Positions 1 to 40,225 of a DNA stretch of 40,225 nucleotides are shown piece by piece. The stretch covers positions 1 to 40,225 of the forward strand of contig QYZZ01000069.1 of NCBI GenBank assembly GCA_003838145.1, written 5' to 3'. Position numbers and translations under genes: made by a program. Numbering within the stretch: the first letter of the stretch is position 1; every line of letters begins with the position of its first letter. Below the pieces are notes generated by a model. It searched no databases. It saw only the letters and a list, made by a program, of their open reading frames with translations, and was not told the DNA's origin. The DNA comes from Tindallia sp. MSAO_Bac2 (GTDB lineage Bacteria; Bacillota; Clostridia; Peptostreptococcales; Tindalliaceae).

Positions 1-64
1 AAGAAGGAAATCCCACAGCATTATGCATCAAATGCCATGGGATTATGATACCAAAATAGAATAA
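1..64 (+). other. Possible 3' end of an unidentified upstream gene
   Basis: All three forward frames are open from base 1, and they stop at 46-48, 57-59 and 62-64. A terminator-like hairpin follows at once, so a plus-strand gene probably ends here. Fewer than 21 codons are visible in any frame, so neither the frame nor the product can be chosen. Confidence 0.35.
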
Positions 65-74
65 AAATGAAACA

Positions 75-117
75 GCCTGCGGGTTAGAGTCTTTTTACCC
101 GCCGCAGGCGGTTTTGT
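75..117 (+). terminator. Terminator-like hairpin before the 73-aa gene
   Basis: GCCTGC (75-80) pairs with GCAGGC (104-109), and GGGT (81-84) pairs with ACCC (97-100) across a 3-base bulge. A T-rich stretch, GGTTTTGTTC, follows. The position fits the end of a gene entering from the left edge. Confidence 0.6.
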
Positions 118-189
118 TCAATATAAAACAGAGAGACGATATGACGAAAAAAACGACACTGATACATCAGCAGGAAAGGAGGTCCTGAT

Positions 190-411
190 ATGGAAAGAAA
201 AAATCGTGACAGACTTAAAGAAAAAATATTTGATATCAATAATAATTTAACAGAAAAAGAAGCACAGAAAATTTTGGACCTTATGGAAGAGGAAGTTAAA
301 AAAGCTGCTAAGCAATCTGTATATAGTTTGGAAGTGCAGTATATGCTGGATGAATGGCTGGAAGAGGAATTTCCTGAAGAGTACAAAGATAATGATCGAA
401 CCGTTCACTAA
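190..411 (+). CDS. Small acidic helical protein of unknown function (73 aa)
   Basis: I do not recognise this protein. The start is well supported: GGAAAGGAGG lies 7 bases before the ATG. The product is rich in Lys and Glu and looks almost entirely helical. It has a basic N-terminal third, a KEAQKILDLMEEEVKKAA helix (about residues 23-40) and an acidic C-terminal third containing EEEFPEEY. There is no signal peptide, membrane segment or cysteine. Terminator-like hairpins lie on both sides (75-117 and 416-438), so it is probably its own transcription unit. A small regulatory or adaptor protein is possible, but nothing in the sequence decides it. Confidence 0.7.
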   Translation: MERKNRDRLKEKIFDINNNLTEKEAQKILDLMEEEVKKAAKQSVYSLEVQYMLDEWLEEEFPEEYKDNDRTVH

Positions 412-415
412 ATAC

Positions 416-438
416 AAAAACCACCTTAGGGTGGTTTT
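416..438 (+). terminator. Rho-independent terminator after the 73-aa gene
   Basis: AAAACCACC and GGTGGTTTTTT form a short GC-rich stem with a TTAG loop and end in a run of six T, directly after the stop codon at 409-411. Confidence 0.85.
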
Positions 439-553
439 TTGTATACTATGGATTGACTGCCATACGCTTAGAATATTTTTCGCGAATAATGGGTAGAAAT
501 ATTTATAAATTAAGTGCTGTTTGGTTGTTTAAGAACAATGTGAGGCGATGATA

Positions 554-1327
554 ATGAAATCTTTTTTTATGAAAACTGGTTTTACAGATTATGTTATTGA
601 ATGGCTGTCTAAGGTAGCACCGGGTGTTTACTATGTGTCGCCGGATCGCCTGGGGGTTTGTCGCTACAAAAAGGACGAGGTTAGACACTTTCCAAGAAAC
701 CCACAATTTCTGCGCCAAAAAATTCATACGGTATCAGAGGTCATAATGTATGTGCGGGCATCGTTTTTTCGCCCGCAAATGGGAGATATTCGTGTGTATC
801 AACCTCCTCTTACCTGGCACTATAATTTAGGCGGTGAGGAGGCAATTCTTGCAAATAACGGAAATTGTGGCGCATTATCCAGTCTTTTTAATTATTTGCT
901 TAAAGAAAAATACGATGAAGTTGGTTTTATTGCCTACAGTGATGATGAAGGTGGACATGTTTTTAACTACATCAAACAAAATGATCGATACTATTTCATT
1001 GATCTTTTAAACTATCTTTATGGGAGTAAGGCGATGGAACACAGAGCTACAATGATTTATGAAGCTGCCAGTCTGGATCACTATTCAGCTTACTACAGAC
1101 AAAGAAGTAAGAAAAATATAAAACTGCTGGCTGCTTACGAGGCTGAAGAGGTTTTGCCTATGGGCAGGAAAAGCAATGAACCGATTATGTATTTTCCGGA
1201 GGACCATAAGGTTAACGTGCTTTACGAAACACCGGAAAGCGGTATTGTAGCCAGATTTTATAAGGAATGTAATGAATATCACTGCAGGGAAAAAATGTAC
1301 ACAGAAAACCTCAAAGCTTTTAAGTAG
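554..1327 (+). CDS. Transglutaminase-like (papain-fold) protein
   Basis: This 257-aa protein carries the order of motifs expected of the transglutaminase-like fold. They are a Cys after an Asn-Gly turn (NGNCGALSS, Cys105), a His in GGHVFNY (His135) and an Asp in YYFIDLLNY (Asp150). I infer a Cys-His-Asp triad and a cysteine-peptidase or amidase-like activity. No substrate can be named. There is no signal peptide or membrane segment, so it is probably cytoplasmic. Two ATGs are in frame, at 548 and 554; the GAGGC at 542-546 sits 7 bases before 554 but only 1 base before 548, so 554 is preferred. It appears to be transcribed alone. The catalytic assignment rests on motif spacing only. Confidence 0.65.
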   Translation: MKSFFMKTGFTDYVIEWLSKVAPGVYYVSPDRLGVCRYKKDEVRHFPRNPQFLRQKIHTVSEVIMYVRASFFRPQMGDIRVYQPPLTWHYNLGGEEAILANNGNCGALSSLFNYLLKEKYDEVGFIAYSDDEGGHVFNYIKQNDRYYFIDLLNYLYGSKAMEHRATMIYEAASLDHYSAYYRQRSKKNIKLLAAYEAEEVLPMGRKSNEPIMYFPEDHKVNVLYETPESGIVARFYKECNEYHCREKMYTENLKAFK

Positions 1328-1359
1328 TTTCTAAATATAAAGATAGCCTCCGTTACTGG

Positions 1360-1387
1360 TTGAAACAGATGGAAATTATGATAAAAT
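1360..1387 (+). promoter_or_regulatory. Sigma-A type promoter upstream of the 32-aa peptide and deoD
   Basis: TTGAAA (1360-1365) and TAAAAT (1382-1387) are separated by 16 bases. It is the only good promoter I see before the small membrane peptide and deoD. Confidence 0.55.
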
Positions 1388-1442
1388 AACACAGAAGGAA
1401 GCTATTTTATAAAAAGATTAAATTATAATGGGAGTGATAATT

Positions 1443-1541
1443 TTGTCAGTAAGGATTAGGAAAATGATCGCAATTGTGATAGCGTTGATGATGATCTTTT
1501 CCACTTTTGCCGCATTGATTACGGCCGTCAGCATTGTTTAA
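1443..1541 (+). CDS. 32-aa single-span membrane peptide, Prli42-like in layout
   Basis: A TTG start at 1443 is preceded by a GGGAG at 1430-1434. The peptide starts with a basic segment (SVRIRK), followed by one hydrophobic span of about 24 residues (IAIVIALMMIFSTFAALITAVSIV) that runs to the C-terminus. Very short proteins of this layout are widespread in Firmicutes; the best known is the stressosome-associated peptide Prli42. Similarity here is in size and topology only, so the family assignment is tentative. It lies 36 bases before deoD and shares the promoter at 1360-1387, so the two are probably co-transcribed. Confidence 0.55.
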   Translation: MSVRIRKMIAIVIALMMIFSTFAALITAVSIV

Positions 1542-1577
1542 ATATGTCAAATAAATGTAGATAGGAGTGTGGTGTTA

Positions 1578-2276
1578 ATGAGTGTTCATATTGCTGCAAA
1601 CGCAGGAGAAATTGCGGATACCATTTTGCTGCCCGGAGATCCCTTAAGGGCGAAGTTTATTGCTGAAAACTATCTGGAGGATGTGAAATGCTTTAATGAA
1701 GTACGGGGAATGTACGGCTATACAGGTTATTACAATGGTAAGAGAGTGTCTGTCAGCGGTACTGGTATGGGTATGCCTTCCATATCTATTTATGTGAATG
1801 AATTAATCAGGGAGTATGATGTAAAAAACCTGATACGAATTGGTACCTGTGGCTCAATGCAGGAAAATGTGGAGATTCGTGACGTTATTATTGCTATGAG
1901 TGCTTGTACAGACTCAAATATTAATAATCTGCGTTTTAAACATCGATCCTTTGCTCCTACTGCCAGTTTTACATTACTTGAAAAGGCGGTGAGCGCCGCA
2001 AGAAACAAAAATATAGAACCTAAAGTAGGGACAGTATTAACTTCGGATAGCTTCTACAACGAAGATCCGGATGAATGGAAGATGTGGGCAGCTTATGGTG
2101 TTCTTGCTGCTGAGATGGAAACTGCAGAGCTGTACTCATTGGCGGCCAAGTATTCAGTGAATGCACTATCTATCCTGACCGTCAGTGATCATATTGTAAC
2201 AGGAGAACAGACCACCTCGGAAGAAAGACAGAAAACCTTCCATCAAATGATGGAAATCGCACTGTCATTAGCGTAA
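1578..2276 (+). CDS. deoD: Purine-nucleoside phosphorylase, DeoD type
   Basis: The protein catalyses reversible phosphorolysis of purine (deoxy)nucleosides to free base and (deoxy)ribose-1-phosphate in cytoplasmic purine salvage. At 232 aa it has the usual length of the hexameric, high-molecular-weight class. Visible family motifs are [12 protein letters not shown] (phosphate site), [29 protein letters not shown], the [10 protein letters not shown] ribose-binding segment and TVSDH with the catalytic Asp. In-frame GTGs at 1569 and 1572 lie too close to the AGGAG (1563-1567). The ATG at 1578, 10 bases after it, gives the canonical [10 protein letters not shown] start. The HD-GYP gene follows 35 bases later. 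Confidence 0.95.
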
Positions 2277-2311
2277 TCATAAACAGAAATGATACCTGAA
2301 GGAGAGCGTTT

Positions 2312-3406
2312 ATGAAAAAGTTATACTTGTCCCAGATTGAAAACGGATCTCCAATATCGCAAGACCTATATAATCCGCATGGTGCCATATTGGTACCTAA
2401 GGGAAAAACGATGACGCCAAAGCTTAGACAGCAGCTATTACGGAATAATATCGACAGTTTTTTGATAGACATTACCGGATACGAAAGCATTGAAAACTAT
2501 TATGAACATTTTGAAGAACCTGAGATTCAACAGATTGAAGCTGTAAAAAAGGTATACAACAACTCTTTTGCTTCACTCAGCAGTGAGTTTGAGAATTTTA
2601 AACGCAACAGAAATCTGGATAAAAAAACACTGCGGGATACTGCAAAAGAGTTAGTTGCCAGCATTGGAAAGTATCAGCATGTATATTTAGGCCTTGAAGG
2701 TATCCGGCGAAAAGATTTTTATACCTACATACATTCAGTGGATGTAGCAATTTTTATGATTGTAATGGGAAAATCTCTGAGAATGGATGAAAAAAATCTG
2801 GAACAGGCAGCTTTGGCTGGATTGCTTCATGATATTGGTAAAATAAGTATTGATGATTCCATTTTGCTCAAACCTGGAAAACTAACAAACCTGGAAATGG
2901 AAAAAATGAGAAAGCATACAGAGATTGGCTATGAAATTCTGAAAGAAAAAATGAACTATCCGGATGAAATTGCAAGAGCAGCTCTTGAGCATCACGAAAG
3001 GATGGATGCGTTAGGCTATCCCGGAAAAATCTCATGGGATAAAATTCATTTATATTCCAGAATGGCAGCCATCTGTGATGTTTATGACGCCATTACCGGC
3101 GAAAGGGTATACAAAAAGGCAATGTTGCCTCATGAAGCAGTTGAATATCTAATGACCATTGTAGGTAAACATCTCGACAGGTCTCTGACAACGCAGTTTA
3201 TCAGAAATATTGCAGTTTATCCAATGGGAACCAAAGTGGAGTTAAATAATGGTGAAAACGGAATAGTAATAAAACTGCACGATGGATATCCCACCAGACC
3301 AGTTATAAAAATTCCGGAGAAGGGAATTTACCGGGATCTGCTTCAGGACAACACCATTCTTATACAGAATATCCTTTGTCCCGAAGAGAGTTCTGAGGCA
3401 ATATAA
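2312..3406 (+). CDS. HD-GYP domain protein, probable c-di-GMP phosphodiesterase
   Basis: This 364-aa protein has an unassigned N-terminal region (about 1-130) and an HD-GYP domain (about 135-310). The HD-GYP domain typically hydrolyses cyclic di-GMP to pGpG and/or GMP. Metal-binding HD is His173-Asp174 in LLHDIGK; His227-His228 follow in LEHHERMDALGYP, with the GYP triplet at 235-237. The usual DG of HHExxDGxGYP reads DA here, a mild variation, and the metal ligands are kept. About 55 residues follow the catalytic domain. A GGAGAGC ribosome binding site precedes the ATG. The histidine kinase begins 12 bases downstream, so the two are probably translated from one message. Confidence 0.9.
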   Translation: MKKLYLSQIENGSPISQDLYNPHGAILVPKGKTMTPKLRQQLLRNNIDSFLIDITGYESIENYYEHFEEPEIQQIEAVKKVYNNSFASLSSEFENFKRNRNLDKKTLRDTAKELVASIGKYQHVYLGLEGIRRKDFYTYIHSVDVAIFMIVMGKSLRMDEKNLEQAALAGLLHDIGKISIDDSILLKPGKLTNLEMEKMRKHTEIGYEILKEKMNYPDEIARAALEHHERMDALGYPGKISWDKIHLYSRMAAICDVYDAITGERVYKKAMLPHEAVEYLMTIVGKHLDRSLTTQFIRNIAVYPMGTKVELNNGENGIVIKLHDGYPTRPVIKIPEKGIYRDLLQDNTILIQNILCPEESSEAI

Positions 3407-3418
3407 AGGAGTAGTTGA

Positions 3419-4606
3419 ATGAGAATAGAACTGGACCATTTGAAAGAATCGAATGAATTTCTGAATACACTTTTGGATCATATCACTTCACTTGTCTTTA
3501 TATTGGACCAGAGCTTAAAAGTTCAGTGCATTAATGGTGCCGTTGAAGAATTGTTCGAAAAGGAAGTTAATGACCTGACTGATCAGATATTCGGAAATGC
3601 CATCAAATGCAGTTATGCAGTTGAAGAGCAAAAACAGTGCCAACATACGTCATATTGCAATATGTGTGAATTCAGTCAGGGTCTGTCAAAAGTTCTGGAG
3701 CAGAAAATGCCAACTTATAAACAAAAAGTAAACCGGGATATTTATATTGGAAACAAAAAAGTAAATAAAACTTTTGTGTTTACAACACGGCACATTACTT
3801 ATCAAAATGAAAATATGATTATGGTTGTGGTAGATGATGTTACGGAGCTTGAAAAGCAACGGATGGAACTGGAAAAGACTGTTTCTCTTAAAAACAAGCT
3901 TCTGGGTACGGTAACTCACGATTTAAGAAACCCGATCAATGCTATCCAAAATGTATCCTGGTTTTTAATGGATGAAGCAGATAAGATGACGGAAGAACAC
4001 AGATTGTTCATCAAAGACATATATGAAGTCAGTGAGTATATGAGTCGGCTTGTAGATGACTTGCTGGATTTAAGCCATATTGAAAGTGGGAAACTTGAGC
4101 TTAATCTCAAACTCAATGACTATATAGAAACGGTGAGGGAAAGTGTTTCTATTAATCAGCCCCTTGCTCTGAAAAAAGGAATGAATATACTTCTTGATGT
4201 GCCAGGAACCCCTCTGGTGTTAAGTTATGACTTTAATAAGTTAATCCAGGTGATAAACAACCTGATTGGAAATGCGATTAAATTTTCGGATGAGAATTCG
4301 ATTATAACTGTGGGTGTCCAATGCAACGAAGAATTTGTTGTAACTTCTGTTCGGGATTATGGACCTGGTATTCCGGAAGATGAAGTAAATCAGGTATTTT
4401 TGGAGTTTAGCAATTTAAGTGCAAGACCGACTGGCAATGAGAAAAGCACCGGGCTGGGTTTGGCAATTGCCAAGCGAATTGTAGAAGGGCATCAGGGCCA
4501 AATATGGGTCGATAGTATTTTGGGCGAAGGGTCTGTATTTTATTTCAGTCTGCCATTGCATTCCACTGATAACGAATCGTTGATTCCTGATGGGATGATT
4601 GATTAA
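3419..4606 (+). CDS. PAS-domain sensor histidine kinase with N-terminal Cys cluster
   Basis: This 395-aa soluble kinase has no membrane segment. Residues about 15-145 form a PAS-like sensor region with four closely placed cysteines at 64, 74, 80 and 83 (C-x9-C-x5-C-x2-C), plus Cys37. The HisKA domain has the phospho-acceptor His167 in VTHDLRNPINA. The ATP-binding domain shows an N box (NNLIGNAIKFSD), a DYGPGIP box and STGLGLAIAK. The cysteine set suggests a metal or redox sensing role (inference). No response regulator is encoded nearby, so the kinase is an orphan; it sits 12 bases behind the HD-GYP gene, which may be functionally linked. AAAGGAG precedes the ATG. Confidence 0.88.
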   Translation: MRIELDHLKESNEFLNTLLDHITSLVFILDQSLKVQCINGAVEELFEKEVNDLTDQIFGNAIKCSYAVEEQKQCQHTSYCNMCEFSQGLSKVLEQKMPTYKQKVNRDIYIGNKKVNKTFVFTTRHITYQNENMIMVVVDDVTELEKQRMELEKTVSLKNKLLGTVTHDLRNPINAIQNVSWFLMDEADKMTEEHRLFIKDIYEVSEYMSRLVDDLLDLSHIESGKLELNLKLNDYIETVRESVSINQPLALKKGMNILLDVPGTPLVLSYDFNKLIQVINNLIGNAIKFSDENSIITVGVQCNEEFVVTSVRDYGPGIPEDEVNQVFLEFSNLSARPTGNEKSTGLGLAIAKRIVEGHQGQIWVDSILGEGSVFYFSLPLHSTDNESLIPDGMID

Positions 4607-4631
4607 CAGTTTCTATTTACAGTGGGCTGGC

Positions 4632-4660
4632 TTGACTAAAATAAAATATATGGGTATAAT
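4632..4660 (+). promoter_or_regulatory. Sigma-A promoter of the ileS T-box leader
   Basis: TTGACT (4632-4637) and a perfect TATAAT (4655-4660) are separated by 17 bases, directly upstream of the T-box leader. Confidence 0.85.
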
Positions 4661-4669
4661 TGAACAACC

Positions 4670-4914
4670 CAAATATAATGGAATCAAATGTTAAGATGAG
4701 GACGTTGCGAAGAACTTTGTACTCAGAGAATGAATCCCTGGCTGTAAGATTCATACGAAGACTTTGCAAAGATCACCTCTGAACTTAAGTTCTGAAACTA
4801 GTAGGAGCTTGCGCAAGCCAGCGTTAAGGCTTTGAGTGACAGCTGCTATAGCTGTAAGCAGGGTGGTACCGCGAAGTTTGATTCGTCCCTGAGCGTTAAG
4901 CTCAGGGATTTTTT
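4670..4914 (+). promoter_or_regulatory. T-box riboswitch, isoleucine specific (AUC specifier), with terminator
   Basis: The conserved T-box element GGGTGGTACCGCG is at 4861-4873, and its UGGU pairs with the ACCA end of an uncharged tRNA. In stem I, GAGG (4698-4701) pairs with CCTC (4776-4779) and GCGAAG (4707-4712) with CTTTGC (4762-4767). This leaves an internal loop whose 3' side holds ATC at 4772-4774, an isoleucine codon matching the downstream gene. The terminator is CCCTGAGC (4887-4894) pairing with GCTCAGGG (4900-4907), then a run of six T. Uncharged tRNA-Ile should favour the antiterminator and raise ileS expression. Confidence 0.95.
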
Positions 4915-4957
4915 GTTACAAACTATTGAAGAATATAAAAAGGAAAGGATGAAATGA

Positions 4958-7900
4958 ATGGAACAATTCAAAGGACTTTCTCAGGCACCGGTAGCTGAAA
5001 GAGAAAATCAGATTAACCGTTTCTGGGATGAGGCAAAGATTCTTGAAAAGAGTGTGGATAGTCGTGAAGGAAAAACTTCTTACGTTTTTTATGAAGGCCC
5101 CCCTACGGCTAATGGGAAGCCTGGCATTCATCATGTTATTTCACGAACTCTAAAGGATTCTGTATGCAGGTACCATACGATGTTAGGGAAACAGGTAAGA
5201 AGAAAAGCAGGCTGGGACACCCACGGACTTCCAGTGGAAATTGAAGTGGAAAAACAGCTTAATCTGAGTAGCAAGCAGGAAATAGAAGCCTATGGAATTG
5301 CGGAATTCAATGAGAAATGCCGTGAGTCTGTTTTTTCCTATGAAAAACAATGGAGAGAAATGACGCGCCGGATGGGTTATGCTATTGATATGGATAACCC
5401 CTATATTACGTTAGATAATGAATACATTGAATCTGTATGGTGGATCCTGAATAAATTTTTTGAAGAAGGTTTCATCTATGATGGCCACAAAATACTTCCT
5501 TACTGCCCCCGTTGTGGAACAGGTCTTGCATCTCATGAAGTATCTTTGGGGTACAAAGAAATAAAAAGTGAAACCGTAACAGTGGCTTTTAAACGAAGAG
5601 ACAAAGAAGAATATTTTCTCGTTTGGACCACAACACCCTGGACGCTTGCATCTAACGTGGCACTTTGTGTAAATCCTGACTTAGATTATTTGAAGGTTAA
5701 GTCGCAGGAAACTGTTTATTATGTGGCGAAAGAACTGGCAAATAAAGTAATTGGTGAAGATTATGAAGTTTTGGAGGAATTAAAAGGAAAAGAACTGGAA
5801 CATATCGAATATGACCAGCTAATGCCCTTTGTTAAACCGGACAAAAAAGCTTTTTTTATTACCTTGGGTGATTTTGTAACAACGGAAGATGGAACGGGAA
5901 TAGTCCACATGGCTCCGGCTTTTGGTGAAGATGACTATAATACCGGCCGGGCATATGGTCTCCCTGTTCTACAGCCGGTGGACGAAGAGGGTAAGTACAC
6001 GGCTACGCCCTGGAAAGGTCAATTTGTTATTGATGCGGATCCTGATATTGTAAAATGGTTGCGGGCTGAAGGAAAACTCTTCCAAAAAGAACGGCTGGCG
6101 CATAACTATCCTCATTGCTGGAGATGCTCAACGCCGCTTCTTTATTATGGGAAGCCAAGCTGGTACATTGAAATGACTAAAATCAAGGATCGTTTAATTG
6201 AAAACAACAACTCAGTAAATTGGTACCCTGATTTTGTGGGAGAAAAGCGTTTTGGAAACTGGCTGGAAAATCTGAATGACTGGGCTATATCAAGAAATCG
6301 ATACTGGGGGACCCCTTTAAACATATGGGTATGCGAATGTGGAGAAAAAACTTCTATTGGTTCAAGAAAAGAATTGGCTGAAAAAGCTATTGAAAAGATC
6401 GATGAATCCATTGAGCTTCACCGGCCCTTTGTTGATGATGTACATTTGAACTGCTCAGCCTGTGACGGTATGATGCATCGTGTGCCGGAAGTGATTGATT
6501 GCTGGTTTGACAGCGGATCGATGCCTTTTGCCCAGCAGCACTATCCTTTTGAAAACAGCGAAGAATTTGATGAAAAACTATTTCCGGCTGATTTTATTTG
6601 TGAAGGGATCGATCAAACCCGGGGATGGTTCTATTCTCTGCTGGCAATTTCCAGTTTTGTAAAGGGCGTTGCTCCATACAAAAATGTACTGGTAAACGAT
6701 TTGATTCTGGATAAAGACGGACAAAAGATGTCGAAATCAAAAGGTAATACAGTTGATCCTTTTGAACTCTTCGACAGATTTGGTGCGGATGTTCTGAGGT
6801 GGTATCTGCTCTATGTATCACCTGCGTGGACGCCAACTAAATTTGATATTGAAGGGCTAAAGGAAGTAAAAAGCAAGTTTTTCTCAACTCTTGAGAACGT
6901 ATATAGTTTCTTTACCTTGTATGCAAATACAGATGGTATTGATCCGCGGGAATTTGATATTCCAGTGTCCGAGAGACCCGAACTTGACCAGTGGATTGTT
7001 TCCAAATACAATCACTTAATCGAAGACGTCCGAAAGGAAATGGATGTTTACGACTTGACGAGAGCAGTTCGAAAAATTCAGGATTTTGTAAACGAAGATT
7101 TCTCAAACTGGTATATCAGACGCGCAAGAAGGAGATTTTGGGCTTCCGAACTGTCTGACGACAAGAAAGCTGTGTACAACACAACTTATGAAGTGCTTGT
7201 TGGAGTAGTACAGCTTGCAGCGTCCTTTGCACCATTTATCACAGAGGAGATATATCAGAACTTAACTGGAGAAGAGTCGGTGCATACATCTTATATGCCG
7301 AACCCGGATACTGCTTTGATGGTTGAAAAGGTTGAGGAAAGAATGGATCTTGTTCGGGACCTGGTTACCTTAGGACGTGCAGCAAGAGAAAAAACACGCT
7401 TAAAAGTGCGCCAGCCACTTCAGAAGATTCATATTGATGGAAAGTATGAAGAGGACATTGCACATCTTGTGCCATTGCTTAAAGAAGAATTAAACATTAA
7501 GGATGTTGTGTTTGAGAAGAATCTGAATGAATACATGAATTTCAGTTTAAAGCCTGATTTTAAAGTAGCGGGACCTGTTTTTGGCAAACAAATAAAGGCT
7601 TTAGGAAAAGCACTTGGCAGCCTGGATGCAAACGAAATTGCACCAAAGCTGGAAGCAGGTGAGAGCATTGAGGTTGATCTGGAAGGTGAATCAAAAGAAA
7701 TTACAAAAGAATTTGTGATGATTGGCATTTCTGCAAAAGAAGGATTTACAGTCGAAATGGAGAACAATCGATTCGTAATTTTAGATACAACTCTAACGGA
7801 AGAATTGGTAAATGAAGGTCTTGCCAGAGAGTTTGTTTCAAAGGTTCAGCAGATGCGAAAAAATAATGGGTACGAAGTTATGGATCAGATTAACATCTTC

Positions 7901-8065
7901 TACTGCGGTAATGAAGCGGTTGTAAGAGCAATAGAACTATGGAATTCCTATATAAAAGATGAAACGTTGGCACAGTCAATTGAGTCTGTTGAAGATAATA
8001 ACATGGAAACTCAAAACCTGAATGGCTACGACACTGGAATCAAACTGGAAAAGATTAATAACTAA
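4958..8065 (+). CDS. ileS: Isoleucyl-tRNA synthetase, type 2, with swapped GXHH signature
   Basis: This 1035-aa class I synthetase charges tRNA-Ile. Its length fits the type-2 IleRS group, longer than the roughly 920-aa type-1 enzymes. The first signature motif, normally HXGH, reads GIHH (residues 56-59, bases 5123-5134) in NGKPGIHHV. The second is a canonical KMSKS (590-594). Editing-domain motifs (VWTTTPWTLASN, EDGTGIVHMAPAFGEDDY) and paired CxxC cysteines (CPRC, CWRC, CSAC) are present, followed by the anticodon-binding domain and a C-terminal extension. AAAGG precedes the ATG. It is controlled by the Ile T-box and ends in the terminator at 8113-8147. The GXHH swap is the exchange reported for mupirocin hyper-resistant type-2 IleRS. 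Confidence 0.96.
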   Translation: MEQFKGLSQAPVAERENQINRFWDEAKILEKSVDSREGKTSYVFYEGPPTANGKPGIHHVISRTLKDSVCRYHTMLGKQVRRKAGWDTHGLPVEIEVEKQLNLSSKQEIEAYGIAEFNEKCRESVFSYEKQWREMTRRMGYAIDMDNPYITLDNEYIESVWWILNKFFEEGFIYDGHKILPYCPRCGTGLASHEVSLGYKEIKSETVTVAFKRRDKEEYFLVWTTTPWTLASNVALCVNPDLDYLKVKSQETVYYVAKELANKVIGEDYEVLEELKGKELEHIEYDQLMPFVKPDKKAFFITLGDFVTTEDGTGIVHMAPAFGEDDYNTGRAYGLPVLQPVDEEGKYTATPWKGQFVIDADPDIVKWLRAEGKLFQKERLAHNYPHCWRCSTPLLYYGKPSWYIEMTKIKDRLIENNNSVNWYPDFVGEKRFGNWLENLNDWAISRNRYWGTPLNIWVCECGEKTSIGSRKELAEKAIEKIDESIELHRPFVDDVHLNCSACDGMMHRVPEVIDCWFDSGSMPFAQQHYPFENSEEFDEKLFPADFICEGIDQTRGWFYSLLAISSFVKGVAPYKNVLVNDLILDKDGQKMSKSKGNTVDPFELFDRFGADVLRWYLLYVSPAWTPTKFDIEGLKEVKSKFFSTLENVYSFFTLYANTDGIDPREFDIPVSERPELDQWIVSKYNHLIEDVRKEMDVYDLTRAVRKIQDFVNEDFSNWYIRRARRRFWASELSDDKKAVYNTTYEVLVGVVQLAASFAPFITEEIYQNLTGEESVHTSYMPNPDTALMVEKVEERMDLVRDLVTLGRAAREKTRLKVRQPLQKIHIDGKYEEDIAHLVPLLKEELNIKDVVFEKNLNEYMNFSLKPDFKVAGPVFGKQIKALGKALGSLDANEIAPKLEAGESIEVDLEGESKEITKEFVMIGISAKEGFTVEMENNRFVILDTTLTEELVNEGLAREFVSKVQQMRKNNGYEVMDQINIFYCGNEAVVRAIELWNSYIKDETLAQSIESVEDNNMETQNLNGYDTGIKLEKINN

Positions 8066-8112
8066 AAGATAATATTTGCTGCCAAAGGTCGATATACCAT
8101 AAGCTTAAGAAC

Positions 8113-8147
8113 AAAAGTCCCACTGAAAAAAATTCAGTGGGACTTTT
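8113..8147. terminator. Bidirectional terminator between ileS and the AGCS symporter
   Basis: AAAAGTCCCACTGAA (8113-8127) pairs perfectly with TTCAGTGGGACTTTT (8133-8147), giving a T run in both directions. It serves the two convergent genes. Confidence 0.92.
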
Positions 8148-8159
8148 GTTTTATGAAAT

Positions 8160-9524
8160 TTACTTGTTTTTATTTAGGTTGTATTTATCCATGTAATCAT
8201 TTTTCTCTTTAGCCAGTACTCCAGCCAGCAAAATCATTGCTATCAGGTTCGGTGCAATCATCAAGCCATTCAAAGTGTCTGCTACTCCCCAGACAACTTC
8301 CAAACCACCTACAGCACCAATAAACAGAAATACCAGGAATAAAATTCGATAAGGAACAATTACCTTTTTGCCAAGAATATATTCCCAACTTTTCTCGCCG
8401 TAGAAGCACCAGGTTAACATGGTGGTGTAAGCAAAGAAAACGATGGAAATAAGGATAATGTAACCTCCCGGTCCTGGAAGCCCTCTATTGAAAGCAGCAG
8501 TTGTAAGGTCGGCACCTGTTTCGCCTGTGCCCAAAGCACCTGTTGTTAATATTACTAAAGCAGTCATTGAACAAACAACAATGGTATCAATAAATACTTC
8601 CCAGATACCCCACATACCCTGACGGCTGGGAGTATTTTTTGCCTGTGCATGAACTATGGATGCTCCGCCAAGTCCGGCTTCGTTGGAGAACACGCCACGG
8701 GCAATACCGAAACGAATGGTACTGGCTACTGCGACACCAGCGCCACCAGCACCTGCAGCGTAAGGATTAAATGCATAGTAGAATATATCTCTTAATGCGG
8801 CAGGAATTTCTGCAACATTTAAAACCAGAATAATAACAGAACCCACAATATAAATAACAGCCATTGTAGGGACAATTTTTTCAGCTGTTAGTGCAATCCG
8901 TTCGATACCGCCTAGTGTAACAAGGCCTACCAGAATAACGATAACAAGCCCGCTGACCCATGGAGCAATGCCAAACTCGACCATTGCAGTTGCAACTGTA
9001 TTGGACTGGACCATATTACCAATACCAAGGGCTGCTAAACCTGCAAAGATAGCATATAGAACAGCCAGCCATTTCCAGCCGGAGCCCAAACCGTTTTCAA
9101 TATACTGCATAACTCCTCCGGAATAGGTACCATCCGGATTAGTGTTACGGAATTTAACACCAAGAGATGCCTCGCCAAACTTAGTTGCCATTCCTACGAG
9201 AGCTGAAAGCCACATCCAGAAGACAGCTCCCGGCCCACCTAAATAAATGGCTGTTGCAACCCCTGCAATGTTACCGACACCGATGGTTGCAGCCATGGCT
9301 GAACTAACTGACTGGAAAGAAGTAATGGCTCCGCCTTCTTCTTCATCTTTTTCTTTTCGGAACATTCCGCCAAAAGTATGTTTCCAGGCATGACCTAAGT
9401 GAGTAAATTGAAAGAATCCTAAACGAATTGTTAAATAAAGACCAGTTCCGACAAGAAGAATGAGGAAGGGAGGTCCCCATACTATACCACCGATAAAATC
9501 ACTAAATTGAATTAATGAATCCAC
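8160..9524 (-). CDS. Alanine/glycine:cation symporter (AGCS family)
   Basis: This 454-aa polytopic membrane protein imports alanine, glycine or a related neutral amino acid with Na+ (or H+). Family motifs include the opening hydrophobic segment with VWGPPFLILLVGTGLY, a long SSAMAATIGVGNIAGVATA loop-helix and the FSNEAGLGGASIVHA motif. TWCFYGEKSWEYILG lies near the C-terminus. About 10-11 hydrophobic spans are apparent. The start is GTG at 9524, preceded by AAAAGGAGG. A promoter lies about 160 bases upstream, leaving a long structured leader. Substrate choice between Ala and Gly cannot be read from the sequence. Confidence 0.93.
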   Translation of the reverse strand: MDSLIQFSDFIGGIVWGPPFLILLVGTGLYLTIRLGFFQFTHLGHAWKHTFGGMFRKEKDEEEGGAITSFQSVSSAMAATIGVGNIAGVATAIYLGGPGAVFWMWLSALVGMATKFGEASLGVKFRNTNPDGTYSGGVMQYIENGLGSGWKWLAVLYAIFAGLAALGIGNMVQSNTVATAMVEFGIAPWVSGLVIVILVGLVTLGGIERIALTAEKIVPTMAVIYIVGSVIILVLNVAEIPAALRDIFYYAFNPYAAGAGGAGVAVASTIRFGIARGVFSNEAGLGGASIVHAQAKNTPSRQGMWGIWEVFIDTIVVCSMTALVILTTGALGTGETGADLTTAAFNRGLPGPGGYIILISIVFFAYTTMLTWCFYGEKSWEYILGKKVIVPYRILFLVFLFIGAVGGLEVVWGVADTLNGLMIAPNLIAMILLAGVLAKEKNDYMDKYNLNKNK

Positions 9525-9685
9525 TTGATAACCTCCTTTTTAAAAATGTTTAAATACTCTTTACAATAAGACCGGGTATTGCGGAGTTCAGTGAATTTTG
9601 ATAAGCATCACCTCGCTGGTAAGTAAGTTTTTGAATTGCCTTAATTCTTAATTTCAGAAGACTCAGCATAAGTCTTCACACATAC

Positions 9686-9713
9686 ATCATACCAAATACC
9701 CAAAATTTTTCAA
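9686..9713 (-). promoter_or_regulatory. Promoter of the AGCS symporter
   Basis: On the minus strand, TTGAAA (9713-9708) and TATGAT (9691-9686) are separated by 16 bases. This places the transcript start about 155 bases before the GTG codon. Confidence 0.65.
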
Positions 9714-9772
9714 GAGTACAAAAAAAATTTGAAGAAAATCACAATATGCAAGGATAAATGTCCTTGGGATTA

Positions 9773-9801
9773 TTGAATTATATCCCGATGTATGAGATAA
9801 T
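9773..9801 (+). promoter_or_regulatory. Candidate promoter of the signal-peptidase gene
   Basis: TTGAAT (9773-9778) and GATAAT (9796-9801) are separated by 17 bases, about 60 bases before the ATG. Confidence 0.5.
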
Positions 9802-9862
9802 AATCATAAGAAGGATTCTGAAATTTCCAACTAATGATAGTGTTCGGAAAGGAGGAATCAAT

Positions 9863-10399
9863 ATGAATTCAATTTCCGGAAGCACTATATTAAAAAAACG
9901 TAATTTTAATGATCTTTGGTGGTTATATGTAATTGTATTATTGATGCTCCTGTCCACGCTAATTAGTTTTTTGTCCAGTACATCTATGGATCAGGATGTG
10001 CCACCCGGACTTTTTGGGTACCGATTTTTCAGAGTATCGGGGGTAAGTATGGAACCAACAATTGTTAACGGCTCTATACTGATTGTAAAGCAAACTGCTC
10101 CGGATATGATACAAAAAAATGATATTATTACTTATCTTTGTTATCGAGGGCAAAAAGCCTGTACAACTCATCGGGTGATTGATATCGAAAGGCTGGATAA
10201 TGATAGACGGCAGTTCATCACTCGAGGAGACGGTAATTCTGTCAAAGACCCGGTTCCAATTCCTCAGGACCAGGTTGTCGGGGTAGTAAAGCAAGCATTC
10301 ACTGCTAACGATATTTCCTCAGGCTTTAAATGGATTGGATTGCTGGCAATATCCCTTTTGATTATATTTATTTATGGTCGAAAATTTATTTACAGATGA
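9863..10399 (+). CDS. Signal peptidase I, SipW/ER type
   Basis: This 178-aa membrane protease removes signal peptides outside the membrane. It has one N-terminal span (about residues 19-40), the catalytic Ser62 in SGVSMEPTI and a His103 in TTHRVID where usual bacterial enzymes have Lys. RGDGNSVKDPVPI holds the Asp region, and a second span lies near the C-terminus (about 157-172). Ser plus His is the hallmark of the archaeal/ER/SipW group. An in-frame ATG at 9758 exists, but AAAGGAGGAA lies just before the ATG at 9863. In Bacillus, SipW processes TasA-type matrix proteins, and in clostridia such enzymes often lie beside their substrates; no such partner is visible here, so its clients are unknown. 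Confidence 0.9.
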   Translation: MNSISGSTILKKRNFNDLWWLYVIVLLMLLSTLISFLSSTSMDQDVPPGLFGYRFFRVSGVSMEPTIVNGSILIVKQTAPDMIQKNDIITYLCYRGQKACTTHRVIDIERLDNDRRQFITRGDGNSVKDPVPIPQDQVVGVVKQAFTANDISSGFKWIGLLAISLLIIFIYGRKFIYR

Positions 10400-10422
10400 A
10401 AAATTAAGATGATACTATTCAT

Positions 10423-10445
10423 AAAACCGTCCTGTGGCGGTTTTT
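10423..10445 (+). terminator. Terminator after the signal-peptidase gene
   Basis: AAAACCG and CGGTTTTT form a short stem around a TCCTGTGG loop region and end in a T run, 23 bases after the stop codon. Confidence 0.75.
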
Positions 10446-10477
10446 CTTATTAAAAAAGTATAACTGCGCTCTCTTCG

Positions 10478-10506
10478 TTGCGGTTACTCTCTGTGTGTGG
10501 TACAAT
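10478..10506 (+). promoter_or_regulatory. Promoter of the PAS-GGDEF-EAL gene
   Basis: TTGCGG (10478-10483) and TACAAT (10501-10506) are separated by 17 bases, about 50 bases before the start codon. Confidence 0.6.
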
Positions 10507-10558
10507 TTTATGCATATATTTAAATATACTTGAATGAAACGCACGAGGAGCGATCAAT

Positions 10559-13012
10559 ATGCCTGTAACCCGGAAATATCCCCAGTTTAATCATGAATTG
10601 CATGGGCCGGCAGTGTTTTTTGTCAGAGCAGTAGGAGAAAAATGTTGTTTTCTTTATGCTTCGGATAATATAGAACAATTCGGTTATCGTGCAGCTGATA
10701 TAATTAATGATCATCTGGATTTTAATACATTAATACACCCTGAGGATACAGAGCATGTCAAATCAGAAATTGGCAAGAAAACTCGGACTTGCGATAATGA
10801 ATATAGTTTGGAATATCGTTTAATAACGTCCAAAGGGGAGATACGCTACATTATGGAGTATGGCAATATTATCTACTTGAATGGTAGACCCAGCCATATG
10901 GAAGGTTATTTGTTGGATAGTACTCGTTATAAAAATCTTGAAGAAATAGCAAGTGAGTGGGAAAAGGGCTTTAAAGAACTGATTGGAAACAGCTTAGCTG
11001 GTATTTATATAATTCAGGATGAGAAGTATGTCTACGTTAATGAGCGATTTGCCAGTATTTTTGGCTATACTGCTGATCAGCTGATAAATGAGCCGGCGGA
11101 AAAAATAGCTGCACCCAATGAACGAAAAAAAATAATCGACAATTTAAGGAAAAGGTTGAATGGAGAAATAATAAGCCCTTATATCATAAGTGGCTTACAT
11201 AAAAATGGATACCAATTGGAAGTCCAAGTGATGGCCAGCTTGATATCTTATCAGGGTCAGCGGGCAGTCATTGGAACAGTGGTAGATTTGATGGGATCTG
11301 AAGAAGTGTTTCACCGTCTGAGAATGTCAGAAGCAATTCTGGAAAATACGATAGAAGGCGTTGCAGTAACTGATGTGGCTGGGAATATACAATGGGTTAA
11401 TCCCGCCTTTACTGAAATAACCGGATACACACCTGAAGAAGTGATTGGGAAAAACCCGAGAATCCTAAAATCTGACCGACATACCCGTGAATTTTATAGA
11501 AATATGTGGAAAAGTATCCAGCACGAGGGTTATTGGAGTGGGAAAATATGGAACCGTAGAAAAAACGGCCAGGTATATCCGGAACTCCTGACTATTACGG
11601 CTATTCGTAATCAGGAAGAAAAAACAGAACAGTATGTTTCGATATTCAACGATTTAACCGAACGGGTCAGGACGGAAGAAAAACTGGAACATCAAAAGTA
11701 TCACGATGTGTTGACTGGGCTGCCAAATCGTTTTTTGCTGATTGACAGGATGGAGGTCTCCATGTCCAGGGCACAATCGCAAAACACGTCATTTGCGTTA
11801 TTTTTTCTTGACATTGATCGATTCAGAAGAGTAAATGATACTCTGGGCCATCTGGCAGGAGACCAGGTTATAGAAGCCTTTGCCAAAAGACTTCTTGAAG
11901 TAATGAGAGAAGAAGATACTATCTCGAGATTAGTTGGAGACGAGTTTGCTATACTGATTAACCCGATTAACAATGTGAATACAGCTGTTATCATTGCGGA
12001 AAAAATTCTTAAGTCTATGGAAAAACCATTTTATATTGATTCGCAGGAAGTTCACATGACTGCGAGTATTGGTATTGGTTTTTACCCGGGAGATGGGGAG
12101 AATCCTGAACAAATGATCAAGCATGCGGAAATGGCTATGTTTCAGGCAAAAAAATTTGGGAAAAACAGGTATCGATTGTACTCCGAGGATATGCATAAAG
12201 AAACACTGGTGCGTTTAGAGATGGAAAACGATATTCGAAAAGGTTTGGAACGACAGGAATTTGAAATGTATTACCAGCCCCAAGTTGAAATATCAACTGG
12301 CGAAATACGCGGAGCAGAAAGTTTAATGAGATGGAAACATATGCAGAAAGGACAGATATCACCAGCCACTTTTATACCAGCTGCCGAAGAAAGTGGATTA
12401 ATGATTCCATTGGGGATATATACCATGAAACGGGTCTTTGAGCAAAGTAAAAAATGGAAAGATGAAGGGTTTGATCAAACTCTGGTCTCCTTTAATCTCT
12501 CGCCTACCCAGTTTCAGCAATTAGATCTTTATGATCAGATTAAATGGATATTATCAGAAACAGGAGCAGATCCGGAGCTGCTGGAGCTTGAAGTTACAGA
12601 GAATACGGCTATGGTAGACATAGAATATGCTGTCAGGAGCTTGAATCGAATTAAAGAGCTTGGTATAAAAGTCGCTATGGATGATTTTGGAACTGGCTAT
12701 TCATCACTGGCATTACTGAGCAGACTTCCTGTAGATAAGTTGAAGATTGATCGATCCTTTGTCAGTGGCATCGAAAAAAGTTCTGATAAGCAAACAATTG
12801 TAGCGGCAATGGTTGGAATGAGCCAGCAATTAGGCATTGATGTTGTGGCAGAAGGAGTAGAAGAAATAGCAGAAAAAGATTTTTTGCTTGAAATAGGGTG
12901 TAACATGATCCAGGGGTATTATTATAGTCCGCCTGTGCCTGTTGATCGTTTCGAAAGTTTGATGAAACGTAAAGTATTTTATTTTGGGGACGATAAATCG
13001 TGTTTGAAATAG
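10559..13012 (+). CDS. PAS-PAS-PAS-GGDEF-EAL protein, c-di-GMP metabolism
   Basis: This 817-aa soluble multidomain protein has three PAS-type sensor domains (about residues 15-125, 135-255 and 258-375). A GGDEF domain (about 380-540) and an EAL domain (about 560-805) follow. The GGDEF motif reads VGDEF (459-463), losing the first Gly, so cyclase activity is doubtful and the domain may only bind GTP. The EAL domain keeps Glu587 (motif ESL), DDFGTGYSSL, KIDRSFV and VAEGVE. Net phosphodiesterase activity on c-di-GMP is therefore the likelier output. No membrane segment is seen, so the PAS domains probably sense a cytoplasmic cue. AGGAG lies 8 bases before the ATG. The CcpA-like regulator starts 13 bases after the stop. 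Confidence 0.93.
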   Translation: MPVTRKYPQFNHELHGPAVFFVRAVGEKCCFLYASDNIEQFGYRAADIINDHLDFNTLIHPEDTEHVKSEIGKKTRTCDNEYSLEYRLITSKGEIRYIMEYGNIIYLNGRPSHMEGYLLDSTRYKNLEEIASEWEKGFKELIGNSLAGIYIIQDEKYVYVNERFASIFGYTADQLINEPAEKIAAPNERKKIIDNLRKRLNGEIISPYIISGLHKNGYQLEVQVMASLISYQGQRAVIGTVVDLMGSEEVFHRLRMSEAILENTIEGVAVTDVAGNIQWVNPAFTEITGYTPEEVIGKNPRILKSDRHTREFYRNMWKSIQHEGYWSGKIWNRRKNGQVYPELLTITAIRNQEEKTEQYVSIFNDLTERVRTEEKLEHQKYHDVLTGLPNRFLLIDRMEVSMSRAQSQNTSFALFFLDIDRFRRVNDTLGHLAGDQVIEAFAKRLLEVMREEDTISRLVGDEFAILINPINNVNTAVIIAEKILKSMEKPFYIDSQEVHMTASIGIGFYPGDGENPEQMIKHAEMAMFQAKKFGKNRYRLYSEDMHKETLVRLEMENDIRKGLERQEFEMYYQPQVEISTGEIRGAESLMRWKHMQKGQISPATFIPAAEESGLMIPLGIYTMKRVFEQSKKWKDEGFDQTLVSFNLSPTQFQQLDLYDQIKWILSETGADPELLELEVTENTAMVDIEYAVRSLNRIKELGIKVAMDDFGTGYSSLALLSRLPVDKLKIDRSFVSGIEKSSDKQTIVAAMVGMSQQLGIDVVAEGVEEIAEKDFLLEIGCNMIQGYYYSPPVPVDRFESLMKRKVFYFGDDKSCLK

Positions 13013-13025
13013 AGGGGAGAATGAA

Positions 13026-14015
13026 ATGAAATTTAATATTAAGGATGTCGCTCAAAAAGCCGGGGTCTCCATTTCTACAGTATCAAGGGTGGTAAACAAT
13101 AGCAAACCTGTTAAACCAAAAACAAGGGATAAAGTATTGGATGCTATAGAAGAACTGGGTTATAGGCCTAATGCTATAGCCAGGAGTTTGAAAATTAAAC
13201 ACACAAAATCGATAGGTATTATGACTCCGGATATTGCCAATCAGTTTTACCCGGAAGTCGTTAGAGGTATCGAAGATGTAGCAAATATGTATGAATATAC
13301 GATTTTTTTATGCAATACTGATTTAAATGAGGAAAAAGAGCTTCAATACTTTGCTGAACTTGAAGAGAAGCAAATTGATGGAATGATCTTTATGGGAAAT
13401 CACGTTTCGGACGAATTGCATAACGAAATGAAGAGTGCTGGCATTCCTGTCGTATTGATTGGAGGAAGAGCGGAAGACATCCCTTCGGTAACTATTGATA
13501 ATGAAAAAGCAGCACAGGAAGCTGTCGAATTCTTGCTCAAGCGTGGACACAGTCGCATAGGTGTCATTACTGGAAAGATGAAAGATCCAATGATGGGACA
13601 AGCGCGACTAAAAGGATATCGGAACGCTCTTGAAGCTAATAAAATTCCTGTAGAGGAAGAATTAATTGTTGAAGGTGGCTATAGGTATAAAAGTGGATAT
13701 GAAGGTGCTAAAAAACTGATGCTGCTGAATGAACCACCGTCGGCAATTTTTGTCTGCAGTGATGAAATGGCCATTGGGGCCAGCCGTGCCATACTTGAAG
13801 ATGGTTTTCGCATCCCACAGGATGTAGCAATTATGGGATTTGATAATGTGGATATTTCCGGGAAAGTTTACCCTTCTCTATCAACTATTGGCCAGCCGAT
13901 GTACGAAATGGGAGCTATTGCAATGCGGCTGATTACTAAAATTCTCCACCAAGAAAGCATAGGTGCTTCAGACGTTGTTTTGGATTATGAAGTAATTGAG
14001 AGAGAAAGCACTTAA
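13026..14015 (+). CDS. LacI/GalR-family regulator, CcpA-like
   Basis: This 329-aa regulator has an N-terminal DNA-binding helix-turn-helix (IKDVAQKAGVSISTVSRV, residues about 3-20) and a hinge with RPNAIARSL. A periplasmic-binding-like core follows, with PDIANQFYPEVVRGIED and MGFDNVDISGKVYPSLSTI. The C-terminal segment QPMYEMGAIAMRLITK closely resembles that of CcpA, the carbon catabolite regulator that responds to HPr-Ser-P. I infer a CcpA-type global regulator or a close paralogue, because no sugar-utilisation genes are adjacent. GAGGGGAG lies just before the ATG, and the 13-base gap after the GGDEF-EAL gene suggests co-transcription. No cre-like operator was identified. Confidence 0.88.
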   Translation: MKFNIKDVAQKAGVSISTVSRVVNNSKPVKPKTRDKVLDAIEELGYRPNAIARSLKIKHTKSIGIMTPDIANQFYPEVVRGIEDVANMYEYTIFLCNTDLNEEKELQYFAELEEKQIDGMIFMGNHVSDELHNEMKSAGIPVVLIGGRAEDIPSVTIDNEKAAQEAVEFLLKRGHSRIGVITGKMKDPMMGQARLKGYRNALEANKIPVEEELIVEGGYRYKSGYEGAKKLMLLNEPPSAIFVCSDEMAIGASRAILEDGFRIPQDVAIMGFDNVDISGKVYPSLSTIGQPMYEMGAIAMRLITKILHQESIGASDVVLDYEVIEREST

Positions 14016-14041
14016 AAACGAGCAAAGATGTGACAAAGAAC

Positions 14042-14077
14042 AACAGCTCTCTTCTGCAGTAGCAGAGGAGGGCTGTT
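14042..14077 (+). terminator. Strong hairpin after the CcpA-like gene
   Basis: A 16-base arm (14042-14057) pairs with 14062-14077 around an AGTA loop, with mostly perfect pairing and one or two G-T pairs. Only ACCATTTT follows rather than a clean T run, so it is a weak terminator or an mRNA-stabilising stem. Confidence 0.6.
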
Positions 14078-14177
14078 ACCATTTTGAGAATTAATGTGTA
14101 TTTGCAATACTTACAATCACATGATAGTCTTTAGTGAGTAGATACAAATTGAAAATAAAAAAGGTGGTATTTATTTC

Positions 14178-15674
14178 ATGTCTGCAATAGCAGGAATGAT
14201 GGGAAAAAAAACAGTTGAAAATAACGACGTATCAGGATTGTTAAGTAAAATGAAGCACAGAGGTCCTGAGAAAGAAAGAGTTTTTTCAAAAAAAAATGTA
14301 TGTATAGGTCATCGGAGTTTAACAGATTTAGAACTGCAGAAAAGAAAAGAAGCGTTTGGAAATCATGATGGAAGCATCTATGTCGTTTGTGATGGAGAGA
14401 TGGGTCAGATGTGTCCAGAGAAGAAAAGGTCATTACTGGATCTTTACGAACAAAGTGGAACTGATTTTGTTAAAGGCTTACAAGGGCCATTTGCCTTCTT
14501 GCTGGCTGATTATAGACAAGAAGAACCGGTTCTGGTTGCTGCAAGAGATTATTTGGGTGCTAAACCATTATATTATGTTGAGGAAAAAAATAAGCTCTAT
14601 TTTTCCTCTGAAATGAAATCGTTAATCAGCCTGGATAAAGAAGTTCATGTATTTCCGCCTGGACACTACTTTCATTCCGAAGAAGGCTTTGTGGAATTTG
14701 ATGAAGTTGAGACCAGCTCACAAAAAATAAATGGTCATAATGAAAACATTAATAGAGTGGAAAAAAGAATAAGAGGGTATCTGACTGAATCTGTTAAGAC
14801 TTCTCTGGATGGTCCTAAAGAAGTTGGACTGATGTTGAGTGGTGGACTGGACAGCAGTTTAGTGGCTGGAATAGTTAAAGAAATCAGTCCGGTTAAAAGA
14901 AAATCTTTTTGCGTTGGATCTCCGGGATCGCAGGATATTTTAGCAGCAAGAGAAGTTGCTGAGGCGCTCGATACCGAACACTTTGAGTACGAATACACCC
15001 TTGGAGAAATGATAGAAGCATTACCGAAGGTAATATACTTTCTGGAATCCTTTGAACCATCCTTGGTGCGAAGCGCTGTACCAAACTATTTTGCTTTTAA
15101 GATGGCTTCGGAACATGTAGATTTAGTTCTTTCCGGCGAAGGAGCAGATGAGTTGTTCAGTGGATATGATTATCTGAAAGACATAATGGATCCCCAGCAA
15201 TTAGACGAAGAGTTAATAAGAGTTATAAATAGCCTGCATCACATCGGACTCCAGCGGGGAGATCGTATGAGCGCAGCCCACGGTATCGAAGTCCGCACTC
15301 CTTTTTTGGATAGGGAACTGATGGAGTACGCATTGAGAATTCCTGTAAAATGGAAGCTGAAGCAGGGTAAAGAAGCTGTGATAGAAAAATGGATATTAAG
15401 GAAAGCATTTGATGGTAAAAGTCAGGTGCCTTCAGATATCATTTGGAGAGATAAGCAGGAATTTTCTGAAGGTAGTGGTGCGAAAGACTGTATCCGCGAT
15501 TTTATGGCGGGTAGTGTGAGTGATGAAGAATTTACAGAAAAACAGCAACGTATTATGGAAAAAGATGATATTGACATAAGATCCAAAGAAGAACTTTACT
15601 ACTATGAGATTTTTAAAAAATTCTATGTAGACCCAAGACTTGCCAGGCAGGTTGGGAGATGGGAAACTATTTAG
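14178..15674 (+). CDS. Asparagine-synthetase (AsnB) homologue lacking glutaminase catalytic residues
   Basis: The C-terminal half (about 200-498) is a complete asparagine-synthetase domain: PP-loop SGGLDSS (221-227), SGEGADELFSGYDY and GIEVRTPFLDREL. It should adenylate a carboxylate such as aspartate and transfer ammonia. The N-terminal half has the class II glutaminase fold but not its chemistry. The family starts MC, with Cys as the nucleophile; this protein starts MSAIAG. The NGEIYN motif is DGEMGQ (72-77), and the SDTE motif that binds glutamine is EKKR (81-84). I infer a synthetase that uses free ammonia, or another amine or acid. The start is firm: AAGGTGG lies 10 bases before the ATG and there is no better upstream start. 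It is monocistronic. Confidence 0.85.
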   Translation: MSAIAGMMGKKTVENNDVSGLLSKMKHRGPEKERVFSKKNVCIGHRSLTDLELQKRKEAFGNHDGSIYVVCDGEMGQMCPEKKRSLLDLYEQSGTDFVKGLQGPFAFLLADYRQEEPVLVAARDYLGAKPLYYVEEKNKLYFSSEMKSLISLDKEVHVFPPGHYFHSEEGFVEFDEVETSSQKINGHNENINRVEKRIRGYLTESVKTSLDGPKEVGLMLSGGLDSSLVAGIVKEISPVKRKSFCVGSPGSQDILAAREVAEALDTEHFEYEYTLGEMIEALPKVIYFLESFEPSLVRSAVPNYFAFKMASEHVDLVLSGEGADELFSGYDYLKDIMDPQQLDEELIRVINSLHHIGLQRGDRMSAAHGIEVRTPFLDRELMEYALRIPVKWKLKQGKEAVIEKWILRKAFDGKSQVPSDIIWRDKQEFSEGSGAKDCIRDFMAGSVSDEEFTEKQQRIMEKDDIDIRSKEELYYYEIFKKFYVDPRLARQVGRWETI

Positions 15675-15721
15675 GAAGGATTAAAAAGCTCATCATTAAA
15701 ACTTAAAATAGTACAATAAAG

Positions 15722-15757
15722 AAAGAGAAACCGTGAAATAAAATCGGTTTCTCTTTT
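15722..15757. terminator. Bidirectional terminator between the asnB homologue and the osmoprotectant operon
   Basis: AAAGAGAAACCG (15722-15733) pairs with CGGTTTCTCTTT (15745-15756), with T runs on both strands. It separates convergent genes. Confidence 0.88.
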
Positions 15758-15777
15758 ATTGAAAAGATTTTTGTTAC

Positions 15778-16737
15778 TTAGATTAAACCAACTGAAGAAA
15801 GGAAGTCTCTGGCAACTGCATCTTCAGTTTCTCCCATTTCATCCACTCTGAAATTCAGCTCAGCCATTGTTTCGTCGTCAATCATGTTGTTAAGCTCGTT
15901 CAACACTTCAAGCTGTGGATACTGTTCAAGAACATCGCTTCGAATCAGAGGTGCTGCAAAATATGGAGGGAAGAAACTAAGATCATCTTCCAGTATTCCC
16001 AGGTTATAAGCAGGAATACGTCCGTCTGTTGCAAAGGCACTGACGACATCCACGTCTTCACTTTGTACTGCTGTATATAGCAGCCCTGGATCCAGGTCTA
16101 CCACATTGCCAAACTCAAAATTGTATGCATCAACTAACCCCGGTAATCCATCCTGCCTTTCGACGAACTCGGTTGTTCCTCCGAAAGTCAGGTCCTGGTC
16201 GTGATCCAATAGATCACTGAAAGTTTCCAGCCCCAGATCATCAATCATTGACTGCCGAAGTGCTAGGGTATAAGTGTTGTTAAAACCAAGAGGCTGCATC
16301 CATTCGAGGTTCCATCTTTCCTGGAACTCCTGTTGAACAATTTCATAAGTTTCTTCAGCTGTCAAAATCTCTGTTTCTTCCAGCATGTTGATGTAGCCGG
16401 TTCCGGTATACTCCGGATAAAGTTGGATATCATTATTTCGAAGTGCTTCGAAAGCAACCATGGTACCGCCGAGTTCCTGAACATTAGCTGTCATATTAGT
16501 GTTTTCTTCGATCAAAACTGAAAAAATATGGGCTAATAGAATTGATTCTGTAAAGTTCTTTGTCCCAATTGTAACTTCTCCTCCTTCGGGACCTTCATCA
16601 ACAGCTTCCTCGACTCCATTTTCCGGTTCATCTGCCGGTGCTTCTTCGGGTGCATCACCACCGCATCCAACAACAAGTAAACTGAGTGTCATTAATATTG
16701 CCAGCAGTACCATAATTTTACTGTGTTTCCATAACAT
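15778..16737 (-). CDS. Osmoprotectant ABC transporter substrate-binding lipoprotein (OpuCC/OsmF-like)
   Basis: This 319-aa exported lipoprotein captures a quaternary-ammonium solute such as glycine betaine, carnitine or choline for the importer. It has a signal peptide ending in the lipobox LVVGC (Cys25). A very acidic Glu/Asp/Pro linker (about 28-52) leads into the binding domain, which opens with VTIGTKNFTESILLAHIFS, the family hallmark, followed by LYPEYTGTG. The mature protein is strongly acidic, consistent with life in salt or at high pH (inference). AAAGGGGG precedes the ATG. It is the last gene of the three-gene operon, 34 bases after the permease. Confidence 0.92.
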   Translation of the reverse strand: MLWKHSKIMVLLAILMTLSLLVVGCGGDAPEEAPADEPENGVEEAVDEGPEGGEVTIGTKNFTESILLAHIFSVLIEENTNMTANVQELGGTMVAFEALRNNDIQLYPEYTGTGYINMLEETEILTAEETYEIVQQEFQERWNLEWMQPLGFNNTYTLALRQSMIDDLGLETFSDLLDHDQDLTFGGTTEFVERQDGLPGLVDAYNFEFGNVVDLDPGLLYTAVQSEDVDVVSAFATDGRIPAYNLGILEDDLSFFPPYFAAPLIRSDVLEQYPQLEVLNELNNMIDDETMAELNFRVDEMGETEDAVARDFLSSVGLI

Positions 16738-16771
16738 AGTTTATAATCCCCCTTTAGATATTTGATTCAAA

Positions 16772-17416
16772 CTATTTGCGGACGCCTTTAGGTGTAATTC
16801 GATATTCAATTAACCCAAGGATCCAGTCTACCACCAATGCGAGTATAGCTGCCGGAATTGCTCCTGTCAAGATGAGGTTGTTATTACCCATGGAGATCCC
16901 CCTAAAAATAAAGCTTCCAAGCCCGCCGGCTCCAATAAGAGCTGCTATTGTTGCTGTACCGATATTAATAACGGTAGCAATCCTGATACCAGCCATAATA
17001 ACAGGTAAAGCCAAAGGTATCTGTACCATCCGAAGCAGCTGGGCATTAGTCATTCCCATGCCGCGGCCGGATTCAATCATAGAATCATCAACACCGACAA
17101 TGCCTGTATAGGTATTTTTAATGATAGGCAACAAGGCGTAAAGAAATAGTACGAATACTGCTAGATTAAATCCAATACCCATTAAAGGAATCATTAAACC
17201 AAACAAGGCTAAACTCGGCAGTGTCTGCAATATGTTGGCTACGCCCAGAACATTTCGTGCAACAACCTTGTTTCGTGTGATATATATTCCAATCGGAACA
17301 CCTATAAGTACAGCTAGAAAGACAGCTAAACCAGTGATTTGCAAATGCGTTACGGTTTGGCTGATGACGTCGGAAAGTCTGCTCATAAAAAATTCGAAGA
17401 AATTTGGCCGATCCAA
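16772..17416 (-). CDS. Osmoprotectant ABC transporter permease (OpuCB/OpuCD-like)
   Basis: This 214-aa integral membrane protein has five or six hydrophobic spans. It carries the coupling-loop motif region ESGRGMGMTNAQLLRMVQIPLALPVIMAG and the family segment GAGGLGSFIFRGI. Only one permease gene is present, so the channel is presumably a homodimer, unlike the two-permease OpuC system. The start codon is TTG at 17416, immediately after the TAA of the ATPase gene. Its AAAGGAGG lies inside the ATPase 3' end, which points to translational coupling. An ATG ten codons further in is a possible but less well placed start. Confidence 0.9.
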   Translation of the reverse strand: MDRPNFFEFFMSRLSDVISQTVTHLQITGLAVFLAVLIGVPIGIYITRNKVVARNVLGVANILQTLPSLALFGLMIPLMGIGFNLAVFVLFLYALLPIIKNTYTGIVGVDDSMIESGRGMGMTNAQLLRMVQIPLALPVIMAGIRIATVINIGTATIAALIGAGGLGSFIFRGISMGNNNLILTGAIPAAILALVVDWILGLIEYRITPKGVRK

Positions 17417-18574
17417 TTATAACGCCTCCTTTCCGACCTCAGAATCCACCAAGGCATCTGTAATAATATTAACAATGCTTCCGTGAGTAATCAGGCCTGT
17501 AAGGAGATTACTGCCTTCTTCAATGACGGGAATATAGTTTAATCCTTCTTGCTTCATTATATTAAGTACGTTTACCATGCTGGTTCTTTCAGTTACGGTT
17601 GGATAGTCTTTACGCATAATATCGATCATTCGGTTGTTTTCAACCATCCCTTTGCCTTTTAATTCTTTGGGAGTTACAACGCCAAGCATTTTCTGAGGTT
17701 GATCATACGGAGCATCCACTACCACCAAAAAGTCCGTATCTCTTTTTCTCATAACTTCAAGAGCATAGGCAGGAGTTCTGTGTTCCAGAACAACGGCAGG
17801 TCTTTTTTGCATAATATCTCTTGCATACAGCATTTCCGGCGATTTCCACAGTCTGTCCTTCCCAACAAAGTATTCAACAAAATCATTAACAGGTTCTTTA
17901 AGAATTTTTTCCGGTGAATCGTATTGAATTATTTTTCCACCTTGCATTACGGCAATTTTATCACCTAGTTTAAGGGCTTCATCCATATCATGTGTAACAA
18001 AAACAATTGTTTTTTTTACTTCGCTTTGCAGTTTGATAAGCTCTTCCTGCAGTGTTTCCCGAGTCATGGGATCAACAGCACTGAAAGGTTCATCCATAAG
18101 AATAATGTCGGGATTAACGGCAAGTGCACGAGCGACACCGACTCGTTGTTGCTGTCCACCGCTTAACTCGTTGGGGTAGCGGTCTATATACTGATCAGGA
18201 TCCAGGTTAACCAGTTTGAGAAGCTCCCTTGAACGTGCTCTCCTTTTTTGCTTATCCCAATTTTTTAGATATGCTACCAGCTCAATATTGTCACCAACAC
18301 TCATATGTGGCATAAGACCAACTTTTTGAATAACGTATCCTATATTACGTCTTAACTGGATAGGGTTCATCTCCATAATATTCTTTCCGTCGATAAGAAT
18401 TTCGCCACCCGTTGGTTCGATTAGTCGATTGATCATTTTCATCGTTGTTGTTTTGCCGCAACCGCTCTCTCCGATTAGGACAACCAGCTCGCCATCATTA
18501 ATTGTCATATCAAGACGATCTACTACGTTTGTTTTACCATCGTAGGATTTTGACAGTTTCTTAAATTCAATCAT
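17417..18574 (-). CDS. Osmoprotectant ABC transporter ATPase with CBS domains (OpuCA-like)
   Basis: This 385-aa ATPase energises uptake of compatible solutes. The nucleotide-binding domain shows Walker A GESGCGKT (35-42), the signature LSGGQQQ (137-143), Walker B IILMDEP (157-163) and a switch His in VFVTHD. Two CBS domains follow (about 245-375). In the related OpuA systems such domains sense ionic strength and gate the transporter. An in-frame ATG six codons upstream (18592) overlaps the ribosome binding site AAAGGAGGT; the ATG at 18574 is correctly spaced. It is the first gene of the operon, behind the promoter at 18605-18634. Confidence 0.94.
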   Translation of the reverse strand: MIEFKKLSKSYDGKTNVVDRLDMTINDGELVVLIGESGCGKTTTMKMINRLIEPTGGEILIDGKNIMEMNPIQLRRNIGYVIQKVGLMPHMSVGDNIELVAYLKNWDKQKRRARSRELLKLVNLDPDQYIDRYPNELSGGQQQRVGVARALAVNPDIILMDEPFSAVDPMTRETLQEELIKLQSEVKKTIVFVTHDMDEALKLGDKIAVMQGGKIIQYDSPEKILKEPVNDFVEYFVGKDRLWKSPEMLYARDIMQKRPAVVLEHRTPAYALEVMRKRDTDFLVVVDAPYDQPQKMLGVVTPKELKGKGMVENNRMIDIMRKDYPTVTERTSMVNVLNIMKQEGLNYIPVIEEGSNLLTGLITHGSIVNIITDALVDSEVGKEAL

Positions 18575-18604
18575 CCGGTAACCTCCTTTCATTGTTAATG
18601 TTAA

Positions 18605-18634
18605 ATTATATAATCAATTGTTATAAGCTGTCAA
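18605..18634 (-). promoter_or_regulatory. Promoter of the osmoprotectant transporter operon
   Basis: On the minus strand, a perfect TTGACA (18634-18629) and TATAAT (18610-18605) are separated by 18 bases, about 30 bases before the ATPase start. Confidence 0.8.
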
Positions 18635-18675
18635 ATGATTTGCAATGAAAGGATTGTAGAAATAATAAGCTTTTA

Positions 18676-18704
18676 TTGACATTGGAGATAAAATTCGGTA
18701 GACT
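18676..18704 (+). promoter_or_regulatory. Promoter of tig
   Basis: A perfect TTGACA (18676-18681) and TAGACT (18699-18704) are separated by 17 bases. Transcription should begin near 18711. Confidence 0.75.
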
Positions 18705-18714
18705 AAGAATAGTC

Positions 18715-18748
18715 AGCAGCAGGAACCTGTTGGAACCTGTTGCTTTTT
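18715..18748 (+). terminator. Hairpin plus T run in the tig leader (possible attenuator)
   Basis: AGCAGCAGG (18715-18723) pairs with CCTGTTGCT (18736-18744), with one G-T pair, and five T follow (18744-18748). The loop lies in a tandem repeat of GGAACCTGTT (18722-18731 and 18732-18741). It begins about four bases after the predicted transcript start. No plus-strand gene ends within 3 kb upstream, so it is not an ordinary end-of-gene terminator. Confidence 0.55.
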
Positions 18749-18808
18749 AATAGAAAGAGGCAATTGCCTAAAAAATAAATTAAATCGAATAGATTGAGGA
18801 GGACACGC

Positions 18809-20158
18809 ATGAGTTCAGAAATTGTTAAACAGGAAGGGAACAGTATTTCCCTGAGAATTGTTGTTAGTCCAGAGGAGTTTGACAAAGCCATTAATAAAGC
18901 ATATAACAAAATGAAGTCAAAATTTAATATCCCTGGTTTTCGGAAAGGAAAAGCTCCCCGTAAGATAGTAGAAATGAATTATGGGGTAGAAGTGTTTTAT
19001 GAAGAAGCAATCAACTTTTCTTTTCCTGATGCTTATGAAAAAGCTCTGGAAGAGCATGATTTGGATCCGGTAGATCAACCGGAGGTGGATATTGAAAAGC
19101 TGGAAAAAGGCGAAGATGTTGTGTTTCTGGCTGATATTGAAATTATGCCGGATGTATTGGTAGAAGGTTATAAAGGTGTAGAAGTTGAAAAAAATATATA
19201 TCCCATAACTGATGAAGCGGTAGAAACAGAACTGAAACAGATGCAGGAAAAAAATGCGCGTATGATTGCCGTTGAGGATCGGCCTGTTAAAGAGGGCGAT
19301 ACAGTAATATTTGACTTTGAAGGATCTTTGGACGGAGAAGTTTTTGAAGGTGGCAAAGCTGAAAATCACACTTTGGAAATTGGCTCCGGGCAATTTATCC
19401 CGGGCTTTGAGGAAAAAATGATTGGTTTAACGTCGGGTGAAGAAAAAATCATTCAGGTGACTTTTCCGGAAGACTACCAGGCAGAAGAGTTGGCAGGTAA
19501 AGAAGCTGACTTTAAAGTAAAAATACATGAAATAAAGGAAAAAGAGTTGCCGGAGCTGGATGATGAATTTGCGAAGGATGTATCCGAGTTTGATACTTTG
19601 GAAGAACTTAAAACAGATATTAGAAAAAAACAGGAAGAACAGGCTGATCAACGCAGTGAACAGGAGCTCCGCGCATCTGTAGTTGAAAAAGTTACTGATA
19701 AAGTGTCTGTGGACATACCTGAGGCTGTTGTTGAACGCCAGGTAAATCAGATGTTGCAAGATTTCAACCAACAAATGATGTCTCAGGGTATTGGATTGGA
19801 AATGTATTACCAGATGACTGGAACAACAGAAGAAGACTTGAAAGAAAAAATGCGCCCTGATGCTGAAAAAACTGTAAAAGACCAGCTTGTTTTGGATAAA
19901 ATAACTGAAATGGAAAACATAACTGCTTCAGAAGAAGAAATTGAAGAAGAAATCAAAAAAATTGCTGAGCAGTATAACCAGGATGTTGAAGAGTTTAAAG
20001 ATAAAGTTGCACAGCATGGGAATAAAATCTTTGAAGATAATGTTGTGTTGAGAAAAACCATTGATTTTCTGGTAGAAAATGCTACGATAAAGGAAAAGGT
20101 GGTTGAACCTGTGCAAGAAACAAGTATTGTAGAAGATGAAGTCTCTGAAGAAGAATAA
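18809..20158 (+). CDS. tig: Trigger factor, ribosome-associated chaperone and prolyl isomerase
   Basis: This 449-aa chaperone meets nascent chains at the ribosome exit and has peptidyl-prolyl isomerase activity. The N-terminal ribosome-binding domain contains the GFRKGKAPRKI loop (about 44-54), matching the family's GFRxGKxP signature. A FKBP-type domain (about 155-245) includes EGDTVIFDFEGSLDG and GSGQFIPGFEEKMIG. The rest is the helical substrate-binding domain. The end is very acidic (EDEVSEEE). A TTG at 18794 is in frame, but GAGGAGG then falls inside the gene; the ATG at 18809 is correctly spaced. clpP follows after 42 bases, the common tig-clpP-clpX order. Confidence 0.97.
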   Translation: MSSEIVKQEGNSISLRIVVSPEEFDKAINKAYNKMKSKFNIPGFRKGKAPRKIVEMNYGVEVFYEEAINFSFPDAYEKALEEHDLDPVDQPEVDIEKLEKGEDVVFLADIEIMPDVLVEGYKGVEVEKNIYPITDEAVETELKQMQEKNARMIAVEDRPVKEGDTVIFDFEGSLDGEVFEGGKAENHTLEIGSGQFIPGFEEKMIGLTSGEEKIIQVTFPEDYQAEELAGKEADFKVKIHEIKEKELPELDDEFAKDVSEFDTLEELKTDIRKKQEEQADQRSEQELRASVVEKVTDKVSVDIPEAVVERQVNQMLQDFNQQMMSQGIGLEMYYQMTGTTEEDLKEKMRPDAEKTVKDQLVLDKITEMENITASEEEIEEEIKKIAEQYNQDVEEFKDKVAQHGNKIFEDNVVLRKTIDFLVENATIKEKVVEPVQETSIVEDEVSEEE

Positions 20159-20200
20159 ATTCTTAAACTTGCATCAAAATGAGTAGCGGGAGGTCTTGAG

Positions 20201-20785
20201 ATGTCACTAGTACCAATTGTCGTAGAACAGACAAATCGTGGTGAACGATCCTACGATATTTATTCCAGGTTACTAAAAGATCGTATTATTTTATTGAACG
20301 AGGAAATTAATGATGTAAATGCAGGTCTGGTAGTTGCTCAGCTCATCTTTTTAGAGGCAGAAGACCCTGATAAAGATATCCAGTTGTACATTAACAGCCC
20401 GGGTGGTTCTATCACCTCAGGTATGGCAATATACGACACTATGAACTATGTAAAACCAGACGTATCAACTATTTGCATCGGAATGGCAGCCAGCATGGGC
20501 GCTTTCCTGCTAGGAGCAGGTACTAAAGGGAAACGATACGCACTCCCTAATGCAGAAATTATGATACATCAGCCGCTGGGCGGAACCCGAGGGCAAGCTG
20601 AAGATATAAGAATTCATGCTGAGCGAATACTGAAAACCCGTGAAACAATGAACCGTATTTTATCTGAAAGAACAGGTCAGCCCTTGGAAAGAATTCAGAA
20701 AGATACTGATCGCGACTTTTTTATGTCGGCAAACGAAGCGAGAGAATATGGATTGATTGACGAGGTCATTGCGTCCAGGAAATAA
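20201..20785 (+). CDS. clpP: ATP-dependent Clp protease proteolytic subunit
   Basis: This 194-aa serine peptidase forms the tetradecameric chamber of the Clp protease, fed by ClpX and other Clp ATPases. Catalytic Ser98 lies in [11 protein letters not shown] and His123 in MIHQPLGG. The Asp region is in [10 protein letters not shown]. The N-terminus is [24 protein letters not shown], typical of the family, with a short propeptide at most. GGGAGGT lies just before the ATG. It lies between tig and clpX with gaps of 42 and 18 bases. Confidence 0.98.
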
Positions 20786-20803
20786 GAAAATGAGGTGTAA
20801 TTG

Positions 20804-22090
20804 ATGGCACGCTATGAAGAAAAAAAGCAGCTTAAATGTTCCTTTTGCGGAAAATCACAGGACCAGGTCCGCAGACTAATTGCCGGGCCCAATGTGTACA
20901 TTTGTGATGAGTGCATTGAGCTGTGCCAGGAAATCATTCAAGAGGAACTGGACGAAAATATTGAAGTGGATCTGATGGATCTGCCAAAGCCCCAGGAAAT
21001 TAAAGATATTCTGGATCAATATGTAATTGGTCAGGAGCACGCAAAAAAAACTCTGGCTGTGGCGGTATACAATCATTACAAACGAATTAATGCAGAGCAG
21101 CAGTCTGATGAAGTTGATCTTCAAAAAAGCAATATTTTACTGTTGGGACCAACTGGTTCTGGAAAAACGCTTTTGGCGCAGACGATGGCAAAACTGCTGA
21201 ATGTGCCATTTGCCATTGCTGACGCTACGTCATTAACAGAGGCCGGCTATGTTGGAGAAGATGTAGAAAATATACTGTTGAAAATTATTCAGGCAGCTGA
21301 CTATGATATCGAAAAAGCAGAAAAAGGGATTATTTATATTGACGAGATGGATAAGATTGCTCGAAAATCTGAAAATCCGTCAATAACACGAGATGTAAGT
21401 GGAGAAGGAGTTCAGCAGGCATTGCTTAAGATTCTGGAGGGCACAGTTGCATCTGTTCCTCCCCAAGGCGGAAGAAAGCATCCACACCAGGAATTTATCC
21501 AGATTAACACTAGTAATATTCTGTTTGTTTGCGGTGGTGCCTTTGATGGAATTGAAAGCATTATTCAAAAAAGAGTAGGTAAAAAAGCAATGGGCTTTGG
21601 TGCGGACATTCAGAGCAAGCAGGAAATGGATGTTGGAGCCCTATTGAAAATGATTCAGCCTGAAGACCTGTTGAAGTATGGTTTAATTCCAGAACTGGTG
21701 GGAAGACTACCGGTAGTTGCTACTCTGGATCTTTTGGATGAAGAAGCCTTTGTGCGTATACTAACAGAGCCTAAAAATGCATTGGTGAAACAATATCAGA
21801 AGTTATTTGAAATGGACCACGTTACCCTCGATTTTGAAAAAGGCGTATTTGAGCTGATTGCTCAGAAAGCAAAAGAAACAAAGACGGGTGCCAGGGGTCT
21901 TAGGGGAATCATGGAAACCATGATGATGGATATTATGTATGATATCCCGTCCCGGGAAGATGTGGAAAAGGTGGTTATTACCAAAGAAACTATCCTAAAC
22001 AACATTCAACCAACAGTAATATACAGAAAATCTGACACCAAGAAAAAGAAGAAAGAAGACAAAGATAATAAAGAAGAAACAGCCTCCTGA
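20804..22090 (+). CDS. clpX: ATP-dependent Clp protease ATPase and specificity subunit
   Basis: This 428-aa AAA+ unfoldase recognises and threads substrates into ClpP. The N-terminal zinc-binding domain has Cys12, Cys15, Cys34 and Cys37 (CSFC, CDEC). Walker A is GPTGSGKT (115-122), Walker B is [12 protein letters not shown], and pore and sensor motifs are present ([19 protein letters not shown]). [11 protein letters not shown] segment corresponds to the IGF-type ClpP-binding loop region; the exact tripeptide is not obvious to me. The protein ends in a Lys/Glu-rich tail. A TTG at 20801 is in frame, but the ATG at 20804 follows GAGGTG better. The stop codon lies inside the terminator stem. Confidence 0.98.
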
Positions 22091-22109
22091 TTAATCAGGA
22101 GGTTTTTTT
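22083..22109 (+). terminator. Terminator of the tig-clpP-clpX unit
   Basis: CCTCCTGATT pairs with AATCAGGAGG (22083-22102), followed by seven T. The clpX stop codon TGA (22088-22090) lies within the left arm. Confidence 0.92.
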
Positions 22110-22176
22110 ATCCCAAAGTCAGAATTGTGCACAATTTAACAAATAGAAATATAAAAATATGAAAAGGAGCTTACAG

Positions 22177-23718
22177 ATGCAGACATCAAGTAATTCACAG
22201 TTTAAATCAAGATTTGGATTCATTGCAGCTGCAATAGGGATGGCAGTGGGAACCGGCAATATGTGGCGCTTTCCAAGAGTTGCTGCAGCCAATGGTGGTG
22301 GAGCTTTTCTGGTAGCTCTCACAATTGCCATGTTTGTTTATGCAATACCATTACTACTTGCGGAAATGTCCATAGCTCGAAAGACCCGGCTGGGTACCGT
22401 TGGTGCTATGAGAGATTTTATGGGCCGGAAATTTACCTGGATAGGTGGATGGTTGGCCTTAGTTGCTATGGGGGTTATGTTCTATTACTCAGTAGTGGCA
22501 GGTTGGACTTTGAAATACCTTGTGTTATCGGTTCAAGGAACATTTGCTCAGCCTGATATTACTCCTGAGTTGACACAAAGTATCTGGGAAGGATTTTTGT
22601 CCTCTCCGATCCAGACAATCTTCTTCCATGGATTATCCATGTTCTTTGGAGCAATCGTTATCTACAAAGGTGTAAGTGCCGGCATTGAGAAAGTGACAAA
22701 AATTATGGTGCCCACCCTTTTTGTTTTGATTACTCTTGTAGCTATAAGGGGTGTTACGCTGCCTGGAGCATCAGCAGGTCTTGAGTTTTTATTCACTCCA
22801 AATCTGGAATATCTTCTAAAATCACAAACATGGTTAGAAGCTTTTACACAGGCAGCCTGGTCAACAGGTGCAGGCTGGGCATTAATAATGACCTATGCAG
22901 TTTATACTAAAGAGAAAGAAGACCTGTCCCTTAATTGCTTTATTGTTGGGTTTGGAGATGTGCTGGTAGGTTTAATAGCTTCTACAGCGATTCTTCCAAC
23001 AGTATATTCTCTTTCTCCCACGATAGAAGTAGCTGAAGCTGCAATGGCTTCAGGCAATAATGGATTGATTTTTGTGTATTTATCGGCTCTGTTTGGTAAT
23101 ATGCCTGGCGGTACACTTATTGCTATTGTATTCTTTGCAGCTCTCGCTTTTGCAGCACTTTCATCTTTACTGTCAATGATAGAAGTTGGCGTTTTGAATC
23201 TGCAGGATGCTGGATGGAATCGTGGAAAAGCAACTCTTTTCGTTTGTGTGTCAGGATTTATAATTGGCATTCCATCAGCCTATAGCATACATTTTCTTGA
23301 TAATCAGGATTTTGTCTGGGGAGTTGGACTTTTAATAAGCGGCCTGCTGATATCGATTGCGGTTATGAAATATGGAGTGGAAAAAGTTCGATGCGAAGAC
23401 ATAAATCATGCTGACAGTGATATGTATGTGGGTAAGTGGTGGTCATTCATGATTAGAATCTTTCCGCTTGTCTTTGTTGTTATTTTTGGTTGGTGGACCT
23501 GGCAGGCAATTGGTTGGTACCCGGGCGAATGGTGGAAACCTTTCGAAGTATTTTCCCCAGGTACCATGGCGTTTCAGTGGGGTATTGGAGCACTGATTAT
23601 GATTTGGCTTAATGACTGGCTGGCAGATCGTATAAAACCAGGTAAAATATTGTCTTCAGAACAAAATGACAAAGTCAAAATCAGTAATAAAAAATTTAGC
23701 GAAGGAGGGATTAAATGA
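22177..23718 (+). CDS. Sodium-dependent amino-acid transporter, NSS (SNF) family
   Basis: This 513-aa membrane protein imports an amino acid with Na+. The unwound first helix of the LeuT fold is clear: AIGMAVGTGNMWRFPRVAAANGGG (about 22-45), which carries Na+ and substrate contacts. About 11-12 hydrophobic spans follow. An ATG at 22159 is in frame, but AAAAGGAG lies after it and before the ATG at 22177, so 22177 is the start. The 37-aa small-subunit gene overlaps its stop codon. In Corynebacterium the analogous MetP needs a short partner, MetS, for methionine/alanine uptake, which suggests a similar substrate here (inference). Confidence 0.93.
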   Translation: MQTSSNSQFKSRFGFIAAAIGMAVGTGNMWRFPRVAAANGGGAFLVALTIAMFVYAIPLLLAEMSIARKTRLGTVGAMRDFMGRKFTWIGGWLALVAMGVMFYYSVVAGWTLKYLVLSVQGTFAQPDITPELTQSIWEGFLSSPIQTIFFHGLSMFFGAIVIYKGVSAGIEKVTKIMVPTLFVLITLVAIRGVTLPGASAGLEFLFTPNLEYLLKSQTWLEAFTQAAWSTGAGWALIMTYAVYTKEKEDLSLNCFIVGFGDVLVGLIASTAILPTVYSLSPTIEVAEAAMASGNNGLIFVYLSALFGNMPGGTLIAIVFFAALAFAALSSLLSMIEVGVLNLQDAGWNRGKATLFVCVSGFIIGIPSAYSIHFLDNQDFVWGVGLLISGLLISIAVMKYGVEKVRCEDINHADSDMYVGKWWSFMIRIFPLVFVVIFGWWTWQAIGWYPGEWWKPFEVFSPGTMAFQWGIGALIMIWLNDWLADRIKPGKILSSEQNDKVKISNKKFSEGGIK

Positions 23719-23828
23719 CTGCTTCCACTATATTTTTCATGATCCTTATTTTTGGTTTTTATGCGGGAGGGTTTATTTTCTTCTTGCTTAAAGCTTTAAA
23801 AAGCGAAAAAACGGAACCTAACAATTAA
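23715..23828 (+). CDS. NSS transporter small subunit, MetS-like (37 aa)
   Basis: The ATG at 23715 overlaps the transporter's TGA (ATGA), a classic coupled arrangement, and GAAGGAGGG lies just before it. The peptide has one membrane span (TIFFMILIFGFYAGGFIFFLL, read as two overlapping stretches at about residues 5-25) and a short Lys/Glu-rich tail. Size, topology and position match the small subunits of methionine/alanine-importing NSS transporters. The family call rests mainly on context. Confidence 0.8.
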   Translation: MTASTIFFMILIFGFYAGGFIFFLLKALKSEKTEPNN

Positions 23829-23845
23829 TAAATGCAAGTTGCTGT

Positions 23846-23873
23846 GCTGCTGTGAAAACAGCAGCTTTTTTTT
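23846..23873 (+). terminator. Terminator after the NSS transporter genes
   Basis: GCTGCTGT (23846-23853) and ACAGCAGC (23858-23865) enclose a GAAA loop and are followed by eight T. Confidence 0.93.
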
Positions 23874-23943
23874 GGAAAAAAAATAAACAGGATGAATTTA
23901 TCAAAAAAATAGGAAAATAGTATTAATTTTTCTCGAAATCAGA

Positions 23944-23949
23944 TATAAT
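23944..23949 (+). promoter_or_regulatory. Candidate -10 element before the c-di-GMP riboswitch
   Basis: A perfect TATAAT lies about 30 bases before the aptamer. The matching -35 region (near 23921) is poor, so only the -10 is supported. Confidence 0.45.
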
Positions 23950-23977
23950 GTTATATAAGGTTAAACTATAATCAAAG

Positions 23978-24060
23978 TAAAGGGCAAATTCATTGAAAAA
24001 TGAAGACGCAAAACCAAGGGTCTAAAGCAGATAATGTTTGCTATGACAGCCGGTTACCTA
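23978..24060 (+). promoter_or_regulatory. Cyclic di-GMP-I riboswitch (GEMM)
   Basis: The class I aptamer core is present in order. AGGGCAAA (23981-23988) is followed by a hairpin TTCATT-GAAA-AATGAA (23989-24004) with a GAAA tetraloop. Then come GACGCAAAACC (24005-24015) and GGGTCTAA (24018-24025), and a second hairpin AGCAGATAATGTTTGCT (24026-24042). ATGACAGCCGGTTACC (24043-24058) closes the core. The kinase ATG lies about 50 bases after the aptamer. The 3' strand ends in ACCT (24056-24059), which could pair with AGGT at the kinase ribosome binding site (24100-24103). Translation control is therefore plausible, but the direction is not known. Confidence 0.92.
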
Positions 24061-24108
24061 AGGTTTATATGTTTTTTTTATGCCTTATTGCGGAAATGGA
24101 GGTTTCAA

Positions 24109-25632
24109 ATGAGGGAAACTGCATCCGGTACCGATAAATTCAGACAACTTGTTGATGATCTCCCGGTAATGATCTGCGAATACTTACCGGACACCACTCT
24201 TACTTACGTTAATCAAGCCTATTGCGATTATTTTAATAAGAGCAGGGAAGAGCTTGTTGGAAGCAGCTTTCTTAAACTTCTTCCGAGAGAAGCCTGGAAG
24301 GAAGCCAGGGATACATACTTATCTTTGACTCCGATGTCCCCGATGGCAGTTCATCTACAGAAAAATATCAGAAATGGTATTTGTAGATGGGAAGAATGGC
24401 GTGACAGAGCGTTCTTTGACGAAAACGGCAATGCAATGAAATATCAGGCAGCTGCCATAGATGTTACTGAACGTATAGAAGCAGAAAAGGAAATGAAAGC
24501 ACAAAAAGAAAGATACTTGCATATTATTGATAATATGACAGATGTGATCTGGAGAGCAGACCTTAGTTTAAAAACTATGTATGTCACCCCTTCTATAGAC
24601 AGGCTTCTTGACGAAACGGTAGAAGAACACATGAAAAAACCAGTGAAAGAAAAATTTCCGTCGGAATCTTTAGAGATCCTGAAAAACACTTTGGAAGAAG
24701 AACTGCAAAAAGAAAAAGACCCTCATGCTGATCCGTCCAGGACAAGAATGATAGAGGTGGAGCATTATCATAAAAATAAAGGGATAATTTGGATATCTAT
24801 TCATGTTTCTTTTATCAGGGATAAGAACGGTGTGGTTGTTGGCATTCAGGGTGTGAGCAGAGATGTAACCGAAACTAAAAAAATTCAGCAAGAACTGGAA
24901 GTAGCAAAGATGAAAGCCGAAAATGCCATGAAAGCTAAAAGTAGTTTTTTGGCTGCTATGAGCCACGAGATAAGAACACCTTTAAATGGGATTATGGGAA
25001 TGTTGCAGTTATTGGAACTAGAAGGTCTGCAAGGTGAACAGAAAGAAATACTTGAAATGGCTAAGCAGTCTGGAAACAATCTACTGCAGTTAATTAATGA
25101 AGTGTTGGATTACTCAAAGGTAGAAGCAGGGAAAAACAAGCTGATAAGCAAACGATTTAATTTGAAGCAATTAATTAAAGAAATTGAAAGCACATCTTAC
25201 GCCGATATAGCTCAAAAGAGACTAGAATTCAGACTGGAAATAGCTGAGGATTTGCCGGAAATTGTGAAAGGTGATCCTATTAGACTCAAACAAGTCTTTA
25301 CAAATCTTATTCACAATGCTTCAAAATTCACTCATAGTGGCGGCATTTACGTAAAGATTAACAAAGTCATGGAAAGAGATAACATTCATTTACTGAAATG
25401 CCAGGTGGAAGATACCGGAATAGGGATTCCAGAAGATCAGCAAAAATCTATTTTTGACGTATTCTCTCAGGCGGATGATTATATATTTGATAAATACGGT
25501 GGTTCCGGACTTGGGTTAACCATATCAAAGAAGATAATTGAAGAAATGAATGGAACCATTTGGGTGGAAAGTATAAAAGGAAAAGGTAGTTGCTTCTACT
25601 TTACATGTGAATTGGAACGAGTGGAAGTTTGA
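24109..25632 (+). CDS. PAS-PAS sensor histidine kinase under c-di-GMP riboswitch control
   Basis: This 507-aa soluble kinase has two PAS domains (about 8-125 and 133-265), a short coiled segment and a HisKA domain. The phospho-acceptor is His286 in AAMSHEIRTPLNGI. The ATP-binding domain shows NLIHNASKFTHSG, DTGIGIPEDQ and GGSGLGLTISKK. There is no receiver domain, membrane span or adjacent response regulator, so it is an orphan kinase. A longer reading frame begins at 24034, but that ATG lies inside the riboswitch; the ATG at 24109 follows TGGAGG and is preferred. The gene ends before the terminator at 25674-25712. Confidence 0.9.
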   Translation: MRETASGTDKFRQLVDDLPVMICEYLPDTTLTYVNQAYCDYFNKSREELVGSSFLKLLPREAWKEARDTYLSLTPMSPMAVHLQKNIRNGICRWEEWRDRAFFDENGNAMKYQAAAIDVTERIEAEKEMKAQKERYLHIIDNMTDVIWRADLSLKTMYVTPSIDRLLDETVEEHMKKPVKEKFPSESLEILKNTLEEELQKEKDPHADPSRTRMIEVEHYHKNKGIIWISIHVSFIRDKNGVVVGIQGVSRDVTETKKIQQELEVAKMKAENAMKAKSSFLAAMSHEIRTPLNGIMGMLQLLELEGLQGEQKEILEMAKQSGNNLLQLINEVLDYSKVEAGKNKLISKRFNLKQLIKEIESTSYADIAQKRLEFRLEIAEDLPEIVKGDPIRLKQVFTNLIHNASKFTHSGGIYVKINKVMERDNIHLLKCQVEDTGIGIPEDQQKSIFDVFSQADDYIFDKYGGSGLGLTISKKIIEEMNGTIWVESIKGKGSCFYFTCELERVEV

Positions 25633-25673
25633 AGCCGGAATGATACAGTCTTAATTAAACTATCAATAATGCA

Positions 25674-25712
25674 AAATGCATGAATTCAAAATATGTGAAT
25701 TCATGCATTTTT
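25674..25712 (+). terminator. Terminator after the riboswitch-controlled kinase
   Basis: AAATGCATGAATTC (25674-25687) pairs perfectly with GAATTCATGCATTT (25697-25710), with T residues continuing to 25712. The stem is AT-rich but long. Confidence 0.8.
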
Positions 25713-25882
25713 AAATACTGGCTTTGTCCGGCTTGACGGATGATAGTATTGGCTGCTGCCATGTTGATTGCGAAGGGTAACTTTTGACCTTTAACTTGTG
25801 AAATTGACGCTTTTTTGATATTATAAACTCGCTGTAGATAATGTTTCACTAACTTATTAGAGCTTGGAAGGAATGAAATTAA

Positions 25883-27196
25883 ATGAATATTGGCATATAT
25901 GGCATGCATTATAAAAATACACCTGTTGAAATTCGGGAACGAGCAGCTTTCAAGCCTTCCGGTCTTGAGGGTGCTTACAATAAGCTGCTTGGAATAGATG
26001 GTATCCGAAGTTGTGTCATTCTATCCACCTGTAATAGAAGTCAACTGATTTATGAGGCTGATGAAGGGGTAGATGGAAAAGGAAGGCTTGACCATTTTTA
26101 CCGTGATTATTTTGGCTTTAGCGATAAAGAGGTTCAGGCCTATTGTCGACATGAAGTGCCGGCAATACGAACCTTTTTTAAAATGTGCTGTGGATTGGAT
26201 TCGTTAGTTTTGGGAGAGGATCAGATTCTTGGACAGATAAAGGAAGCTTACTACACTGCCAGAGAGCATGGTGCCTGTGGTAAAGTGATGAACAAGTTTT
26301 TTCAGACGGGAATTGCTTTGGGTAAAAAAATCAAAAATGAAACTGCTATATCAGAAAACCCGCTTTCCATTGCTTCCATTGCGGTTAAGCAAGGTGAAAA
26401 AATTTTTCGAAATCTGGAAGATATCAAAGTGCTTGTGTTGGGTAGAGGTGAAATGAGTCGTACAGCAATAAGGCATCTTTTATCTTCAAATGCAGAGCAC
26501 GTATATATTGCTACCAGAAGTAATTTGCTCACAGGGTTTGATGATTTGGACCGCACTAAGATTTCCCGAATTCCCTTTGAAGACCGCCATGAAGCTATTG
26601 CTTCTGTTGACTGGGTGATTAGCGCTACTTCTGCACCTCATCAGGTTATTGAAAAATCTCAGCTTCAAAAATTCCATCGTCATAACAAACATGTTCTTAT
26701 TACAGATATTGCCATGCCCAGAGATATAGACCCGGGCGTTTCTGAGATTCCAGGTGTCTGCCTTTATGATTTAGATCAATTGGATGAAGTTGCCAGAGAA
26801 AATATGGATCAAAGAGCAGGCAAGCTTGAAATCATCGATATAAGAATTGCTGAGAAAGAGAAGGAGTTTTTTGACTGGCATCGATGTCTTCCTGTCTATC
26901 CGCGAATACGTGCAATACAGCAATATTCGATAGAGATGACTGAAAAAGAAATTAATGAGCTTTTTGATAAAATGCCACACTTATCTCAGAAAGACCGCAA
27001 CAATATTGAGGCCTTTATTTATAGTCTTGTAAAAAAAATGTGGAGAACGCCTATTCATCAGTTAAAGCAAGTTGGGCTGGAAGGAAAAGGGGAGGAAGCA
27101 GGGGCTTTGCTTGATCGTCTTTTAACCTGTGATTTTCAAAATCTGGAAGAAGAATATGAAGAAGAACATAGAGAGGAGAAACTAAATTATGAATAA
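25883..27196 (+). CDS. hemA: Glutamyl-tRNA reductase
   Basis: This 437-aa enzyme reduces glutamyl-tRNA to glutamate-1-semialdehyde with NADPH, the first committed step of tetrapyrrole synthesis by the C5 route. The catalytic Cys50 lies in ILSTCNRSQLIY, and the signature GLDSLVLGEDQILGQIK follows. The nucleotide-binding loop is VLGRGEMSRTAI, and a C-terminal dimerisation domain follows. GGAAGG precedes the ATG. The hemL start codon lies 8 bases inside its 3' end, so the two are translationally linked. The other early heme genes (hemB, hemC, hemD) are not in the window. Confidence 0.97.
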   Translation: MNIGIYGMHYKNTPVEIRERAAFKPSGLEGAYNKLLGIDGIRSCVILSTCNRSQLIYEADEGVDGKGRLDHFYRDYFGFSDKEVQAYCRHEVPAIRTFFKMCCGLDSLVLGEDQILGQIKEAYYTAREHGACGKVMNKFFQTGIALGKKIKNETAISENPLSIASIAVKQGEKIFRNLEDIKVLVLGRGEMSRTAIRHLLSSNAEHVYIATRSNLLTGFDDLDRTKISRIPFEDRHEAIASVDWVISATSAPHQVIEKSQLQKFHRHNKHVLITDIAMPRDIDPGVSEIPGVCLYDLDQLDEVARENMDQRAGKLEIIDIRIAEKEKEFFDWHRCLPVYPRIRAIQQYSIEMTEKEINELFDKMPHLSQKDRNNIEAFIYSLVKKMWRTPIHQLKQVGLEGKGEEAGALLDRLLTCDFQNLEEEYEEEHREEKLNYE

Positions 27197-28481
27197 TGAA
27201 AACTCGCGAGCAATGTATGAAAGGGCTCTTACGCTGATGCCGGGTGGTGTTAACAGTCCTGTTAGATCTTTTGCAGCTGTTGACAGAGATCCGGTATTCA
27301 TTCAGCATGGAAAAGGCGCAACTGTTACAGATGTTGATGGGAATACTTACCTTGACTATGTCTTATCCTGGGGGCCAATGATCCTGGGTCATGCCGATCC
27401 GGATGTAATTCGTGCTCTTGAGAAAGCGCTGCAAAATGGGACAAGTTTTGGAGCACCGACAGAAGCGGAAAATATGTTGGCCTCAATGATTGTTGATAAT
27501 GTGTCATCTGTTGAAAGAATTAGGATGGTCAACTCTGGGACAGAAGCGGTGATGACGGCTTTAAGACTTGCGAGGGCATTCACCGGCAGATCTAAAATTG
27601 TTAAGTTCAGTGGGAACTACCATGGTCATTCTGATGGCCTGTTAGTTGAAGCCGGATCTGGAATTTTAACTCAGGGAATACCTGGAAGTCCTGGTGTTCC
27701 AGACAGTGTTGTTGAAAACACCATAACTGCCCGTTATAATGATGAGGATATGATCCGCCAGCTATTTGAAGAACAGGGCGATGAAATTGCGGCTGTAATA
27801 GCAGAGCCTGTAGCAGGAAATATGGGTGTAGTACCAATGACAATGGAATTTGCTCAAACACTCAGAGAGCTTACAGAAAAGCATGAAAGCCTGTTGATTT
27901 TAGATGAAGTTATGACTGGATTCCGTCTTGCATTTGAGGGAGCTCAGTGCCTGTACAATATTAAACCCGACCTGACCTGCTATAGTAAAGTAATTGGCGG
28001 AGGACTTCCGGTGGGAGCTTTTGGTGGTCGTTTTGACATCATGAAACTTATGGCTCCTAAAGGACCTGTTTATCAGGCTGGTACTTTATCCGGAAATCCG
28101 CTGGCTATGACGGCAGGATACCATACGCTTGAAAAACTTGTAAATAATCCTGAAATATACCAGCAACTTGATCGTCAGGCGATGAAGCTGGAGCGTGGAC
28201 TACGAAATTTAATTCAGGAATATGATGCGAAAGCAACAGTGAATAGAGTAGGTTCTATGATCAGTTTATTTTTTACAGATCAGCCTGTAGTAGACCACGA
28301 AAGTGCAGCAAAATCTGATACAGATTTGTATGGACAATTCTTCCGGGAAATGATGGAAAGAGGTATCTATCTTCCGCCTTCTCAATTTGAATCCTGGTTT
28401 CTTTCTGTTTGTCATGATGATCAGATAATCGATCAGACATTAGATGCTGCAGAAGATTCTTTTAAAACAATTTTCAAATAG
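27189..28481 (+). CDS. hemL: Glutamate-1-semialdehyde 2,1-aminomutase
   Basis: This 430-aa PLP enzyme converts glutamate-1-semialdehyde to 5-aminolevulinate. The Schiff-base Lys267 lies in CYSKVIGGGLPVGAFGG. Other family segments are MPGGVNSPVRSF, MVNSGTEAVMTALRLAR, FSGNYHGHSD and LILDEVMTGFR. The AGAGAGGAG ribosome binding site is within the end of hemA, and the genes overlap by 8 bases. Together they make 5-aminolevulinate for heme, siroheme or cobamides. Confidence 0.97.
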   Translation: MNNENSRAMYERALTLMPGGVNSPVRSFAAVDRDPVFIQHGKGATVTDVDGNTYLDYVLSWGPMILGHADPDVIRALEKALQNGTSFGAPTEAENMLASMIVDNVSSVERIRMVNSGTEAVMTALRLARAFTGRSKIVKFSGNYHGHSDGLLVEAGSGILTQGIPGSPGVPDSVVENTITARYNDEDMIRQLFEEQGDEIAAVIAEPVAGNMGVVPMTMEFAQTLRELTEKHESLLILDEVMTGFRLAFEGAQCLYNIKPDLTCYSKVIGGGLPVGAFGGRFDIMKLMAPKGPVYQAGTLSGNPLAMTAGYHTLEKLVNNPEIYQQLDRQAMKLERGLRNLIQEYDAKATVNRVGSMISLFFTDQPVVDHESAAKSDTDLYGQFFREMMERGIYLPPSQFESWFLSVCHDDQIIDQTLDAAEDSFKTIFK

Positions 28482-28512
28482 GTTGACTATATTGGGCCGG
28501 AGGTGTTCGGAG

Positions 28513-28713
28513 ATGAAGGTCAGAGAAGTTCTATCGGAAAGAGACCGATTAAAAAATCATCTATACGCGATCAAAAGAGCGATTGTTCTTAGCGAACTTT
28601 ATTTAAAAGATGATGAAGTTATCCAGAACCTGAAAGAAATGAAGGTTGAATTGGAAGGAAGTTTGGATGAGATAAATAAAAGCCTTGAAACAATAGAGGA
28701 TATGGAAATGTAA
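28513..28713 (+). CDS. Small coiled-coil protein of unknown function (66 aa)
   Basis: I do not recognise this protein. It is charged and helical throughout, with a heptad-like pattern of Leu and Ile (for example [19 protein letters not shown] and [15 protein letters not shown]), which suggests a coiled coil. It has no signal peptide, membrane span or cysteine. The open frame extends upstream into hemL, but GGAGG at 28499-28503 points to the ATG at 28513. It lies 31 bases after hemL and 46 before tdh, and could belong to either unit. Confidence 0.7.
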
Positions 28714-28759
28714 ATTCAGTCTGAAAAATCAAATAGTAACCGGAAAGGCGTTGTCAGCA

Positions 28760-29785
28760 ATGAAAGCACTTGTCAAAAAATATGAAAAGCCTGGTCTTTG
28801 GCTGGAAGATATTCCGGAGCCTGAGGTTGGTAAAAATGATGTGTTAGTTAAAATAAAAAAAACATCTGTCTGTGGTACTGATGTTCATATTTATCATTGG
28901 GATGAATGGTCACAGAAAACCATACCTGTTCCAATGACAATTGGGCATGAATTTGTAGGCGAAGTTGTGGCTATGGGAGACAATGTACACGATGTTGAAA
29001 TTGGCGAAATCGTATCAGGTGAAGGGCATGTTGTGTGTGGTCGTTGTCGTAATTGCCTGGCTGGACGCAGACATTTATGCATGAACACCAGTGGAATTGG
29101 TGTAAACAGACCCGGAGCCTTTGCGGAATATCTGTCTATACCTGTAACTAATATATGGCATTGTGACCCCAATATTCCACTGGATGTTCTTAGTTGCTTT
29201 GATCCTTTTGGAAATGCTGTTCACACTGCCCTTAGTTTTGATGTGCTTGGTGAGGATGTCCTGATAACAGGTGCCGGCCCTATCGGCATTATGGCTGCAG
29301 CTGTTGCAAAACATGCTGGGGCACGATATGTAGTAATCACAGATGTGAATGAATATCGCCTGGAATTGGCCAGAAAAATGGGGGCTACCATGGCTGTTAA
29401 TGTTACCAACACAACTGTGGAAGATGCATTTCATCAACTGGGAATGAAAGAAGGCTTTGATGTCGGACTTGAAATGTCAGGAAATGCAACGGCTTTTCAG
29501 TCTATGCTGAAAAATATGTGTCACGGAGGTAAAATATCGGTGCTGGGAATTCAACAACCAAACACGGTGATCGACTGGAATACGGTTGTGTTTAATGGAC
29601 TAACTATAAAGGGTATTTATGGTCGCGAAATGTATGAAACCTGGTATAAAATGACTTCGATGATCCAATCCGGTTTAGATATATCACCCGTTATTACTCA
29701 TCGCTTTCATTACACCGAATTTCAAAAAGCATTTGAGGTGATGGCTTCGGGTGAATCCGGAAAAGTAATTCTTAATTGGGAATAA
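28760..29785 (+). CDS. tdh: L-threonine 3-dehydrogenase
   Basis: This 341-aa zinc- and NAD-dependent medium-chain dehydrogenase oxidises L-threonine to 2-amino-3-ketobutyrate. Catalytic zinc ligands are Cys38, His63 and Glu64 ([20 protein letters not shown]). The structural zinc site is Cys93, Cys96, Cys99 and Cys107. The NAD-binding glycines are in [19 protein letters not shown]. [13 protein letters not shown] is a Tdh hallmark that separates it from general alcohol dehydrogenases. The in-frame TTG at 28751 is only 2 bases after AAAGG; the ATG at 28760 is better placed. kbl follows 31 bases later. Confidence 0.96.
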
Positions 29786-29816
29786 AGCATAATCAGTGCG
29801 AAAGGAAGATGATTCG

Positions 29817-31007
29817 ATGTATACTCCGGAAGTAGCAGAACGCTATCGAAAGGAACTTGAGGCTATTAAAGAACAGGGACTTTGGAAAGAGGAGCGAATT
29901 TTGTCAGGAGCTCAAAGTTCACGGATCCACACCACTAAACAATCGGATGTTATCAATTTATGTGCCAATAACTATCTGGGATTGTCAAATCATCCCCGGG
30001 TGATGGAGGCGGCGAAAAAAAGTTATGATAACTGGGGATATGGTCTCTCTTCTGTGCGATTTATTTGTGGGACACAGTCAATTCATAAACAGCTGGAAAG
30101 CAAACTAAGTAACTTTCTGGGCATGGAAGATACCATTTTATATTCATCGTGCTTCGATGCTAATGGTGGGCTATTCGAAACGATACTGACAAATGAGGAT
30201 ACCATTATTAGTGACGAGTTGAACCATGCAAGCATTATCGATGGAATGCGTCTTTGTAAAGCGAAAAAAATGATTTATAAAAATAACAATATGCAGGATC
30301 TGGAAGCAAAACTAAAACAATGGGATGGTACAGGGATTTGTCTTATAGCAACGGATGGCGTATTTTCCATGGATGGAATTATTGCCGATCTGAAAACTAT
30401 ATGCGACCTTGCTGAACAGTACGGTGCTATGGTGATGGTAGACGATAGTCATGCAGTAGGTTTTATGGGTGAAAGAGGCAGAGGCACCCATGAATTTTGT
30501 GATGTAATGGGCCGGGTTGACCTCATTACAGGAACGCTGGGAAAAGCCCTTGGAGGTGCCAGCGGAGGGTATACCAGTGGGAAATCAGAAATAATCGACT
30601 TATTAAGACAACGAAGCCGTCCATACTTGTTTTCAAATACATTGGCTCCGGCCATTGCTTCAGCATCAGTGGAAGTTTTGAACATGCTTTGTGAAACAAC
30701 TGAATACAGAGATCGTCTTGAAAGCAATACCAGATATTTTCGGGAAAAAGTAAGCGAAATTGGTTTTGAAATTATACCGGGTGAACATCCTATCGTTCCA
30801 ATTATGCTGGGAGATGCTGTTTTGGCACAGGATATGTCCGAGTTTCTCCTGGAAGAAGGAATATATGTTGTTGGATTTTTCTTCCCGGTAGTTCCGAAAG
30901 GTAAGGCGCGTATTCGTACGCAAATATCTGCAGCCCACACAAAAGATGATCTTGATCGAGCTTTGGAAGCTTTTAATAAAGCATATAAGAATTTAATGAG
31001 GACCTAA
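29817..31007 (+). CDS. kbl: 2-amino-3-ketobutyrate coenzyme A ligase (glycine C-acetyltransferase)
   Basis: This 396-aa PLP enzyme of the alpha-oxoamine synthase family splits 2-amino-3-ketobutyrate with CoA into glycine and acetyl-CoA. With tdh it completes the two-step threonine-to-glycine route. The PLP Lys243 lies in [13 protein letters not shown]. Other motifs are [31 protein letters not shown] and [11 protein letters not shown]. An upstream GTG at 29796 is in frame, but GAAAGGAAG points to the ATG at 29817. Degradation of threonine supplies glycine and acetyl-CoA, a typical trait of amino-acid fermenters. Confidence 0.96.
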
Positions 31008-31025
31008 ACCGATGGAGGTGGCTCT

Positions 31026-31331
31026 TTGAACTACGAGATTCAAAATGGAGTGCTGACTTTTAAATTCCAATATAATCCCACAGCATCAAATATTAATGAA
31101 TTTTTGAAGTATATGTATCAAATAATTGACACCAAAGAAATCTATGATGAAGTTGTGATGGATTTTAGTGAGGTTCAGTATGTAGATTCTACCGGAATTA
31201 CTTTTCTGATTGGGATTTATCGCTATTTAAGTAAAATGAAAAAATCCTTCCGCATTATAAATGCTCGTAAGGAGATTGTTGATCTTTTTGAAATTGTTAA
31301 TATGACGAATTTATTTCAGGTAAATTACTAA
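31026..31331 (+). CDS. STAS-domain protein, anti-sigma-factor antagonist type
   Basis: This 101-aa single-domain protein resembles SpoIIAA/RsbV. DFSEVQYVDSTGITFLIG carries the phosphorylatable Ser55 in the DSTG loop. Such proteins release a sigma factor or output protein when unphosphorylated. Its cognate Ser kinase (anti-sigma factor) and phosphatase are not encoded nearby. The start is TTG at 31026, with GGAGGTGG at 31014-31021. It lies 18 bases after kbl and before the terminator at 31338-31381, so it may be co-transcribed with tdh-kbl. Confidence 0.88.
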   Translation: MNYEIQNGVLTFKFQYNPTASNINEFLKYMYQIIDTKEIYDEVVMDFSEVQYVDSTGITFLIGIYRYLSKMKKSFRIINARKEIVDLFEIVNMTNLFQVNY

Positions 31332-31337
31332 GAATTG

Positions 31338-31381
31338 ACCTCAGCTTTTGCTTTAATAGCAATATAGGCTGAGGTTTTTTG
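31338..31381 (+). terminator. Terminator after tdh-kbl-STAS
   Basis: ACCTCAGC (31338-31345) pairs with GCTGAGGT (31368-31375), and T residues follow. A smaller TTGCT/AGCAA stem sits inside the loop. Confidence 0.9.
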
Positions 31382-31456
31382 TTTTAAAGATATATCAATA
31401 AATAATATGGTAATGGATATATATTATCTGTAAGCAAATTGAGGAGGGATGACATC

Positions 31457-32218
31457 ATGGATGACGAGAAGAAATCAAAAGTGCCTAAGCTGGATTTAAC
31501 CAGACAAATGACTAAAAAGCAGGCAGTAATTCTTATTGCTTCAGTAGTAGTGATAAGTTTAGTTGTTACAACTATTACGATGCTGTTATTTTTGGAAAGA
31601 GAATCAGAAATGTTGGGAATGGATCCTCATGCGCCTGAGCTTGTCCAGGTTGAAGAGACACAGGATCCTCGTCATGCTGGAGAACTACTAGAGTCTGATG
31701 ACGCAATGAATGATGACGGCGAAAAAAGGCTACCCATTAAAATGGGAAATCACTGGGGTTTTGTAAATGAATGGGGACAAGTGGTTATTGATACAGTTTA
31801 CGATGAAATCGATATTTTTCATGAAGGTAGAGCTGCTGTTCGGTATCAGGGAAAAACAGGATTTATTAATCAAACCGGCACATGGGTAATTGTTCCCTCT
31901 TTTGAGCAGGCGCTACCCTTTCGAAATGGTGTAGCGGCCGTAAGATTAGATGGTTTGTGGGGTTATGTTGATATGGAAGGAAGGCTTATTGTCGAGGCTG
32001 AATTTCAAGATGCAAGAAGTTTTTCTGAAGGCCTTGCGCCAGTGAAGAAGAACGGACAATGGGGGTATATTAATAAAGAGGGGTATATAAAGATAGCTCC
32101 CCAATTTATTAGAGCCTGGAATTATTATGAAGGTGTTGCGCAAGTTGAGACGGAGGCAGGGATGGGATATATTAACGAGGAAGGAGAATGGATTTGGAAT
32201 CCGGGATGGGATGATTAA
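31457..32218 (+). CDS. Membrane-anchored WG-repeat protein
   Basis: This 253-aa protein has a short Lys-rich cytoplasmic end and one membrane span (about 25-47: AVILIASVVVISLVVTTI and onward). An acidic extracytoplasmic linker leads to five WG (beta-leucine-rich) repeats from about 95 to 253. Each repeat shows the pattern WGFVN/WGYVD/WGYIN, then a Gly, a Val/Ile pair and a Phe-x-x-Gly-Ala-Val ending. WG repeats are thought to bind ligands or cell-wall components, but no firm role is known. TTG at 31439 is in frame, but GAGGAGGGA points to the ATG at 31457. Its end overlaps the lytic transglycosylase start by 8 bases. Confidence 0.87.
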   Translation: MDDEKKSKVPKLDLTRQMTKKQAVILIASVVVISLVVTTITMLLFLERESEMLGMDPHAPELVQVEETQDPRHAGELLESDDAMNDDGEKRLPIKMGNHWGFVNEWGQVVIDTVYDEIDIFHEGRAAVRYQGKTGFINQTGTWVIVPSFEQALPFRNGVAAVRLDGLWGYVDMEGRLIVEAEFQDARSFSEGLAPVKKNGQWGYINKEGYIKIAPQFIRAWNYYEGVAQVETEAGMGYINEEGEWIWNPGWDD

Positions 32219-32978
32219 AAAATACTCATTCCTGATCATTTGGATAATTACAGCTGCTATTTTTTTAGGCATGATGATACTTTACATCCCAACTCAGTTT
32301 ATTTTGGACTCCTATGAAGAATATTACCCGAGCACAATCTTTACCAAAGAAGCTCAGCTGATTCACCACCGGGTTTCTGACCCTGGAGAAAGCAGGCACA
32401 TGGAATACCTGAAAAACTATTATCACCCTTATTTCCATAGTGAAAATCTGCTTACTGCTGAAGAACATAGGCTGCATGGCTTTTTACAGAGTGAAACCGG
32501 TATGAGTCATGAAGCAGTATGGATTTTAATGAGGCATGTGGATGACAAAGATCTATCAATTTGGATGGTGTTAGGACTAATACACGTTGAAACGGGAGGC
32601 AGATTTGACGGAAATCTGGTAGGGAGACATCAAGACCGTGGTTACATGCAGATAACGCCTATTACGGAAAAACATCTTTTTGAAAATTATGGTGAATTAT
32701 GGAATTTTTCATATAACCCGGAACATATTTTTGAGCCATGGTACAACCTGACACTGGGTACAAAATATCTGGCACAAATTGCTGCCAATTCATTACAGGA
32801 AGATGGAGAGATTAATTGGCATCGCGTCTTAAGTGAATATAACTTGGGACCATCCGGAATGGAACGTCTTTATCGGTGGCGAAACACGTATGAAACCATC
32901 TACTCAAATAGGATTCTACAAAGGAAAAATGAATGGAAAGAAAAATACAAAAATATAAATATACAACAAAAAGAATAA
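32211..32978 (+). CDS. Membrane-anchored lytic transglycosylase (SLT domain)
   Basis: This 255-aa enzyme has an N-terminal membrane anchor (about 5-27). The SLT domain cuts peptidoglycan glycan strands to leave 1,6-anhydro ends. The catalytic Glu127 is in LIHVETGG, followed by RGYMQITPITEKHL (the usual GxMQxxP motif), LGTKYLAQIA and EYNLGPSG. The open frame extends back to 32127 inside the WG-repeat gene, but only the start at 32211 (MIKKYSFLI) puts the membrane anchor at the N-terminus. The 8-base overlap implies translational coupling and a joint role at the envelope. Confidence 0.87.
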   Translation: MIKKYSFLIIWIITAAIFLGMMILYIPTQFILDSYEEYYPSTIFTKEAQLIHHRVSDPGESRHMEYLKNYYHPYFHSENLLTAEEHRLHGFLQSETGMSHEAVWILMRHVDDKDLSIWMVLGLIHVETGGRFDGNLVGRHQDRGYMQITPITEKHLFENYGELWNFSYNPEHIFEPWYNLTLGTKYLAQIAANSLQEDGEINWHRVLSEYNLGPSGMERLYRWRNTYETIYSNRILQRKNEWKEKYKNINIQQKE

Positions 32979-33034
32979 TATAACATGACGGATTGAAGTG
33001 CTTCAACCAAAATGAAGATGAATCGAAAGCGAAC

Positions 33035-33063
33035 TTGCATAATTAGTCGTTTTCCGGTATAAT
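33035..33063 (+). promoter_or_regulatory. Promoter of the argCJBD operon
   Basis: TTGCAT (33035-33040) and a perfect TATAAT (33058-33063) are separated by 17 bases, leaving a leader of about 75 nt before argC. I found no convincing ArgR box. Confidence 0.8.
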
Positions 33064-33144
33064 GGAAAAAATTATTTGCAGTAAGCGCCCAAATTTAAGC
33101 GTTTTGACTGATCATAAAACAGAAAGGCAATGGAGGGAAATGAA

Positions 33145-34182
33145 ATGTTAAAGGCAGGTATAATGGGATCTACTGGATACACAGGAGCAGAATTGGTTCG
33201 GCTGTTGGAAGGACATCCGGAAGTTGAATTAACTTTTGTTGATTCCAGAAGTTATGATGGACTGAAATTTAGCGACGTCTATCCCAATCTTCGTAAAAAA
33301 GTGGATAAGGTTTGCAGATCGGTGGAAGTGGAAGATGTACCTAAGGATACTGATGTTGTTTTCTGTGCACTGCCTCATCGCATCAGCCAACAAAAGGTGC
33401 TACCATTAATTAAATCTGGTTTCAGGGTAGTTGATTTTTCAGCTGACTTTCGTATACATGATGGTAAAATTTACGAGGATTGGTATAACACAGAACATTT
33501 GGATCATGAACTACTTAAAATGGCAACTTATGGATTACCTGAATGGCATGCAGAAAGCATAGTAAATGCAGAACTGGTGGCAAATCCTGGATGCTTCCCG
33601 ACCAGTATCTTATTGCCCCTTTTACCTTTGGTAAAGGATCGGTTAATTAAGAGTGATAATATTATTATCGACTCCAAGACGGGCGTTTCTGGCGCTGGTA
33701 GAAATCCTTCTGCTGTTAATGTTTTTTCCCAGGTAAATGAAAATGTAAAAGCATACAATATCGGTGGACACCGTCATACACCTGAAATAGAACAGGAGCT
33801 GTCTATTGCGGCAGGAGAAGATCTTAAAGTTTTGTTTACTCCTCACTTAATACCGATGGATCGTGGTATTCTATCAACCATTGTATTACCGGCTGAAAAC
33901 CTGAAACGTCATGATATAGAGGAATGCTATGAAAAATACTACGGTCATAAGCCATTTATTAGAATTCTTGAAGATGGTAAACTACCAGAGACAAAAGCTG
34001 TAAGCGGATCTAACTACTGTGATATTGGATTTGTAATTGAGCCGCGAAGTGGAAACCTGGTTATCGTATCGGCTATTGATAACTTGTTGAAAGGATCTTC
34101 CAGCCAGGCGGTTCAGAATATGAATATAATGTTTGAATTGGAAGAATCGACTGGAATTGAAGCAACATCTATGTGGCCATAG
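33145..34182 (+). CDS. argC: N-acetyl-gamma-glutamyl-phosphate reductase
   Basis: This 345-aa enzyme catalyses the NADPH-dependent reduction of N-acetylglutamyl phosphate to the semialdehyde, the third step of arginine synthesis. The N-terminal nucleotide fold is AGIMGSTGYTGAELVRLL, and the catalytic Cys150 lies in NPGCFPTS. DSKTGVSGAGR and NIGGHRHTPEIEQEL are also conserved. An ATG at 33130 is in frame, but GGAGGG lies between it and the ATG at 33145, so 33145 is chosen. It is the first gene of argC-argJ-argB-argD. Confidence 0.97.
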   Translation: MLKAGIMGSTGYTGAELVRLLEGHPEVELTFVDSRSYDGLKFSDVYPNLRKKVDKVCRSVEVEDVPKDTDVVFCALPHRISQQKVLPLIKSGFRVVDFSADFRIHDGKIYEDWYNTEHLDHELLKMATYGLPEWHAESIVNAELVANPGCFPTSILLPLLPLVKDRLIKSDNIIIDSKTGVSGAGRNPSAVNVFSQVNENVKAYNIGGHRHTPEIEQELSIAAGEDLKVLFTPHLIPMDRGILSTIVLPAENLKRHDIEECYEKYYGHKPFIRILEDGKLPETKAVSGSNYCDIGFVIEPRSGNLVIVSAIDNLLKGSSSQAVQNMNIMFELEESTGIEATSMWP

Positions 34183-34224
34183 ATTAATTAAATAAAATAG
34201 AGTTTCATATGGAGGAATGATTAG

Positions 34225-35466
34225 ATGAATAAAGCGCATTATTCAGGCAAGGAAATTGCAAACGGAACAGTTACAAGCCCAAAGGGCTTTATAGCGAGTG
34301 GTGTTCATACTGGTGTGAAAGAAGATAACCAGTTGGATTTAGCAATATTATTCAGCAAAACAGAGGCAATCGCAGCTGGCGTATTCACCCAGAACCAGGC
34401 AATGGCAGCACCGGTAATTATCAGTAAAGATGTTATTAAAAATCACAGACTAAGGGGTGTTGTCATCAATAGTGGTAACGCCAATGCATGTACGGGTAGT
34501 CGTGGAATGGAAGATGCTAAAGCAATACAAGCTAAAGCTGCTGAACTATTAAATATCTCACCTGACGAGTTAGCTTTGGCATCTACCGGTGTGATTGGGT
34601 TGCCGTTGCCGTTGGATAACATTTTAAGTGGTATTCCGGAAGCCGTCAGTAAACTTAGCGAAAATGGTGGAAAAGACGCGGCAAAAGGAATCATGACAAC
34701 CGACACCATTAACAAAGAAATAGCTGTTGAGGTGGAAATTGATAATAAAATTGTAACGGTTGCAGGAATGGCCAAAGGATCAGGCATGATACATCCCAAT
34801 ATGGCTACCATGCTTGGTTTTATAACCACGGATGCAGCAGTGAAACCGGAATATCTGCAAAACGCATTGCAGGAAGTAACAGATAGTACATTTAACATGA
34901 TTACGGTGGATGGAGATACCAGTACCAATGATACGGTGATTGTCCTGGCGAATGGTAAGGCGGAGAATCATAGGATAGATAAAGACCATCCGGAGCGGGA
35001 TAAGTTTTTTGAAGCACTGCAACAAGTAAGTGAATACCTTGCAAAATCCATTGTCAGAGATGGTGAGGGAGCATCAAAATTTATAGAGGCTGAAGCCCGC
35101 GGCTTTAAAACATTATCAGATGCCAGAAAAGCGGCAAGGACGGTTTTGAGTTCCAATCTTGTAAAGACAGCTATTTTTGGGGGAGACGGAAACTGGGGAA
35201 GAATGATTTGCAGCTTGGGATATTCGGGAGCTCCTTTCAACATGGAAACTGTAGAGCTGACCCTGGGAAATGGTCAGGGCGAAATGATGAAAGTTCTGGA
35301 AAACGGTCTTCCGCTTGATTATGATGAATCATTTGTAGAAAAAATTCTTGAAGATAATCATATTTCAATCATAATAGAAGCTAATGTTGGGGCGGTTTCA
35401 GCAAAAGGCTGGGGCTGCGATCTGACGTATGAATATGTCAAAATTAATGGCTCCTATAGAAGCTAG
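34225..35466 (+). CDS. argJ: Glutamate N-acetyltransferase / amino-acid acetyltransferase
   Basis: This 413-aa self-cleaving enzyme moves the acetyl group from N-acetylornithine to glutamate (cyclic arginine route). Many homologues also use acetyl-CoA to prime the cycle. The autocleavage and nucleophile residue is Thr195 in HPNMATMLGF. NSGNANACTG and TVDGDTSTNDT are also conserved. Cleavage would give alpha (about 1-194) and beta (195-413) chains. GGAGGA precedes the ATG. Presence of argJ makes a separate argE deacetylase unnecessary. Confidence 0.97.
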   Translation: MNKAHYSGKEIANGTVTSPKGFIASGVHTGVKEDNQLDLAILFSKTEAIAAGVFTQNQAMAAPVIISKDVIKNHRLRGVVINSGNANACTGSRGMEDAKAIQAKAAELLNISPDELALASTGVIGLPLPLDNILSGIPEAVSKLSENGGKDAAKGIMTTDTINKEIAVEVEIDNKIVTVAGMAKGSGMIHPNMATMLGFITTDAAVKPEYLQNALQEVTDSTFNMITVDGDTSTNDTVIVLANGKAENHRIDKDHPERDKFFEALQQVSEYLAKSIVRDGEGASKFIEAEARGFKTLSDARKAARTVLSSNLVKTAIFGGDGNWGRMICSLGYSGAPFNMETVELTLGNGQGEMMKVLENGLPLDYDESFVEKILEDNHISIIIEANVGAVSAKGWGCDLTYEYVKINGSYRS

Positions 35467-35479
35467 AGGAGGCACTTTC

Positions 35480-36340
35480 ATGGTAGAGAATATTGATTAC
35501 GATTTTAAACCGGAAGCTTTACTGCGGATCCTTCCGCACATCAGAAAATACCACAAAAAGATTATACTGATAAAATATGGCGGCAATGCGATGATTAATG
35601 AAGAGCTAAAGAAAAAAGTGGTGAAAGACATTGTTTTCATGAAATATGTAGGAATTTATCCTGTAGTAATGCATGGTGGTGGTCCCGAAATAACCAATAT
35701 GCTCCAGCTGATGGGCAAGGAAACTGAATTTGTCGACGGCCTGAGGGTAACTGATAAAGAGACTATGATGATTTCGGAAATGGTACTGTCTGGGAAAATC
35801 GCCAAAGAACTTGTGGCAATGATTAGTGCTTATGGAGTAAAATCAATAGGTATTAGTGGTCAGGATGGCGGAGTCATAAAAGCGGATCAAAAAGATCCGA
35901 AACTTGGTTTTGTAGGCGATATTAAAAGTATTAACTCGGAGTTGATTCATGATTTGCTGGAAAAAGACTATATTCCGGTGATTTCTTCAATAGGATGCAA
36001 TGAAAATGGAGAACGTTTTAATATAAATGCAGATGAAGCTGCCGGTAAAATGGCGGTTGCTATGGGAGCCAAGATGCAGCTTATGTTGACGGATATTGAG
36101 GGAGTAATGAAAGACGATGGAAATGGTCTGGAAGTTATTCCTGAGATGACTGTAACGGATATAAATCGATTTATTGAAGACGGAACCATAACCGGCGGCA
36201 TGATTCCAAAGGTGAATTGTTGTGCAGAATCTGTTCAGGGCGGCGTTGAAAGAGTTCATATTATTGATGGAAGAAAGGATCATTCGATACTGTTTGAAGT
36301 TTTTACGGATATTGGCGCTGGAACAGTTATAAAAAAATAG
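35480..36340 (+). CDS. argB: Acetylglutamate kinase, arginine-sensitive type
   Basis: This 286-aa kinase phosphorylates N-acetylglutamate with ATP, the second step of arginine synthesis. Motifs are ILIKYGGNAM (30-38), HGGGPEI and INADEAAGKMA. An N-terminal helix (LLRILPHIRKYHKK, about 14-27) and the C-terminal HIIDGRKDHSILFE segment are the features of hexameric kinases inhibited by arginine. Feedback inhibition is therefore predicted. The open frame begins inside argJ at 35429, but GAGGAGG at 35466-35472 fixes the ATG at 35480. Confidence 0.96.
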   Translation: MVENIDYDFKPEALLRILPHIRKYHKKIILIKYGGNAMINEELKKKVVKDIVFMKYVGIYPVVMHGGGPEITNMLQLMGKETEFVDGLRVTDKETMMISEMVLSGKIAKELVAMISAYGVKSIGISGQDGGVIKADQKDPKLGFVGDIKSINSELIHDLLEKDYIPVISSIGCNENGERFNINADEAAGKMAVAMGAKMQLMLTDIEGVMKDDGNGLEVIPEMTVTDINRFIEDGTITGGMIPKVNCCAESVQGGVERVHIIDGRKDHSILFEVFTDIGAGTVIKK

Positions 36341-36392
36341 AAGATTATATGTGGCAACTTCAAGTTAATAGAATACAGGAGGATTAATCATA

Positions 36393-37586
36393 ATGACTAA
36401 AAAAGAATTTATTGCAGCAAGTGAAAAAGTATTTATGAATACGTATAAACGGGTTCCTGTTGTTTTTGTGGAAGGGAAAAACTGCACTTTAGTGGACTCG
36501 GAAGGGAATAAATATCTGGACATGGTGGGGGGACTGGCTGCTTCTGGCATGGGACACTCTCCTGACTTTCTGGTGGACGCCATTCAGAGTCAGGCAGCTA
36601 AATTGATGCATGTTACCAACTACTACTGGAACGAGCCTCAGTATGATCTTGCAATGCTCTTAGTAGATAATTCTTTTGCAGATAAGGTGTTTTTCTGCAA
36701 TAGTGGAGCTGAAGCCAATGAAGCTGCTATAAAGCTGGCTAGAAAATATGGCTACAAGCATTTTGGAGAATCCAGATATGAAATAATTACAGTCAGTGAA
36801 TCTTTTCACGGAAGAACCCTTGGAACTCTCAGTGCAACAGCAAATGAAAACTATCGGGAAGGGTATAAACCTTTACCCGGTGGTTTCAAGCAAGTGCCAT
36901 TCAATGATGCCGAAGCTCTGGAAAAATCCATAACAGAAAACACTTGTGCAATTATGTTTGAGCCTTTGCAGGGGGAAGGTGGGCTTACGCCTGCCTCGAC
37001 GCAGTTTGTGGAAAAAGTAAAGGAGCTGGCGGAAAAGCATCAGCTTTTAATAATACTGGATGAGATTCAGTGTGGATTTGGAAGAACTGGTACGATGTTT
37101 GCGTATGAGCAATTTGACTTGAAGCCGGATATCATGTCTCTGGCAAAAACTATGGCAGGTGGGTTTCCTATTGGAGCCATTGTCGCTACTGATAAAGTAG
37201 CGGAAGCATGGAAGCCGGGAGACCATGGAACTACTTTTGGTGGAAATCCATTAGCGTGTGCAGCTGGTGTGGCAACGGTAAAGGAAATTATTAAGCAAAA
37301 CATACCTGAAAAAGCACAGAAGGATGGAGAATACTTGAAAGAAAAATTGGATGGTCTGGTGGAAAAATATCCTTTTGTAAATAAAACAAAAGGAAAAGGG
37401 TTTATGATAGGTCTTGAACTTGACTTCCCTGGAAATGAAGTGGTGGAGAGAGCCTTTGAAAAAGGACTGATAATAAATTGCACTTCGGGGAATATTCTTA
37501 GATTCGTACCACCAATGGTTATTACCAGAGAGGAGATTGACCATTTTATTCAAATCCTCGACAGCATCTTTAGCGATATGAAATAG
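36393..37586 (+). CDS. argD: Acetylornithine aminotransferase
   Basis: This 397-aa class III PLP aminotransferase converts N-acetylglutamate semialdehyde to N-acetylornithine. The PLP Lys252 lies in SLAKTMAGGFPIGA. FCNSGAEANEAAIKLAR, SFHGRTLGT, FEPLQGEGG and LDEIQCGFGRTG are conserved. Operon position after argB supports ArgD over ornithine or succinylornithine transaminases. ACAGGAGGA precedes the ATG. It is the last arg gene here; argF, argG and argH are not in the window. Confidence 0.96.
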   Translation: MTKKEFIAASEKVFMNTYKRVPVVFVEGKNCTLVDSEGNKYLDMVGGLAASGMGHSPDFLVDAIQSQAAKLMHVTNYYWNEPQYDLAMLLVDNSFADKVFFCNSGAEANEAAIKLARKYGYKHFGESRYEIITVSESFHGRTLGTLSATANENYREGYKPLPGGFKQVPFNDAEALEKSITENTCAIMFEPLQGEGGLTPASTQFVEKVKELAEKHQLLIILDEIQCGFGRTGTMFAYEQFDLKPDIMSLAKTMAGGFPIGAIVATDKVAEAWKPGDHGTTFGGNPLACAAGVATVKEIIKQNIPEKAQKDGEYLKEKLDGLVEKYPFVNKTKGKGFMIGLELDFPGNEVVERAFEKGLIINCTSGNILRFVPPMVITREEIDHFIQILDSIFSDMK

Positions 37587-37590
37587 AAAA

Positions 37591-37615
37591 AATCCCCTCG
37601 TCTTGAGGGGATTTT
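37591..37615 (+). terminator. Terminator of the argCJBD operon
   Basis: AATCCCCTC (37591-37599) pairs with GAGGGGATT (37605-37613), followed by a short T run, five bases after the argD stop codon. Confidence 0.9.
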
Positions 37616-37709
37616 CATTAAATATAAAAGATAAAGCATTTCCTGGATGGGTATATATAATATGGGTGTTTATTGTTTGATAGATGACATATACCAGGGA
37701 GTGAAGTGA

Positions 37710-38084
37710 ATGGCAGATAAGCGGAAAGCTACACGTATTGAATTTCATATTAAGGGTGTAATAACAGGCAAGACTCGCCAGGTATCTGGCAAAGTTAATG
37801 ACTTGAGTCTTAAGGGACTGTTTCTTGAGGCGGATACATCTACAGACAAATTAACAGTTGGCGAAGAAGTCGCAGTTCAGATTGAATTATCTGATTCTCC
37901 GTCAAATATAAAAATCTCTGCAGAAGGAACCATAGTTAGACTCGAGGATAATGGAATAGGCGTTCAACTGGACCATATAGATCTGGATTCTTTCACACAT
38001 TTAAAAAACATAATATCCTATAACGTCGGTGATCATGATAAAGTTATGGACGAGTTTATCAATTCCATGTATGAGAAAGACTAA
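37710..38084 (+). CDS. PilZ-domain protein, predicted c-di-GMP receptor
   Basis: This 124-aa single-domain protein has both halves of the PilZ c-di-GMP-binding motif: RxxxR at Arg5-Arg9 (RKATR) and DxSxxG at Asp31-Gly36 (DLSLKG). The remaining strands of the beta barrel follow, then a helical C-terminus from about residue 85. With no output domain it probably acts by protein contact, for example on motility or secretion machinery; the target is not visible. GGGAGTGA precedes the ATG. Its stop codon overlaps the stop of plsC on the other strand by 4 bases, with no terminator between them. Confidence 0.9.
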   Translation: MADKRKATRIEFHIKGVITGKTRQVSGKVNDLSLKGLFLEADTSTDKLTVGEEVAVQIELSDSPSNIKISAEGTIVRLEDNGIGVQLDHIDLDSFTHLKNIISYNVGDHDKVMDEFINSMYEKD

Positions 38085-38818
38085 TCCAACGTGAGCAACT
38101 TGCTTCCGCCTAATTCCTGATTGATGGAATCGAATACATCCGAAAGTAGCTGTCCGGTAGAATATTCCATTACTTTTTCTGTGTCTATGAGTGGTAAAAT
38201 TTTTACATCCACATTAGCTGGCTGTATACGATTACTCGTTTCAAAGATGTCGCAGGTGCCCTGAATGGCAATGGGTAGAATGGGAACCTGTGATTTTTGT
38301 GCCAACTTTAGGCTGCCGGGCTTAAAGGAAGACATTTCCTTCTTTTTGCTTCGGGTTCCTTCGGGAAAAATAACCATAGACTGGCCGTTCTTCAAGGTTT
38401 TTTGTGCCTGTTGAATTGCTTTTAACGACTGGCGTAAATCTTTGCGGTCAATAAAACTACACTCAATTAACCGCATCCACCTGGAAATAACCGGAAGCTT
38501 GCCAAGTTCCTTTTTCGCAACAAATCCCATTGGTAACTCTATGATACTAACCAGAAGCGGAATATCAAAATAACTTTGATGATTGCTGACAATAAGAACC
38601 GGTCCCTCTGAAGGAATGTTATTTAAACCCGTCACATTTATTTTGCTTCCGGATTTAACTAATAATCGGGTGGCCCATTTTTGGCCTACTTTCTGTGTGA
38701 AAGCTCTTTTTCTGTCAGTGTAGCCACTTTTCTGCAATTTTTCTGCCCGTAATGCAGCGAAAAAAACATATATGAGATATATTAAAAAGTCTGTAAGCCA
38801 ATAAATAGTTCGAAGCAT
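38081..38818 (-). CDS. plsC: 1-acyl-sn-glycerol-3-phosphate acyltransferase
   Basis: This 245-aa membrane-associated enzyme acylates lysophosphatidic acid to phosphatidic acid. It has the catalytic NHQSYFD (HX4D: His80, Asp85), FIDRKD (about 122-127) and the glycerophosphate-binding FPEGTRS (151-157). A hydrophobic N-terminal segment (about 5-22) anchors it. The open frame runs upstream to 38863, but AAAGGAAGG places the start at the ATG at 38818. It has its own promoter at 38854-38882. Confidence 0.93.
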   Translation of the reverse strand: MLRTIYWLTDFLIYLIYVFFAALRAEKLQKSGYTDRKRAFTQKVGQKWATRLLVKSGSKINVTGLNNIPSEGPVLIVSNHQSYFDIPLLVSIIELPMGFVAKKELGKLPVISRWMRLIECSFIDRKDLRQSLKAIQQAQKTLKNGQSMVIFPEGTRSKKKEMSSFKPGSLKLAQKSQVPILPIAIQGTCDIFETSNRIQPANVDVKILPLIDTEKVMEYSTGQLLSDVFDSINQELGGSKLLTLD

Positions 38819-38853
38819 ATGATCCTTCCTTTCAGTGTTGTGATAACAGCAAT

Positions 38854-38882
38854 ATTTTATCATAGAAACCGAATTCAGACAA
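38854..38882 (-). promoter_or_regulatory. Promoter of plsC
   Basis: On the minus strand, TTGTCT (38882-38877) and TAAAAT (38859-38854) are separated by 17 bases, about 35 bases before the start codon. Confidence 0.65.
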
Positions 38883-38919
38883 AGTGAAAAGACTAAATAC
38901 TAATTGAAAGGATGATTTA

Positions 38920-39747
38920 ATGAGTACTTTTGTTTTATCTGTCTGCCAAATGAAAGTGAAAGACGACAAAATGGAAAATTTACAAAAAGCCGAAGGTATG
39001 ATCAGGAAAGCTGTACTGCAAGAAAATGCAAATATGGTGGTGTTGCCGGAAATCTTTAACTCTCCATATAGTACTGAAGTGATGAGCAAAATGGCAGAAA
39101 AAGAGGGGGACGTAACAACAAAAATGCTGTCGTCCCTTGCAAAAGAGCTGAATATATACTTAATTGGTGGATCTATTGCAGAAAAGTCCGGAGAGGATGT
39201 TTACAACACATCTTTCAGCTATGACCCTAAAGGTAAATGTATTGGTAAACACAGGAAAATGCATCTTTTTGACGTTGATATTAAAAATGGTGTGCGATTT
39301 ATTGAATCAGATGCTGTAAAAGCAGGAAACAAAGTTACAGTATTTGATACCGAGTATGGAAAAGTGGGAGTTGCCATATGCTTTGACATGCGATTTCCTG
39401 AATTAATGAGGTTGATGGCTCTGGAAGGGGCACAAATGATCATTGTACCGGCGGCTTTTAATACAACGACAGGTCCGGCTCATTGGCACGAAACCATTAA
39501 AATGAGAGCTGTTGACAATCAGGTTTTTTTCATTGCTGCATCGCCAGCCAGAAATAAAGAGGCAAACTATCATGCCTATGGTTACTCCACTATTTGTGAT
39601 CCTTGGGGCAGTGTTTTATCAAGCACAGATGAAAATGAATCTATCGTTACTGCAAAAATAGACACCCAAAAAGTTGAAGAAATCAGACAGCAATTGCCAT
39701 TATTGAAATTAAGGCGGGAAGATTTGTATGATGTTGTGAAAAAATAG
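38920..39747 (+). CDS. Nitrilase-superfamily amidohydrolase, omega-amidase-like
   Basis: This 275-aa enzyme has the complete Glu-Lys-Cys triad of the carbon-nitrogen hydrolase family: Glu44 in VVLPEIFNSPY, Lys113 in HRKMHLFD and Cys154 in VAICFDMRFPEL. KMHLFDVDI and the MRFPEL stretch resemble omega-amidase (Nit2), which hydrolyses 2-oxoglutaramate or 2-oxosuccinamate. Substrate is inferred and other amides are possible. GAAAGGAT precedes the ATG. A 15-base tandem repeat spans its stop codon. Confidence 0.88.
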   Translation: MSTFVLSVCQMKVKDDKMENLQKAEGMIRKAVLQENANMVVLPEIFNSPYSTEVMSKMAEKEGDVTTKMLSSLAKELNIYLIGGSIAEKSGEDVYNTSFSYDPKGKCIGKHRKMHLFDVDIKNGVRFIESDAVKAGNKVTVFDTEYGKVGVAICFDMRFPELMRLMALEGAQMIIVPAAFNTTTGPAHWHETIKMRAVDNQVFFIAASPARNKEANYHAYGYSTICDPWGSVLSSTDENESIVTAKIDTQKVEEIRQQLPLLKLRREDLYDVVKK

Positions 39748-39773
39748 AAATTATCCAAATAGAAATTATCCAA
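39744..39773 (+). repeat. 15-base tandem duplication over the amidase stop codon
   Basis: ATAGAAATTATCCAA occurs twice back to back (39744-39758 and 39759-39773). The first copy includes the stop codon TAG (39745-39747). Confidence 0.9.
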
Positions 39774-39775
39774 CC

Positions 39776-39805
39776 TTGACAGCGCTTTTTGAGATGTGGT
39801 ACCAT
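39776..39805 (+). promoter_or_regulatory. Promoter of the lysine riboswitch transcript
   Basis: A perfect TTGACA (39776-39781) and TACCAT (39800-39805) are separated by 18 bases, about 30 bases before the aptamer. Confidence 0.65.
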
Positions 39806-39835
39806 TACATTTAGTATTTCAAAAATTAATGATAT

Positions 39836-40016
39836 TATCGATAGAGGTTGCGCTGCAGATTAGTAGAAATCAGATAAAGTGAGGAAGCACTCAAGGCTGA
39901 TGTTCGAAAGGCTGAAGCGCCGAAGTTTCTGAAAGTGCTTCCTTTACAGAAACTGGGGGCAACTGCGAAAAGCGTTGTCACTGTCATGGTTAACCCATGG
40001 AGTGCTATTGAATAAC
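39836..40016 (+). promoter_or_regulatory. Lysine riboswitch (L-box) aptamer
   Basis: The conserved L-box blocks are present in order: GATAGAGGTTGCG (39840-39852), AAAGGCTGAAGCGCCGAAG (39907-39925) and ACTGGGGGCAAC (39952-39963). Next come GCGTTGTCACTGTCATGG (39972-39989) and CCATGGAGTGCTATTG (39995-40010). The last block closes the P1 helix with the start (ATAG/CTAT). A terminator follows at 40083-40111, so lysine binding should stop transcription. The controlled gene lies beyond the right edge and is probably in lysine synthesis or uptake. Confidence 0.95.
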
Positions 40017-40082
40017 AAAGCCAATTCAGTAACGGTCGATGCAGGCGTGTTTCTGGTGGATTTGTGTTTAAGTGCATATTTT

Positions 40083-40111
40083 ACTCCCGGGTTAATTCCG
40101 GGAGTTTTTTT
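40083..40111 (+). terminator. Lysine riboswitch terminator
   Basis: ACTCCCGG (40083-40090) pairs with CCGGGAGT (40098-40105) around a 7-base loop, followed by a run of seven T. Confidence 0.93.
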
Positions 40112-40162
40112 GTGGATAAGGAAATAGCATGCGCAAAAGAAATGTGGATAAGCTGTGAATAA
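40111..40162 (-). other. Cluster of three DnaA boxes
   Basis: Read on the minus strand, TTATCCACA occurs at 40111-40119 and 40143-40151, and TTATTCACA at 40154-40162. All three fit the DnaA-box consensus TTATNCACA, have the same orientation and lie within 52 bases. They sit just after the riboswitch terminator. No dnaA or dnaN coding sequence is in view. Confidence 0.7.
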
Positions 40163-40201
40163 GTTATTGGAAAACTTCAAGAGGAACGATAAACTGAGAG
40201 T

Positions 40202-40225
40202 ATGAAAAACAACAGCAAAGCCAAG
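40202..40225 (+). CDS. Possible start of the riboswitch-controlled gene (partial)
   Basis: An ATG at 40202 opens a frame (MKNNSKAK) that runs off the window. The ribosome binding site is weak: GAGAG directly abuts it and AGAGG is about 18 bases away. The product cannot be named. If real, it is the first gene under the lysine riboswitch. Confidence 0.3.

Follow-up and report, generated by a model that had tools for sequence, protein, structure and literature searches.

In C. difficile, a class II c-di-GMP riboswitch located upstream of cmrRST raises cmrRST expression, according to the parts of two reports that deal with it (PMC8844915, PMC11477304). Since cmrRST is a direct precedent, the principle of placing such genes under a c-di-GMP riboswitch is itself already known. 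Among class I riboswitches, Vc2 is presented in a passage of PMC9262584, citing Inuzuka 2018, as switching translation OFF, with P1 as the key element; in 2016 its mechanism was called unknown in a passage of PMC4744006. Our literature search, with key early work lying outside its reach, returned no class I switch placed before a lone kinase.

Here we describe a stretch of 40,225 nucleotides from Tindallia sp. MSAO_Bac2 (contig QYZZ01000069.1), hereafter the window, in which a canonical class I riboswitch would form the leader of a single-gene mRNA encoding a probably soluble lone histidine kinase, with probable repression of its translation by c-di-GMP. We give this reading as a whole an even chance of being correct. 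It would join c-di-GMP and histidine kinases, two large bacterial signalling systems, via RNA instead of protein contact.

Identification of a class I aptamer ahead of the kinase gene

A covariance-model search with cmscan returned a match to RF01051, the Rfam c-di-GMP-I family, which covers the complete model (positions 1-87) with an E-value of 6.1e-15 (Table 1). The class I aptamer that had been proposed from the letters of the sequence was thus recovered, on the same strand and at the same place, the proposed segment (23978-24111) running from the aptamer core through the start codon. It is the only c-di-GMP-I aptamer of the window and the top scorer among the six class I matches of its own genome, while RF01051 matches were found in 0/14 control genomes. 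In conclusion, the window aptamer is a genuine and ordinary member of class I.

Table 1. Coordinates of the features of the riboswitch-kinase locus (positions of the window)
Feature	Coordinates	Strand	Basis
Intrinsic terminator, parting the kinase unit from the upstream transporter genes	23846-23873	+	Terminator scan
TATAAT, a candidate -10 box for the kinase, 5' of the aptamer	23944-23949	+	Read from sequence
c-di-GMP-I (GEMM-I) aptamer	23973-24061	+	RF01051, 82.5 bits against a gathering cut-off of 35 bits
Weak linker hairpin AAGGU...GCCUU, with a U8 run (24072-24079) in the loop	24060-24086	+	Fold of 24059-24090
Shine-Dalgarno GGAGG	24098-24102	+	Sequence; GGAGG kept in both orthologues
Orphan PAS-PAS-HisKA-HATPase_c histidine kinase, 507 aa	24109-25632	+	Pfam; H, N and G boxes all present; maximum 19-residue hydropathy 1.08
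Inverted repeat of 15 pairs ending in T, probable terminator	25673-25712		Read from sequence

The ligand-contact positions are occupied by G23983 and A24010, 27 apart, which we take, from the alignment and from general knowledge of the family, to be G20 and A47 in Vc2 numbering. The two C residues at 24057-24058 fall in the conserved CC alignment columns, and one of them is presumably C92. In addition, the GNRA tetraloop is GAAA (23995-23998), and its receptor strands CUAA and UAUGA are seen in the covariance-model alignment. The same spacing of 27 holds for the contacts reported for Vc2 (G20-A47) and Vc1 (G12-A39) in a passage of PMC4744006, and the G20 position is named as a selectivity factor in a passage of PMC9262584. 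Given the G at the G20 position and the A at the A47 position, c-di-GMP is expected over cGAMP.

The kinase gene probably forms a transcription unit of its own

The kinase ATG (24109-24111) follows the aptamer end on the same strand after 47 bases, in line with the short distance originally claimed. The open reading frame formally opens at 24034, within the aptamer; we placed the start at 24109, where a Shine-Dalgarno sequence is present and the ATG is aligned in the orthologues. Pfam assigned no receiver domain to the product, and the low maximum hydropathy indicates that the kinase is probably soluble and cytoplasmic.

The genes and signals are arranged as tig, clpP, clpX, an SNF-family transporter, a 37-codon ORF, a terminator, the riboswitch, the kinase, a hairpin with a T run, and hemA. 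Specifically, the upstream terminator has an 8-pair stem with 5 G-C pairs, followed by T8, and was the one site found by the terminator scan of 23700-25900, for which 1.1 are expected in shuffles. The downstream inverted repeat has a loop of 9, beyond the loop limit of that scan, and as a probable terminator it would make the kinase a single-gene unit. With terminator-like hairpins flanking it on both sides, the unit has an aptamer dedicated to the kinase.

The upstream terminator and the candidate -10 box put a putative promoter ahead of the aptamer. Both congeners discussed below carry TATACT at the same 26-base distance from a TAGTAT as the TATAAT of the window, and the local alignment score with the congeners is matched by 3-4% of shuffles. 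This promoter has no good -35 element and no consensus match, and the TATAAT was not listed by the promoter scan.

The kinase is an orphan on its contig

The genome has 40 receiver-domain matches, none of which falls on the contig of the window, and Pfam found the domain in 0/32 window ORFs, a set that did not include the 1035 aa ORF (at 4958) or a few short ones. No response regulator gene lies beside the kinase, which is thus not one half of a neighbouring two-component pair and is indeed the orphan it had been taken for. Clostridial orphan kinases often feed Spo0A. A Spo0A link was rejected for this kinase, as Spo0A_C was found in 0/7 family genomes; among the 14 control genomes, the same search returned B. 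subtilis as positive.

The genome carries 24 GGDEF matches, from which we infer that c-di-GMP is probably made by the host. Several further elements were observed in the window. An 817 aa PAS-GGDEF-EAL protein (10559-13012) is a second c-di-GMP enzyme candidate. At 2312-4606, some 20 kb ahead of the riboswitch on its upstream side, an HD-domain protein with HD, HHE and GYP motifs (HD-GYP type) is directly followed by a second histidine kinase of 395 aa (HisKA, HATPase_c). A T-box leader (4684-4893) lies ahead of the 1035 aa ORF, and a lysine riboswitch (39834-40015) lies at the window end.

The same locus in two congeners lacks the aptamer

A protein search of seven family genomes identified orthologues of the kinase only in G004 and G005, two congeners, with 63-64% identity over residues 4-504. 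Among 198 genomes drawn from the order, with up to seven candidates scored per genome, the 1e-90 threshold was passed by the kinase of the window and by these two orthologues alone. A similarity search of the genome contigs yielded 15 distant kinases, at 25-45% identity.

Both congeners keep the order clpX, transporter, small ORF, kinase and hemA, and at the kinase locus of neither was an RF01051 match obtained. Counted from the shared TAGTAT as far as the ribosome site, their leaders are 97-98 bases long, and no convincing aptamer remnant was recognised in them in an alignment judged by eye. The aptamer may have been gained in the window lineage or lost in the other, and both histories fit. 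Because the conserved kinase occurs with and without an aptamer in congeners, the effect of riboswitch gain or loss is testable in one gene.

A further arrangement was observed in G006 (L209, G006:C138), whose hemA is the closest to that of the window (75%, against 70-71% in G004 and G005). Here clpX is followed by hemA, at the place that the transporter, the small ORF and the kinase occupy in the window genome and in both congeners; a tblastn search of the 1.5 kb before this hemA found clpX and neither the transporter nor the kinase.

Histidine kinases are a recurrent target of c-di-GMP riboswitches

We surveyed 120 class I sites, comprising 30 family loci, 30 order loci and the best 60 among the further matches listed; a site at a contig edge, the second copy of one tandem and a site with 1.5 kb of downstream sequence were skipped. 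A downstream ORF was obtained for 118/120 sites, and 115 were scanned, three second tandem copies being left out. Among the 115 proteins, the domains counted were HD (13), MCP (11), GGDEF (10), EAL (4) and HisKA (3), the last in the window, G002:C34 and G134:C109. The HisKA count rises to 5 when two cut ORFs are extended (G004:C3 and G005:C2), and other ORFs cut at 1.5 kb may conceal more kinases. These counts were a test of the expectation that motility or c-di-GMP enzymes are the usual targets of class I switches, and they make the kinase a minority but recurrent class I target.

The kinases of G004:C3 and G005:C2, of 712 and 732 aa, sit behind tandem class I aptamers. The former contains PAS, HisKA and HATPase_c by Pfam; the latter was recognised by phmmer alone, a HisKA match lying at its position. 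We observed that in both tandems (L165:6310-6469 in G005, L164 in G004) the selectivity position is G in the first copy and A in the second, which is the weaker of the two. Such a G/A pair before a PAS kinase could be a two-ligand sensor.

Elsewhere in the family, class I-kinase pairs occur in three other genomes, two of them sharing one kinase, and class II-kinase pairs occur in the window's genome (G000:C84) and in one other (G002:C4). The aptamer of G000:C84 (L166:8945-9031; 58.3 bits, over the cut-off) lies 49 bases before a PAS-PocR-HisKA-HATPase-receiver hybrid kinase (9081-11303). In G002:C4, an above-cut-off class II aptamer precedes a PAS-HisKA protein cut at the locus end. Kinase-linked sites make up 2/5 of the above-cut-off class II sites of the family, one of the five running off its contig. 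The window's genome thus has one kinase preceded by a class I and another preceded by a class II c-di-GMP riboswitch. Also noted there was a class II match that does not reach the cut-off (50.9 bits; L180, G000:C128:3645-3728, minus strand); it is followed, in this order, by a small ORF that looks hydrophobic, a receiver protein, a 217 aa ORF and a HisKA-HATPase-receiver-Hpt kinase.

Enrichment and origins of the riboswitch-kinase pairs

Expected numbers of pairs were computed from per-genome HisKA counts among the matches listed, at about one gene per 1000 bases. For 33 class I loci, with tandems merged by hand, 4 kinases were seen against 0.38 expected (P 0.0007), in a test devised after the pairs were seen. 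With G004 and G005 merged, and with the window omitted since its kinase was the reason for choosing it, the figures are 2 against 0.35 (P 0.05), and with class II added 4 against 0.41 (P 0.0009). The enrichment is moderate and largely carried by class II.

A tree of 30 kinase cores places the window kinase together with the orthologues that lack a riboswitch (100/96). The starred branches force at least three changes of the riboswitch label, as gains or losses, in a labelling where the row of the G004:C3 kinase (L029) stands as not riboswitch-linked and that of its G005 partner as linked. The tree has several long branches, and the G134 row, of odd composition, is its longest end branch. The class I-linked kinase of G002:C34 and the class II-linked kinases of G000:C84 and G002:C4 form one supported group (100/99), from which it follows that one origin may have involved a switch of aptamer class.

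All together, these data lead us to a tentative picture, to which we give somewhat less than an even chance. Both riboswitch classes would act in this family as movable adaptors, put several separate times before different PAS histidine kinases, so that c-di-GMP would repeatedly have gained RNA-level control of phosphorelay capacity; the window would capture one of these steps, its locus having the aptamer in one species and none in others.

Predicted folding of the leader

The sequence does not reveal how the switch would operate. The genomes searched yielded no relative that shares this leader, and the leader stability is unremarkable (z -1.2). The fold of the linker has -4.5 kcal/mol, which 4.6% of shuffles equal in what is one of nine uncorrected tests, and its hairpin competes with a possible extension of P1 (23963-23971 with 24065-24074). 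A hairpin at the start site (24096-24126) is equalled by 20% of shuffles, and the best duplex that the sequences on either side of the aptamer can form (-4.1, against a shuffled mean of -6.0) by 84%. In addition, a helix between UAUAAGG (from about 23954) and CCUUAUU (about 24083-24089) is present in folds starting at 23951 and absent in the fold starting at 23930, so that the switch logic depends on the transcription start.

The comparison of bound and free folds, which the original prediction had named as a check, revealed little difference in the opening of the ribosome site. Across 16 combinations of ends, the opening costs of 24097-24112 in the free and the aptamer-held RNA differ by at most 1.3 kcal/mol. 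Holding the aptamer raises the cost by 0.2-1.3 kcal/mol in the four ensembles ending at 24140, and mostly lowers it slightly in those ending at 24116 or 24125. When the P1 extension was forced in 12 ensembles ending at 24125, 24140 or 24170, access to the AUG was lowered or stayed within 0.01. For the end at 24125, the access at the four starts went from 0.47, 0.67, 0.70 and 0.44 to 0.26, 0.31, 0.06 and 0.06, and access to the Shine-Dalgarno sequence goes up, not down; with RNA to 24140 the AUG is open in all states, and P1 forcing shifts access by at most 0.03. These modelled values lean weakly towards repression, no more.

Proposed mechanism and alternative readings

In the mechanism that we propose, transcription would start a few bases past the candidate -10 box, which would include the aptamer in the mRNA, and the aptamer, judged by its conserved contacts, would bind c-di-GMP. 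Binding would stabilise P1, the outer helix, which shares sequence with the linker hairpin along its 3' strand (about 24063-24074), and this would alter access to the start site (24098-24111). As no terminator was found in the leader, the step is most likely translation, and c-di-GMP is more likely to repress it than to activate it; we hold, at low confidence, to control at translation, probably as repression of the kind described for Vc2. The amount of kinase, and hence the phosphate output to a receiver encoded elsewhere, would then track the c-di-GMP level.

The original prediction was a translational ON switch, in which the free RNA pairs the ACCT at the 3' edge of the aptamer (24056-24059) with the AGGT (24100-24103), and the ligand frees the ribosome site by holding the 3' strand. 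Both motifs exist in the sequence, but 22% of 2000 shuffled linkers also contain ACCU, which puts this four-base contact at chance level. The longest helix between the linker and the ribosome binding site has 7 pairs, reached by 93% of shuffles, and the duplex of the two (-6.4, against a shuffled mean of -7.6) is equalled by 72% of shuffled linkers; 98.9% of shuffled aptamers pair the site at least as well as the real one. The ACCT:AGGT contact and the other linker and aptamer pairings with the site were therefore rejected, all being at or below chance, and holding the aptamer does not consistently lower the opening cost. The ON switch is not supported, and we regard it as distinctly improbable. 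The least unlikely of the alternatives is a stop of transcription, brought about by a c-di-GMP-bound, AU-rich P1 extension running into the U8 or by Rho. The possible extension ends within the U8, with five U remaining, and terminator-like sites lie within 160 bases at 69/120 class I sites, against 3/120 base-shuffled ones; however, the stem is nearly all A-U, and neither of two scans reported a terminator in the kinase leader. In the family subset such sites occur at 14/30, so that a class I site lacking one is not rare there.

Failing to find pairing or opening effects above chance also agrees with an aptamer that binds c-di-GMP yet is poorly coupled to the kinase, as a recent acquisition or a relic on its way out, and the orthologues of G004 and G005 have the kinase without an aptamer. 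Against this speak the score of the aptamer, the best of the genome's six where a decaying one should score lower, and the hairpins that dedicate it to the kinase; poor coupling is unlikely, and comes next after a stop of transcription. A change of ligand, to 3',3'-cGAMP, is by far the least probable of all. An A at the G20 position is the mark of the GEMM-Ib (cGAMP) aptamers, and the survey indicates that the variant is around, with A at 28/120 class I sites, the others being G followed by GC (90), G-GT (1) and C-GC (1); but the window aptamer lacks this mark, having G at 23983. Roughly one in four of the class I sites surveyed in the order thus shows the A (28/120; for example L115, L116, L123, L124, L129, L050 and L062), and the literature search found nothing on GEMM-Ib in Firmicutes.

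Comparison with known systems

The preferred reading of a class I switch that represses translation of a lone kinase can be set against three described systems. The Geobacter cGAMP riboswitches (GEMM-Ib) are presented in a passage of PMC6456294 as a subclass of the same GEMM-I riboswitches, and differ from the window aptamer, which has G, not A, at the selectivity position. Vc2 of V. cholerae shares with the window the aptamer class, the G20 and A47 contacts and the lack of an evident terminator, whereas it controls a different gene, and in the window no masking of the ribosome site above chance is predicted. The cmrRST system resembles the window in that a c-di-GMP riboswitch governs genes including a sensor kinase, but, as far as the consulted parts of PMC8844915 and PMC11477304 describe it, combines a class II RNA with an operon that has two response regulators and with an invertible DNA switch, where the window has a class I RNA and a lone kinase. 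In conclusion, the target of the window riboswitch is uncommon yet not unprecedented.
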